Below are positions 1 to 64,000 of a stretch of DNA of 64,000 nucleotides, in pieces. Where the stretch lies: the NCBI GenBank assembly GCA_016931935.1, contig JAFGDW010000271.1, positions 44,806 to 108,805 of the forward strand, in the 5' to 3' direction. Source of the DNA: Candidatus Zhuqueibacterota bacterium. GTDB taxonomy: Bacteria; Zhuqueibacterota; Zhuqueibacteria; Thermofontimicrobiales; Thiofontviventaceae. The translations under genes and the position numbers were made by a program. Numbering within the stretch: position 1 is the stretch's first letter; each line of letters begins with the position of its first letter. Under the pieces are notes generated by a model. The model did no database searches and was not told the origin of the DNA. It saw nothing but the letters and a program-made list of their open reading frames with translations.

Positions 1-279
1 CATTGTCGTTGTTAGTATTACTGCTCCAATTGCCTATGTCCATCTTCTGAATAGCGTGTTGATTGGAATTCCGTTATTGATAAATATTAGCGAGTTTAAG
101 CAGAGAAAGGGTAAAACTGTTTCGTATGGATAAATTGGCGGATCATGTTCAGGATTGACCAATTATTGTACCACTTTTCAAAAAGAAAAGGATCAATTAA
201 ATTCACTTGAGACTTCGTGCGGATGTGGTACCAGCAGGTAGCGTGAAACGCGTACAACACCAAATGATACAGCAAAAAA

Positions 280-306
280 AAGAGCCTTGAAAAATTCGAG
301 GCTCTT
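280..306 (-). terminator. Rho-independent terminator downstream of the CE15-like gene
   Basis: Inverted repeat AAGAGCCT...AGGCTCTT (280-287/299-306) with an A-run at 274-280 (U-run on the minus strand). Confidence 0.7.
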
Positions 307-345
307 CTTTAACATAATTATGGATCAATCGAGTGAAATATAATG

Positions 346-2838
346 CTATCGCTTGAGCATCAGCTTTTTCGAAAGATTGATATTATTTCCTTTCAGGCTA
401 TAAATATACATGCCCGATGCAAGATTGGATGCGTCAAATGTCACATTATACGTTCCAGCATCTAATTGGCCATTCACCAATTGGGTAACGACCTGGCCAA
501 GCGTATTATATACTTTCAAGGTATAATTCCCCGCTTCAGCAATTGCTATTTGAATTGTCGTTGTCGGATTAAACGGATTGGGGAAGTTTTGTTTCAGATC
601 GAATTCGGTTGGAACACTCGCATCATCCATTCTCGTTACCTCTGGCGGTGTTGCATCACTATTGGCTTTTGGTAACTCCGGTGACTCGGCGCCCAATACT
701 TCATATACGGGTCCGTCATCGATCGCTGTCCCGGATGCATCATGCGGAACCTGAACTAGAACTGTTGCTGGTTCAATATTCCATTCACAGTCGAAAACGC
801 CAAGGTGGATCGTATAAACCCTGCCATTGCCGTTTCCTTTGCGTTCCTTTCTAAGATCGACTGAACGGAAGTCATCTGCAATCACAATGTCATTTAAGGT
901 GTTACCATCACCATTTCCGTTTTCCGGCTCATCACTTGTTACACTGGCAATTTTAATTAAATCAGGTGATGCACAGGCACAATTATAATTATAAGCAATT
1001 GAAAGACCCAGTTCATTCAGGTCAATTGTCTGGTAATCATGATCTGGCGGCCACATAGAAAGTTCGTGTACTTCGGATTGAACTGCCTGGTGGGTTGGAC
1101 CTGCATCGGGTCCGCCTAACTCGTAAGGACCATAGATATAACTTGTAATGCATAATTTATCCATTAAAGCGCCATCTTCGCGATAGGTAATGGTAAGTGT
1201 GTGGTCACCTGCCGTCAGGTCAGTCGTTTGGCCAACCGAAGTCCAAAATTTTGTTAATGGGTACCATTGCCACCCGACTGTACCCAATCCATTCACTGTC
1301 ACAAATGGTCCATCGTCAATTTTCATATAGTATGAATCATCACTTGCGGAAGGGCAATTTACCCGAGCAAAGAAATAGTACGCTGTATTCATTGTTACAG
1401 TAAACGGAATACTAATGGTGCTTTCAGGTCCGGTTGGAGGTACACTTGTACTGTTTAAACCGGCTTTGATTGTAATGTAGGCCCCATTTGAGGCAGCCTC
1501 ATTCGTATATGTTTCCCAATCTGTGCCGTGGTTTGCACATTCAGTTTCAAAATAAAGCGTTTCGGCGCCAGTTGGATCAACCCAAAAATCCGGTATCGTT
1601 GGATCTCCGGTTCCCCACCATTGCGTCCAGCGTTCATAATTATAATCCGGATACGGATGGACATGAACATCTGTATTCGCTGTCATGTTACCAAGCATGA
1701 ATTTTTCCACAAAGGCTTCTATCGAAGGTAACTGGCTGGCTGGGACAGCACAGTGCCCATGTCCGCCATCGATATAAAAACCGAACCGGTCGCCTATTCC
1801 AAATTCTTCATAAACCTGCTGCGTTGCCCGTGTGGATGCATAGCAGGATGGATTTGCAAGCCATTCATAATTTGTATTACCCGTAACCAGTAAGGCTCTG
1901 GGCGCCACCATAGCCATCAACTCATGATGATCGTAAGGCAGTTTATCGGGAAGGGGGATAAATTGACGCAGTTGGTCAGCAAACCAATTATAATCGGTGT
2001 TCCCGATAGTCTCCACATTTCCCAATGTTTCCGAGACCCGCCAGGCAGGAGCGCCGCCGCCGCCAGATTCCTGGGCAATGGTGAGCGCAACCCGCTCGTC
2101 AAATGCACCAGCAAACAGCGCCATTTTACCTGCATAAGAACAGCCGGTCACTGCAATATGCTCCAGATCTATCGGGAGATCAGCCTGTACCAACTCCAGA
2201 CCATCGATGATTCGGCTGACTCCCCAGGCCCATGCACTGTATTGTCCCGTATTCGAAGGATTAAGATCAGGGTAAAGCCGATAGTAAGGATTCGTAGGTT
2301 GCGGATTGCCATATGTCGTTACATTATTAGCATTGAACCTGATGGTTGCAATATTACGACTTGAAAATACACTTGACGGAATACTGCCACTTGCACTATT
2401 CATCCCAATAACTGCCGGGAACGGACCGCTTCCCATCGGGAGGACAACTTGTGATGTCAGCGTAAGTGTATAACCATTTATAGTGACATACACTTTGAGT
2501 GTACCCGAAGAGTAGGTGGCAGTAATGTCGTCCGGACGAACTGGCTTTTCACCAATCTCATAATGTTCAATCTCAGCTTTGATCTCGGCGCGTCGATGAC
2601 TCCAATCGCTGAAGTCGGTGGAACGGTCGCTCCCATCCGACCACACAAAGGGATCGGGTAAAGGCCGAATGATTGGAAGTTCGTCGAAAGTAGGCAATAC
2701 TGGCGGAGCGAAGCTCGCACCCGTGTTCTCCACATCGTAGACTAAGGGAGCCTGGGCGAATACATTTATACCTGCGAATGTAATCAATAGAAGTACAGCA
2801 TTTAAGATGGCTATAAAACTTCGAATTGTAATTTTCAT
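346..2838 (-). CDS. CE15-like glucuronoyl esterase (alpha/beta hydrolase) with CBM-like module and T9SS type A sorting tail
   Basis: 830 aa; signal peptide; nucleophile motif VTGCSYAGKMA, late HGHC histidine; C-terminal QNFPNPFNPTTTIQIAI...GMYIYSLKGNNINLSKKLMLKR. Confidence 0.75.
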   Translation of the reverse strand: MKITIRSFIAILNAVLLLITFAGINVFAQAPLVYDVENTGASFAPPVLPTFDELPIIRPLPDPFVWSDGSDRSTDFSDWSHRRAEIKAEIEHYEIGEKPVRPDDITATYSSGTLKVYVTINGYTLTLTSQVVLPMGSGPFPAVIGMNSASGSIPSSVFSSRNIATIRFNANNVTTYGNPQPTNPYYRLYPDLNPSNTGQYSAWAWGVSRIIDGLELVQADLPIDLEHIAVTGCSYAGKMALFAGAFDERVALTIAQESGGGGAPAWRVSETLGNVETIGNTDYNWFADQLRQFIPLPDKLPYDHHELMAMVAPRALLVTGNTNYEWLANPSCYASTRATQQVYEEFGIGDRFGFYIDGGHGHCAVPASQLPSIEAFVEKFMLGNMTANTDVHVHPYPDYNYERWTQWWGTGDPTIPDFWVDPTGAETLYFETECANHGTDWETYTNEAASNGAYITIKAGLNSTSVPPTGPESTISIPFTVTMNTAYYFFARVNCPSASDDSYYMKIDDGPFVTVNGLGTVGWQWYPLTKFWTSVGQTTDLTAGDHTLTITYREDGALMDKLCITSYIYGPYELGGPDAGPTHQAVQSEVHELSMWPPDHDYQTIDLNELGLSIAYNYNCACASPDLIKIASVTSDEPENGNGDGNTLNDIVIADDFRSVDLRKERKGNGNGRVYTIHLGVFDCEWNIEPATVLVQVPHDASGTAIDDGPVYEVLGAESPELPKANSDATPPEVTRMDDASVPTEFDLKQNFPNPFNPTTTIQIAIAEAGNYTLKVYNTLGQVVTQLVNGQLDAGTYNVTFDASNLASGMYIYSLKGNNINLSKKLMLKR

Positions 2839-3348
2839 TTCATTCTCCTTAATACATTGGTTTTTAAATTAATTTTTCCAAGAATAATGAAAACGATCTG
2901 GTTTTCATTTATCTGTAGAGATTTTTAAATAAAAACATTTGTAACAAATCAATAGTCGATGGTCCTGTTGGTCTGCCGCGGCACGAACGGTGTCGTAGGG
3001 CACAATGACTATTTTTATTGCACGAATACAACATTTTGTTTAAGCTTAAGAGTGGAAATGAAGTTCGGTTATCAAGGACTGTGTTCCTTTCATTTCACCC
3101 ACCTCCTTTCATGTTTACGTGATGAGTTATGCGATTTGCTTAGAAATAGCTTGTTCCGCAACAAAGGCAAATTTAATCAAATATCTCCAGAAAAATTATG
3201 AATCCATTCAATGTTGGATGGCTATGTTGACTTCGACAAACTCAGCCACGGAAAGTCTCCCGTACCCTGTGCTTACCATCACGCAGCAGCGTGCTGCCTT
3301 TGTTTGTGGCACGAACGGAGTCGTAAGGTACAATCATCATTATTTAGT

Positions 3349-3464
3349 GTCCGTTCGGAAATGGTTGATTTTGTAACGCAATCATCTTGATTGCAAGTTA
3401 AATATTGAGTTATATAAGAAATTACAACAAGCTTGAAGCTTATCGTACTTTCCCGGACAGACAC
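3349..3464. mobile_element. MITE-like non-autonomous element
   Basis: Imperfect terminal inverted repeats GTGTCCGTTCGGAAA / CTTTCCCGGACAGACAC, flanked by identical TATTTA hexamers (3343-3348 and 3465-3470). No coding capacity. Confidence 0.7.
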
Positions 3465-4063
3465 TATTTAGTGAATGGATACGATTTATTCATGTAATAA
3501 TTTTGACAGCAAGCTGAGTTTGCTTCAGTTGAATCACACCAAAAAATCACCCCATAAAAAAGACTCACAAAATAATATGGTGTTGTATAATAGTCAAATT
3601 CAGTAACCCAAAATGAATCTGTTAAAATTCGAGACGCAACATCCGGCATGAAGAAATTAATAGGTTGCACAAACTATTTCAAAAATAAGATTAAAAAAGT
3701 ATTATATAACTTCTAAGTATTTACCACCAAAAATACATCCATGTGATGATCCACATCACATTTGTATAAGTAGTCGATGAGAAAATATCTTCAGTCTATC
3801 TGGTGATATTGTCTCACTAGCGTGGCCCAGCGAGTAAAGGCAATATCCAATCACTGCTAATTTAATTTACCGTATTCGAATAAACTCCAAGCGCAATAAT
3901 AGAGATTTACATATTAATATGATCGTTATTCAATTTCATGTGTGGCAAATAGCTAAAAACCGCTTGATAGTTTTGATAATTAATTGTAATTTATGGACAA
4001 CCTAAACGAATGATTTCCATGAAAAATAAATAAACTCACGCTTTATTGCCCTGGAGATAAATA

Positions 4064-4909
4064 ATGCAATTTTTAAAAATACTTTTAGCCGCATCACTAA
4101 TCGGAATATTTCCGATTAGTGGGCTAATAGCCCAAAATGTCCATGTTGGCGAAATTGCTCCGTCATTTCAGTTAGAACGCTTTGATGGCGGTACGCTTTC
4201 ACTGTCTGAATATGCCGGAACAATTGTATTCATTAATTTCCTGGGCAGCTACTGACCTCACTGTCTCTCTGAGGCTCAGAGAATTGAGGATGAGTTTTGG
4301 CAAGTTTATAAAGATCAAGGCGTACAAGTGATCGGCGTTGATGTGTGGAACGGCTCTACAACGCAGATGCAAAATTATGTCCACGGCGCTGGTAGAAATA
4401 TAACGTATCCGATCGGCATTAAAGGCGGCACAGTTGGCTCACAATGGGGACTCGACCGTTCCAGCTATGTTATTATTGACAGAGCCGGGATGATAACCTA
4501 CATCACACCACAATCGACAAACTATACGCAGCGGCTGACAAAACACAAAACTGAGCTGGTAGCCAAACTGGATGAACTCATTGCAGAAACCGCTGTTGAA
4601 CCGCATGAACTGCCAATTCCAAACGGATTCCGGTTGCAACAAAACTACCCGAATCCGTTCCAAACATCAACAGTACTTCGATTTGATTTGGGTTTGAATG
4701 CAAATCAGCAATTTACGCGGCTGGTGATTTATGATGTGTTGGGCAGAGAAGTGAAATCGATTGTTGGCGGACAGTTATTTTCAGGCAGTTACGAGTCCGT
4801 TTGGGATGCGCGTGATAACAAAAATAATCGCGTTGCTCCCGGCATTTATTTCTTGTTGCTGAAATCGGGCAAACATCAATTGGTTCGAAAAATGATTTAT
4901 ACACCGTAG
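4064..4909 (+). CDS. Candidate selenoprotein: thioredoxin-fold redoxin (UPHC) with T9SS sorting tail, TGA (4253-4255) read as Sec
   Basis: 4064..4255 and 4328..4909 are in the same frame. Readthrough gives signal peptide + redoxin (VGEIAPSFQLERFDGGTLSLSEYAGTIVFINFLGSY-U-PHCLSEAQ...) + LQQNYPNPFQTSTVLRF tail. SD-like GGAG before the ATG. Confidence 0.85.
4256..4289 (+). promoter_or_regulatory. Candidate bacterial SECIS stem-loop immediately 3' of in-frame UGA
   Basis: Lower stem CCUCA(4256-4260)/UGAGG(4285-4289); internal loop CUGUC/AU; upper stem UCUCUGA(4266-4272)/UCAGAGA(4276-4282); apical loop GGC (4273-4275), 17 nt after UGA. Confidence 0.8.
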
Positions 4910-5050
4910 GGCAAGTTAATAATCGATTCCAGTAGTGAGCCGGGAACGATTGTTTCGCGGGTTAATCATTTTGCAATTCGGGTCAAATGTTGGTTAAATA
5001 TTCATTGTCAAAAATCGGAAACGATATTTAAAAAAAAAAGGCGATTTAAT

Positions 5051-5545
5051 ATGAATCGAATGAAATTAAGCATTCTTGTCATTCTCGTGCTTTGTACGAT
5101 TGGCGTGCGTGCCGATACGGCGCTGAATTTCAAACTCCCGGATTTGAGAACCAGACAGGTGCAACTTACGGATTTATTGAAACAAGGACCGGTCGTGCTT
5201 GATTTTTGGGCAACCTGGTGTAAACCGTGCGCCAAAGTGTTTCCGAAATTAAATGCTTTATACGAAAAATATAACAAGCAAGGACTCACTGTTGTCGGAA
5301 TCAACGAAGACGGACCCCGAAGCCAGGCCAAAGTAAAGCCATTTGTTCGCAGTTTGAAAATTACATTTCCCATTCTCATTGACAGCAACAATGATGTCAT
5401 GCGCAGATTGCAGGTTCAGAGCTTGCCGACGACCATTTTAATCGGATCCGACGGTACAGTACTTGCCCGCCACATCGGATACCACCCCGATGAATTTGAG
5501 ATGCTTGAAAACGAAATTCAAGCAATACTTAAGGACACTGAATGA
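5051..5545 (+). CDS. TlpA-like thioredoxin family protein
   Basis: 164 aa, signal peptide, VVLDFWATWCKPCAKVFPKLNALYEKYNKQGLTVVGINEDG, cis-Pro loop SLPTT. Confidence 0.92.
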   Translation: MNRMKLSILVILVLCTIGVRADTALNFKLPDLRTRQVQLTDLLKQGPVVLDFWATWCKPCAKVFPKLNALYEKYNKQGLTVVGINEDGPRSQAKVKPFVRSLKITFPILIDSNNDVMRRLQVQSLPTTILIGSDGTVLARHIGYHPDEFEMLENEIQAILKDTE

Positions 5546-5565
5546 AAAAAATCCGGGGGCATTAA

Positions 5566-7077
5566 ATGATGTTGACGAAAACGACTCGGTTTATAATCGG
5601 TATAACTATATTTCTTGGTATTTTTCCCAATTTAATTTTTCCCCAGCTTAGCATTCAGACACTCTCCACAATTCGCAACGGCCAACTTCCGCAAGCCAAT
5701 GAAAAACAGATTCCCTCATATTACAGCGACATGATCGTCGAATACCACTATGACGGATTTGTAGCAGGTATTCGCGGTGAAGGTTTCAGTTCACCGGATC
5801 GGGGGCTCAAATATGACCAGATCAGTCAGCGATATCTACAATTCAGATGGTCATGGCTTGATGCCCGAATTGGCAATGTCTATGAAATTTTTGGCAAAGG
5901 TTTAATTCTGCGAGGATTTGAATTGCCCGGTTTCATTTATGAAAGCCAGACATTCCGCACCCAACAACGCATTATTCGTGATTTCGATGGCGCAAAGCTG
6001 CGATTGAATCCCGGTCCCTTTTCGTTTACATTCCTTAGAGGAAAGACAATCGATCCACTGCTGCCTCCCAGCCAGGAAAATCGTCGATTTGGCGATTTAA
6101 CCGGAGCCGAAACACGAATTTCCTTTCCGGGTGCCGTGACGCTGGGCCTAGCTTACCTCGAACATGAAACTACATTTAAAACAGACATTGCCACCCGCTT
6201 CCTTTCGTGGAATGCGGATAATCTGCTCGAGAAACTTGGCGCCGCCGATTTTTCACTGGATGTCTACGCCGAATATGCAAATCAGGGAACCAATCTTTTT
6301 TCGAAACATCGTTCCAGCGATCCGGATGCCCTCTATCTTTCAGGTAATATAATTTGGAATAGCCATGGCGCCAGTGTTGAATATAAAGATTACAACCAAT
6401 TTGACTTTGGCATTAATGATCCTCCGCCATTGGTTCGTGAAAATACTGAATTGTTGTTGAATCGATCGACACATGTCCTGAACGCGAGCGCCGAGAAAGG
6501 CTATCAAATTGAACTTTTCTTTTCTCCGCTTGCGTCAACCCGGATTATTACTAACTACAGCAAGGCTCGGAATGATTTTAGTAATACCTTTCAGCCGTTA
6601 TTTCAGGAACGGTACATAGGTGTTGAATATTATGGTGATCCGTGGTCACTGCGGTTTTTCCTGGATAATGGCCAGGATGATCTTGTGTCTGAACTGGAGC
6701 GTTTCACCACAGGATTCGCTCCGGAATATACGTTTTCTACAGGAACAGCGCTTGGTCTGGATATCCAGTGGCAGCGCATTCGGCGTGGCTCTCCGCCATA
6801 TTTCGATTATCATTTCACGAACTTCTACATATCACTAAAACTTCTGGACTGGCATCAATTTTCGTTGTCACTCAACAGTGAACGCAGTTCCGATCCGGAC
6901 GTGACGGAATCAGTGAAATATTTTACCAATACGAGTATTGGCTGGCAGCCCATGTCGCAAATCAACATGCAATTATTTATCGGCAAACGCCGCGGGGGAA
7001 CGGCCTGTGACCACGGGTATTGCATTGAGGTTTTGGATTTCGATGGAGTTGAAATGCGGATTGAAACACGCTGGTAA
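5566..7077 (+). CDS. DUF6029-like predicted outer-membrane beta-barrel protein
   Basis: 503 aa with signal peptide; alternating beta pattern; YHYDGFVAGIRGEGF...RYLQFRWSWLDARIGNVYEIFGKGLILRGFE. Directly follows the TlpA gene. Confidence 0.65.
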   Translation: MMLTKTTRFIIGITIFLGIFPNLIFPQLSIQTLSTIRNGQLPQANEKQIPSYYSDMIVEYHYDGFVAGIRGEGFSSPDRGLKYDQISQRYLQFRWSWLDARIGNVYEIFGKGLILRGFELPGFIYESQTFRTQQRIIRDFDGAKLRLNPGPFSFTFLRGKTIDPLLPPSQENRRFGDLTGAETRISFPGAVTLGLAYLEHETTFKTDIATRFLSWNADNLLEKLGAADFSLDVYAEYANQGTNLFSKHRSSDPDALYLSGNIIWNSHGASVEYKDYNQFDFGINDPPPLVRENTELLLNRSTHVLNASAEKGYQIELFFSPLASTRIITNYSKARNDFSNTFQPLFQERYIGVEYYGDPWSLRFFLDNGQDDLVSELERFTTGFAPEYTFSTGTALGLDIQWQRIRRGSPPYFDYHFTNFYISLKLLDWHQFSLSLNSERSSDPDVTESVKYFTNTSIGWQPMSQINMQLFIGKRRGGTACDHGYCIEVLDFDGVEMRIETRW

Positions 7078-7303
7078 TTGGAAATGAAGGTTAGTCAATT
7101 GGCTTAAAAATTTGCATTACCTGGCTATATACTAACAAGAATAATTACCTTAGAATTTTAGATTATAAAAGCTGTTTTTTCTGAAATAGAGCGTCGACAT
7201 AAGGAGTTTGTTTTTAGTCTCCTGCTGGTAGTAGTACTTACTGCTTATACCAATGTGGAGAATTAAGGAACAAACTCTTGTTCGTTTTTGACCAATTGTT
7301 TAA

Positions 7304-7426
7304 CAATGTCATTAGGTTAAGCACATAACCAGGTTTTATCATTCCCCGGTAAAACATCTGGACTGTTAGCCGGTTCCCGATGGCCCGCCGCTGTTTGACG
7401 GGATCGGGATTACGGAATCTCACCAA
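7304..7426 (-). mobile_element. IS remnant (transposon end with possible transposase C-terminal fragment)
   Basis: CAATGTCATTAGGTTAAG at 7304-7321 matches the termini of the elements at 41302 and 50509. Minus-strand ORF ending ...AIGNRLTVQMFYRGMIKPGYVLNLMTLLN runs through the terminus. Confidence 0.45.
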
Positions 7427-8632
7427 TTAATATACAAACAGAATTATGCTCCCATACAGGGGATTTCTGTACGCTACGCAGTTTCCATCAAAAACAATGT
7501 ATGAAAACCGGAATGACTAACGGAGTTCTGGTATAGGATTCTAACGAATAGGCCAACTATAAAGGAAATTTATATGAAGGAAATATACATGCTAATCATT
7601 ATTTGTGCATTTACTCTACCCCCCATATGGTTCATGCCGAAATAGTCTTCATAGCCATGTCATCAATCAACAGAGCCATGAAGGTATTGCCACAGTCAAT
7701 ATTTTTATCCCGGAAATCAACCGCGGGACGGTGACCGATGATGCGGGGTATTACGAATTGAAAAACGTGCCCGAAGGCCGTTTCAAAATTCAATTTTCGC
7801 ACATCGGTTTCACGACTGTGATAAACACATGTAAAACCGGTGCTGAAGCTAAAGAATTAAATATGGCATTGAGGCCGTCATTTTTTAAGGCCGATGAAAT
7901 TATCATCACTGCCCCGACGTACACAGCACCGGAGCAGACAGCCTACAACATCACGATGATCCGGCCGGAGCGAATGAATACGACTGGCACAATCACGCTG
8001 ACCGAAACGCTAACCGAAGCTGCCGGCATTAACCAACTTACTGCCGGCATCGGCATTGCCAAACCGGTAATTCGCGGACTTTCCGGGAATCGTATTCTTA
8101 CCATCATCAATGGCTTTCGCTTCGACAATCAGCAATGGCAGGATGAGCATGGGCTTGGCCTGTCGGATATTGGTGTTGGGAGAATCGAGATTATCAAAGC
8201 ACCTGCGTTGCTGCTGTATGGTTCCGATGCGCTCGGGGGTGTCATCAATCTAATTGATGAAAAACCGGCGCCTTACGGTCAGACGGTCGGTGATTATAAC
8301 CTGAAACTTTATAGCAACACAATCGGGGCTACATCTGATCTGGGATTGCGCGGTTCGAAGGAGTCGATGCAATGGAATGTCCGGCTGGGCGTGCAATCCA
8401 ATGCGGATTATTATGCTGCAAACAATTCCCGGGTGCCGAACACTCGATTCAATGGGCTTGATCTGAAATCTGGCCTGGGATTTATCAAAGATAAGTTTGT
8501 CTCCAACTGGAATTATCATACCTCGCTGTATCAAATTGGTGTGGTGGAATTGGAAGAATTGTTGAATGGAAAGAAAGAAGAACGGTTTGAACGAGAGATG
8601 GAAGGTCCACATCATACGGTTAATTATCATCT

Positions 8633-8764
8633 GTTATACTTACAATGGGCATAAATTGAACATTTTGGAGTACAGCGACTGCATCGCTGTTTGAAGTGAC
8701 ACAGTCACTTCACTCCATAATTGCAAAAATTGAATGTTCAATTAGTGACCGTTTTGAGTATAAC
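8633..8764. mobile_element. MITE-like palindromic element inserted in the TonB receptor gene
   Basis: Imperfect ~33-bp terminal inverted repeats (GTTATACTTACAATGGGCATAAATTGAACATT; perfect inner ATTGAACATT/AATGTTCAAT at 8655-8664/8733-8742). Interior stem TGGAGT/ACTCCA enclosing two perfect hairpins (ACAGCGA-CTGCA-TCGCTGT; GAAGTGAC-ACA-GTCACTTC). Confidence 0.7.
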
Positions 8765-9193
8765 CACACAGAACACATTTTTCCTGAGTCGCGCCAAAAT
8801 CGAACTGGATGCCGGAGTGCATCTGAATACACGAAAAGAGGAAGAAGGCAAGGAAGAAAGCGCTAAACTGGACGATCTGGACATGCAACTCAATACGTAT
8901 TCTTAGTGCCAGATATTTGACATCAATTGCACCGCGCAATGAATTGATCGCTGGCATTCAGGCGACTGCCCAGACCAATACCAATCATGGCGAACGTGTC
9001 ATCATTCCGAATGCTGATACCGGCGAATTATCAGGATATGCGTACTTTAAGCATGCTTTTAACAAGCTGGTGATCGAAGAAGGGCTGCGTTACAACTACT
9101 ACACGCTTACAACACAGGAACGCGGACAGCTCGAAGGCATTGGATTTATGCCGGAAATAAATAAAACGTTTCACACGATCGATGGCTCATTAA

Positions 9194-9263
9194 AACGCAA
9201 AGTTCGCAGAGAATTCAGTTTGAAATATCATTTAAGCTCTGCGCTCTTTGTGATCTCGGCGTT
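9194..9263. repeat. Inverted-repeat element at truncated end of the TonB pseudogene
   Basis: AACGCAAAGTTCGCAGAG ... CTCTGCGCTCTTTGTGATCTCGGCGTT imperfect inverted repeat. Confidence 0.5.
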
Positions 9264-9299
9264 AAAAACTTAAAATCCACTCTACTTACTTTTAAAACA

Positions 9300-10370
9300 T
9301 TACCCACTCACCCCCAACTCTCCCAACCGTTTTGTCGCTCTGGGATCACCCATGTCCGCTGCCTTACGGTAGTATTTAATCGCTTCCGATTTGTCGGCGT
9401 TGGGTGTGCGATCCAGGATCAGGCCGATGTAATAGAACGCACGGCGCATACCGCCGTCTTCGGCAGCGATCGTGAATTTGCTTAATGCCTCGTTATACTT
9501 CTGATTTGCCAAATTCCTGTCAATTGATTTTAAACTGTCCGATTCAAAATAGAGCCGTTCGGCGTCATCGAGAATTTTTTTGTATTTGCGGAAGGATTTT
9601 ATTTCATCATTAGTTCCCAATAGTTGTCTCAATTCGCTGGAATTATCGGCGAAATCCGGGGTTTGATCGATGGTGGTTAACGCTTGCAACAAATTTGCTT
9701 TATCAACATCACTCAGGCCTACACCCAATACGCGCAGACCGCTCAAATCACTTAAAACATCTTTCAATTTTATGCTGCCGTTAGTTTTCGCCAGGCGAGT
9801 TTCTATCGTTGCTCGAAACTGGTCTGGTGTAAAGCACGCACAACTGCCAGCCGCAAAAATGTAGACGCCTTTGTCTTCACCCTTAAATTGCGATGTTTCG
9901 AAATACAGGTGCGAAATTGCGTTAGCTACCGCTTGTGTCAGGGTGACTTCGCCATGCAGATCGCCTGGTTTCAACGATAATACTTTTTGGCGCAATTCAT
10001 CCAGTCGATTTGGTCCTAATTTAACGGCGAGTTCATCCGGTGCTTCGCTAGTGCCACTTTCGGGGCATGCACCACCGAAAAATCGTAACGCAACATTATC
10101 ATTTGCTGTAAAATTTAGTGGCAAGAATTCGTCGCGGAGAATTTCCTGGACGGCAGTTAAAATAGGAGTTCCGTCTTCGAAATTGCCAGCCATAGCGCTT
10201 GATCGGTCGAACACAATTTCGTAGCTGGGCGCCGGTTTCAATGCGTTATTATCCTTCTTGAAAAACTGATAGCCGACAAATCCGGATACCAGAATTACAA
10301 AACTTAAAATGGATTTTAAGTCGGAAATGAACGCGACAAATTTTTTAAATTTTGTTGGTTGATCACTCAT
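9300..10370 (-). CDS. vWA-like domain protein with C-terminal Sel1-like repeats
   Basis: 356 aa; TM helix; FDRSSAMAGNFEDG...NDNVALRFFGG; Sel1-like RAFYYIGLILDRTPNADKSEAIKYYRKAADMGDPRATKRLGELG. Confidence 0.75.
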   Translation of the reverse strand: MSDQPTKFKKFVAFISDLKSILSFVILVSGFVGYQFFKKDNNALKPAPSYEIVFDRSSAMAGNFEDGTPILTAVQEILRDEFLPLNFTANDNVALRFFGGACPESGTSEAPDELAVKLGPNRLDELRQKVLSLKPGDLHGEVTLTQAVANAISHLYFETSQFKGEDKGVYIFAAGSCACFTPDQFRATIETRLAKTNGSIKLKDVLSDLSGLRVLGVGLSDVDKANLLQALTTIDQTPDFADNSSELRQLLGTNDEIKSFRKYKKILDDAERLYFESDSLKSIDRNLANQKYNEALSKFTIAAEDGGMRRAFYYIGLILDRTPNADKSEAIKYYRKAADMGDPRATKRLGELGVSG

Positions 10371-10636
10371 ATTTTGTCCTTTTTCAATGGATATTTTTAT
10401 CAGTCAGAACTGAATGGATAAGGCGCATTTGATCAAACCGAAAATCCGGTATTTCGATCAGCAGAGTATTTTAATAAAAACAATGTTTGACAGGATGACT
10501 GGATTTACCCGATAATTATCTTGTTTATCATCCTGGTATTATGTTCATCCAGACTAAGTATTTTTATTACAAAATCAGGCGATGAAGCATATAACTTAAA
10601 TCGAAATCAGAACGTCTGCGAAAAGTTCCAATCATT

Positions 10637-13600
10637 TTAATTCCCATCCGGAATCTCTACTGCCAGCACCACTGTGTTGCTCACATATTCATTACCTTGC
10701 CGAATTCCGGTTTTGGCAACAGGTATTACTTTCACATAAAATGAAGCCAGATGATCAGAAAGATTGGTTTTGTATTCGCGTCCGGTTGCCGTATTAACTA
10801 ACAAGTCATTTCGGAACCATTGGAATATCGTTGCACCTTCTGCATCATTTTCCGCATCAGCATATCGATAGTCGGCAATCAGAGCATCGAGCAATACCGG
10901 CTCTCCCGTTGACCGCACACCATTGATTGTGTGAATGCTTAAAATTTTCACATTACCGATTATTTGTGGCGGTTGATTGCCAACTGAAGGACGATGTGTC
11001 GATTCCGACGCCGATCCCACCGTAACTGAATCCCGGAATATTTGCGCCGGTGTATCAATCGATCGAATCTCCAGCGTTATTGTTGCGCCCTGATCTTGCG
11101 CTGCCAGTTGATATGTACGGCAAGTCGCATCGGGAATCGGGGTACCGTTGCGCAACCACTGGTAGGTGACGTTCTCGGGAACATCATGCTCGATTCCATC
11201 AGCATCTTTATATTTATACCCGGCCGTCAGGAATTGATTGATGCGCGCGGCGCCTTGAATTTTCGCGTACGCTTTGCTTCCCGGAGCAATGTGGTTGGTT
11301 GGCGTCGGAATAATCAATTGCACATCGGGATAAATTAAATTCGGATTGCTGCCCAATACGGATTTGTTCTCGTCGTAAATTAAATTGTACTTGCGATAAT
11401 CGCCATAGTAAAGTTGTGCCAGCAGAGACAGTGTTTCCTGACACTGAACAATATGACCGGTCACTTTCATTTGTCCCAGCAAGTCCCGGCTAATGACATA
11501 AGCCGTATCCAGCGTCGTGTTATTGGTGACGTTGGTGTCGAATTGGGCGTTTACCGCAAGCGTATTTAACAGCGTAAGAATTTTTTCATCGATCGTATCG
11601 TTTACAGCGATGTCGTATGTAATTTTAACAGTATCACCCGGTGACATTTTGTTGATGTGCCATCGCATGGCATTGTCCCTGCGGTCAAATTGATCCGGCA
11701 TCAAACTGAATGTCGCTGTGTCGACCCAGGCAATGGCTGGAATTTTGTTCGAGAGCTGGATGTCCCGCGCTGGATGGGAACCATTATTAGTCACTTCAAG
11801 TTGATAGGAAATCGGGTCGCCCAAAAACACTGCTTTAACCATTTCCCGTTGCCTGATCTTCTTATTGGTCGTATCGGTGTTCGCATGTTTCAGCAAATAA
11901 ATTTCCACGCGACGATTCGCGGTATGGATCGCCTGTTTTTTATTTGCAGCGACGGTATCGGCATTCACCAGCGGAAAGGCTTCGCCGTACCCAAAACTGA
12001 ACAACCGGCTGGAATCGATAATGGCTGCTTTTAATAACGAATCTACTGTGTGGACTCGCTGTTGCGATAGTCGTTTGTTGTAACTTGCTGGCCCGGTTTG
12101 ATCGGTGTGTCCGCCCAATTTAATGAAATATTTGTTGAGTTCGTCGGAATCAAACGCCGCGCGCAATACACGCAATTCTTCCACAGCCGATTCCGTCAAT
12201 TTAAAACTATTGAATTTGAATGCGATCTGCGGGCGCAGCGGCTGCACCACTGCTGAATTTGCGACGACAAGGTCGTATTTCAGCTTAATATAAAATCGGC
12301 CGATCCTGTCGGAGAAACGCACGTGCCGGTCGTTATCATACGCCATGACCGCCCAGTAATAGTCTCCCGGTTCGAGCAGCGAGTCCGATGCCATTGTGGA
12401 AGTTAATGAGTCGACCCGGAAATTATCGCTATCAAGCGAATGCCAGGCAAAATGTTCCAGATTCAGCAAATTCTGATCGGATAAGCGGAACGCATAATCA
12501 CGATCATCCAGCGCGTGGTTCATAAATAGTTTAAGTTTGGAGCTATCGTCTTTGGCCACAATTACGAGATAACCAACCTCATCGTACAGGTCAGGATCTT
12601 TTGATTTCTGCCACGACATTACTACCGTGTCATCAGCGAGATACGTGATATATTTCGGGTTCAGCAGATTAAATTCTTCCGGTCCGACCGGAAAATGGTC
12701 CAAACCACCGCGCATCGGCGCATCAAAAAACGCGTTGCCTTCGAGATAGGCGAAGTCGAGCCGCAGGCCATTATTTTTGCCGGGAAGTGGTCGAATGTCG
12801 TGCCAGCGATAACTCAAACCGAACGTGGCTTTGGAAAGCGTATTCTCGTTGAATGCGTAACCAGCGCGCATAGCGAAGCGATAATTCCACGCCAGTTCAG
12901 CGCCGAGCGCAAACTCACCGATTTCATCACGCGGTTTGCGGTAATCGGCAGCCAGTTGAAGCTGCACCAGACTGTGCGATCCCATGTTTACAGCGGCTCC
13001 GGTACGGAACGTTCGCGGAAGTGGTGTCTTTTCGGATACAAATTTCAACGGCGTTCCAACCTGGGTGACAGCCGCGCCAAATGAAAAAATCGCATATTTG
13101 AAATTGGCGAGATGCATGCGTTTACGTTGGGAACGATAGCCCAGGCCCACATCCAGAATTCCTGATGATGCTGCCACCTGATCCAATTGGCTGCGAAAAA
13201 ATTTTGCATTTGCGCCAATTGCGAATCGATTCCACCTGCCGGGCAGTGGTTTGGCAAGACTCAGCGTAAACAACGCATCATTCGCGTTTGCTTCACTGAT
13301 TGCTGCGTCGCCGGTACTGTTGAAATCGCGCACGCCCTGATAGTAAACACCAGCGGCGAAATTTGTCCCGTAAAATTGCGGCAGGCGTTTGCCGTACGTT
13401 AGCGAGAGATTGTAGCTATCGGCGATCCATTCGGTGTAGTTGGTGGCCCATTCCCAGTCGCGCTGAAATGCGATCATCGCTGGATTGGCGTAAAGCGCAT
13501 GGATGTCATCAATACTACCGGTGTAGGTTGAAGCCATCCCGTTGAAACGCACTCCGGGCATCATTTTCAGGAGTGATCCACTGGCGCGAATTTGCGCCTG

Positions 13601-13705
13601 CCCATTGATCGGGAGCAGGATTGAAGTTGTTATCAGCAGCAGCGTTAAAATTCCCACAAACCCGATGCTGCGTCTGTCTGAATGAAATTTTTTGTTTTCT
13701 ATCAT
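10637..13705 (-). CDS. PorV/UPF0164-like barrel + OmpA domain + DUF11-like + LysM-like + Ig-like mosaic protein
   Basis: MPGVRFNGMASTYTGSIDDIHALYANPAMIAF; OmpA motif GGHTDQTGPASYNKRLSQQRVHTVDSLL; LysM-like QCQETLSLLAQLYYGDYRKYNLIYDENKSVLGSNPNLIYPDVQLIIP; YQWLRNGTPI. Start set to 13705 (ORF track extends to 13816) because of the ATGA overlap with the upstream gene. Confidence 0.75.
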   Translation of the reverse strand: MIENKKFHSDRRSIGFVGILTLLLITTSILLPINGQAQIRASGSLLKMMPGVRFNGMASTYTGSIDDIHALYANPAMIAFQRDWEWATNYTEWIADSYNLSLTYGKRLPQFYGTNFAAGVYYQGVRDFNSTGDAAISEANANDALFTLSLAKPLPGRWNRFAIGANAKFFRSQLDQVAASSGILDVGLGYRSQRKRMHLANFKYAIFSFGAAVTQVGTPLKFVSEKTPLPRTFRTGAAVNMGSHSLVQLQLAADYRKPRDEIGEFALGAELAWNYRFAMRAGYAFNENTLSKATFGLSYRWHDIRPLPGKNNGLRLDFAYLEGNAFFDAPMRGGLDHFPVGPEEFNLLNPKYITYLADDTVVMSWQKSKDPDLYDEVGYLVIVAKDDSSKLKLFMNHALDDRDYAFRLSDQNLLNLEHFAWHSLDSDNFRVDSLTSTMASDSLLEPGDYYWAVMAYDNDRHVRFSDRIGRFYIKLKYDLVVANSAVVQPLRPQIAFKFNSFKLTESAVEELRVLRAAFDSDELNKYFIKLGGHTDQTGPASYNKRLSQQRVHTVDSLLKAAIIDSSRLFSFGYGEAFPLVNADTVAANKKQAIHTANRRVEIYLLKHANTDTTNKKIRQREMVKAVFLGDPISYQLEVTNNGSHPARDIQLSNKIPAIAWVDTATFSLMPDQFDRRDNAMRWHINKMSPGDTVKITYDIAVNDTIDEKILTLLNTLAVNAQFDTNVTNNTTLDTAYVISRDLLGQMKVTGHIVQCQETLSLLAQLYYGDYRKYNLIYDENKSVLGSNPNLIYPDVQLIIPTPTNHIAPGSKAYAKIQGAARINQFLTAGYKYKDADGIEHDVPENVTYQWLRNGTPIPDATCRTYQLAAQDQGATITLEIRSIDTPAQIFRDSVTVGSASESTHRPSVGNQPPQIIGNVKILSIHTINGVRSTGEPVLLDALIADYRYADAENDAEGATIFQWFRNDLLVNTATGREYKTNLSDHLASFYVKVIPVAKTGIRQGNEYVSNTVVLAVEIPDGN

Positions 13706-16700
13706 CGTCGTATAATCACTTTTTTCCAGCATTCTAATTTTTTGTCTGCGGATTGCAGGGTGATAATATACACGCCGCTTCCGGTGAGTTTGCCGTTGTC
13801 CGCTGCGCCATCCCATTCGCGGCGATTAATGCCGGCGTTGAACGACTCGTTGAACAACGTTTTAATTCGATAACCGCTGAGATCAAGCACATCGACTTTG
13901 ATCGCGTGTGCGGTTTCCAACTCGAAGTTAATGCCAAGGGGAATTCCCCTGTCAGGCTCGAACACGTTGACATCCAATGTGAACAAATCACATGCTTCCC
14001 GGAATGCCTGCTGAGGTAAATAAAAGTAAGCAGAACTTGTCGCCATGTTATTCGCGAGTTTTGCCGGGTCCTCATTCGATGCTTTTACCGTGGCGTTATT
14101 GATAAATTCGTTTGAACCAGCCTGAATGCTCATTGGTGCAATCACATCAAACGACAGCACCGTTGTCCCGAACGGCGTCATATCGCCAATGTCCCAATAA
14201 ATTGAATCGTCGGTCACGAGCCCGCTTGCCGGTTGTATTGAGTTCGCTACGGACTGGGTAAGTACAGGATAAAAGTCGGATACTTCAACGTTGCTTGCTG
14301 TGATGCCCGATTCATTATGGACGATTAATTCATATGAATATCTTTCATTCGCCGCCACATACCATGTTGTATCACCGGCATCTACACGAAACGAATCAGA
14401 CATTACTTTCTGAAATGCTGAAATATCCGACAGCGTTCCCGACGGTGTAACAATGGCAAACGCGGTATCGATACTTATAATTTCCGGAAAGCCGGCAGGT
14501 AAATTATTCGCATGGACAAATGCAGTATTAATAAATGGAAATCCTGCCAGCGGAATATGCGGGACAACAGTCGCTGCAAATTGGATCGTTGTATCCGATT
14601 GGGCAGCGATCGTTCCCAAAGGCCAGTTGATCGTATCACCGGCGGTGAAGGTTGGCCCGTTCATTGAATCGGGGATGATGTCGAACAAAACTGTGTTGAG
14701 CGCTGCCATGTCGCCAGTATTGCTTACTCTGAGTGTATAGGTAACTGTTTCGGCTTCGCGCGCAAGCCAGACCGAATCAGTGTTTTGAATGACAAACGAA
14801 TCGGTTTTCACCGATTGAGTGATGTGAAGTACCACTGCTGTGGGTGTTATCGGAGGTTTCCCATAAATGACGACCATCGTATCGATCGCACTATTATCAG
14901 CGAGTTTATTCGGTTGTTCATTTATAGCAGTGACGAAACTTTTGTGGATGAGAGTTGCATTGGCGCGGGGCACGCTGTCGGCAACAGTTATTGCAACAGT
15001 AATTGTGGTATCGTGCGACGCTGCTAAATTACCTAGATTCCATTGAAGCGTATCAGCGGTTGAAAAATTGACCCCGCCAATCCAATCGGGAAGCAAAGTT
15101 CGAAGCACAACATTCTGGGCAGTCACAACTGATTTGTTTTCAATTCGGTTTATGAGTGAGTAGGTTTTGCCTTGATAGACATACCAACTCGTGTCCGGTC
15201 CATTCACGATGAATGAATCCGATCGAATGGTCTGAAAAATGGAAATGTCCGTAAGCAATTCGTTTTGATCGATAATAGCAAACGCTGTATCAACACTCAT
15301 AATTTCCGGTTGCCCCGAAGGTAAGTTCGCAGCGCGTACAAACGCTGTGTTGACAAGCGGAAATGCGTTAAACGGAATGTGCGGTACAACCGTGGCATCG
15401 AACCGGATTGTGGTGTCCGATTGCGCTGCCAGTGTTCCCAAATTCCATCTAACAGTGTCCCCGGCATTAAAATTCAATCCATTCATAGAATCTGCAATGA
15501 TGTCGTATAATGTAGTGTTAAGCGCGGCAGTGTTACTTGTATTTCGGACTACTAATACGTAAGTTATTGTTTCGTCTTCGCGCGCATACCATACCTTGTC
15601 AGAGTTTTGCACTGAAAATGAATCCGTCCGAACGGCTTGACCAATCTGCAGGACTACTGGCTCCGGTGGCGCTTGACCAATGACATAAACGGTATCGATG
15701 ACGGTGTTGTCAGTGACATTCGCCGGCAGTTCATTTGAGGCGATCACGAAGCTCTGATGAACCAGCGCTAAGCTGTCAGCGGGAACATTCGCTGCCACAG
15801 TGACATCAACAGCGATTGTGGTATCACTCAGCGATGAGAGTGTGCCGAGATTCCATGTGAGTGTATCTCCGGCTGATCTATTTGCGCCGGATATGTACGA
15901 AGGAAGAACTGTCTTTAAAACAACATTTGCAGCATCCACCGAATCCTTGTTTCCGACATTAATCGAATAAGCATACGTTTCCTGCTCCTGTGCGTACCAC
16001 GTCGTATCCGTACCGGTCACTATAAATGAGTCGGTTTTGACATTGGTTGTCAGGAAAATATCGGCGTATTTATTCACCATCACCGTTTTCGATGCGACGT
16101 TATTTGATGCATCATTATCACAACTCGCACTGATTCCGGCAACATTTGTGAGTGAGATGACATCGTTTTTCAGTATTGGATTCACGGCGACGTTAATTTT
16201 AATTACCATCCCCGACATGCCCGGCGCCAGCGAATCAACATACCAGAACAACATATTTCCGCGGGAACTATCCGGTTGCGGGCTTGCTGAAAACAATGAA
16301 ACACCCGTCGGCAACGTGTCGATGACAGCGATATCGTACGCGGTATTGATGCCTGCATTCGAAAGCTCAAGTGAAAACTGTAAATCATTACCGGCGTCTA
16401 CTACCAATGGTGTGGACCCCATTGATAATTGCAGATCGTAATCCGGTGTGACGCCCTGGTACTGATATTGAGCGCGTGCTTTGCCGGTTCGACCGGCGTC
16501 CGTTACCGTAATATCAACTGTTCGAACATCGCCGTATTCACACGGAGTCGGGGCGATATACGCCATAATGTAAAAATTTTTGATAATTTCCGAGAATTCA
16601 CGGAAAATCCGGGGGAATTCCACTCCGGAAAGCGTGAACCGGTATTGGCCACCGGTCGAACGTGAAATCAGTGTCAGCACCGCAACGTCAATTTCTTCAC

Positions 16701-17523
16701 CCAGGCCAACTGTATGAATCACAATATTGGCTGCATTGGCTTTGGCGATCAGATCGTTAGGGGTAATTTGAGTATCACGGCTGTTCATGCCGTCGGTGAA
16801 TACGATGATGCTGCGCCGGAGCGTGGGTTCTGCAATTGTTAGATCGATGGCATCGGAAATGGATTGGTAAAGCGGCGTTCCGAACACAGTGCTTGAGGCA
16901 TCGATAAAATTATTAAGCGCAGTAGTGTCGCTGGTGAAATTCAGCGTTTTAGTTTCATCAGAAAATCGAATAATCCCGGCGCGATCTTCCGGGCGCATGC
17001 CTCTGACAAAGGTGCGGGCGCCCTGTTTGGCCAACTCCAGTTCGGACGGTTGAATGCTCGAACTCTCATCTAATAGCAACATGGTGCTTGTCGGTATAAT
17101 TGGGATGCTGGTTTCCGTGACTTCTCGAAACAGCGGCGCAGGGCGTTGATCAAACAGATTAATGATTTTTTCCCCCTGGCCTGTCTGATGACGTTCGAGC
17201 GCTGACCGAAAGTTGTCGGAAATTCGTTTTCCGTTGGGCGCAATCTCATCCGCGGCTAACCATTGTGATGTGTCTGCCAGTCCGGTGACATGATTACTAT
17301 TGCTGCCCGAAACGCTGATGAACGTCAGGATCGGGTAGGGGAATGCAGCAATTTTTCCACGGATGGACGTGCTATCGAGAGCAATTTTATTGATGCTAAC
17401 GTTTAAAGTGTCTGGTGATTGAGCAGTGCCACGTGTGGGATGAAGAAAAGAGAATCCAAGGATAATCCCGGTTATTATCGAAGTGCTATAGCGCCGGTGA
17501 AAAACTCCTGGGTTTTTATTCAT
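13702..17523 (-). CDS. vWA domain surface protein with five DUF11-type repeats and FlgD-Ig-like C-terminus
   Basis: vWA: STMLLLDESSSIQPSELELAKQGARTFVRGMRPEDRAGIIRFSDE...IIVFTDGMNSRDTQ. Repeats containing [KRMS]xDSFxV...TxWY. C-terminal DVLDLSGYRIKTLFNESFNAGINRREWDGAADNGK. Confidence 0.85.
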   Translation of the reverse strand: MNKNPGVFHRRYSTSIITGIILGFSFLHPTRGTAQSPDTLNVSINKIALDSTSIRGKIAAFPYPILTFISVSGSNSNHVTGLADTSQWLAADEIAPNGKRISDNFRSALERHQTGQGEKIINLFDQRPAPLFREVTETSIPIIPTSTMLLLDESSSIQPSELELAKQGARTFVRGMRPEDRAGIIRFSDETKTLNFTSDTTALNNFIDASSTVFGTPLYQSISDAIDLTIAEPTLRRSIIVFTDGMNSRDTQITPNDLIAKANAANIVIHTVGLGEEIDVAVLTLISRSTGGQYRFTLSGVEFPRIFREFSEIIKNFYIMAYIAPTPCEYGDVRTVDITVTDAGRTGKARAQYQYQGVTPDYDLQLSMGSTPLVVDAGNDLQFSLELSNAGINTAYDIAVIDTLPTGVSLFSASPQPDSSRGNMLFWYVDSLAPGMSGMVIKINVAVNPILKNDVISLTNVAGISASCDNDASNNVASKTVMVNKYADIFLTTNVKTDSFIVTGTDTTWYAQEQETYAYSINVGNKDSVDAANVVLKTVLPSYISGANRSAGDTLTWNLGTLSSLSDTTIAVDVTVAANVPADSLALVHQSFVIASNELPANVTDNTVIDTVYVIGQAPPEPVVLQIGQAVRTDSFSVQNSDKVWYAREDETITYVLVVRNTSNTAALNTTLYDIIADSMNGLNFNAGDTVRWNLGTLAAQSDTTIRFDATVVPHIPFNAFPLVNTAFVRAANLPSGQPEIMSVDTAFAIIDQNELLTDISIFQTIRSDSFIVNGPDTSWYVYQGKTYSLINRIENKSVVTAQNVVLRTLLPDWIGGVNFSTADTLQWNLGNLAASHDTTITVAITVADSVPRANATLIHKSFVTAINEQPNKLADNSAIDTMVVIYGKPPITPTAVVLHITQSVKTDSFVIQNTDSVWLAREAETVTYTLRVSNTGDMAALNTVLFDIIPDSMNGPTFTAGDTINWPLGTIAAQSDTTIQFAATVVPHIPLAGFPFINTAFVHANNLPAGFPEIISIDTAFAIVTPSGTLSDISAFQKVMSDSFRVDAGDTTWYVAANERYSYELIVHNESGITASNVEVSDFYPVLTQSVANSIQPASGLVTDDSIYWDIGDMTPFGTTVLSFDVIAPMSIQAGSNEFINNATVKASNEDPAKLANNMATSSAYFYLPQQAFREACDLFTLDVNVFEPDRGIPLGINFELETAHAIKVDVLDLSGYRIKTLFNESFNAGINRREWDGAADNGKLTGSGVYIITLQSADKKLECWKKVIIRR

Positions 17524-18104
17524 AATATGATACCTTTTAAAATCGATTCACAGAATGAATCGAGAATGATACAAATGTTTTAAACTAATTTGTACTTCTG
17601 AACCACGATGTGTTAGCAGGCTGGACTTATAATGTGTACGATCACTGATAATTCATGCCCTTGAGAGTAACATAAAATATCATCATCAGACTGGAAATGG
17701 CGTAAGAATTACAGGTGGTTGCAATCTAACCTTATAATTTTGTCAATAATTGTACCATAATTGTAATATCGATTTCAAACGTATGTTATTTGCTGTTTCT
17801 AAAGGAATAAATAATGACTAACCTGTTGTGATGACAACGTCAGAAGAAATGTAAAGAAGACATGTTAATGAGACACTTTTTTGCGGTTCGGAATTTCTAT
17901 TATTTTTTTCAGAAGATTTAATTCTCAAGAAAATATGAAGATATTCAGTTTAATAGCTATGCAGATCATTCGAAGTTGTCCATTTTAACATACATGAGAA
18001 GTGTCTCAAATTAAATATTTATTAATAGGTTCACAACAGGGAAGCAGTGCGGTCGGTGTTAACAGCAGGTGGAAATCTGTTTGAAGTTGGCTATTCAAGT
18101 TTGT

Positions 18105-18141
18105 AGACTTCCGAATCCGTCTAAGGCGGATTCGGAAGTCT
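18105..18141 (-). terminator. Strong hairpin, probable terminator of the CotH gene
   Basis: AGACTTCCGAATCCG tctaagg CGGATTCGGAAGTCT, 15-bp perfect stem. Confidence 0.6.
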
Positions 18142-18159
18142 CATGTAATTTATAATTGT

Positions 18160-21100
18160 TTATCGAATAAGCACAAGTTTCTTCGTCGCTGTAAATTTAT
18201 CCCTGACACTCAGGCGATAGATATAAACACCGCTGGTTAAATCCGAAGCATCAAATTGAATGGCGTATGAATGTGCGTCTTGTCGCTCATCCACCAGGGT
18301 ACGGATTTCCCGGCCGAGCACGTCGTATACTATTAGTGTTACGTGCCCCGCTGCGTTTAATGTGTAACGAATCGTTGTTACCGGATTAAACGGATTCGGG
18401 TAATTCTGTAATAATTCGAACCGATCGGGTGAAGAAACTGTCGGAATATCAACCGCACTGCTTTCATTATCATCCCTGCCGGGTGAGCCGTTTATTTCCA
18501 GCGATGCCCGCCACTGGTCGGCAGTGCGCAAATCATCGGTGGGATTCACGGATGTTGGGACCAGCGAATATCCGCTGCCGTCTGCACTGGTCGGCCAGGG
18601 ATCACGGTCATTATAACGGAGCGTCAGTAACGTATCGTTATCCGCATTGAGTAGCGTAATACGCTCACCACCGTTATCGAGCAAACCATCGTAACGGTCG
18701 AACGGCGCAAAGCCGTAACGTTGCTGGAAGTAATACGGGCTGGCTGCCAATACGATAAATTCACCGGCGTTCAATGCGGTTTGTAACGGAAATGCATATG
18801 AAATCCCATTCGTAAACCGTACCCCGCTTAAATCCAGCGTCGAATTGCCGATGTTTTTCAGTTCAATAAATTCGTATGACCGGTCATCGATCTCGTCCTG
18901 TCCCTGTGGGTGATATTGAATTTCGGTAATTTTAAGATTGAACAATTCGGATGGCAGCATAAATACAATATCGTTTATAGTACTCCATTCGCCAGCGCTT
19001 AACACCCTTGCTCGGATGTGCGTGCTATGATGAAGGCGAAATGGCGCTTTATAATCCACTGCACTTGGCGATATGTTGTCACCACTAGTATTGGTATCCT
19101 GATTACTACCCCGCAATTCCGCGCTGATAATAAAATCCGTGCTCGATGAACTGGTATTCAACGCCTGGATCGCCATCAAATTCATACCGGCGACCAATTC
19201 AGTCATTGCCTGTGAGACATCAAACACTTCCAGGTTGGTTGCTTCATGCCCCGCGCTCGCCTGTGAGTTCCAGACCGGTGATGCCGGTGCGTTAAACTCT
19301 GCCATTTTCACGCCGTTGATGTAGGCGATAAAGCCGTCATCATATCGCACATAGAGATTTAGTGAATTGTATTTTTCCAGGTCGGCCTCTTGTACGGTAA
19401 ATGGTATCCGTACATAACACGACGAATTCGGATCGCTGCCACTTTGGTACATGTAGTTTCTAACATCAAGCGTGATCCATTGGGAATAATCTGAGCCGGT
19501 ATCATAACCAATGCCGCCGGGAGCGCCCATGCATTCCATCCAATTGTTGTGGTTGAAATTGATATCTGTACGCCAGTTGTCGGTTCCGGCAGCTTTGGGG
19601 ATGTAAGCCCACTTATCGGTAGCCTCCGGAATGAATACATATTCTGAATTTTGCCCGCCGGATGAATTTGATTCCGCAACCCAGGGATCAGCGCCATCGG
19701 TTGTGTAATAAATTGTTCCCATGGTAGCAGACATGCTGAGCATGTCACCTACATTGATTTTATTATCTGAAACCGGTGCATCATTAATTGCAAAAGTTGG
19801 CGCAGTTATACTGGGAAACCAACCAGCCTGACGAACCAAATCCAGGAATTTTACTGCCCGACCCGAAAAATACGTATCCGTGATCCAGTTGTACTCTGTT
19901 AGCCAGTATTGCTTGTCGTACAAATCATAAGGGCCACCGCTCCACTGATGAACATCACGGCGGTAGTCGCCCCAGCGTGCGGATTCAGCAATAATTGCCA
20001 TATCGATCTGTTCTGCCAGTTTTATATACCGGGCGCGGCCTGCCTCCGCAGTCAGTGCGCCGCCATTAAAGAAATGTAATTGAATTCGGTCTGCCAACAA
20101 TCGTTTAAAATTATTATTCTTGAGAAGCCGCTGAAAAAAAGAGCTGAGTGAACCACTGGTGTTAAGATTTAAATTATTGTGATTAACATCTTCCAGAATG
20201 TGTTCCGCATCCCAACTAAAGAATTGAAACCCCTTGCCTGGCTCGACTCGATTACGAATCGTCACCCAATTATGCCCATCCCAGTCCCAATTGCCGCCGT
20301 AGTAATTAATAAGCATATAATCGATAAAATTAACAACATCCATATAAGGCTCATACGCAGGATTGGGGGTACCATCCGGATTGTTACCTTGAAGTTGCTG
20401 GTATATTGCATCGCTGGCAATATTTCCGTTGAGAAGTGAAATCATTTTTTGATATGCTTGCTTATTTCCATCCGTAAGTTCACCATTATCTTTGATGACA
20501 TCATAATCATCGGCATTGCCGCCCAAATAAGTGGCAGCCCAATCAGCGTCCAGTCGTTCGGTTGGATTATAAACACCCCAGTACATGCCGTTAATATAGA
20601 GATTTGCATAATTGCCGTGCCCGGCCGGGTGCCCCATATCATGTTGGGTTTTTTTGGCCCACAAATCGTGAGTAAGCTGACACCGCCGGCGTTCACTGCT
20701 GCTAAAATGAAGAAATGTGTTTCCATAAGTGGCTCGCAGGATGAGTGTGTTAAACGAGGTCGCTACATCGTCACCAAATAATGGATAATTGAGCCTGGAT
20801 GCCCCATATTCACTTCGAAATGCCACACGAAATGAATGTTTCGGTGTTTTTTCCGGCAATCGGCTGGCGCCACCGTGTATTCGTAATCCACAATCGATTT
20901 GAAAATCATTTGTCCCGTCAGCGTCAAAATATTCAATCGACACAGGCCGCTCCCAGTCGCGCCCGAGAGGCGTGCCGTCCGGCGCTGGATATATGTAAAT
21001 ACCTCCCGTATCCTGAGCAGTGCTATGGGAGAACAGGTTATCTTTGTCAGTAACTATCGAGATTGTTGGAATTTGTAATAGCGCATCATCCAGGTAATCG

Positions 21101-22011
21101 GAGTAGCGGGAATCGCGGATAATTTCACGGTCCATTCCATAATCGCCGATCGCATTGCCGGATAAGGTCTGATAGGGTCCCCAGGTATCAGGATATCCCG
21201 GCGGATCGTTCGGTTGATTGACGATGTCCGCTAAAAATAGGTAGGTGTGCGTAGTCACCGGACTGGTCAGGAAACCTGATTTTATTGTAATTGCCCGCAA
21301 CGCGGTCGTGGTGGTGATGGAAATAGCTTCAGTATAGAGTGTCCCGTTGGTTTTGGTAGGGGCGCTGCCATCGGTTGTGTAGTAAATTTGCGCATCTTCC
21401 AGTCCGGATGTAATTTCAACATGAAATGGCGCATTGTAAAATCCGTGTTTTTTGCTGAAAACAGGCCGGGGCAGCAATTGTTGATCTTCAAACTGATTTA
21501 CAGCGCCCGGTGTTGGCAGCGCCGAAAATACATAATCGCCTTCAAAATAGCCATACGACACATTGGATTGCTGTTCGGGAAAGGCCGGATCGAACGCGGT
21601 TGTTGCGACACCTTCGGGATTAATCAGCGCCAGGTATTCACCAGAGCCGCTCAGTTTAAAATTGGTGTGCAGTTCCAGGCCGGCAGTCGCCCGATCTTTA
21701 CCGGATGCAAAAATAACCAGGTAACCTTTCGCTGTTATAGTCACGTGGGGAAATACCCATTTTTCGAGAGTTGCGGCCTCATCTGAAAGTGACCAGCCGT
21801 GCAAATCGACAGGAGCATCGCTTGCATTGTATAATTCAATCCAGTCAGAATAGTCGCCATTTTCATCCGCTAGCGTGGTTGTGTTCAGCGCCATAAATTC
21901 ATTTATTATGACGGATTGACCAAACAGAAAAAAGGGTGTAGCCAGTACGAACATAATTGATAACAGAAACCATTTGGAGTAGTGAGTTGCAGAAGTAACA
22001 CGTTGTTTCAT
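18160..22011 (-). CDS. CotH kinase family protein with lamin-tail domains, chitobiase-C-like module and T9SS tail
   Basis: VIINEFMALNTTTLADENGDYSDWIELYNAS (LTD); CotH: CGLRIHGGASRLPEKTPKHSFRVAFRSEYG; second LTD LKITEIQYHPQGQDEIDDRSYEFIELKNIG; QNYPNPFNPVTTIRYTL. Confidence 0.88.
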   Translation of the reverse strand: MKQRVTSATHYSKWFLLSIMFVLATPFFLFGQSVIINEFMALNTTTLADENGDYSDWIELYNASDAPVDLHGWSLSDEAATLEKWVFPHVTITAKGYLVIFASGKDRATAGLELHTNFKLSGSGEYLALINPEGVATTAFDPAFPEQQSNVSYGYFEGDYVFSALPTPGAVNQFEDQQLLPRPVFSKKHGFYNAPFHVEITSGLEDAQIYYTTDGSAPTKTNGTLYTEAISITTTTALRAITIKSGFLTSPVTTHTYLFLADIVNQPNDPPGYPDTWGPYQTLSGNAIGDYGMDREIIRDSRYSDYLDDALLQIPTISIVTDKDNLFSHSTAQDTGGIYIYPAPDGTPLGRDWERPVSIEYFDADGTNDFQIDCGLRIHGGASRLPEKTPKHSFRVAFRSEYGASRLNYPLFGDDVATSFNTLILRATYGNTFLHFSSSERRRCQLTHDLWAKKTQHDMGHPAGHGNYANLYINGMYWGVYNPTERLDADWAATYLGGNADDYDVIKDNGELTDGNKQAYQKMISLLNGNIASDAIYQQLQGNNPDGTPNPAYEPYMDVVNFIDYMLINYYGGNWDWDGHNWVTIRNRVEPGKGFQFFSWDAEHILEDVNHNNLNLNTSGSLSSFFQRLLKNNNFKRLLADRIQLHFFNGGALTAEAGRARYIKLAEQIDMAIIAESARWGDYRRDVHQWSGGPYDLYDKQYWLTEYNWITDTYFSGRAVKFLDLVRQAGWFPSITAPTFAINDAPVSDNKINVGDMLSMSATMGTIYYTTDGADPWVAESNSSGGQNSEYVFIPEATDKWAYIPKAAGTDNWRTDINFNHNNWMECMGAPGGIGYDTGSDYSQWITLDVRNYMYQSGSDPNSSCYVRIPFTVQEADLEKYNSLNLYVRYDDGFIAYINGVKMAEFNAPASPVWNSQASAGHEATNLEVFDVSQAMTELVAGMNLMAIQALNTSSSSTDFIISAELRGSNQDTNTSGDNISPSAVDYKAPFRLHHSTHIRARVLSAGEWSTINDIVFMLPSELFNLKITEIQYHPQGQDEIDDRSYEFIELKNIGNSTLDLSGVRFTNGISYAFPLQTALNAGEFIVLAASPYYFQQRYGFAPFDRYDGLLDNGGERITLLNADNDTLLTLRYNDRDPWPTSADGSGYSLVPTSVNPTDDLRTADQWRASLEINGSPGRDDNESSAVDIPTVSSPDRFELLQNYPNPFNPVTTIRYTLNAAGHVTLIVYDVLGREIRTLVDERQDAHSYAIQFDASDLTSGVYIYRLSVRDKFTATKKLVLIR

Positions 22012-22390
22012 GAATAACCCTCTTTGTATTAATTTGAGATTGCGTATGGATTCCAGGAGCTATTTTTCAGGAAGGCTGTTAAATGTAGTCATTTTTCAAT
22101 CGGAACGATTTTCGATGTTCCGGAGATTTTGGAAATCAAAACAGCAATCGTTATTAAATAATTTCGGCTGGTTTAAATAAATCTGAAAGTTACATGGCAG
22201 TTTGTGTTTGTTCTTGATTTAAATGACTGAAATAGTAATAAACTTGATGATAAAATTGTTCATGTCATTATACAAAATGGCAGGAATAAATGCAAGGGAA
22301 ATAAAAACTGCCATGAACGGACAGAGCGTGGAATTGGTATGGATTTCTCGTTATACCAAGTTGTACTAAATTCATTATCCTTGAAAAAAA

Positions 22391-22428
22391 CGACTTCAGC
22401 CAACACATGAAAAATGTGGCTGAAGTCG
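22391..22428 (-). terminator. Terminator of the GH3 gene
   Basis: CGACTTCAGCCA...TGGCTGAAGTCG 12-bp stem with adjacent A-run on + (U-run on -). Confidence 0.75.
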
Positions 22429-22488
22429 CCGTAACAGATATATTAACCACTAACACTCACCAGACACTATTCTGCTCATCCCTGCATT

Positions 22489-25155
22489 CTATTGCACTTG
22501 TACCAATGCTTGCAATACATTCGATTGCCTCGAATCCAGTTTAGGACCAGGCTGACGGCCGCCGACGGAAATTTCAAATTCGCCGGGCTGAATTTCCCGT
22601 TTGAATGCTTCGTTGATGACAGAAAAATCATTTGGCTGCAATACAAACGACACTGTTTGGGTTTCTCCCGGCTGTAAATTGATGCGTGTGAATCCTTTCA
22701 GTGATCGAATCGGTACAGGAACTGTTGCTGACTTGTTAGCGAGATAAAGCTGCACCACTTCATCGCCGGCTAATTTTCCGGTGTTTTTTACATCCACGGA
22801 AACGGTCACCTGATCACCGGCTTTGCAGGTCTTGTTGGCAACCAGATTATCATATTGAAAAGTTGTGTAGCTCAATCCATACCCGAACGGGTATAGTGGC
22901 TCGCCTTTAAAGTATCGGTAAGTCTGATTGATCATGTGATATTCTTCAAACGGCGGCAGATCGTCCACGGATTTGTAAAATGTCACCGGCAAGCGGCCGC
23001 CTGGATTGTACTTGCCGAATATCACGTCGGCAATTGCCGTGCCGCTGGCTTGTCCCGGATACCATGCTTCGATGATCGCGGGAATATTCTCGTTCTCCCA
23101 ATTCACTGCCAGCGCGCTGCCATTAAGCAGTACCAGCACGATGGGTTTACCGAGCGTGTGGATCGACTTTATTAAATCTTCCTGTACTTCCGGCAGATCG
23201 AGACGAGTGCGGTCGCCGCCGCGGAAACCTTCAATTTTAATGCGCATTTCTTCTCCTTCGAGCCGGGAGGTCAGTCCCATACACATAACTACCACATCGG
23301 CTTTTTGGGCTGCGTCAATTGCCTTCTGTTTTAGCAGATCGATGGGTTCATACCACACTAGTTGTACCTGGGCATCTGCATACGATTCGGATGCATCCAC
23401 TTTAATATCGTATTCTTTCCCGGCCTTTAATTCAATTTTATCGGAAGCAACCAGCCGGGGATCGGCAAATTCGTTGAAAAAGTGGTATCTGGTAGTTGCA
23501 ATTTGTTTCCCATCCAGATAAATTTGCGTGTTACATGTGCTGATAATGCCCAATTGATATGTACCGTTATGATCGGGTTTAAGTTTGCCTGTCCAGTGCA
23601 CGCTGAAATTATCGTCGTCCATATCTGCGCGCGGAGCGGCGTCGTACCAGTTCGCATCAATATTTTTCACGGTGGAAGTATAAAGTGGCTTGCCCTTGTA
23701 TTCCTTGTTCGCGAAAAATTCAGCCTTCAATCCCTGTTGGCCAGTGTCGGTGAGTAAAAATTCTGATGGAATAACGTGATAGACTGGCATCCCCTCGGCC
23801 AATTCGCAGCCCTGTTCGTACAAGACTTTTATATTGGGAGACACTGCTTCGCTGATGCCACGCAACGGCGTGACCGGATCAGATGGAACCCCGTTATAAT
23901 TTCCCAACAGCATTAGCCATTGGTCAGAATTAGGGCCGATGACGGCAATGGTATTGATTTTTGATTTATCGAGCGGTAAAAGGCCATCGTTATTTTTGAG
24001 AAGCACAATACTTTCGCGCGCGGCCTTTAGCGCCAACTCCCGGTTGGCCTGGCAATCCAGCGTTTCATAGGGAATTTTGGCATACGTTACCAAATCGTCC
24101 GGATCGAACATTCCCAATTTGAAGCGAGCAGTAAATAATCGTTGGACAGCAACGTCAATATCCGCTTCAGAGAGCAGGCCTTTTTCCACGGCTTTTTTCA
24201 GACTCTCATATGTCCGGCCACAATTCAAATCACATCCGGAGATTACGCCCAGCGCGGCAGCTTCCTCAGAAGTTTTTACAAGCTTGTGGTTCAGGTAAAT
24301 ATCATTAATCGCGCCGCAGTCAGAAACTATATAGCCGTTAAAATTCCATTCCTGTCGTAAAATGCGGTTCATCAAATGATCACTACCGCAACACGCCTCG
24401 CCATTGTAACGATTGTAGGCACACATTGCCGAATATGCCTTGCCATCTTTAATTCCCATCTCAAATTGCGGGAGATACGTTTCGCGGAAGTCACGTTCAT
24501 CGGTGAGAGCATCAAACGTATGACGTTCCGGCTCCGGACCGTTGTGAACAGCGTAGTGCTTCACCGTAGCGATGGTTTTGAAATATTTTGGGTCATCACC
24601 TTGAAGTCCTTTAATAAATTGCACTGCCATTTTGCCTGTCAAATACGGATCTTCGCCGTACGTTTCCTGACCCCGTCCCCAACGCGGATCGCGGAAAATA
24701 TTGATATTGGGCGACCACATCGTCAATCCCTGGTAACGGTTGCGTTTGCCTCTGCGGATGAATTCGTGATGCTTGGCGCGGGCTTCATCGGAGATAACGG
24801 TGGAGAGGCGGAACATCAACTCCTGATCCCACATTGCTCCCAATCCAATTGCCTGGGGAAATACCGTCGCCAGTCCGGCGCGGGCCACACCGTGCAGCGC
24901 TTCGCCCCACCAATCGTATTGGGGAACGCCTAACCGGTCGATCGCCGGTGCGTCATTCATCATTTGACTGATTTTCTCGTCGAGGGTCATTTGGCTGACT
25001 AAATCATTGGCCCGTTGTTCAAAGCTCAGTTCGGGATTGAGCCACAGGAATTTAGTTGCGTCTTGTTGAGCCATTGTAAAACTCGCGTTTAAATACATAA
25101 TTAAACCAACGATTACGGTTGGGAATACATGATACGTTTTCAAACTGTTCGCCAT
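22489..25155 (-). CDS. GH3 family beta-xylosidase/beta-glucosidase with inserted PA14 domain
   Basis: RWGRGQETYGEDPYLTGKMAVQFIKGLQGDDPKYFKTIATVKHYAVHNGPEPERH, GYIVSDCGAI nucleophile region; PA14-like GLKAEFFANKEYKGKPLY; fibronectin III-like C-terminus. Start chosen at MANSLKTY with upstream GAGGAT. Confidence 0.92.
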   Translation of the reverse strand: MANSLKTYHVFPTVIVGLIMYLNASFTMAQQDATKFLWLNPELSFEQRANDLVSQMTLDEKISQMMNDAPAIDRLGVPQYDWWGEALHGVARAGLATVFPQAIGLGAMWDQELMFRLSTVISDEARAKHHEFIRRGKRNRYQGLTMWSPNINIFRDPRWGRGQETYGEDPYLTGKMAVQFIKGLQGDDPKYFKTIATVKHYAVHNGPEPERHTFDALTDERDFRETYLPQFEMGIKDGKAYSAMCAYNRYNGEACCGSDHLMNRILRQEWNFNGYIVSDCGAINDIYLNHKLVKTSEEAAALGVISGCDLNCGRTYESLKKAVEKGLLSEADIDVAVQRLFTARFKLGMFDPDDLVTYAKIPYETLDCQANRELALKAARESIVLLKNNDGLLPLDKSKINTIAVIGPNSDQWLMLLGNYNGVPSDPVTPLRGISEAVSPNIKVLYEQGCELAEGMPVYHVIPSEFLLTDTGQQGLKAEFFANKEYKGKPLYTSTVKNIDANWYDAAPRADMDDDNFSVHWTGKLKPDHNGTYQLGIISTCNTQIYLDGKQIATTRYHFFNEFADPRLVASDKIELKAGKEYDIKVDASESYADAQVQLVWYEPIDLLKQKAIDAAQKADVVVMCMGLTSRLEGEEMRIKIEGFRGGDRTRLDLPEVQEDLIKSIHTLGKPIVLVLLNGSALAVNWENENIPAIIEAWYPGQASGTAIADVIFGKYNPGGRLPVTFYKSVDDLPPFEEYHMINQTYRYFKGEPLYPFGYGLSYTTFQYDNLVANKTCKAGDQVTVSVDVKNTGKLAGDEVVQLYLANKSATVPVPIRSLKGFTRINLQPGETQTVSFVLQPNDFSVINEAFKREIQPGEFEISVGGRQPGPKLDSRQSNVLQALVQVQ

Positions 25156-25267
25156 TTTTAATATCCTCATAAAAAGAATTTACACGTTTATATCTGTTTT
25201 ATCTTTTGTTATCGGTGGGCAAAAAAATAATTCAGGTAGAATGAGCTGAAATAATATATCACTTTTT

Positions 25268-26638
25268 TCAATCGATCACATACGGCTTGCGCATCGGCCG
25301 CGACAACATACTGTTTGCTTCTTCATCATTTTTAAACCGCTCTGTTTCCGGATCCCAGAATAGTTTCCGGTTCAGTTTCATTGCGATGTGATGAAGCAAG
25401 CAGGCGGAACAGGCGCGGTGACCGACTTCAATCGGCGAAATTGGTGGCGTGCGCGTTTTAATGCAATCGAGCCAATTGCCATGTTGATCATCGCTCACGT
25501 ACAGATGAATTTCGTTCGGTCCGATTTCCGATGTGATGATCTTCGGATCGCTGGCATCCAGTGGTTTCACGCCATTTGCATCCGGCACAGGATCGCTGGC
25601 AGTGGCGCGGTAATTTCCGCGCGTCACGAAAATCCAGCCATCGGTGCCCTCGAATTTTATCCCGTTGGGCAATTCATTGCTGACAACCATATGAACACCA
25701 TTGGCGTAATTGGCCTCGGTTCGGAAAATCCCGTGCACGTCCCACAAGCCACTGGTGGGAAATTCGGCGGTGCCCCATACCTCGATTGGGCCGGTGTATT
25801 CGGTATCCATCGCCCAGTGTGCGGAATCGATATGATGCGCGCCCCAGCCGGTAATCATTCCGGCGCCAAACTGTTCGCAGCGCAACCAGCCCGGGCGGCT
25901 GTAATCGTGCTGCGGATGGACGCGCTTTTCGGTGTAATAGACATAGGGAGTGGAACCCAGCCACATATCGTAATTCAAATTTTGTGGAATCGGCATCTCC
26001 GGCTCGTCATCACCGGATGGATCGCCCGGTAAACCGACGTACACGGTTTTCAACTTGCCGATCCGGCCGTTGCGCACTAATTCGGCGGCGTAGCGGAATT
26101 GCGCCCACGAACGCTGCTGACTGCCGATTTGCAGGATGCGATCGGTTTGCTGAACAGCTTTGCTCAACGCCCGGCCTTCGGCAATCGTTAATGAGGCAGG
26201 TTTTTGCAGGTAGACATCTTTGCCCGCCCTAACCGCGTCGATCCCGATCAGTGCATGCCAGTGATCCGGCGTGCTGATGAGCACCGCATCGATCTCCTCG
26301 TTCTGAAGCAACTCGCGATAATTATGATACACTGTTACGCCATCAAACGCAGCGCCAGCCTTTTGCGAGTAATATTGATTGACCAGCGTCTTGGCATCGT
26401 CTGCGCGTTTTGTATCCAGATCACAGACTGCCACAAGCTGAGCATGGTCGTACTTCCACGTATCCGGCATATCGTGCCCCCGGGAAATCCGGCCTGTGCC
26501 AATCGCCCCGACCGTGATGCGATTGCTCGGCGCATTCTTCCCAAACACGCTGGCAGGCACAATCGTCGGAAAACTGCTTAACGCTAGCGATGACGCGATC
26601 GCTGATTTCAGAAATTTTCGTCGTGAAAGTTGTGGCAT
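25268..26638 (-). CDS. Gfo/Idh/MocA family oxidoreductase with Tat signal
   Basis: SRRKFLKSAIASSLALSS twin-arginine signal; VGAIGTGRISRGHDMP Rossmann motif; LQKPASLTIAEGRAL. Confidence 0.92.
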   Translation of the reverse strand: MPQLSRRKFLKSAIASSLALSSFPTIVPASVFGKNAPSNRITVGAIGTGRISRGHDMPDTWKYDHAQLVAVCDLDTKRADDAKTLVNQYYSQKAGAAFDGVTVYHNYRELLQNEEIDAVLISTPDHWHALIGIDAVRAGKDVYLQKPASLTIAEGRALSKAVQQTDRILQIGSQQRSWAQFRYAAELVRNGRIGKLKTVYVGLPGDPSGDDEPEMPIPQNLNYDMWLGSTPYVYYTEKRVHPQHDYSRPGWLRCEQFGAGMITGWGAHHIDSAHWAMDTEYTGPIEVWGTAEFPTSGLWDVHGIFRTEANYANGVHMVVSNELPNGIKFEGTDGWIFVTRGNYRATASDPVPDANGVKPLDASDPKIITSEIGPNEIHLYVSDDQHGNWLDCIKTRTPPISPIEVGHRACSACLLHHIAMKLNRKLFWDPETERFKNDEEANSMLSRPMRKPYVID

Positions 26639-26755
26639 TTCTTTCTCTTCTTAATATTTTCTGCACCTGATGAGTGATTCTAAATTTCAATGCTGTGAAA
26701 AGGTGATCTGTGATCAGTAATCAATGGTCGGTCACAAAAATTTACGGATAACTGA

Positions 26756-28006
26756 TCACCGATCACCGATTACTGCGGTAACATGTGGTTCGGCAAAGCC
26801 TTGCCAGGCAGCCTCTGCTTTTTCTTTTGAATAGTGATTATTGAACACAAGAAACCGGTATTTCAGACAGTAGCGTCCGCCTGGCTCAAGCGCCCAGTCC
26901 ATATTTCGCATCGGCCAGAAGTTGGTGTATACATCGCCGCGCTCGTTCATGTTGACCGGCCAGACGCGCATCGGTTCGGGATGATTGTAATTAGTGGGGC
27001 AAGACATCATTACTGCGCCGGCATAAGCGTTATCGACTTCACCCTGAACAATGCACCAGCGTGCTCTGTTGCCATCGGCATCGAGCCGTGTCCGGCCTTC
27101 GGATGTTAGAATTTCGCTGTTGTCCTTATTCCACTGTTCCGTGGCGCGCCATCCCATGCCACCGTAACGGTATTCCAGCAGTACCACCGGGCTCTCGCTG
27201 GCACAGCTTAATTCAATCGTGATATCAACGATATATTCATCGCGGCCATTCGGATTATAGACACGCACCGTTTGCAATTCGTTCAGTGCTGCTTTTTTAC
27301 TGCCATCGTGCTTGAAAGCGATGTGCTCCAGCAACGCCCGGAATTCACCAAAAATCGGTCCGTTTTCAATTGCAACAAAATTGACGAACCGACCGGTACC
27401 GAGCCGGTCTTTCAGATTCCAGAAATCAACTGTGTCTGCTTCAAACAACACCCGCGCCCATGAATTCCATATGCCGTAGTGATGGTAGTGATCCGGCGGT
27501 TGAATGCGTGTGAGAATTTGCCCATGTGGCGACCACAATGGATGGATAAAGCCGCTGCGTCGATAGACAGAGTCGATTCCGGCTGGAGGGTACATCGTCG
27601 CGTATCGGTACCCCAACAGGTTTTGTTTTCCCGCATGAATAATGAGTGTGCCATCCTCACGTGTCGCTTCAACGAGATTTTCGTCCGGGATGGCATTTCC
27701 TTGTGTCAATTCATAAACACGGTTTATAGCTGGATTTGATTTTGAATTAATAATCCAATGCAGAATGCGATGTTCACCGTGGCTTATCTGAAAGGCAACC
27801 GGAATTAATTTATCCCCAATTCGTTCCGACAGAATTAGTGTGGAATCGGGGACGAAAGTAATTTCATCAAGGTTAATTTCAACCGGGATATTTAGGCCGT
27901 ATGTCGGTTGAGTCAGAGACGTGGTGAATGTGGCGATGGGTTTGCTGAAGCCGGATCCTGAAATAGTAGTAATAGCTGCTAATAGATAAAGAAATTTTCT
28001 TATCAT
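26756..28006 (-). CDS. PmoA/DUF6807-like family protein
   Basis: 416 aa, signal peptide; SGFIHPLWSPHGQILTRIQPPDHYHHYGIWNSW. Confidence 0.8.
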   Translation of the reverse strand: MIRKFLYLLAAITTISGSGFSKPIATFTTSLTQPTYGLNIPVEINLDEITFVPDSTLILSERIGDKLIPVAFQISHGEHRILHWIINSKSNPAINRVYELTQGNAIPDENLVEATREDGTLIIHAGKQNLLGYRYATMYPPAGIDSVYRRSGFIHPLWSPHGQILTRIQPPDHYHHYGIWNSWARVLFEADTVDFWNLKDRLGTGRFVNFVAIENGPIFGEFRALLEHIAFKHDGSKKAALNELQTVRVYNPNGRDEYIVDITIELSCASESPVVLLEYRYGGMGWRATEQWNKDNSEILTSEGRTRLDADGNRARWCIVQGEVDNAYAGAVMMSCPTNYNHPEPMRVWPVNMNERGDVYTNFWPMRNMDWALEPGGRYCLKYRFLVFNNHYSKEKAEAAWQGFAEPHVTAVIGDR

Positions 28007-28321
28007 CCGTTTTCCTTTGTTATGAAATTGGATGGATAAATAGAATTTATTGTTATTTATATTTAAGAATGTTCATGATGAACTACACAAATATCCAGCT
28101 ACACCATTATAGTGATATTAATTGGACAGGCTGGGAGATACACAAGAATAAACAATCTGTTATTGAGAATGAAAGTGAAACTTCCTACGCAAAATTAGGT
28201 CTATTGCATTTAGGCATATTTCGGACATGACTCAGTTATAAAATTCACTAAATCAGGTTATACCATTGAAGAAAGTTCAGAAGATGATTATTCGTTTTAG
28301 TTGATTTGTTGGGAGCAGCAT

Positions 28322-28720
28322 TTAATTTTCCAGTGCATTCTCCGCATTACTCGTGGTCACCGCAATTATTTTCCAGCCATCGTTTTCCTTATTCCATACG
28401 CGCATGAACCGGTACTTGCCGGTCAGCGGTGTTTTATCGATTTTTCCCTCGATTGTGCTGATTCCTGTCACTATCGCACTGTTATCGTGCATGAATATCA
28501 ATCGATTATGCACATCAATTTTTGATAGCTTGAAATTAGGATTGCAGAAATCCTCCATCAATCTTTCTTTACCCCAGGTGGAACCATCAGAACCAAGAAA
28601 AATATATTTCCTGGAAAAAATTTTGCCAAGAAAAGACAATTCCCCTAATCGCATTGCCTGCAACAGTCTTTCTTCAAGTTGCTGGATTTCTGAATTTAAA
28701 ACAGAGGCATCTAACAACAT
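28322..28720 (-). CDS. NTF2-like / DUF4440 family protein
   Basis: 132 aa SnoaL/DUF4440-like pattern, within the same-strand gene block. Confidence 0.65.
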   Translation of the reverse strand: MLLDASVLNSEIQQLEERLLQAMRLGELSFLGKIFSRKYIFLGSDGSTWGKERLMEDFCNPNFKLSKIDVHNRLIFMHDNSAIVTGISTIEGKIDKTPLTGKYRFMRVWNKENDGWKIIAVTTSNAENALEN

Positions 28721-28779
28721 ACGATTTTTCCTTTATTTGAATTTTCTTGATCTATGATTCCTGAAACCTGATTGCCTGA

Positions 28780-30360
28780 TTATTCCCGCGTGCGCTCCCC
28801 TTTTACAATGCGCCAAATGCCCAACGGATTTTCGTCCTTTAACTCAACGGGAAGTAATGCATCAGGAAAATTCTGATAGCAAACTGGTCGGGTAAACCTG
28901 AAAATCGCTGCCGTGCCCACCGATGTAAAGTGACTATCCGTGGTTGCCGGAAACGGTCCGCCATGAATCATCGAATGACACACCTCGACGCCGGTCGGAT
29001 AGCCGTTGATGATGAGGCGTCCCACTTTCCGCTCGAGAATTGCAATCAGATCAGCATAATTTTTCAGGTCATCCTCGGTGGCATGTAGCGTTGCCGTCAG
29101 ATGGCCCTTTAGATTTTGAGCCGCCTTGATCAGCTCGGATTTTTCATTAGCCGTAATTGCAAGTGTCGACGGTCCAAAAATCTCTTTTTCAAGCTGACTG
29201 TTTGATAGAAAATTTTGGGCATTGGTTGTCAGTAATTGTGGTGTGCCGCGGTAGCCGGATTCGTCGGATGTGCCCTGAGCAGCCGTTTTTATGCCGGATT
29301 GTAAACTTGCTTTGGCAACGCCGTTTTTGTATGCCTGGTGGATACTCTGTGTCAGCATGGTCGCCGCCGGACTAACGCTGAAATTGTCGGCTGTTAGTTT
29401 TTGAAATTGCGTCGCATCATCGGATGCTTCCATGAATACCAGGCCGGGATTGGTACAGAATTGTCCAACACCAAGCGTCACGGATGCGGTTAAGCCATTA
29501 GCAATATCGGCCTTGCGTTCGCTCAGCGCGCCCGGCAGAATGAACACCGGGTTAGTGCTGCTCATTTCGGCATAAACGGGAATTGGTTCCGGGCGTCTGG
29601 CTGCAGCGTCGTATAGCGCCTTGCCACCCTTAAATGAACCAGTGAAGCCAATTGCTTTAATCAATGGATGATTAACAATAGCTATGCCAACATCCGTTGA
29701 TGGGCCGTGCACCATGGAGAATGTACCATTCGGCATATTAGTGCGGCGAATCGCGTTCACAATTGCGTCTGCCACTAATTCGGACGTCCCCGGATGTGCG
29801 GGATGCGCCTTCACCACTACTGTACAACCGGCAGCTAATGCCGAGGCTGTGTCGCCGCCAGCTACGGAAAATGCTAACGGAAAATTACTCGCTCCAAACA
29901 CGCCAACCGGTCCCAGCGCCTTTTGCATGCTGCGGATGTCCGGCTTGGGAGCAGGGTGGCGATCCGGTTCCGCCGGATCAATCCGCGCGTCGACCCACGA
30001 ACCTTCCCGTAACAAACTGGCGAACAGTTTGAGTTGATTGACTGTCCGTCCGCGTTCGCCGGTCAGTCGCGCAGCCGGCAGGCCGGTTTCCTGAATACAG
30101 CGTTCGATCAATGTATCGCCGATGGCCATGATTTCGTCAGCGATGGCTTCAAGAAAGGTTGCGCGTTCGTGTCCGGATGTTTTGCTGTACACCGGAAACG
30201 CCGATTCTGCTTTTTGAATGGCAGCATCAATTTCCTGCGCGGTTGCCTCGTAAAATTGGGGTAACAATTTTTCTGTCGTGTCGGGATTTACAGCTTGAAA
30301 CGTCATCTGGCCGCTTGCCGAGTGTTCATTTCCGATAAAATTTTGTCCGGTAATTTTCAT
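28780..30360 (-). CDS. Alpha-ketoglutaric semialdehyde (2,5-dioxovalerate) dehydrogenase
   Basis: 526 aa ALDH family: GPVGVFGASNFPLAFSVAGGDTASALAAGCTVVVKAHPAHPGTSELV, AIGFTGSFKGGKALYDAAARR, GQFCTNPGLV. Confidence 0.9.
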   Translation of the reverse strand: MKITGQNFIGNEHSASGQMTFQAVNPDTTEKLLPQFYEATAQEIDAAIQKAESAFPVYSKTSGHERATFLEAIADEIMAIGDTLIERCIQETGLPAARLTGERGRTVNQLKLFASLLREGSWVDARIDPAEPDRHPAPKPDIRSMQKALGPVGVFGASNFPLAFSVAGGDTASALAAGCTVVVKAHPAHPGTSELVADAIVNAIRRTNMPNGTFSMVHGPSTDVGIAIVNHPLIKAIGFTGSFKGGKALYDAAARRPEPIPVYAEMSSTNPVFILPGALSERKADIANGLTASVTLGVGQFCTNPGLVFMEASDDATQFQKLTADNFSVSPAATMLTQSIHQAYKNGVAKASLQSGIKTAAQGTSDESGYRGTPQLLTTNAQNFLSNSQLEKEIFGPSTLAITANEKSELIKAAQNLKGHLTATLHATEDDLKNYADLIAILERKVGRLIINGYPTGVEVCHSMIHGGPFPATTDSHFTSVGTAAIFRFTRPVCYQNFPDALLPVELKDENPLGIWRIVKGERTRE

Positions 30361-30363
30361 AAT

Positions 30364-31200
30364 TTATTCCACAGTATTTATTAATGTGCCAATTGGTTGG
30401 ACAGTAATGTGAATTTCATCACCACTTTTTAATGTAATTGTATTCGGAGGTACAACACCTGTACCAGTCATCAGCAAGCTACCAAACGGAAACGTGCATT
30501 CGCGATAAAGAAACGTTACCAATTCATCAAACGTCCGTTTAATTTGGCTGATTTGCACGTTACCGGTGAAAATAGAATTGTCATCGCGATGGATTTCCAG
30601 GTAAATTGTCGTGTCTGGTGGAAGCGGTTCTTTAGTTACATAAACGCACGGCCCGAGCGCCGCACAGCCGTCATACGTTTTGGCCTGTGGCAGGTAAAGC
30701 GGATTTTCGCCCTCGATGCTGCGGGAACTCATGTCGTTGCCGATTGTGTAGCCAACAATTTTTCCGGTTGATGTAATCACCAGCGTCAACTCAGGTTCCG
30801 GCACATCCCAGGATGAATCTTGCCGGATGCGAACTTTGCCGCCGGAACCGACAATCCGGTTGGCGTTGGCTTTGAAGAATAGCTCCGGCCGTTCCGCTTC
30901 GTAGACATGCGCGTAAAAATCACCGCCGCCGGCAGCTTTCGATTCTTCCTGCCGTCCCAGTTTACTGTTGTAGTACGTCACCCCGCTGGCCCATAATTCT
31001 TGTGATAGAATTGGTGGCTCCAACTCGGTTTCGATTAGTCGCTTGCCATTTTCGATCGAAGTTAAGGATGAAGTTAATCTCTGGACGCTGTTGAACAGGT
31101 GATCATCATTGATGACCGAATCCCAGTTTTCATGCTCTAAATAATATTGTTTGGTGTCCTGTTCAAGAAGTATGCCGGTTTTGAGTTTGTAAATTTTCAT
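30364..31200 (-). CDS. Fumarylacetoacetate hydrolase family protein (candidate 2-keto-3-deoxypentonate dehydratase)
   Basis: YTIGNDMSSRSIEGENPLYLPQAKTYDGCAALGPCV; SLLMTGTGVVPPNTITLKSGDEIHI. Start at MKIYKLKTG (ORF extends to 31263). Neighbours support pentonate pathway. Confidence 0.85.
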   Translation of the reverse strand: MKIYKLKTGILLEQDTKQYYLEHENWDSVINDDHLFNSVQRLTSSLTSIENGKRLIETELEPPILSQELWASGVTYYNSKLGRQEESKAAGGGDFYAHVYEAERPELFFKANANRIVGSGGKVRIRQDSSWDVPEPELTLVITSTGKIVGYTIGNDMSSRSIEGENPLYLPQAKTYDGCAALGPCVYVTKEPLPPDTTIYLEIHRDDNSIFTGNVQISQIKRTFDELVTFLYRECTFPFGSLLMTGTGVVPPNTITLKSGDEIHITVQPIGTLINTVE

Positions 31201-31341
31201 GGTGAATTGGTTATATTTGTGCTTGCTTGTAATCGTTCCGCCAGTCTCCGGCGGAGCGGGCAAATTTTGAATGTTGAATTAAAATATTCATTCAAAATTC
31301 AACACTCAACATTCAATATTAAAAAACAGATTCGTGTTCTA

Positions 31342-32679
31342 TCAAGAAATAATCGAATACAAAATAAACAGAAATATCGCCCCCGATGTACCGAGAATAA
31401 ATGTTCCCAAGCTATAAAGCCGGTATCCGGTTTTAACATCCATGCCTGAAAGTTGAGTCACGACCCAGAAAAAGCTGTCGTTGGCGTGGGAAAATACAGC
31501 CGATCCAGCGCCGATTGCGAGCACCACGATTGCTTTCTCAATTTCTGATGTGAATCCCAGTGTGCCCATCATCGGCATCATGATGGAAGCGGTGGTGATG
31601 AGGGACACGGTCGACGATCCCTGTGCAGTTTTAATTGCTGCCGCCAAAAAGAAGGGCAACCAGATGCTCAAATGCACGTTTGCCAGCGTATCGCTAAGAA
31701 TGTCGGCGATGCCGGAATTTTGCAGCACTTTACCGAATATTCCACCGGCGCCGGTGATCAGAATAATCGATGAGGCGTCGCGCAATGCTTTGCCAACCCA
31801 GCCGGAGGTAGAGAGCATGGCAGAGTCAAGTTTTTTCGGTAATAACAGCGCCAGGAACACCCCAATCAGAAGCGCAACAAACGGTTCTCCAATGAATGAC
31901 AGGAATGCGAATGCAGAGTCGGTTTCGGGATCAATTATTGAGCTGGTAATTGATTTTAACAGGATCAGAAGAATCGGCACAAGCACAGGAAGCGTGGCTT
32001 TGAAGGCTCCTGGCGCGTTTTTGGTTCGTTTTTCTATTTCAATATCCGAAATATCCGGATTTGGATCGATGTAAGTACGGGCGGCATACTTTGTGGCGAA
32101 CAATATGCCGACGCTGAGCGCTAATGCGCTGATAAATAAACCCAGTAGTACGACCAGTCCCAGGTCAGCATCGAGAATACCGGCCGCAGCAATCGGGCCC
32201 GGTGTGGGTGGTACTAATGTATGGGTCGACATCAATCCCAGGCTCAGCGCGACTGCCGACCCGGTAATGGAAATTCCGGCTTTCTTTGACAGACTTTTAT
32301 TGATGGGGGAGAGCAAGATAAATCCACTGTCAGCAAATACCGGAATCGATACAAAATACCCGATCATCCCCATTGCTGCTGGCACCCGATTGCGACCAAT
32401 CAGCCGAATAACGCGTTCGGCCAGCGTATAGGCGCCACCGGAATTTTCCAGAAATGCCCCGATGATAACGCCCAAAATAATGATCAGCCCGATTTTACCC
32501 AATGTCTGGCCGAATCCGTCATTCACGGAACTGATAATTAAGTCCAATGGCATTTTCGTGAGAAATCCGTACAACAGCGCCACCAGTAAAAGAACGATAA
32601 ACGGATGCACGTTCAGTTTTGTCGTGAGTACGATTATAAAAACGACACTTAACAACAAGTAAAGGACGGCTATAGGCAT
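31342..32679 (-). CDS. GntP family gluconate/sugar-acid permease
   Basis: 445 aa multi-TM; SSVNDGFGQTLGKIGLIIILGVIIGAFLENSGGAYTLAERVIR; THTLVPPTPGPIAAAGIL. Confidence 0.92.
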   Translation of the reverse strand: MPIAVLYLLLSVVFIIVLTTKLNVHPFIVLLLVALLYGFLTKMPLDLIISSVNDGFGQTLGKIGLIIILGVIIGAFLENSGGAYTLAERVIRLIGRNRVPAAMGMIGYFVSIPVFADSGFILLSPINKSLSKKAGISITGSAVALSLGLMSTHTLVPPTPGPIAAAGILDADLGLVVLLGLFISALALSVGILFATKYAARTYIDPNPDISDIEIEKRTKNAPGAFKATLPVLVPILLILLKSITSSIIDPETDSAFAFLSFIGEPFVALLIGVFLALLLPKKLDSAMLSTSGWVGKALRDASSIILITGAGGIFGKVLQNSGIADILSDTLANVHLSIWLPFFLAAAIKTAQGSSTVSLITTASIMMPMMGTLGFTSEIEKAIVVLAIGAGSAVFSHANDSFFWVVTQLSGMDVKTGYRLYSLGTFILGTSGAIFLFILYSIIS

Positions 32680-32721
32680 CGGTTTCCACTTTTGTATGAA
32701 CAGTATTTTATTGTGTTGGAA

Positions 32722-32754
32722 ACGTGCTACGCACTATAGAAGTGCGTAGCACGT
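32722..32754. repeat. Perfect palindromic repeat ACGTGCTACGCACT-ATAGA-AGTGCGTAGCACGT
   Basis: 14-bp perfect arms; same arm sequence recurs at 37663-37678/37735-37750. Confidence 0.8.
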
Positions 32755-32845
32755 AATGATTCCCTCCTTAAGGAATCGCTTTATATTTGATAATAAAAAA
32801 AAATCGCTTCAATTCAAATTTTAGCATTCAACACTCAAAATTCAA

Positions 32846-34567
32846 TTAGTGTAAATCCCGTTTCACTTCCGAACTGGATTTCCCGACCAGAATATCCAGA
32901 TCAGCGCCTTTATCTGCTTGTAAGACGTGCTGCAAATAAAAGCTGACATACCCGCGTGTCGCCAGCGGTTCCGGCGCTACCCAGGCAGCTTTCCGGCGTT
33001 GCAGTTCGTCATCGCTGATTTTCAGGTTCAGCGAACGATTGGCCACATTGAGTTCGATAATATCGCCGTTCTGCACCAACGCCAGCGTGCCTCCAATAGT
33101 GGACTCCGGCGAAACGTGCAGTACGACGGTACCGTAAGCGGTGCCGCTCATGCGGCCATCGGAAATTCGCACCACGTCTTTTACACCTTTCATGATAAGT
33201 TTCTCCGGCAGATCGACATTTCCAACTTCGGGCATGCCGGGATAGCCTTTTGGTCCGACGCCTTTGAGTACGATCACGCTATTCTCGTCAATCTCCAGAT
33301 CGGGATCGTCAATGCGTGCGTGGTAGTCTTCGATATTTTCGAACACCACTGCTTTGCCGCTATGCTTCATCAGTTTTGGTGTGGCTGCCGATGGCTTGAT
33401 CACCGCGCCATTCTCGCACAAATTCCCCTTGAGCACGGCAATGCCAGCGTTTTCCTGTAGCGGTTTTTCAATCGGGTAGATAACATCGCGATTGTAGCAG
33501 GGCGCGTCCGCGTAATTTTCGTCGAAGGTTTTACCATTGGCGGTAATCACATTCCGGTGCAGTCGATTGCCGAGCTCTTTCATCACGACCGATAAACCAC
33601 CGGCGTAAAAGAAATCTTCCATCAGATATTTGCCGGATGGCATCAGATTGACCAGTAACGGAATATGACTGCCCAATCGATCGAAATCTTCCAATTCAAG
33701 CTTGACACCAATGCGTCCGGCAATCGCTATCAGATGAATAATCAGATTGGTGGAACCGCCGACTGCGGCGTTTACGACAATCGAATTTTCAAATGCCCCG
33801 CGGGTGAGAATTTTTGAAAGTGTAAGATTTTCACGCACCATGTCGACAATCCGGCGACCGGATAAATGCGCCATCACTTTTTTGCGGGCATCCACAGCAG
33901 GAATCGCCGCCATGCCCGGCAGAGTCAATCCCAATGCTTCCGCCATAATTGCCAGTGACGAAGCTGTACCCATGGTGTTGCAATGGCCAGCGCTGCGCGA
34001 CACACAAATTTCGGCTTCAAGCATGTCATCGGGCGTCCAGTCTTCCTTTTTGGTCTTTTCTTTGATCATCCAGTTAAACGAACCGGAGCCAATTCGCTGG
34101 CCGCGAAAATAACCGTTGAGCATAGGTCCACCAGGGACGATGATGGTTGGTAAATCTACACTGCATGCACCCATAAGTGTGGACGGCGTTGTCTTGTCAC
34201 AGCCGGTCAGTAATACCACGCCATCGAGCGGATTCGCGCGGATCGATTCTTCCACATCCATGCTGGCGAGGTCGCGGTACAACATGGTCGTTGGCCGCAT
34301 GATGGTTTCACCCAGCGACATCACCGGAAATTCCAACGGGAATCCGCCAGCTTCAGCAATACCGCGTTTGACAATCGCTGCGAACTCGCGTAAATGCCCA
34401 TTGCATGGCGTCAATTCCGACCAGGTATTACAAATCCCAATCACCGGGCGTCCGCGAAAATAATCGTCGGGATAACCCTGATTGCGCATCCACGAGCGAT
34501 GAACAAATCCCATTTTAGTAAGCCCGCCAAACCATTCCTGACTTCTGAGTTTTTGTTTATCTTTCAT
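32846..34567 (-). CDS. IlvD/EDD family dehydratase (candidate pentonate/xylonate/arabinonate dehydratase)
   Basis: 573 aa; GVVLLTGCDKTTPSTLMGACSVDLPTIIVPGGPMLNG; SAGHCNTMGTASSLAIMAEALGLTLPG; RISDGRMSGTAYGTVVLHVSPE. Confidence 0.92.
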   Translation of the reverse strand: MKDKQKLRSQEWFGGLTKMGFVHRSWMRNQGYPDDYFRGRPVIGICNTWSELTPCNGHLREFAAIVKRGIAEAGGFPLEFPVMSLGETIMRPTTMLYRDLASMDVEESIRANPLDGVVLLTGCDKTTPSTLMGACSVDLPTIIVPGGPMLNGYFRGQRIGSGSFNWMIKEKTKKEDWTPDDMLEAEICVSRSAGHCNTMGTASSLAIMAEALGLTLPGMAAIPAVDARKKVMAHLSGRRIVDMVRENLTLSKILTRGAFENSIVVNAAVGGSTNLIIHLIAIAGRIGVKLELEDFDRLGSHIPLLVNLMPSGKYLMEDFFYAGGLSVVMKELGNRLHRNVITANGKTFDENYADAPCYNRDVIYPIEKPLQENAGIAVLKGNLCENGAVIKPSAATPKLMKHSGKAVVFENIEDYHARIDDPDLEIDENSVIVLKGVGPKGYPGMPEVGNVDLPEKLIMKGVKDVVRISDGRMSGTAYGTVVLHVSPESTIGGTLALVQNGDIIELNVANRSLNLKISDDELQRRKAAWVAPEPLATRGYVSFYLQHVLQADKGADLDILVGKSSSEVKRDLH

Positions 34568-34870
34568 AATGTTTCCGATATTCTCAATTAATAATTATGT
34601 GATACTATAAATTGTTTCGGTCGCGATTTAGTTGAAGCAAACTATTGATTAAATTACAAGTTTTGATAGATACCAGGTATTTTAAATGCTCTGCAAAACA
34701 CAGGAAAATTCCCGGTGTTCAATAGAGTTAGAAGTAGGCTTTGAGAAAACGTCGTAATTGAGATGAGTTGGAGTATGAAGAAAATGCAAACAATAGGTCG
34801 AATTTTATATTGCATGCGGAACTGCTCCCGGATTTGGAACATTTCTGACTAAAGCGATCAGTCCGCTCAG

Positions 34871-34959
34871 AAAAAATGGCGGAATTTCAATCTGCCCAAT
34901 AAAAATGGCGGATTTTCAACCCGCCCAGGAAATATAGCGGATTTTCAACCTTCAGCCAT
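34871..34959. repeat. Three tandem ~30-bp imperfect repeats (AAAAATGGCGGATTTTCAACCCGCCCAR)
   Basis: Units 34871-34900, 34901-34929, 34930-34959; directly adjacent with no spacers. Confidence 0.75.
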
Positions 34960-35020
34960 TAGCTAAGAAAATGGCGTGTTTGGGTGAATTGATTGATTAT
35001 TTCACATTTATGTAGAATTC

Positions 35021-35193
35021 AATGTAACTATACGAGCAGTGCGTTGCCTGAGCTTGTCGCAGGCAACGCTTCCACACAATATTGCTTGTTTGTCGGCTTC
35101 GACACCGTTCGTGCCGCGAACAACGGCGACACGCCGGTGCGAGACAGCAAGCTCAGCCGACGGCTAAATCCGTGCCCAACCTGAATAGTTACA
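35021..35193. repeat. Possible MITE-like element with inverted termini
   Basis: TGTAACTAT (35023-35031) and ATAGTTACA (35185-35193) bracket internal hairpins such as GCGTTGCCTG-agcttgtcg-CAGGCAACGC. Confidence 0.4.
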
Positions 35194-35207
35194 ATTTAAT
35201 ATGTCGA

Positions 35208-35236
35208 AAAACCAGGTATTTTTAAAATACCTGGTT
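35208..35236 (-). terminator. Terminator of the GH8 gene
   Basis: AAACCAGGTATTTTTAAAATACCTGGTTT palindrome just downstream of the GH8 stop. Confidence 0.65.
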
Positions 35237-35294
35237 TGATGCCTCACAAGAACTTAAGAAAAATTAAATAGTACATTAAAAAAAATGATATCAA

Positions 35295-36605
35295 CTATTC
35301 TCCAACTGGCAAATAGATTCTAAAATTCCCGCTTACTTGCAGCATTGCCAGCATATAAAGCATGCCGTCGTAATATCGTCCTTCGCCTTTGGGAATGGGT
35401 AAATCCCATAATGCCTGCACAAATTCCTTGCGATGTTCACTGGTGGCTGCCAGGCAGGCGACGGCATTCATAGCCGTTAGCCCCGAGCTGCGGTCTTTGG
35501 TCAGCCGTTTTCCATCAAGAGAGTATTGATTTACATAACTGTCAAGGCCTTCCGAATGGAAAAAATCAAGCAGCCGATTGCATTCACCGATCTGCCAGTC
35601 ATCTTTACCAAACCATGAGTAATCCATGCCAATATTCATCGCAACACGCCAGGCATCGTAACGAAAATCGCCATGACCGCCATGCCAGGGATCGACCGGG
35701 GAGCCGTCAAAATGTGCGTAATCAGGCGCCAGTCCGGTTTTCGGATGAACGGTTTTTTTGAAAAATTCCCGGCTCGTGGCAGCACATGCGTTCCAGAAAT
35801 CGTTTTCCTTATCCGCCCACTTTGCCCAAAGCTCATAAAAATGGGGGAGATGGTAGGACGGATCTGTGAAATCATCAGCATTTCCCACCGGCACAAATAC
35901 GACTTGTTTTTCCCGGCGATTAAACATATTGGAAATAGTATTGTCATCATTCGCAACTTCAGCTTTGGAGAGCATGGCATCGAGCAGTGCTTGTGCTTCG
36001 GTTTTGTAATTATAAATGCCCTCGCCGTCGCCCCAACGTGCAGATGCAAAAATTAATGCCATTGTGAACCACTCTTCGCCGTCCGCAGCGGAATTGGGAT
36101 CGAGAATCGTGCCATCGGTTTTGAGCTGCCACGCAAAATAGTGGTTGCGCTGCCCGGTTTTATGTTGCATATATGTCTTCGCCCATTTCCACAGCCGGTC
36201 GAATTCAGTCTTTTTATCAAGCTGCACGGCGATCATCATGCCGTACGACATGCCTTCAGTACGAACATCATGATTCCAGATATCTTTAATGTAAGCCATG
36301 TCCGGCTCAACCGGATAATAGACTCGCTCGGTTTCATCATCGCCATAAAAAAGCTGATCCCAACTAGCCTCAACTCTTGCACGGACAAGTACCTCAGATT
36401 TCTCAAGAATTTCCGTAAACAGATTCGGATAATCACGCGTTTTAGATGCGGCTTTTTGATTTGTCGATTCTGCGTTTTTATCGAACGAAAAACCAGAATT
36501 AACAGACATGCATACACATACCAAAATCACCAAACTAAATGCACAGAACCCATTCATTCGAATCACCTCACACAATAACAATGAAATTGAAAATAAATGA
36601 TTCAA
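35295..36605 (-). CDS. GH8 family glycoside hydrolase (reducing-end xylose-releasing exo-oligoxylanase-like)
   Basis: 436 aa; VRTEGMSYGMMIAVQLDKKTEFDRLWKWAKTYM; AADGEEWFTMALIFASARWGDGEGIYNYKTEAQALLDAML. Confidence 0.88.
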   Translation of the reverse strand: MNHLFSISLLLCEVIRMNGFCAFSLVILVCVCMSVNSGFSFDKNAESTNQKAASKTRDYPNLFTEILEKSEVLVRARVEASWDQLFYGDDETERVYYPVEPDMAYIKDIWNHDVRTEGMSYGMMIAVQLDKKTEFDRLWKWAKTYMQHKTGQRNHYFAWQLKTDGTILDPNSAADGEEWFTMALIFASARWGDGEGIYNYKTEAQALLDAMLSKAEVANDDNTISNMFNRREKQVVFVPVGNADDFTDPSYHLPHFYELWAKWADKENDFWNACAATSREFFKKTVHPKTGLAPDYAHFDGSPVDPWHGGHGDFRYDAWRVAMNIGMDYSWFGKDDWQIGECNRLLDFFHSEGLDSYVNQYSLDGKRLTKDRSSGLTAMNAVACLAATSEHRKEFVQALWDLPIPKGEGRYYDGMLYMLAMLQVSGNFRIYLPVGE

Positions 36606-37201
36606 TCATCTGCTCGGCAATGTTTTAAACCGGCAGAATACAATCACGTTGCTTACATTCAACATCGGTTTATTATTTTAAAATATAACTCTGGATTTTT
36701 AAATCGATACTATCATAACAACATGACATGAATTACAAAGAACAAATCAATTAATCTTTAATTTTCAAGATTGGTTAAATAATTACTGAACCGTTTCAAA
36801 TCAATTCCAAAAAAAATACCGTTTGGTATTTCTACGTTCTTTGTAAATAAGTAAAATTCTTTGAAAAAGTCAAGCCGAAATTTAAATAAGTGATTGTTTC
36901 ACAATCGAGAAACAGTGCTTCAATTACGATGACACGAAATGAATATTACAACAAATTGGTTTGTAACGTGTAGAATGTATAATAAATGTGAAACGATTCA
37001 ATAATAGTTTGGGAAATGGAATGCGTACAATGGTCTTAATTTTTTTTAAATCCTTTTGCAAATTCGTGCATCTAATGATTTGAATAGACAAAAAGAGAGT
37101 TTTCCAGAAGCGTATTATCAGGGGAATTAGTGATATCAGGGCGATCCGGATACCAGGAACAAGAAAGTTAAATATGTAAATCATAAAAAATGGAGTTAAA
37201 A

Positions 37202-37582
37202 ATGGCTGAGCATCTGACAAAACAGACTTTTTTAGAAAAAGTGTTCAATTATGAGAAGAATCGGGAATGGAAATTTGAAGGTGAATTGCCGTGTGTGATT
37301 GACTTTTATGCTGACTGGTGTGGACCCTGTAAAATGGTAGCGCCGATTATTGAAGACCTTTCCAAAGAATATGACGGCAAGGTAAATTTCTACAAAGTAG
37401 ATACCGAACAGGAACAGGAACTGGCTGCTGCCTTTGGCATTCGCAGTATTCCGTCATTGCTGTTTATTCCCAAAGATGGTAAACCGCAAATGGCAGCCGG
37501 CGCATTTCCGAAAAACACCTTTGTGGAAGTGATTGAAAAGGAATTGTTGAATAATGTGTCCGATACAGCGTCGGTGAATTAA
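37202..37582 (+). CDS. trxA: Thioredoxin
   Basis: VIDFYADWCGPCKMVAPIIEDLSKEYDGKVNFYKVDTEQEQELAAAFGIRSIPSLLFI. Confidence 0.95.
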   Translation: MAEHLTKQTFLEKVFNYEKNREWKFEGELPCVIDFYADWCGPCKMVAPIIEDLSKEYDGKVNFYKVDTEQEQELAAAFGIRSIPSLLFIPKDGKPQMAAGAFPKNTFVEVIEKELLNNVSDTASVN

Positions 37583-37640
37583 GCATTGTCTCATATGAAT
37601 GATTTAAATTTTTAGAAGCTATAATGAGAAACGTGTACGT

Positions 37641-37764
37641 GTTCACAGTCATTTGGAATGCGAACGTGCTACGCACTTTTATTCGTATAAATTTAACTTA
37701 TATCTCAGATGCTAATACATTTGCTTAGGGTTATAAGTGCGTAGCACGTTTAGCCCCTGTGAAC
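37641..37764. mobile_element. MITE-like nested inverted-repeat element
   Basis: Outer GTTCACAG (37641-37648)/CTGTGAAC (37757-37764); inner perfect 16-bp AACGTGCTACGCACTT (37663-37678)/AAGTGCGTAGCACGTT (37735-37750). Confidence 0.55.
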
Positions 37765-37771
37765 GATTACT

Positions 37772-37806
37772 AAAACGTCTGTAATTGAGATTACAGGCGT
37801 TTTTTG
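37772..37806. terminator. Bidirectional terminator between trxA and the heparinase-like gene
   Basis: AAAACGTCTGTAATTGAGATTACAGGCGTTTTTT. Confidence 0.8.
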
Positions 37807-37807
37807 T

Positions 37808-40585
37808 TTATTTCATCAGTACAAATTTTCGTGTGGCAACAAAATTGCTCATTCGCAATTGGTACAGATATATTCCACTGGCCAGTGAAGAACCATCATA
37901 TCCTATTCGATATGTGCCTGCAGATTGACGTTGATTAACTACGGTTTCTATTTCCTTTCCCAGAACATCATAAATCGTAAGCGTCACTAAATCCGTTTGC
38001 GGGATGGTATAGCGAATCGTCGTTGCCGGATTAAACGGATTGGGATAATTGGGAAACAGTGCAAATGCTCCCGGCGTTGTATTCGGTTGATCAAACTCCA
38101 CGGGGATACCGGCAAGATTCACGCCTTCCAATTCAAATGTTGCTTTGTAATAGGAAGATGTGGCGTGCTCTTTGTGAAGTGGCAAAGCAAATGACGTTAT
38201 GCCGTCTTTGTAGGCAGCCGTAGTAGCTTCAATATTCTTAAACGCCGCGGGTGGAACGCCTGTATAGATATGCAATTGTGCTGACGTGGCTGCGGTAGAT
38301 GAATAATAACCGGTAATTTTGTTACCATTGTAATTCAGTATGATGCAACCGGGAATTCCATCGTTGGAGAAAATCGGGATGCTATTAAACACAATTTGTG
38401 TAGCATTTTGAGCGAGCACGAATTTGGGTGCAGCATGGGAGGCCGTTAATTTAGCAAAAAAAATGTTGGCGTCGATGGACATTTCCTTGACTTCAACCGA
38501 AGGACAGCACATGGTGAAAAATGACGGCTCGTTTTGCACAATGATGATATTATCATCATTCCCGATGACCAGTTTTTTCGTGACATTAAGCGCCACCGAT
38601 AAATCCTGAATGTGTGGCAGAACAGCGTTTGCAGCACCGGGCTGGACAATGCTTAAAAATCGATCTGTTTCTGTGTGCGCCAGTGTAAGCCGGGCAGTCA
38701 TTACTTTATGATTTTCGATGGATTTCCAGGCATCGGCGTGGGTATCATCCTCGATGGAGATGGATTCACGTCCGCTCACCGTGGTAACGTACGCTTTCAG
38801 TTGCGATGCACGTTGTCCGTCCCCGATATTATTCCAGACAATTTCATTCGGCGAATCGCCGGTCTCTGTTTGTTGTTGATGGCCGTGCAAACGCCAAATG
38901 AAATTTTTTGGGGCGCCGTGATCGTTGGTCACACGATCCACAATGATAAAATACGGATCGGTCGACGGATCATTATCATAGGCATAAGAACGATCGTAAA
39001 TGACGTGGCGTGTGGTATTCGGACCAATTAAAACAGGATTTGTATTTTCGGGATTGGTGCTTTCGCGAATGCTGATTTCCAGATAATCAATATCACCAAT
39101 ACTGATGTAATTTTCAATGTACGCATCCAGATCGGGAGCATTAATGATGCTGTATGTCTGATTGATTAATTCTTCATTTTCGATAGCGATGCGGTTGTGA
39201 TCGCTGGCTTTGTTGAATAAATCATGGTTGCCAAATTGATCGTACCCACTATCAAGCGCCAGCACATCGGAACCACGGGCGATGATAAAACTGGTCGCAT
39301 CCGCCTGTTCGTGGGACATGCCCCATTTCCGCATATCATCGTGCTCGCCGATGAGTGCCATATAGGTGGCATCCGGCGACCAATCGGTGCGTAAAATTGC
39401 CAATCCCTGGTCGGGCATGAATTGCGACGATTCCCAACCGGCAGTAACAGGATCAATAATTTGTTGGTTAGGCATTTTTGTCATCAAGCGAATTTCATAC
39501 AGATCATTTTGAAAATCCAGATCAGTCAATGTATGCTGATAATCCCATTGAAACAAGCCATTGTTATCGATCGCAGCAGTGATGCCAGTGAAATAGCCAT
39601 CGTAACGGCCATCATCAAAGTTTGGCCGTCGTCCATCGGGCATCCGAATGCGAATACTCCACTCCGCTAATGATTGAAAAGTTGGATTATCAAGGATAAT
39701 TCCAGGATCGAATTCAGATTGGGCAGCACCGCCAAATTTTGTTTCGTTATTTATAATGAAGTGCGTCCACACAAACGGAATAAAGCTGGCAGCAGCATAT
39801 TCAAGATAATCAAATCCCTCGGCCCAGCCGCCATTGTCCGTCGACTGGACATCGAAAATTTTGTAATACCGCAGATATGCATGAAATACCCAGTCAGTAG
39901 CGTCCGGGTATGTGTCGAATACAATTCCGGCAATTCCGATGGCGGAGGCGACTTTTAAATCCACATTATTATTAAAATAACTTAATTCATAGACCTTGAA
40001 ATCGTTAACCGATTTGTTATACAATTTTCTGACAATGGCTTGAATTCGTGTGGCTGAGGCAATTTCAGCATCGCCGAAATGATAACCGGACCCTTTCAAC
40101 AAATCCCACGCAGTACAATATCCGGTAATTGCTTTTGATGCCTCAAGCAGTTTATTGACACCGTCGGAAAAAATCAATTCATTTAAATTGGCGGGCAGGA
40201 CGGAATCCGGTACCGGAACGGACAATAAAATTTGTACTGTCTTGTCGCCCAGATGGTCGCCATCCACATCAATCGAATCACCAACCAGATACCTGAACGC
40301 TGCTGCTTGTGCTGTTTGGGCATTGATCGCATAATTATGCCAGTCGTTCCCACCAATCGGCGTTTCTGAGTTTACGATTATGTCATCACGAAGTGTTTGA
40401 TAGGCGACATTATTGTAACGGCTTTTTGCTTCCGGTATTTGGGATGGCGTGATAATCAAGCGTGGATAAAAATCAATTGCGGCGTGTGAATTAATTGGCG
40501 TGGTAAATTTTAAGCCAACTGTCATTAAAAATAACCAATAAATATGAAGAACGTTTTTGTATGTCAATTTCATAATTGCCACCAA
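37808..40585 (-). CDS. Heparinase II/III-like polysaccharide lyase with T9SS tail
   Basis: 925 aa; AILRTDWSPDATYMALIGEHDDMRKWGMSHEQADATSFIIARGSDVLALDSGYDQFGNHDLFNKASDHNRI; YPNPFNPATTIRYTI. Confidence 0.8.
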   Translation of the reverse strand: MVAIMKLTYKNVLHIYWLFLMTVGLKFTTPINSHAAIDFYPRLIITPSQIPEAKSRYNNVAYQTLRDDIIVNSETPIGGNDWHNYAINAQTAQAAAFRYLVGDSIDVDGDHLGDKTVQILLSVPVPDSVLPANLNELIFSDGVNKLLEASKAITGYCTAWDLLKGSGYHFGDAEIASATRIQAIVRKLYNKSVNDFKVYELSYFNNNVDLKVASAIGIAGIVFDTYPDATDWVFHAYLRYYKIFDVQSTDNGGWAEGFDYLEYAAASFIPFVWTHFIINNETKFGGAAQSEFDPGIILDNPTFQSLAEWSIRIRMPDGRRPNFDDGRYDGYFTGITAAIDNNGLFQWDYQHTLTDLDFQNDLYEIRLMTKMPNQQIIDPVTAGWESSQFMPDQGLAILRTDWSPDATYMALIGEHDDMRKWGMSHEQADATSFIIARGSDVLALDSGYDQFGNHDLFNKASDHNRIAIENEELINQTYSIINAPDLDAYIENYISIGDIDYLEISIRESTNPENTNPVLIGPNTTRHVIYDRSYAYDNDPSTDPYFIIVDRVTNDHGAPKNFIWRLHGHQQQTETGDSPNEIVWNNIGDGQRASQLKAYVTTVSGRESISIEDDTHADAWKSIENHKVMTARLTLAHTETDRFLSIVQPGAANAVLPHIQDLSVALNVTKKLVIGNDDNIIIVQNEPSFFTMCCPSVEVKEMSIDANIFFAKLTASHAAPKFVLAQNATQIVFNSIPIFSNDGIPGCIILNYNGNKITGYYSSTAATSAQLHIYTGVPPAAFKNIEATTAAYKDGITSFALPLHKEHATSSYYKATFELEGVNLAGIPVEFDQPNTTPGAFALFPNYPNPFNPATTIRYTIPQTDLVTLTIYDVLGKEIETVVNQRQSAGTYRIGYDGSSLASGIYLYQLRMSNFVATRKFVLMK

Positions 40586-40864
40586 TTAGTTTTTATTGCG
40601 TACTGATCTTGAAAAAGTTTGAATCGTTTTCTGATCTTCTCTGCGAAGGAGAATTTAGATTAGTTGACAGAACACGAAAGAAAATTGTACAGTAATCTAT
40701 GACTTGCTGTACTTTTATGCTAAAGAGCAATTATGCTTCCAAAATGTGAATTTAAAATTATTTTTAATTTTTAGTATCTTAATGTTGAAATTTGTGCATA
40801 ATAAGGAACAAGAATTAAATAACTTGGCCATGTGTTAATAAATTGAAATTAATCCATAATATTG

Positions 40865-40938
40865 ACATCCCGCTAAATCCCCCTTCAAAGGGGGACTTCA
40901 AAGTTTTCACCCCCTTCGAATGGGGGCAGGGGGGATGT
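40865..40938. repeat. Palindromic repeat with two internal hairpins
   Basis: ACATCCC...GGGATGT outer arms enclosing CCCCCTTCAAAGGGGG and CCCCCTTCGAATGGGGG. Confidence 0.65.
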
Positions 40939-41301
40939 TAAAATTGAACAACTTAATTAATTCTCGTTGCTAAGTGAGAAAAATTTAATATTTAAAAACA
41001 AGTTAAACCACAGAAATCACAGAAGAACACGGAATAAATAAAGTATGCTTTTTTAGTGTTTATCCGTGTTTTCAGTGATCCAATTTTTCTTTTTTGGGTT
41101 CTGGTTCATTCAGGTTGGGATAATTGTAAAATATTTTATCTTTAATTAACCGAATAGCATGAAATCGAATGTGATGTCTAATGAGAATACGGTTGAGTCA
41201 TCAGCAAGAGGTATATTAAAACGAAGACAAATTTAATTTGTTTTCCATTTTCCGGACTTCGTTCTAATTATCAAATATAGTATCGGCAGCTATGTATGAA
41301 T

Positions 41302-41431
41302 CAATGTCATTAAGTTAAGATGTATTCCATAAATGTGCTAAAATCGAGCCCTGAGCTTGACGAAGGGCGTCGGGGGACGTTGTCTTCGACAGGCTCAGGC
41401 AACGATCGAAAATTCCTTATTTTATGGCATT
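41302..41431. mobile_element. MITE-like element, CAATGTCATTAAGTTAAG family, copy 1
   Basis: Left end CAATGTCATTAAGTTAAG (41302-41319), degenerate right end CTTATTTTATGGCATT, flanked by the direct repeat TATGTATGAAT (41291-41301 and 41432-41442). Confidence 0.7.
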
Positions 41432-41450
41432 TATGTATGAATTATTATAA

Positions 41451-42530
41451 TCAGGTAAGCAGCTTAATCCTGGTGAATACATAGTTCAAATGATCTTCTT
41501 TAAGCACTTTTCTGAAAAATGGAGTATCTCCGAGCTGTTCCGGATTTTGACCATTTTGTTGCTTGAGATATTTTTTACCTCGTTTTTTATCGAACCAATA
41601 CACAAGATATATTTTTTTATTGGAAATTTCAATTGCAGTAATGCCGCGTTTTCCGATCACACATCCTGAATTAAACAGGCAGGGGACTACGGTGTGGGAA
41701 TCGTACAAACCGCTAGTTAGTGCACGATCCTTCTTTTTAGTATAGGAATGATGAAGTTCTTGTTTAAAATATTTGATATAATGCTCAATGACTTTTTTTT
41801 CGTTGTCATCGGCGGCCAGATAATTCCGGCAAAGTTGCTCAATTTTAAATTTCAGATAATCAATTTTAGATAACGATTCAAATAGCGGGCGATGAGTATG
41901 GCCAATAATCGACACAATTTTTTTACGGGCGGAAAATTTATAGACCTGTCGTTCCACACGAAATTTTCGTTTGCTGTCATAAGCAGTGGAACGGTTTTTT
42001 ATGTGCAACGGCTTGGCGAGGTAACGTAACACAAAACTGGCAACCTTGTGATGTTTCTCCAAATACGCCGATGCCTGATGGCCATGATAAACGAATAGTG
42101 TTTGTCCGTCATATTTCAATTTTATGGCGGGTAAAATATCGTGTTCGTATTTATGGTGATTCATGTTGGTCAATTCAAAGTCGTGATTGCCAATGATGCG
42201 ATACAACGTATTTCGGCCTTTAAATTCATCCAAAATGTCATACACACTTTTCCATTTTCGGGCAATTTTTTCATAAGAGAATTTTTGTAATTCTTCAATA
42301 TCGCCATTAAGAAATAAAGTGTAGTTCTTTTTTAGGTAATAATCCGTTAGAATATGTTTGAATAATTTGGAATTCTTTTTGAAATCGTCGCGAGCCGTAC
42401 CGTTCCCCATGTGCAAATCACTAAATATGACAATATCGTCGCGTCCGGTAATCTCCATTTCCGGTGCTTCCTGGAATAATCGTGTGAGATTATCCTGAAT
42501 CATCATCGTTTTAATATCTTTTCGAAACAT
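41451..42530 (-). CDS. Metallophosphoesterase family protein
   Basis: DIVIFSDLHMGNGTARDDF, LNGDIEEL, RIIGNHDFEL, IIGHTHRPLFE. Confidence 0.9.
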   Translation of the reverse strand: MFRKDIKTMMIQDNLTRLFQEAPEMEITGRDDIVIFSDLHMGNGTARDDFKKNSKLFKHILTDYYLKKNYTLFLNGDIEELQKFSYEKIARKWKSVYDILDEFKGRNTLYRIIGNHDFELTNMNHHKYEHDILPAIKLKYDGQTLFVYHGHQASAYLEKHHKVASFVLRYLAKPLHIKNRSTAYDSKRKFRVERQVYKFSARKKIVSIIGHTHRPLFESLSKIDYLKFKIEQLCRNYLAADDNEKKVIEHYIKYFKQELHHSYTKKKDRALTSGLYDSHTVVPCLFNSGCVIGKRGITAIEISNKKIYLVYWFDKKRGKKYLKQQNGQNPEQLGDTPFFRKVLKEDHLNYVFTRIKLLT

Positions 42531-43010
42531 GTACAGCCTTTAATTTTTTTCGTACTAATTCAGAAAATAAAGCCATGTTAACTGCATCAAACATGACAGA
42601 AGAGGTAATTAAACTGACGGAATCGATGGAAGTTTCTTTGGATCGTGCGCTTCCTGTGTTGAGTCTTTGTTTATTATCGCTGAAAATAAGTGTTTTCTTA
42701 ATAGAAGGTGCATTTGATTTTCTGCATCTATTCGGTTGGTTGGCTATTGCTAAGCGATTTCGTAAATCTTCATTTAGTGAACCACAAAATTGATAATTTC
42801 GCTTGATATTTACTTCATATTTTAATATACTGGTACTAATGTTAACATTGGGAAATATTGTGACTTTGAAATGTTACTTTTGACTGCATTTATTGTTCAA
42901 ACAAATATGGATTAGTCGCGGCAAAATTTTGTAAATATGATTTCTTCGAGAATAACCAGCGATATTAAGCTGATTGTTTAATGCTTTTTAAATTTATCGG
43001 GGAGGCAATT

Positions 43011-43889
43011 ATGAAAAACTATTATTTTATAATCGCACTGTTTGTTTTCGCAGTGGTTCTAACCTGTGGCAAAAAGCAGGATTCACAAACCAGGGCTGCG
43101 GATCAGCAAATTAAACTTACCCAGCAATGGGCGACAGATACATTACTGACGACATGTGAATCCGTCTTATACGATCCTGATCAGGATGTTTTGTATGTCT
43201 CCTGTATCAACGGCCAGCCATTGGAAAAGAACGGTAAAGGATTTATTGCCAGGGTGAATATGGATGGCACGATTAATGATTTAGAATGGGCAACCGGATT
43301 AAACGCACCCAAAGGTTCAGGTATTTGGAATGGAAAATTTTATGTTACGGATATCGATGAACTGGTGGAAATTGATTTAGCTACAGGTGAAATTGACAAT
43401 CGCTATCCAGCGGCCAATGCAACTTTCCTGAATGATATTGCTGTGGACAAATCCGGAAATGTTTATATGTCGGATATGTCGGAAACAAATAATGTCATTT
43501 ATATATTCAGCAATGGTGAACTCAAGATGTGGCTACAGGACCCGCAAATTGTGAGTCCCAATGGTGTGTTTGTCGATGGTAATAAACTGATTGTTGGGAC
43601 AAGCAAGGCTACGTTGAGTGCGGTTGATTTAGCGGACAAATCAATCACTAAAATTGCGGATACCGGATTTGGTATCGATGGCGTGCAAGCCGATGGAAAT
43701 GGCAATTATTTTGTGTCGGATTGGTCCGGAATGACGTCTGTCGTCACTTCAGGCGGAAAAATTCAAGTGCTATTGAATACCACAGAAAAGAAAATCAACT
43801 CCGCTGATATTGAATACATTCCCGCCAGGAAAATGCTGCTTACGCCGACATTTTTCGACAATCGCGTGATTGCGTATTTGGTTGAATAG
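43011..43889 (+). CDS. SMP-30/gluconolactonase-like beta-propeller lipoprotein
   Basis: Lipobox-like FAVVLTCGKK; NDIAVDKSGNVYMSDMSETNNVIYIF, PNGVFVDGNKLIVGT, GIDGVQADGNGNYFVSDWSG. SD GGGGAGG before the ATG at 43011. Confidence 0.75.
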   Translation: MKNYYFIIALFVFAVVLTCGKKQDSQTRAADQQIKLTQQWATDTLLTTCESVLYDPDQDVLYVSCINGQPLEKNGKGFIARVNMDGTINDLEWATGLNAPKGSGIWNGKFYVTDIDELVEIDLATGEIDNRYPAANATFLNDIAVDKSGNVYMSDMSETNNVIYIFSNGELKMWLQDPQIVSPNGVFVDGNKLIVGTSKATLSAVDLADKSITKIADTGFGIDGVQADGNGNYFVSDWSGMTSVVTSGGKIQVLLNTTEKKINSADIEYIPARKMLLTPTFFDNRVIAYLVE

Positions 43890-43928
43890 TTCCTTCATTG
43901 AAGATTACGAATTAGTTTAGAGATTAAA

Positions 43929-43961
43929 ACCCTTGCGAAGGTTTCAAACCTTCGCAAGGGT
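43929..43961. terminator. Perfect 16-bp hairpin between convergent genes
   Basis: ACCCTTGCGAAGGTTT-C-AAACCTTCGCAAGGGT; no strong T-run, so it may be a REP-type palindrome rather than a terminator. Confidence 0.55.
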
Positions 43962-44013
43962 AGATTTTCGCGAATTTTGAAAACAATCACTTTCAGCGTA
44001 CAAAAATCCTCGT

Positions 44014-44733
44014 TTACAATTTCATATTCTGCAACGCGAATTCCCAATTAACCAACTTATCCAATACCGCATTGACATAATCTGCCCGACGATTCTGATA
44101 GTCGAGATAATACGCATGCTCCCAGACATCGATAGTTAAAAGTGGTGTCATGCCCATGGTGAGTGGATTATCTGCATTACTGGTTTTAACAACCATCAAT
44201 GTCTCTCCATCCAGCACTAACCAGGCCCAGCCACTGCCAAATTGGGTCTGGGCGGCTGCGGCGAGTGCGATTTTGCAGGCATCCACCCCGTCAAAAGCAT
44301 CGTTCATTTTTTGAATTAGCGCTGCTGGCGGTTCGCCGCCGCCTTGCGGTTTCAGGCTATTCCAATAAAATGTGTGATTCCATACCTGAGCAGCGTTGTT
44401 AAATATCGCGATCTGATCGGGTTGATTATAAGTCTTTTTAATAATCTGCTTCAATGGCATATCAGCAAATTCGGTGCCGGTTACCAACTTGTTCAAATTA
44501 TTTACATACCCTTGATGATGTTTGTTGTAATGGAAGCTTATGGTTCGTTCAGAAATTACCGGTTGAAGTGCGTTTGGTGCGTAGGGAAGGGGCGGCAGTT
44601 GAAATTTATTTGTTTCATCTGCATGCAGCGAAAATGTTCCAGCCATAATCGCAGCAGTTGCACCGGCAGATGCTTTTATGAAACGCCGGCGACTTATTGA
44701 TGATTGTTTTTCATCGTTTTCATTCCACATCAT
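44014..44733 (-). CDS. Fe/Mn superoxide dismutase with Tat signal
   Basis: [85 protein letters not shown]. Confidence 0.95.
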
Positions 44734-44910
44734 GCTGCCTCCAAGTTTTTAAAATTAATTGATTGTTATGAAAACAGTTTGCATAACGTAAATTTAATTT
44801 ACGATCAACATCGTATTCGGATTATAGACTCTAGCTCATGTGAAATCAAAGAATTCAGAAACGTTGGGTGAATAAAATTCCGAAAACCGTTTGAAATGTT
44901 GCCAATTTTT

Positions 44911-45660
44911 TTATTCATCACGAAAACGTGCAACCGCAACTTTTTTACCTTCGCTTAATGATGTGATATAAGAAACCAACGCAATCATGGACGCATCATC
45001 CAATGGCAGTGGCGTTTGCTGAAGTTGAGTTTCGATGCATGTATTGATCTGCTGTTCGAGAATAATCACACGATTTTGATGGCTCCGATATCGTGGGTAG
45101 ATGGCAGCGATTCCATCCAAACTCACGAACGATTCAGCCGCCTGTGTTTTGTACTCCGACGTATGGCAGTGCGCGCATATTTTACGATTGCTACTCAAGC
45201 TTGAATCATAAAACAGCGCCTTGCCTTTGGATGTCCATTCGTCACGAATGGTATGCGGTTGGGCCATGCGTATCTGTTTACCATTGGCAAATGCTTTCAC
45301 GAATAGGACCACAGCGTTGGCATCATCGCTTCCGATAATCCATGGTTCACCAAGACTTTCGTGGACAACGGCAAAGTTGTGCGTCATTGAAATGGTGGCC
45401 ATTGTCTTCAACACATGTTTGTAGCGGGGATAGGTCTCCGCATTTGTTAATGATCCATCCGGGTGGCACGATTCACAATTTCGCCCGCTTCGTCCGATGG
45501 TTTCGTCAAACCAAATAGATTGTCCCCGTTCATACGCATTATGCTCCATGAAACGTGCTTTTTCAGCAAGTTCGGGATCGGAATATCGGATTGTTTGTGA
45601 CGATTGACAATGTATCAGGATTACAACCAAAATTAAAGGAATAAGTATGTATAATTTCAT
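44911..45660 (-). CDS. Cytochrome c family protein (two CXXCH motifs)
   Basis: NCESCHPDG and CAHCHTSEY haem-binding motifs; N-terminal lipoprotein-like signal. Confidence 0.85.
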   Translation of the reverse strand: MKLYILIPLILVVILIHCQSSQTIRYSDPELAEKARFMEHNAYERGQSIWFDETIGRSGRNCESCHPDGSLTNAETYPRYKHVLKTMATISMTHNFAVVHESLGEPWIIGSDDANAVVLFVKAFANGKQIRMAQPHTIRDEWTSKGKALFYDSSLSSNRKICAHCHTSEYKTQAAESFVSLDGIAAIYPRYRSHQNRVIILEQQINTCIETQLQQTPLPLDDASMIALVSYITSLSEGKKVAVARFRDE

Positions 45661-45723
45661 GCATCATCTCATTTTTTATTTCGCATTTCAAGCACATAAC
45701 GTTTGCATTTTCAAAAAGCCATT

Positions 45724-47001
45724 TTAATATGAATATAAATTTCCCGATACAAGCCGCAAATCACCGGTGCCTTGTTCATCGAGAAAAACGAATTTCTTTT
45801 TTAACTCATCATAATACCAAATTTCGTACTCGGCAAAACCGAATTGAGAGGGTGTGCTGTATTCGACTGCGTCGGGTGGACCGTAGATGATATAAACTTT
45901 TCCCTGATCGGTTGACCAACCATTACTGTCGTCTGAAAATTGTAAGTTTGCTGTATTAACACGCTTATAATACTCCTGAAATAGCTCATTTTTATCAGAG
46001 AGTGGTGTCGGATCGCGCAACTTCCAAAATTCTTTAAACAGGCTATCCTGAATTGCGCTACGTGCATTTTTTATATTATTCCATTCATTGCCTTGCGCTA
46101 CCAACTGTAACTGTTCGATCATGGAGGGTGTTAGCTGCATGTTTATTGTGCCTGTCTGCCAGTTGTCATTGTCCTCAACGAAGCGCACCCGTTTTGATTT
46201 TGTAACTGTTTGCACATCACTTCGAGCGGTTAATTTTAGAGTAATTGTACCGCGCGCTATCTGTTCACGGCGAAGTTGAATGAACAGCGGACTGATTTCG
46301 TTGTTGGGTTGAATAGTTCCTGAATATAATGTTGTTTGAATATCATTCGGCTGAATTGCCTGGAGCTCCAGTTGAATTTTAGAATGCGTTTGTGGTCGCT
46401 GCAAAATGAAATAGACAAAATGCGGCTCACTCAAGGTTACTTGCATAGGATAAATCACTGTACGTTTGCTGGTTGTATTAAGACTATCCATTGTTACAAT
46501 ATAAAAATCGCTTATTTGTAATTTGTTACGGTCAAATTTCGGGATGGATAGCTTGCGGACTGTTTGCGATGTTCCACCGGAGTTTAAATCGAATAGCCGT
46601 GCATTGATTTCATATTCTCCCGGTCTAATTTGAAAACGAAAGTAATGTTGCCGGGCTAACGCCATGGAAATTGTTTCACTGTACGATAATTCAACCGCCA
46701 GAAAGGTTGTATCACGGGTGAGTACAGCAACACCGTTGGCGTCGTCGATTTCCAGATTAATTTGATAGCGGGAAACAAAATTTGAATCATTTTTTTGGAA
46801 TTGAAGTTGACTATTCGAAAACCATAAAAGCACATCCAATTCTGAATATGCAGGATCATTCCCCGGGAATACAGCCAACTCCATCCGGACCGATCTGGAT
46901 GGCATATCGTGTGGTTGCCGAGGTTGTGAGTGCAGCGTTGCTGCTATCATTGTCATGAGAAGAAAGCATGTAAGTTTTAATAATCTATTTGAATGATTCA
47001 T
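45724..47001 (-). CDS. GWxTD domain-containing protein
   Basis: DDSNGWSTDQGKVYIIYGPPDAVEYSTPSQFGFAEYEIWYYDELKKKFVFLDEQGTGDLRLV. Confidence 0.9.
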   Translation of the reverse strand: MNHSNRLLKLTCFLLMTMIAATLHSQPRQPHDMPSRSVRMELAVFPGNDPAYSELDVLLWFSNSQLQFQKNDSNFVSRYQINLEIDDANGVAVLTRDTTFLAVELSYSETISMALARQHYFRFQIRPGEYEINARLFDLNSGGTSQTVRKLSIPKFDRNKLQISDFYIVTMDSLNTTSKRTVIYPMQVTLSEPHFVYFILQRPQTHSKIQLELQAIQPNDIQTTLYSGTIQPNNEISPLFIQLRREQIARGTITLKLTARSDVQTVTKSKRVRFVEDNDNWQTGTINMQLTPSMIEQLQLVAQGNEWNNIKNARSAIQDSLFKEFWKLRDPTPLSDKNELFQEYYKRVNTANLQFSDDSNGWSTDQGKVYIIYGPPDAVEYSTPSQFGFAEYEIWYYDELKKKFVFLDEQGTGDLRLVSGNLYSY

Positions 47002-47041
47002 ACGTGCCTCGTAAGAAATATATGTTCACATAACTATTACA

Positions 47042-50000
47042 CTAAAAATCCAGCCCCAGCGAGAAATAGTAAATCGGCTTGCTCGTCTGGTTGAAGTCAG
47101 TTCGCCAGGCAGCATCAAATTTCAATAGAAAAATATACACATTCGCCCGGATACCATAACCGAAGCCGGTGGCGATGTCCTTAACGTAGCGTTCACCATT
47201 TGATGTTTTTGCTGAAAACCGCCATGCATTGTCATTCGTCCAGGCCGAACCAGCGTCAATAAACGAAACACCGCGAATATTTTGAAAGCCAACCGGAATC
47301 GGGAACCGTGCAATTAAGTATTGGATAAAGGGATATCGAAATTCGATATTTAATAACGCGGCGCGTGTTCCAACAAGCTCATAATAATTGGCGCCACGCA
47401 GCGGTGTCATCCAATTCGATAAAAAATAATCGGGAAGTGTGAATACATTAATATCCCGCTCGAATTTGTAGTTGATCCAGTTTTCGGTTCCCCCCATAAT
47501 GAACAAGGTCGGATTTTTTCCGGCGCTTACGCCACCTGCAAAACGCAAAGCCAGGCTATAGTCTTTGCGAATTGTGTAATAATGGCGGAAGTCAAAGTTC
47601 CCGGTAATAAATTCTTTACCATCGTTGCCTAACTTTGGACTGGCAGAAATTCCGATATGATTACGAGCGCCACTGCCAGGTCCGTAGTACGCCCAAATAG
47701 AGTTATCAGACGTGTAACCGAGCGTCGGCATTATGATGTTATATGAAATCTCTGGGAGAAATGAATACGAAAGCAATTTCTGAGAAATATTGACATATTG
47801 AATATCCATATCGATCCGCCGGAATCTGGAAATCGGATAAGACGCCTGCAGTGAAATTCCCCGATTGGCAAATCGGGCCGATCCAAAATTGGTCGCGTAT
47901 AGATCCACAAACTGATAGCCTGCCACACTCCAGTCCGTCCTGGGTTTCAGGTATTGATATGACAGGTAAAAATCGCTGTTCATTAAACTCTGCATCAGAT
48001 TCGCTCCGATAACAATCTGATGATTTCCCAGCAAATCACTCAATGACATTTGAGTCAGCCCTTGAAAACCGTAAATAGGATCATAGCCGGCATTGGCGCC
48101 GATGTTGTCAATTGAAAATTTTATTCGATAATTGTTGGTTTTAAATTCGCCGCTGGAATCGCGAATTGTGGATTGTTGTAGCCGAACCGGCTGAATTGCC
48201 TGATATTGCGCATCGATAATTCCGCGTCGGAAATCACGTCCGAACACAAATCGTGAAAAATCGGTTGTTTGCTGCACCGTACGTGTAATCAGGTCGCGTT
48301 CTTCACGTGAAAAGGTCGTTGTATTTGTTCGGTCTTCCTGCTTACTAAATGTTTGGGCATAAATCGTAAGTGGCGGGGGAAGTGTATCCTTTGCTACGCC
48401 GAAAGGATCTGCCCATAAGTAGATATTATAGCCGCCATTGGCAAATGCAGTAAAGGCCAATCGTTTGCTTCGAATCCCCCACGATATTTGGGCGCTGCCG
48501 GAAATCAAGTTGGTTAATGTGGTTTCTTTTCCACTTTGAATGTCGCGATAGTAAATATTGGCAACCCCACTCTGATCGGAGACATATAGCAGATATGTTC
48601 CGTCGGGATGCCAGACAGGCGATGTCTGGTTAAATGGAGAATCGGTAATCCGCCGCATCCCCGATCCATCTTTGTGGATAATATAAATATCAGTTGAATG
48701 ATAATCATAATCTTCGATGCGAATATCGCCAATCAGTTCTGTGGGTTCAACATTTTCCTTGCGATCAGAAACGAAAGCAATGTCGTTACCATCCGGCGAC
48801 CAGGCAGGCTCAAGATCAGTGAAAATATCGTTGGTTACATGACGCAGTTGGTCGGTTTGGCGATCATAGATATAGATGTCCGAATGCCCGTCTTTGACAC
48901 CTACAAATGCGATTTCATCTGAAACCGGTGACCACGCCGGCGCAAATAATCCATCCAGTCCGAATTTGTGGATAGCAACAATTTCCTTCTTATCGACATG
49001 CATTATTTGCAGGGCATCTTCGCCAGCGGCGCGCGCTGTAAATGCCAAATAGTTCCCATCCGGTGACCAGCTCATGCCGGGCCGTAACCATTGCAATTCT
49101 TCAAGATCAGCTTTTTTCTGCCCGGATGCCAGCCGCGTGATGTTGGTTTTATCGGTTGCCTGTACCATGTAAATATCAAAATAACCGGTGCGGTCAGTCA
49201 GAAATGCCACGCGATCGCCTTTGGGGGAAACGGCCGGGCTATTGTTGATGAAGTTTCCCCATTTAACATGATCGGTTAACCGTTGGCCGTACTCATTGGG
49301 TTCCTTGCGGAGCGCCACATCGGGCCAGTATTTTTTGCGCATGTAGCTGAGCCATTTGTCACTACTATCTTCCAATGGTTCATTCAGTGCTGCGCGCCAC
49401 GCTTTTTCGAAATTCCGAGTCGATTTAGTGCGTTGCAATAGTTCGGTTATTTTCTGCCTGCCATAGGTTTCTTCAATGTATTTCAGAACCGCTTGCCCGC
49501 CTTTATAAGCCAGAAATGCCTGAAGATAGGGGATTGGTGGCAGGTAACCGTTGCGAGTTGCGTCGCGAACAAACATATCCGAGTCGGTATCCCAGCCGAT
49601 TGATGTATACTCGGCAAGGCCTTCAATAAACCAAAGCGGTGGCGCACCACGCGAGACGCCCTGAATAATAGAACCCGCGCCAGCGCCATATAAAAATTGC
49701 AACATTACCGCATGGGTCAATTCATGATGAATGACATGCCGGAATTGTTCATAGGAACCATCAAACGGTAACACAACGCGGTTTTTGAAAAATTCGGTAA
49801 AACCGCCCACACTTTCACCGACAATTTGTGATGAGATATTTGTCTCTGTGAAGTCGTTGTGGGATCGATAAATTACAATCGGGATACGTTCGATTAATTC
49901 ATAATTAAATAAGTGGCTCAATGTGACATAGGACGATTCCGCTACCGCAGCCCCAAATGTTGCTAATTTCTGTCCGCCTTGATAATAATAAATATCAAAA

Positions 50001-50140
50001 TGCTCGGACTGAATAAATTCCCATTGCTGATGTTCGTATTGAATTTTATTGCGCCCGAATTGCTGGGCAAAAACATGTGGTGAGATAAACGTTTGAATCA
50101 GAAGGTATGCTAAACTGAATACGATTAATTTTTTTATCAT
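47042..50140 (-). CDS. Peptidase MA-like + TolB/PD40 beta-propeller + outer-membrane beta-barrel fusion
   Basis: HHELTHAVMLQFLYGAG...PPLWFIEGLAEYTS; SPDGNYLAFTARAAGED / SPDGNDIAFVSDRKE; C-terminal barrel (surface antigen-like) ending ...YYFSLGLDF. Start at MIKKLIVFSLAY with GGAGAG SD. Confidence 0.85.
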   Translation of the reverse strand: MIKKLIVFSLAYLLIQTFISPHVFAQQFGRNKIQYEHQQWEFIQSEHFDIYYYQGGQKLATFGAAVAESSYVTLSHLFNYELIERIPIVIYRSHNDFTETNISSQIVGESVGGFTEFFKNRVVLPFDGSYEQFRHVIHHELTHAVMLQFLYGAGAGSIIQGVSRGAPPLWFIEGLAEYTSIGWDTDSDMFVRDATRNGYLPPIPYLQAFLAYKGGQAVLKYIEETYGRQKITELLQRTKSTRNFEKAWRAALNEPLEDSSDKWLSYMRKKYWPDVALRKEPNEYGQRLTDHVKWGNFINNSPAVSPKGDRVAFLTDRTGYFDIYMVQATDKTNITRLASGQKKADLEELQWLRPGMSWSPDGNYLAFTARAAGEDALQIMHVDKKEIVAIHKFGLDGLFAPAWSPVSDEIAFVGVKDGHSDIYIYDRQTDQLRHVTNDIFTDLEPAWSPDGNDIAFVSDRKENVEPTELIGDIRIEDYDYHSTDIYIIHKDGSGMRRITDSPFNQTSPVWHPDGTYLLYVSDQSGVANIYYRDIQSGKETTLTNLISGSAQISWGIRSKRLAFTAFANGGYNIYLWADPFGVAKDTLPPPLTIYAQTFSKQEDRTNTTTFSREERDLITRTVQQTTDFSRFVFGRDFRRGIIDAQYQAIQPVRLQQSTIRDSSGEFKTNNYRIKFSIDNIGANAGYDPIYGFQGLTQMSLSDLLGNHQIVIGANLMQSLMNSDFYLSYQYLKPRTDWSVAGYQFVDLYATNFGSARFANRGISLQASYPISRFRRIDMDIQYVNISQKLLSYSFLPEISYNIIMPTLGYTSDNSIWAYYGPGSGARNHIGISASPKLGNDGKEFITGNFDFRHYYTIRKDYSLALRFAGGVSAGKNPTLFIMGGTENWINYKFERDINVFTLPDYFLSNWMTPLRGANYYELVGTRAALLNIEFRYPFIQYLIARFPIPVGFQNIRGVSFIDAGSAWTNDNAWRFSAKTSNGERYVKDIATGFGYGIRANVYIFLLKFDAAWRTDFNQTSKPIYYFSLGLDF

Positions 50141-50273
50141 CTCTCCTCCGCAGCATAAATCCATCATTTTTTAAACCTGCGTGAATGTGTTGCTGATTTT
50201 ACGTGCAAGCAAACATAAATTATAAGAGAGAGAATCAATGTAGCAAAAATTATAGTTACTATTCAACGGAGCA

Positions 50274-50353
50274 TGTCATTCCGGTTTTGATCCACTGTTT
50301 TTGTGGGTTAAATCATGCCATAGGCAGATGCGCCGTGGCGTGCCGGAATGACA
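50274..50353. repeat. Inverted repeat pair TGTCATTCCGG/CCGGAATGACA
   Basis: Perfect 11-bp arms at 50274-50284 and 50343-50353, with imperfect outward extension. Confidence 0.5.
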
Positions 50354-50508
50354 GCACGGCTGAATGGATACGAATTATTTTATTTCAATCAAGGCTTATC
50401 ACGCAGGATATTTGTAATTTCATCTTAATATTTTAAATATTTTAACAACACAAATTTTAAATATGTTTCAAAAATAAATGAAAAGCAGACTAGAATTGTT
50501 TATTACTC

Positions 50509-50683
50509 GATGTCATTAAGTTAAGCTGATATTTCTTGATCTTAGATTCCTAACATGCTTCGACTTCGCTCAGCATGAAGCAGTCGTTGACTTCACGCTG
50601 AACCCTTCGTCAAGCTCAGGATAAACTCCGTCGAAGTGTGAATAGGTCAAATAACTAACTTTTGTCTTAACTTAATGGCATTG
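50509..50683. mobile_element. MITE-like element, CAATGTCATTAAGTTAAG family, copy 2
   Basis: 18-bp TIRs CGATGTCATTAAGTTAAG (50509-50526) / CTTAACTTAATGGCATTG (50666-50683), flanked by the 10-bp direct repeat GTTTATTACT (50499-50508 and 50684-50693). Confidence 0.8.
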
Positions 50684-51071
50684 GTTTATTACTATTCAAT
50701 TATCGACAATCTGTCGACAGGATGAGTCGCTGATTCATCCTTAGCGGAGGTTTTTAGATAGCCTCTTAATCGCTGTTTTTAGTCATTAAAATTTTGAAAG
50801 CGAAAATGTATACTTGTATCGAAGTGGTTTTGAGATTCTTCTCGTTAAGTACCTCCTCTTAGTCTCCTTCTTTGAAAGGATGAGAAATTATGGACAATCT
50901 CAAAACCATTTCGGAAGCAGTATATTTATTCAGCAATCGTAGATCGTCAACGGCGGGACGAAGCCGACACGATTCGGTTCTATTTTTGCGTATGTTGCCT
51001 TCGACAAGCTCAGGCAACGTAAACGTCATGCTGCTTCAATAAAATAACTTGGCTTATGAGTTACATGAAAA

Positions 51072-52061
51072 TTATCCAATGAACATGAAAGCAAGACCAC
51101 TTATACAGAGAAATGAAAACATTAAATGAAGCAACACATTCAACCGGGCGGCGGTTTTCAAATTTTCGGTATTGTTGGTATTGTGCAGAAGAATCGATAT
51201 AATCCTTGGGAGCAAGAATACATACGGGAGTAAACAAACCAACACCGGCCAACCATGTTTTAGATACGATATTGTAAGCAAAACAATATTGGTACACAAC
51301 ACAAGTTGAACGATGATATAGATCCACACGGTGGTGGTGTTGCCACAACGTACGGCCACACCCCATTTCCCGGTTTCTCTGTCGGCGTCCAGATCGATCA
51401 TTTGACCGATGAGTAAAATAGAAAGTGTACTAATCCCTGTAATGGGCATTGCAACCACAACTGCGGGATGAAAACCAACATTTTGGCTAACTGCGGCAAT
51501 CAGAATGGCCATCGGTCCGAATGCGAACCAGACAGATATTTCTCCCCAACCACGATATGCCAGCTTTACCGGAGCTGCCGTGTAATATTTGCTAAAAAAT
51601 GCGGATAACACATACAAAAAAATGATATAAATCCGGATGCCTTCATTTACCCGGAGAAAAAGCACAACACAGGCGATAAATGCAATAATCAGACTATAGC
51701 GGGCGATTTTGAACATTGCTGGCAACAGCTCGGGTTGATCGACGATGACGCCGGATCCACCGCTAAATTCATTGCGATGGATGTTTACTTTGTCTGTACC
51801 CTGCAATGTATCATAGATATCATTATAGACATTGGTCGCAACATGTAAGCAGACGCCCATAATGAACACAACAACAAAATTCAATATCTCAAATCGGCTG
51901 GTAATGGAACAGACAATCAGTGTGCCGATAATCAACGGGCTAATAATGGACGTTAAAAATGGCGCTCGAATAATTTTCAGGAATGATGGCTGGCCTGTAT
52001 TCATGGCTGCCTCCGTTTTGGTTTGCATGTACTGAGACGTTTTAATTTTTGTATCAATCAA
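51072..52061 (-). CDS. UbiA family prenyltransferase
   Basis: 329 aa multi-TM; ATNVYNDIYDTLQGTDKVN (NDxxD), QMIDLDADRETGKWGVAVRCG (second Asp motif). Confidence 0.9.
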   Translation of the reverse strand: MIDTKIKTSQYMQTKTEAAMNTGQPSFLKIIRAPFLTSIISPLIIGTLIVCSITSRFEILNFVVVFIMGVCLHVATNVYNDIYDTLQGTDKVNIHRNEFSGGSGVIVDQPELLPAMFKIARYSLIIAFIACVVLFLRVNEGIRIYIIFLYVLSAFFSKYYTAAPVKLAYRGWGEISVWFAFGPMAILIAAVSQNVGFHPAVVVAMPITGISTLSILLIGQMIDLDADRETGKWGVAVRCGNTTTVWIYIIVQLVLCTNIVLLTISYLKHGWPVLVCLLPYVFLLPRIISILLHNTNNTENLKTAARLNVLLHLMFSFLCISGLAFMFIG

Positions 52062-52119
52062 AAATTTCAGGTGATATTTACCGGATTACCTGGTGTATCC
52101 ACCTTTAATTAATGAAAAT

Positions 52120-53139
52120 TCAAATTTTGGATTTTTTTTGTTGATACATTGTCACTAATCGATCGATATTGCCTGCAACTTCAAAACCGGCATGCCGGCC
52201 TACATTATGAAACAGGGGTGTCCATGTCGATCCTTTCAAGCATGACAATCTGACTTCCAGCGATGATTGTAACGATTCGGAAATGCGGTGTGTCATGCCG
52301 TTAATCGTAGGGGCATGCAGAAAGCCGCCATCCGTTCGACGTCCGTTTATTTCCAACCGGTAATTCTTTTGGTACAATACCCATTCCACACAGGAATCAG
52401 TGATTTCAAAATGTTCAAGCTGTGCACCAGTATACGTGGTAAAGCGATACAGCCGTTGGTCATGCCACAATCCAAAGATATAGCCTAAAAATGGCCGCCG
52501 AATCCAGGGAATGATGGCAATCGAACCGGTGACACAAGTGTGAGAGCTGTTAAAATGGTTGGATTGACACCACACCCATGCATCAGGAAACGACTGGCCC
52601 CAATCCTTTTCAATATAGCCTTTTCCATTCGTAAAATCTAATTTTTGCCCATTAAGGTCCAGAATACCTTGAATATGATGATCAAGACTGACAATGCCAT
52701 GATAGCATTCCATAAATGGCACCCAGGTGTACCATCCCATAATTCCCGGTGAGACTAATGACCCGGGCCAGGGAGTCAATGAGTTAAATGTTAACTGTCC
52801 CTTCATGTTAAATGAGGTGGTTTGGATATCAATAACTAGCTCGTTTGCCGAAAACTGGTTTTTACCGATTTGGATGTTGAATTGGTATGGTTCGGTGTGA
52901 AAATCGTGAATGGGGAACGTGTGAAAATACGTTTCATTACGATGCCCATCAAATATCTGAATGAATGTATAACTATCCGATGCGTTCCGGCTTCGATATA
53001 TCCCGGGAATGATGGCAAATATGTGACGCTCATGCTTATCAACGATTTTGAAGTACCAGCCCTCAAAGTGTTGTTGAGCATGACTGTTTTTGCCCTGGTA
53101 GCCAGATGGATTGAGTTTATTTTTGAAGTACGATATCAT
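52120..53139 (-). CDS. Tocopherol cyclase-like family protein
   Basis: HFEGWYFKIVDKHERHIFAIIPGI; PGIMGWYTWVPFMECYHGIVSLDHHIQG; GYIEKDWGQSFPDAWVWCQSNHF. Confidence 0.85.
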   Translation of the reverse strand: MISYFKNKLNPSGYQGKNSHAQQHFEGWYFKIVDKHERHIFAIIPGIYRSRNASDSYTFIQIFDGHRNETYFHTFPIHDFHTEPYQFNIQIGKNQFSANELVIDIQTTSFNMKGQLTFNSLTPWPGSLVSPGIMGWYTWVPFMECYHGIVSLDHHIQGILDLNGQKLDFTNGKGYIEKDWGQSFPDAWVWCQSNHFNSSHTCVTGSIAIIPWIRRPFLGYIFGLWHDQRLYRFTTYTGAQLEHFEITDSCVEWVLYQKNYRLEINGRRTDGGFLHAPTINGMTHRISESLQSSLEVRLSCLKGSTWTPLFHNVGRHAGFEVAGNIDRLVTMYQQKKSKI

Positions 53140-53479
53140 CCAATATCTTTATTTAAGATTGTAGGTAATAAAAAAAAATACCCCAAGAATTTCTATATTG
53201 GAATATTTTGGGGAAGCCAGAGCAGTATCCGTGGAGTATCAGGGTTTTAGAATAGGTGTAAGTGCTAACTTTCAAACTACAAAAACAGGAGCATATTGTC
53301 AAGAGAAAATTTACACAAATTTCTAAAACGAAATATTAAATCTTAAATGATTGTGTTATTATAACGGTGATTCACATTAAGTCTGTTTTCTGTGGATCGT
53401 TGAATGCCAATTGAATTACGATGCACACTCATTTTGTCAATTGAGAAATTCGGTATCGAAATTCAGATTTCAGATAAAA

Positions 53480-53510
53480 ACAGGGATGGCTGATGACAGC
53501 CACCCCTGTT
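53480..53510. terminator. Hairpin terminator
   Basis: ACAGGGATGGCTGATGACAGCCACCCCTGT with T-run on + and A-run (aaaaa) on the other flank. Confidence 0.75.
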
Positions 53511-53545
53511 TTTTTTATTTGAGTTTAATCTTCAAGCATCTGATG

Positions 53546-55942
53546 TTATTTCATCAAAATTAATTTTCTATTCGTTTGGAATACGTCGGTTTTCATTGTG
53601 CACATGTAAATCCCTGTCGACAGCAAATTGCCATTGGCATCGCGGCCGTTCCAGCGAATCATATATTCACCGGCCGGCTTTTGTTCATTCATAAGGACGT
53701 ATATTTCTTTGCCGACCAGATTATAGATTGCAATACGGACATGGGTTTCATAAGGCAAGCTATAGCGGAATTCCGTGCTTGGATTAAACGGATTGGGATA
53801 ATTCTGTGACAATCGGAAATCCTGCGGTAGCCCGGATTCCGGGGACGAGTATTCGATACCCACCTCTTGGCCAATAGTAACCATACAATCTTCCACTTCA
53901 CCGATGGGAGGCGCCGTTTGATCATCAAAATAAGGGCCGAAGTAATTCAATCCGCCGACATCGCTGAAACGGAAGCGGGCAAATGTCTGTCCTTTAGTGG
54001 CGCTTACCGGAACAGTAAAAGTTATGACATTGACGCCCGCTGTCGTCTGATAATCGATAATAAAATGCTCGCCGGGATCGTCCCAACTGCTATCTGCATT
54101 GAAATCGATCCAGCCGGTGAGTGCGCCGACAGTAGTCGCTCGGACTTCCACACTGGCTTGCTGACCCGGTTCTAACGGCGTCAGGAAGCGTACACCATCT
54201 TCGTCGTCAATACCGTCTTTATCATCGCCCAGGGCTTGTGGATCACACATGCCATCGAGATCGGCATCCACGGTGTCACCGAGCCAGAAATGATTCTCAA
54301 TGCGATGTACCGCGCCCATATCGTGATTGTAAGTTCGGTACCAGCGCATGGCATCACCAAAATCAAATCGCATTGGCGCTGATCCAACCCATATCAGGTG
54401 ATCTTCGGTTTCCCCGTTGGTGAAATCCCCTTCACCGGTCCAATCGCCAATGATCTGCTCATTCGTAATTGTAAACCGTGCCCAGACGAATCCCGGATGA
54501 TCCCCGATCTGGAAATCCGGCGGATGCAGTGCGGACAGGTAACCATTTCCCAGCGGGACTTTAAAATTTTTCAAGATATGTTCGGAGACAGCAGCTTGCT
54601 TTGCCAGAGGGCTGGGCCCGACATCACCCCATTCGCCATCACGATTCCAATCGATAAGCACGTTGACATAGGCGCCAGCCTCGTGTTCAGTGTTAAACCA
54701 GAGATTCAGATTTCTGCCCCAACTGGCAATTTCACCAGCGTACCCTATTGAATCGATTTCACCACTGATAATTGGTACATAATCTTCAGAACCCAGCGGC
54801 CCCTGAATAGTGAAAATATCCGCCACAATGCCACAGTCACCATCGCCGGACGATTCATCTTTATTGTATGAATCGGGATTGAAAGACGGGCAGTATCCGG
54901 CGTTGCCATCCAGTTCATAATCGACTTTCGATCCGAAATATGATTTATCGCCCTGGTCGTGGTGGCGTATATACCCGGCTGGCCCGGCATTTTTACATGT
55001 CGGGAATTTTCCGTCGATTCCTAAATCCGGATAAGCCAGCGCGTCTTCGGGGGCATCGCCAAAGTCGTAGCGGAAAAAGTAGGCGAAAATATAATCGTCA
55101 CGAACAAGTATGTCGGTACCGCTGGCACATTGAATTTCAAGTTTGACGTCAAACCGGCCTTCATTGTAATACACAACATCGTGCGGGCCTTTACCCTGGG
55201 CGCTTTGCGGTTCGCCGCCTTCGAATGTCCACTGCCAGTCTGTGGCGTCGGGAGAATTATCAGTGAATGTAACTTTTAGAGGAATCAATCCGGATGTTGG
55301 CGAGCCGCTGAAATTCGCATCGCATGAGCAATCGTTTATATGGATGTAATTGATCTTTGTTTCCTTGTCGCTTCCATTCGCGCAATCCACCTCCAGCGTC
55401 ACAGAATAGTCGCCGGGTTTGTTGTATTTCACCTTATGCGGCCCCTGCGTTTGCGCGCTGGATGGGGTACCTCCCGGAAAACTCCATTGCCAGCAAATAG
55501 CGTCGGTTGATTGATCTGTGAAAATAATCTCTTCGCCAACACAAGCAATTGTTTTGTTCGCGACAAACTCCGCCTCACACGGACATTTGCTGACAGTGAT
55601 ATATTTATCTTTGATGATAGTATTTTTGCCGGGATAGGCGTTGGGGCAGACAATGTCCAACTTTACGTTATAAGTGCCAGCGGCCGCGTATGTTACAGTA
55701 TGCGGCCCCTTGCTGCTAGCCGATGATGGATTCCCGCCCGGAAAATCCCAAAACCAGGTGGTGGCATTTTGTGATTTGTCGTAAAAGACAACTGTCAACG
55801 GCGTACAGCCCGAGGTTGTGTCAGCGATGAAGTTGGCAGTACAACTGGCGGGCAATGAATGCGTAATAAAAAATACGCATCCCAATACACAAAGTACAAA
55901 AAGGAAAATGAACGTATGGTTTTGATGGTAACAGTTTTGCAT
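53546..55942 (-). CDS. PKD-repeat/GEVED domain protein with T9SS tail
   Basis: Three PKD units (TTWFWDFPGGNPSSASSKGPHTVTY; ICWQWSFPGGTPSSAQTQGPHKVKY; TDWQWTFEGGEPQSAQGKGPHDVVY); QNYPNPFNPSTEFRYSL. Confidence 0.9.
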   Translation of the reverse strand: MQNCYHQNHTFIFLFVLCVLGCVFFITHSLPASCTANFIADTTSGCTPLTVVFYDKSQNATTWFWDFPGGNPSSASSKGPHTVTYAAAGTYNVKLDIVCPNAYPGKNTIIKDKYITVSKCPCEAEFVANKTIACVGEEIIFTDQSTDAICWQWSFPGGTPSSAQTQGPHKVKYNKPGDYSVTLEVDCANGSDKETKINYIHINDCSCDANFSGSPTSGLIPLKVTFTDNSPDATDWQWTFEGGEPQSAQGKGPHDVVYYNEGRFDVKLEIQCASGTDILVRDDYIFAYFFRYDFGDAPEDALAYPDLGIDGKFPTCKNAGPAGYIRHHDQGDKSYFGSKVDYELDGNAGYCPSFNPDSYNKDESSGDGDCGIVADIFTIQGPLGSEDYVPIISGEIDSIGYAGEIASWGRNLNLWFNTEHEAGAYVNVLIDWNRDGEWGDVGPSPLAKQAAVSEHILKNFKVPLGNGYLSALHPPDFQIGDHPGFVWARFTITNEQIIGDWTGEGDFTNGETEDHLIWVGSAPMRFDFGDAMRWYRTYNHDMGAVHRIENHFWLGDTVDADLDGMCDPQALGDDKDGIDDEDGVRFLTPLEPGQQASVEVRATTVGALTGWIDFNADSSWDDPGEHFIIDYQTTAGVNVITFTVPVSATKGQTFARFRFSDVGGLNYFGPYFDDQTAPPIGEVEDCMVTIGQEVGIEYSSPESGLPQDFRLSQNYPNPFNPSTEFRYSLPYETHVRIAIYNLVGKEIYVLMNEQKPAGEYMIRWNGRDANGNLLSTGIYMCTMKTDVFQTNRKLILMK

Positions 55943-56766
55943 TTCACACTCCTTTCACGTTGTTACGTGGTTGCTGATCATAGCTTACAATTGCGCTAAT
56001 AATTTTAGAACGATTTATCCAATCGATTGATAGTTCAAGAAGCAGTTCATACCGGACGATACAGAGACCAATATTGTATGTTAAATACTTTTAGAGTCGC
56101 CCATAATATTTATTAGGAGTTTTACTGCAAATATTGAAAATGTTCGAATCGAATTCAATTTTGATCCTGGAATATATCTTTTTTAACGTGGATGATTCAC
56201 AACCAGAATTAACTATTGGCATGGACACAATCTGCTACTATTTTTGATACAATGTGAGAATTGAGAGTAGTCGCAAAGAAATATCGGATGAAATGTAGGA
56301 AATGAATCGATCAGCTAACATACTACGAAAATGTTTTTGGAATGTCAAGCCCAAAATGCCGGAGAAAGCACATACTATTTATGTTGGAAAAATGAAGTTA
56401 AAAACAACAGCACTCGCTATAAAGTAACTCACTTGTAATTTTATTTTGAGATTTTAATTTATGGACTATTATCTAATTTGTTTAGTTTGTTGGTTTTTTA
56501 TGGATTAACTTGTGGTGGTTTTTTTATGAATTTTGTGGTATATTGCTTCCCTGTCAAAAATGGCATAGGATAGCATCTTTTACCATTATTTTCAAATGTC
56601 AAAATTGTAATCACTCAAACCACATCAGGTCGAATTAATAATTCGGCAATTTTTTGATTTGATGTACCATGATGCATAATTTTCTCTGATTGCCGAGAAA
56701 AACACTTGCGTCGTTGGGCATTTCTTATTATTTTGTGTCTCGTGTTTTTTTCGATAATGGGTAAGT

Positions 56767-57735
56767 ATGAAACCAGACGCATTATATAAAGAATATACCG
56801 AATGCCAGCTTTGTCCCCGTAACTGTGGTATGAACCGAATTGCCTGTGAGACAGGTGTGTGTGGCGAATCCGATCAACTGCGTGTTGCCGCAATTGAAGC
56901 ACATTTCGGCGAAGAACCGCCGATTTCCGGAATACATGGCTCGGGTACGGTGTTTTTTTCAGGATGCAGTTTGAAGTGTCAATATTGCCAGAATCATCAA
57001 ATTTCCCATGACGGAATGGGGCGGATAATAACCGTCACTGATGTGGTTAATCGTCTGGAGCAGCTTGTAAGTCACGAAAGTATCCACAATGTAAACTTTG
57101 TGACAGCCGATCATTTTTTCCCGCATACAATTGAAATTGTGGATTTACTCGCTGAACGCGACTTACTGATTCCGATTGTGTATAATTTGTCGGGTTATCA
57201 ATCAATAAACTCCTTACGGCTGATCGAAACCAGCGCCGATATTTATCTACCGGACTTCAAATACAGCGATGCTGATATTGCTGCCCAATTATCCCGATGC
57301 CGGGACTATCCCGCCGTCGCCATCGATGCTCTTGCGGAAATGGTGCGGCAAAAAGGATTTCTAAATAATTTTACAACGAATGATGAATCTTGTGATATTG
57401 CGACCAAAGGTGTACTGGTGCGCCACCTGATTCTTCCCGGTCATGTAAAAAATTCGCTTGATGCGTTGTCAACACTATTTATTGAATTTGGCGCCAATCT
57501 GCCGATCAGCTTGATGTCCCAATATTACCCGACGCAATTATTTAAGCAACCGGAATTGAATCGTGGCATCACGTCTGAAGAATTTCAGCAAGTATATTCG
57601 CATGTGCTAGAGTTGGGATTCAATCATGTTTTCGTTCAGTTTCCCGAATCACACGCACCGGAGCGGCCGTTTTTGCCGGATTTTCAACGAGCAAAACCAT
57701 TTGTTGGCAATGCAAAGTCTGACAATTCGGAATAG
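56767..57735 (+). CDS. Radical SAM protein (PflA-like activase family)
   Basis: CQLCPRNCGMNR...GSGTVFFSGCSLKCQYCQNHQISHDGMG (CxxxCxxC). Confidence 0.88.
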   Translation: MKPDALYKEYTECQLCPRNCGMNRIACETGVCGESDQLRVAAIEAHFGEEPPISGIHGSGTVFFSGCSLKCQYCQNHQISHDGMGRIITVTDVVNRLEQLVSHESIHNVNFVTADHFFPHTIEIVDLLAERDLLIPIVYNLSGYQSINSLRLIETSADIYLPDFKYSDADIAAQLSRCRDYPAVAIDALAEMVRQKGFLNNFTTNDESCDIATKGVLVRHLILPGHVKNSLDALSTLFIEFGANLPISLMSQYYPTQLFKQPELNRGITSEEFQQVYSHVLELGFNHVFVQFPESHAPERPFLPDFQRAKPFVGNAKSDNSE

Positions 57736-57770
57736 ATGGCTAACAATCATGTATCAGAATAAAGGTTAGA

Positions 57771-58523
57771 ATGGAACAATTAGAGGGCAGAATCAGTGTG
57801 GAAGCCGCACTGATCGCCAGGCAGCGAAAAATTTCATTAATTGTTATTCGTGCCGGTATGCATGAGAAAAACGTCAAATTCATTCTGGATGAAGCTGAAG
57901 CGCAGGCAATCCCGGTTAAACATGCGACCCGTGAGGAAATTGATGCTATGGCAAAAGGCGTGACACACGGCGGCGTTATCGCACTGGCTTCACCCAAATT
58001 ACCGCTGACTTCGGAGCGATTTCTGGATCAATTGAAACAACCTACGAACCCGGTGATTTTATTATTATTGGAAGGCGTGGACGATGAACAGAACTTCGGC
58101 TTTACATTGCGAACAGCGGAGGCAATGGGTGTTCATGCCGTCTTGTTGAAGAAACACTTATGGGATTTTGATGGTAATGTTGTTTCGCGGGCGTCATCGG
58201 GCGCATTTGAACGTTTAGCACTTGTGCAAATCGATAATGCGGACAAAATCATGCCAAAATTACGGCTGCTTGGCATTCGCAGTTACGGGTGCATTGCCAA
58301 CGCCAAACGCTCGATGTACGATGTCGATCTCAGCGATTCAGTGCTGCTGGCAATCGGCGGTGAAAAGCGCGGGTTGTCGGCGGCGGTACGAAACCATTGT
58401 GATACTTTCATTCATATCCCGATGTTATCCGATATTGGATCGTTATCACTGGGACATGCCGCCAGCATTTTAATGGCTGAGGCAATGCGGCAACGGATGA
58501 AAGAAACATTGCAATCCAATTAA
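57771..58523 (+). CDS. TrmH/SpoU family RNA 2'-O-methyltransferase
   Basis: EGVDDEQNFGFTLRTAEAMGVHAVLL; LLAIGGEKRGLS; IPMLSDIGSLSLGHAASILMAEAMRQ. Confidence 0.92.
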   Translation: MEQLEGRISVEAALIARQRKISLIVIRAGMHEKNVKFILDEAEAQAIPVKHATREEIDAMAKGVTHGGVIALASPKLPLTSERFLDQLKQPTNPVILLLLEGVDDEQNFGFTLRTAEAMGVHAVLLKKHLWDFDGNVVSRASSGAFERLALVQIDNADKIMPKLRLLGIRSYGCIANAKRSMYDVDLSDSVLLAIGGEKRGLSAAVRNHCDTFIHIPMLSDIGSLSLGHAASILMAEAMRQRMKETLQSN

Positions 58524-58528
58524 TACAA

Positions 58529-60679
58529 TTACCCCTGTTCCACATTCCCCGCAATATGAAAAAATTGCTCCTGATAAAGTTGGGAATAAAGTCCGCCCTG
58601 TTCCAGTAACTGCTGGTGCGTTCCGATTTCCTTAATCCGTCCTTTGTTGAGTACAACAATTCGATTGGCATTGATAACAGTCGATAGCCGATGGGCAATA
58701 ATAATGGATGTTCTATCCCGAAGTAACACATTCAGCGCTTCCTGAATTAAATGCTCGGATTTGGAATCCAGTGCGGACGTCGCCTCATCGAGAATCAGAA
58801 TCTTCGGATCTTTTAAAAACGCCCGGGCAATCGCCAGCCGTTGACGTTGTCCGCCGGAAAGTGTGGCGCCACGTTCTCCGATTTCTGTCCATAAGCCTTC
58901 GCAAAGATTATCCACAAATTCCAGGGCATTTGCGGCGGTGAGCGCCTGTTCCATTTCATCGGGCGTTGCTTGAGGATTCGCCAATAACAGGTTTTCCCGG
59001 ACCGTACCGGAGAAAAAAAGTGTGTCCTGACTGACGATGCCGATATGTGCGCGCAGGGCTTTCAGTTTGAGGGTGCGTAAGTCATGTCTGTCCAGACGGA
59101 TTATGCCGGAGAGGGGGTCGTAAAACCGCGGCACCAAATTCGCCAGCGTAGATTTGCCGGAACCACTCGGCCCGACAAACGCAATCGATTCCCCGGGCTG
59201 AATATGGAACGAAATATTTTCCAATACCGGGAAATTGGTTTCGTATTCGAAATGTACGTTATCAAATTCGATGTCGCCCTGTATTGATTTTAGTGCGATT
59301 GCATTTGGCAGTTCAACGACATGAGCCTGCGTGTCGAAATATTCAAATATTCGTTCCATTGCCGCAACGGAATTGGCAAGGAGTACGTTTAAGTCGGAAA
59401 GCCGTTGCAGTGGCCCATAAAACATCGCCAGGTATAACAAAAACTGGGTCAATTCCCCAACCGTGAGCCGGCCAGACATTATTTCATGAGCGCCATACCA
59501 CAGCACCAACACCGGTGCCGACAATACAACAAATCCCACCAACATTTCATTTATCGCAGCAAACTGAATCGATTTTAACACTTTGCTGTACAACTTGTTG
59601 GATTGTGAACGGAATTCCCGTAATTCCTGTCCCTCGCGGGTGAAGCCTTTTACGATTGAAACTCCGGCAATTTTTTCCTGAAGCCCACCGGATAACACTT
59701 CCACCCGCTGTTGCACTTCGCGGCTGGCTAGTTTAATTCGTCGCCCGATCACGCGGATAGAAAACAGAAATATCGGTACTAATGCCAACGATATCAATGT
59801 AAGTATTGGATGCATTTTTATCAGAATAATTAATAGTACGACCAGTAAAATACTATCCATCCAAACATTGGTTAGCGCTGAACCAACGAAATTTTGGGCC
59901 TGGGCAATATCGTTCACCACCCGCGATACAATCGCGCCGGTCTGATGTTTTGCGAAAAATTGGTGCGACAGCCGTTGCACGTGGTTGAATAATGCAACCC
60001 GCAAATCGCGAATCATGCGATGCCCTGAAATGGCGGTCAGCAGGCTTCGGGAGTAGGTAAGGCCCATCCAGGCGAGATTCGCCAGTAATACAATCGTAAC
60101 CAGATGCACAATCCGTTGTGATTTAGTGGCGAGATCCATTGTCTCGTTCAGAATGACCTGATCGAGGGTTATGCGTAAGATTTGCGGAAACAGTAATGGT
60201 ATCAGAAATTTGAAAATTCCGGCAATTGTCGCCCCAAGAATAATATACCAATACGGTCTGGCATAACTTAAAAATCGCCATAACGGATTGTAGTTTTTCT
60301 CCTGCACTTTAAATTTGCCAGTAACATTATTCCCGAATGCATCCTTAACGCTGACAATACGCGATGGGCTGATGTCGGTTTCAGCATAAAACGATTGGGA
60401 TTGAAGCAGTTCAAGGCCTTTGTCACCAATGCTGAGCGGGACTCGTGCTTTGGGTATCGGACTCGGTTCCATCACATCTTCGGTCACATTTAACACCAGC
60501 ACATTATACTGACTGATGTCAATCTCACTATGCCGTTGCGAATCAAAGATAATTCCCTCCAGCAGCAATTCAACTAGGCCCCATTGTTTGAAAAAATAGA
60601 ATCGTTTGTCTGACCGTTTTAAACCATCTGAAAGATATTTCTGAACATGTTCGGTTTCAGTTAATAAATAGAAGATCAT
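58529..60679 (-). CDS. ABC exporter (fused permease/ATPase) with ~125-aa N-terminal extension
   Basis: Walker A GPSGSGKST, signature LSGGQRQRLAIARAFL, Walker B ILILDEATSALD; six-TM domain starts near RPYWYIILGATIAG. Confidence 0.93.
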   Translation of the reverse strand: MIFYLLTETEHVQKYLSDGLKRSDKRFYFFKQWGLVELLLEGIIFDSQRHSEIDISQYNVLVLNVTEDVMEPSPIPKARVPLSIGDKGLELLQSQSFYAETDISPSRIVSVKDAFGNNVTGKFKVQEKNYNPLWRFLSYARPYWYIILGATIAGIFKFLIPLLFPQILRITLDQVILNETMDLATKSQRIVHLVTIVLLANLAWMGLTYSRSLLTAISGHRMIRDLRVALFNHVQRLSHQFFAKHQTGAIVSRVVNDIAQAQNFVGSALTNVWMDSILLVVLLIILIKMHPILTLISLALVPIFLFSIRVIGRRIKLASREVQQRVEVLSGGLQEKIAGVSIVKGFTREGQELREFRSQSNKLYSKVLKSIQFAAINEMLVGFVVLSAPVLVLWYGAHEIMSGRLTVGELTQFLLYLAMFYGPLQRLSDLNVLLANSVAAMERIFEYFDTQAHVVELPNAIALKSIQGDIEFDNVHFEYETNFPVLENISFHIQPGESIAFVGPSGSGKSTLANLVPRFYDPLSGIIRLDRHDLRTLKLKALRAHIGIVSQDTLFFSGTVRENLLLANPQATPDEMEQALTAANALEFVDNLCEGLWTEIGERGATLSGGQRQRLAIARAFLKDPKILILDEATSALDSKSEHLIQEALNVLLRDRTSIIIAHRLSTVINANRIVVLNKGRIKEIGTHQQLLEQGGLYSQLYQEQFFHIAGNVEQG

Positions 60680-60822
60680 CGCAGGATATGCCTTTTGTTT
60701 TGGCTTTAAAATAACACATTTGGGGTTTTAATTCAAGGATTATTATCAAGAGTGCGGAACGCGGTGGATTTATTTAATTGCTGACCTGCTTCCTTGCTAT
60801 GATGTAAATTTGGTCAAAAAAA

Positions 60823-60853
60823 TCCCTTCCGATGTCTGATCCATTGGAAGGGA
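60823..60853 (-). terminator. Terminator of the C69 peptidase gene
   Basis: TCCCTTCC...GGAAGGGA with adjacent A-run (U-run on minus). Confidence 0.65.
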
Positions 60854-60864
60854 ATAGATTACCA

Positions 60865-62472
60865 CTAAAACTTCTCATCATACTTCGTCCACAATTGATC
60901 GCCCAATTTCCAGGCGCGTTCTACAACTTTAGTTCCCCAATGAACGCCGTACTCTGTCAGTACATTCCGGGCCTTGTCCGGACTTTTCGCTAACAACTCT
61001 AGCGCTTTTTCTTCCACCAATGCCTGATTTATGAACAACTCCTGCTGCATCGGCGCCCAGACGGATGTGACATCATATCGCATATCGCCCCAGCGTTGGG
61101 CTGTCAGCGTGCCAAGCCGGTTAAATGCCCACCAGGCGGAATCGCGTGTGAAACCATTGACGCGACCCGGTGCCTTGTACGACGGCGCAACGTCGATGAT
61201 GCTGCAATAGAGCGGTACATAGATCGACGTCGCCACATTGTCGAACGCCAGCCAAACCACGCCACCGATTTCATTGGGCAGCCAATCACGCGATTGGGTG
61301 ATGGTGGCGTACATGGTGTACCAGCGGGCAATCGTGCGCTCGCCGAGCCAGCCCCAGCCGCCGTTGATTTTAAACAGCTTGTTCATATCATACGGCATAA
61401 ATGGATTGGCGAGCGGTGATATTTCGGTTTTACCGTCTTCTGTAACCCACGTTAAATCTTTAATGAAATTGAAATCAGTGCCTTCGTAATAATCCTGGAA
61501 GATTTTGACAAGTTTGGGCAACGTGATCAGGCTGTCCGGTTTTACGGAAAACGGAAAGTCGTTGGAATTGGGATCAAGATACAGCGATGGCGCTGCCAGA
61601 CTTAAAACGCGCCATTCACGGCGGGTAGCAGCGAATGAAGTGCGTCCCGTGGGATTGTAGGCGTAACAAAATTCAAACGGGCCGGTTTTTGGATTCCACC
61701 AACCGCTGTCCTGCGCGACTTTCGTCAGATTGGTGGAGGCCATAAAAAAATCAGGATTCGTCAGGTCGACCTGTCGAATCCGGCTGGCATTGGCGTTTAC
61801 GGAGATATGATCATCAGGTACGCGTTGCGCCACCCAGATTGCTCCACGCTTGCCTTTGCCGGAACCAACGATCTCCAAATGCCATACTTCCTTTGGGTCG
61901 GCAATAGTCAGGCATTCGCCTTCATCGATCCACCCATATTTTGCCAGTAGATCGCCTGCCATGCGAATGGCAGCGCGTGCCGTAGTGCAACGTTCGATCA
62001 TCAACTTGACGAGCTGCTGGCAATCGATCAGACCATTATCCGAATGCAGGCTTTCGCGTCCACCAAACGTAGATTCGCCAACGGCGAGTTGGTGATCGTT
62101 CATGCACGGGTAGGCAGTATTGATGTAGCCAAAGGTGGAAGCGACTTCGGGGATTTCACCGACCGGAGTATGTTGGTATGTCGGCATCGCGAATGAGTCA
62201 CAGGGGGAGCGTTTCAGCATGGTTTGCATCGTACCGGGCGCGTGCGTTTTCGGTGGTACAATATCCAGCCAGGATCGTGTTCTGTGACTGTCGCATGTGT
62301 GGGATGTTACCACGCTGCTATCGGCCATTGCTTTTCTACCGACGGTAATTGTTGTGCACCCATCAGGATGGTCATCAAACCGGGAAGGTCGATTTAGGTA
62401 TTGACCATGAATTGTGGTGACCGTAATGAACATACAAAATGAAAGTAATAGTACCAGCTTATTGATTCTCAT
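60865..62472 (-). CDS. C69 (U34) family dipeptidase
   Basis: DGCTTITVGRKAMADSSVVTSHTCDSH; TFGYINTAYPCMNDHQLAVGESTFGGRESL. Confidence 0.88.
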   Translation of the reverse strand: MRINKLVLLLSFCMFITVTTIHGQYLNRPSRFDDHPDGCTTITVGRKAMADSSVVTSHTCDSHRTRSWLDIVPPKTHAPGTMQTMLKRSPCDSFAMPTYQHTPVGEIPEVASTFGYINTAYPCMNDHQLAVGESTFGGRESLHSDNGLIDCQQLVKLMIERCTTARAAIRMAGDLLAKYGWIDEGECLTIADPKEVWHLEIVGSGKGKRGAIWVAQRVPDDHISVNANASRIRQVDLTNPDFFMASTNLTKVAQDSGWWNPKTGPFEFCYAYNPTGRTSFAATRREWRVLSLAAPSLYLDPNSNDFPFSVKPDSLITLPKLVKIFQDYYEGTDFNFIKDLTWVTEDGKTEISPLANPFMPYDMNKLFKINGGWGWLGERTIARWYTMYATITQSRDWLPNEIGGVVWLAFDNVATSIYVPLYCSIIDVAPSYKAPGRVNGFTRDSAWWAFNRLGTLTAQRWGDMRYDVTSVWAPMQQELFINQALVEEKALELLAKSPDKARNVLTEYGVHWGTKVVERAWKLGDQLWTKYDEKF

Positions 62473-62956
62473 GATAGTCCCCTTCGGAATGTTGCCAGGT
62501 TAAATACGGATTTCTGACCAGATAGGCATTATAATATCGTGGATCGCCAGTGACTTCGTCACCGATCCAGTCCGGTATTTCGAATAATTGGTCTTCATAT
62601 TCCAGTTCGATTTCCGCCAAAATGAGCGGCGAATTGGCGCCTAAAAATTCATCCACTTCCCACACAAAACCGGCGTAGGGAATTTTATAGCGAATTTTTT
62701 CAATGATGTATGCACCACACATGGTATTGAGAATTTCGTTGGCATCTTCAACAGGAATTTCGTATTCAAACTCGGCCCGGCTCACACCATTGGATTCGCC
62801 CTTGATTGTTAGCATCGCTGTCTCGCCGGATGTACGAACGCGCACCGTGCGATCGGGAGCAATACTGATATAGCCCTGACGATAACGTATTCCTCGAACC
62901 TGGTTTTTCCAGTTGTCGTTGGCGATTAAAAATTTTCGTTCAATTTCGACTGACAT
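62459..62956 (-). CDS. CYTH domain protein
   Basis: MSVEIERKFLIANDNW (ExExK); RQGYISIAPDRTVRVRTSGETAMLTIKG. Start 62956 has SD AGGAGT (ORF extends to 63070). Confidence 0.92.
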   Translation of the reverse strand: MSVEIERKFLIANDNWKNQVRGIRYRQGYISIAPDRTVRVRTSGETAMLTIKGESNGVSRAEFEYEIPVEDANEILNTMCGAYIIEKIRYKIPYAGFVWEVDEFLGANSPLILAEIELEYEDQLFEIPDWIGDEVTGDPRYYNAYLVRNPYLTWQHSEGDYHENQ

Positions 62957-63202
62957 TGTTGAATACTCCTCATTATTCACATTTCGATGATTTGCCCGAC
63001 ATTTTGTGACGAATCTGAAGCTACACCTTATGTTCCAATTGCGGATCGAATGCGTTGCGGGAAGGTGCATATAATATATTAATCTTGCTTAACGAATGCA
63101 ATCTTTTTCTTGACATTAATATTTTCCGGCTGTACATTATTTAACCTGAATTTCTGAATTGAGTTTGTTAAATTAGCGGTTCAGTTATTAACGTGGAAAT
63201 TA

Positions 63203-63844
63203 ATGGAGAAGACCATGATTGTAGAAACAGTTGAAGTAAGTCCCCTGGCTGTCAATTGCACCATTCTGGGCTGCGATTCAACCAGGCAGGCAGTAGTTAT
63301 TGATCCGGGTGATGACCTTGAATTAATGCTAAAAGTTTTGAAGCAACATCACTTATCCGCGACCAAAATTCTGATTACTCACGGTCATATTGATCATATT
63401 GGGGCAGTTGGACATTTACAACGTGCTTTAAAAGTAGAAACCTACATGCATCGTGATGACAGTGCATGGTTGACCAATGCAAAAATGCATGCAGCCATGT
63501 TCGGTATTCCTGATCCGGGAGCAATTGTTATTGATCAATATATTAATGAGGGTGATTCGATTACTGTGGGTGATCTATCGATTGATGTACTGCACACCCC
63601 GGGTCATTCCGCCGGAAGTGTGACGTATTGTGTTGGTGAGCACCTGATTGTTGGGGATGTTTTATTTCATCGTTCCATCGGCCGAACTGATTTGCCGGGC
63701 GGGGACTATGATACGTTGATTGAAACGATAAACAATAAAATATTTACCCGAGACGATGACATGATTGTTCATCCGGGGCATGGGCAATTCACTACAGTGG
63801 GCGATGAGAAGATGCATAATCCGTTTTTTGATCACAAAATTTAA
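63203..63844 (+). CDS. MBL-fold metallohydrolase (glyoxalase II-like)
   Basis: ILITHGHIDHIGAVGHLQ (HxHxDH); VLHTPGHSAGSVTY; VGDVLFHRSIGRTDLPGGDYDTLI; VHPGHGQFTTVGDEK. Confidence 0.95.
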   Translation: MEKTMIVETVEVSPLAVNCTILGCDSTRQAVVIDPGDDLELMLKVLKQHHLSATKILITHGHIDHIGAVGHLQRALKVETYMHRDDSAWLTNAKMHAAMFGIPDPGAIVIDQYINEGDSITVGDLSIDVLHTPGHSAGSVTYCVGEHLIVGDVLFHRSIGRTDLPGGDYDTLIETINNKIFTRDDDMIVHPGHGQFTTVGDEKMHNPFFDHKI

Positions 63845-64000
63845 TTTATTTATGTTCGTTTCAAATATCAATTTTGCAGCAGTGATCTTATTGGATGAAG
63901 AAATAGAAATGAAATAACCTAACCTGGATAAACCAGAATTAAAAAAATTAGACAGGATAACAGGATGAACAGGATTTCTTAGAGGAAGAGATTATACAAA

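Follow-up and report, generated by a model that had tools for sequence, protein, structure and literature searches.

A 176-bp MITE with the ends of IS1675-type IS4-family elements in a Candidatus Zhuqueibacterota genome

MIC231 combines IS231-type ends with cargo genes. Named as a mobile insertion cassette of the IS231 type in the reference list of PMC2266710, it resembles the element studied here in being non-autonomous DNA between IS4-family ends. For the IS4 subgroup, the published features are ends of the form -AATR--------WTW and repeats of 10-13 bp, and for the IS4Sa subgroup the consensus CA------T and repeats of 8-10 bp (PMC2266710). A MITE in the hupL gene of Candidatus Thiomargarita nelsonii has been described at coordinates 1357-1561; no IS parent was found for it and a PD-(D/E)XK origin was suggested (PMC4853749). 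Literature searches for the TIR string, the IS4 end and IS1675 returned nothing on the MITEs reported below.

The whole stretch of DNA that was analysed, 64,000 nt in length, is referred to here as the window. The focal MITE lies in a 0.9-kb non-coding gap (50168-51071) between two minus-strand genes, and the features in and around this gap are as follows.

47042-50167, minus strand: large protein gene with PD40 repeats, on one side of the gap
50498-50507, plus strand: left copy of the target duplication, GTTTATTACT, read directly and backed by the offset control
50508-50683, plus strand: whole MITE, 176 bp, read directly and backed by relatives in the genome
50508-50525, plus strand: left TIR, CGATGTCATTAAGTTAAG (family consensus CAATGYCATTAAGTTAAG)
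50554-50642, plus strand: palindrome-rich core with two CTTCG..CTCAG hairpin motifs, also present in another TIR type of the same genome
50666-50683, minus strand: right TIR, CAATGCCATTAAGTTAAG, which reads CTTAACTTAATGGCATTG on the plus strand
50684-50693, plus strand: right copy of the target duplication, read directly
51072-52061, minus strand: UbiA-type prenyltransferase gene, on the other side of the gap

From 50498 to 50693 the layout is GTTTATTACT, CGATGTCATTAAGTTAAG, an interior of 140 bp, CTTAACTTAATGGCATTG and again GTTTATTACT. The initial annotation had placed a MITE-like element of 175 bp at 50509-50683; its right end is correct, but the true start is one base earlier, at 50508, so that the element measures 176 bp. 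The 18-bp TIRs and the perfect 10-bp duplication that it described were read directly from the sequence; the two TIRs share 16 of 18 bases, and the copies of the duplication agree in all 10. It was also right that the interior is non-coding, since the element falls in the gap between the two genes, and no ORF of 60 aa was found inside it. The interior carries CTTCGAC..GCTCAG motifs, and the observation that such motifs recur elsewhere in the window holds as well, with seven of them (at most one mismatch) across the window.

The assembly of the same genome comprises 7.9 Mb in 381 contigs and is 92% complete. The TIR core, allowing at most one mismatch, matched 66 times in it, versus 4 times for a reversed control pattern, and many full-length relatives of the focal MITE were found, the best with 97% identity. 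A sample of 29 elements bounded by inverted TIRs was taken from this genome. A 10-bp duplication lay immediately outside the TIRs (offset 0, at most two mismatches) in 26 of the 29 and was exact in 12. When the flank was slid by one to six bases either way (offsets -6 to +6), only 0-1 elements showed a duplication at each offset, and when left and right flanks were paired at random the mean was 1.9 duplications with at most two mismatches. The targets of these elements share the A/T-rich, near-palindromic consensus AWTT....AAWT. The genome-wide search for TIR pairs that had been proposed as a check thus gave recurring pairs with 10-bp duplications. That a chance inverted repeat simply stands beside a chance direct repeat is refuted by the many copies and the clean controls, and we regard it as practically impossible. 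The TIRs, the 10-bp duplication, the lack of a gene and the dispersed copies support the MITE reading, and as a kind the focal element is an ordinary MITE.

Several interior types occur under the same ends in this genome, and the elements measure about 130, 150, 175 and 315 bp. The window itself holds two further traces of the family.

41302-41432, plus strand: second family member with a different interior, left TIR intact
7304-7321, plus strand: solitary TIR-like end, CAATGTCATTAGGTTAAG, with no partner seen

The right TIR of the member at 41302-41432 shows decay, with several substitutions and a change of about one base, the element is flanked by a perfect duplication of ATGTATGAAT (41292-41301 and 41433-41442), and its interior type was found at three other loci. 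The solitary end at 7304-7321 is probably a decayed copy. At five loci the interior is longer and includes, embedded in sequence of the MITE type, a further repeat, ACAGGATAACAGGATGAACAGGATT..AATCCTGTGAATCC.

For 15 copies, the two flanks were joined and looked for in the same genome and in 12 relatives. The copy on contig C90 proved to be inserted in another dispersed repeat, of which seven other copies are uninterrupted and have the duplicated bases in single copy. The proposed check for empty sites therefore succeeded in the form of a paralogous single-copy target for this copy, but not for the focal MITE, whose orthologous empty site was not found in the 12 relatives, the only matches being its own two flanks. 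The repeat TAATATGAATGACCAGTTGAAAATAATGGTCGATTGAAATTTAACAAG.., seen at seven loci on seven contigs, is a third dispersed repeat and the target of one MITE copy; it runs into CTTCG..CTCAG-like hairpin motifs.

Public genomes and viral contigs were scanned for exact matches to the end CAATGNCATTAAGTTAAG. Among the matches listed, Clostridium manihotivorum, Aquimarina, Allobaculum and viral contigs have pairs of CAATGNCATTAAGTTAAG at a spacing of 1.47-1.69 kb, flanked by 9-10-bp duplications, and the genes between them, some of which are frameshifted, encode IS4-family transposases (NF033592) that match the IS4_1 model. Autonomous elements with this 18-bp end are 1.5-1.9 kb in size, encode a transposase with the YREK signature and are flanked by 10-12-bp duplications. 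The signature was present in all intact transposases compared, that of E. coli IS4 included. The nearest relative with a name is Lactococcus IS1675, which carries the 18-bp ends CAATGTCATTAAGTTAAG on both sides, equal to the MITE family consensus at 18 of 18 positions, and a 10-bp duplication, GAGTATACTC. IS1675 differs from the focal MITE in being 1604 bp long and in encoding a transposase of 439 aa, whereas the MITE has no gene, and it has only the ends in common with the MITEs of the family. E. coli IS4 is a more distant likeness: it encodes a YREK transposase of the IS4 family and its ends, TAATGCCGATCAGTTAAG and TAATGCCAGTCAGTTAAG, equal those of the family at 14-15 of 18 positions, but its transposase shares no more than about 20% identity with those of IS1675 type. 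The ends and the duplication of the focal family fit the IS4-subgroup consensus of PMC2266710, as they do the short IS4Sa one, so that the family is placed in neither subgroup in particular.

We consider it very probable that the focal element is a non-autonomous MITE that would be moved in trans by an IS1675-type IS4-family DDE transposase. Such an enzyme would excise the element and join it to a 10-bp staggered cut in an A/T-rich, roughly palindromic target (AWTT....AAWT). It would recognise little more than the 18-bp ends, and because it would need little else, any DNA lying between two such ends could travel. The cargo in this genome may be host palindromic repeat DNA, the interiors deriving from captured host repeats, which is the least certain step of the proposal, and the supplying transposase would be lost or absent here. 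The MITE itself had been correctly recognised in the initial annotation; here the family is assigned to IS1675-type IS4 ends.

The ends might instead belong to another transposase family, or to another IS4 subgroup with duplications of about 10 bp (the IS231, ISH8 or IS4Sa types), the match to IS1675 being convergence. The IS4Sa consensus with its 8-10-bp repeats is short and also fits the TIR, so that both subgroup consensuses fit (PMC2266710), and the genome that carries the MITE has yielded no transposase of the family. However, the agreement with the autonomous IS4_1/YREK elements extends over all 18 positions and is not limited to two or three, and the same ends are found on both MITEs and IS4 elements within T. 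nelsonii and within the Clostridia genome G063. We judge this explanation very unlikely and retain the IS1675-type assignment.

A search of the own genome with profile A1 (assembly 92% complete, 381 contigs) detected no YREK transposase with the family ends. Four DDE_Tnp_1 matches (on contigs C245, C226, C360 and C135) were considered as parents and rejected: none is flanked by family ends, and YREK is absent from the three longer of their proteins, which were compared. The idea that contigs ending soon after a TIR hide a collapsed IS was also rejected; the sequence there consists of MITE interiors and host repeats, with no transposase. A TIR match was found in only five of 60 genomes in a search of relatives, and profile A1 found no transposase in three relatives with the TIR (G027, G050 and G008). 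The search for a parental transposase that the initial annotation had proposed thus led to the IS4 family in other genomes, but to no parent in this one. The parental transposase may be missing from the assembly or lost from the genome, and since no matching transposase was found there, the MITEs of this genome are probably stranded and now immobile. Five Y1-type (PF01797) transposase matches, some of them broken, are present in the genome and are possible movers of the hairpin motifs.

MITEs with the same end are found in groups that include Bacteroidota, Bacillota and Gammaproteobacteria, amounting to hundreds of similar elements in unrelated bacteria. Counts of the exact end are 741 for Candidatus Thiomargarita nelsonii, 296 for a Thiotrichaceae genome, 160 for a Clostridia genome and 41 for Flavobacterium soyae; the reversed control has no match in any of these four genomes. 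In T. nelsonii, one element with these ends spans 1368-1550, and adding its 11-bp duplications gives 1357-1561, exactly the coordinates published for the hupL MITE (PMC4853749). The hupL MITE is thus a member of the focal family, and partly from this agreement of coordinates we identify the assembly searched as coming from the organism of that study. It resembles the focal MITE in its ends, CAATGCCATTAAGTTAAG, and in its palindromic interior, but the interior is unrelated in sequence and the duplication is 11 bp, not 10 bp. The T. nelsonii genome also contains decayed IS4 genes with identical exact ends and 11-12-bp duplications. These IS4 elements are the probable parent of the hupL MITE, previously an orphan, and the data argue against the PD-(D/E)XK origin. 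A parent family can thus be given to orphan MITEs, the one interrupting hupL among them, and one short pattern finds such elements in many phyla.

In T. nelsonii and in Clostridia G063, co-resident MITEs and IS4 elements have only the terminal 18-21 bp in common. We compared 35 elements from many genomes; their interiors are rarely alike between genomes, and the folding z-score is below -3 in 24 of the 35, with a median of -4.4. Since the ends are fixed and the interiors are dissimilar but fold well, the end is the constant part, and the interior, which varies, has a palindromic tendency.

Another explanation would make the palindromic core itself the mobile or selected part, as a terminator, an RNA hairpin or a REP-like repeat that a Y1 transposase spreads, and would treat the TIRs as incidental. 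In its favour, two or more TIR types contain the core, the focal element folds well with its TIRs (z = -4.6; the interior alone is weaker, z = -2.2), and the genome holds the Y1-type matches mentioned above. Against this, in the 26 of 29 elements the duplications directly adjoin the TIRs despite varied interiors, the TIRs are fixed while interiors differ between genomes, a search of the focal region in Rfam gave no match, and no promoter-like or terminator-like matches were found inside the element. This explanation is very unlikely; it is weak for the whole element and is still viable for the core alone. Movement through the TIRs by an IS1675-type transposase remains our preferred reading.

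We propose tentatively, and with considerable doubt, a more general scheme: the one 18-bp end, kept constant across phyla by IS1675-type transposases, may act as a general mobilisation tag, with MITEs being built repeatedly in each host by the trapping of local palindromic repeats between two of these tags, and palindromic cores may be swapped between families with different ends. As ends and interiors clearly evolve apart, the origin of MITE interiors has become testable.

At six loci in several other genomes the duplicated target forms a perfect or near palindrome, as in CCCTACAGGG, AGCAATTGCT and GAGTATACTC, which suggests that hairpins or palindromes are preferred as targets. The core at 50554-50642 is shared, in the own genome, with elements whose ends, GTATCCNTTCAA, are quite unlike those of the focal family. 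These form a second MITE-like family, represented at seven loci, whose members are mostly 170-180 bp long and have short duplications, of 7 bp or more; the palindromic core of the focal MITE recurs in several of them, and a possible decayed copy lies at 3200-3482 of the window.
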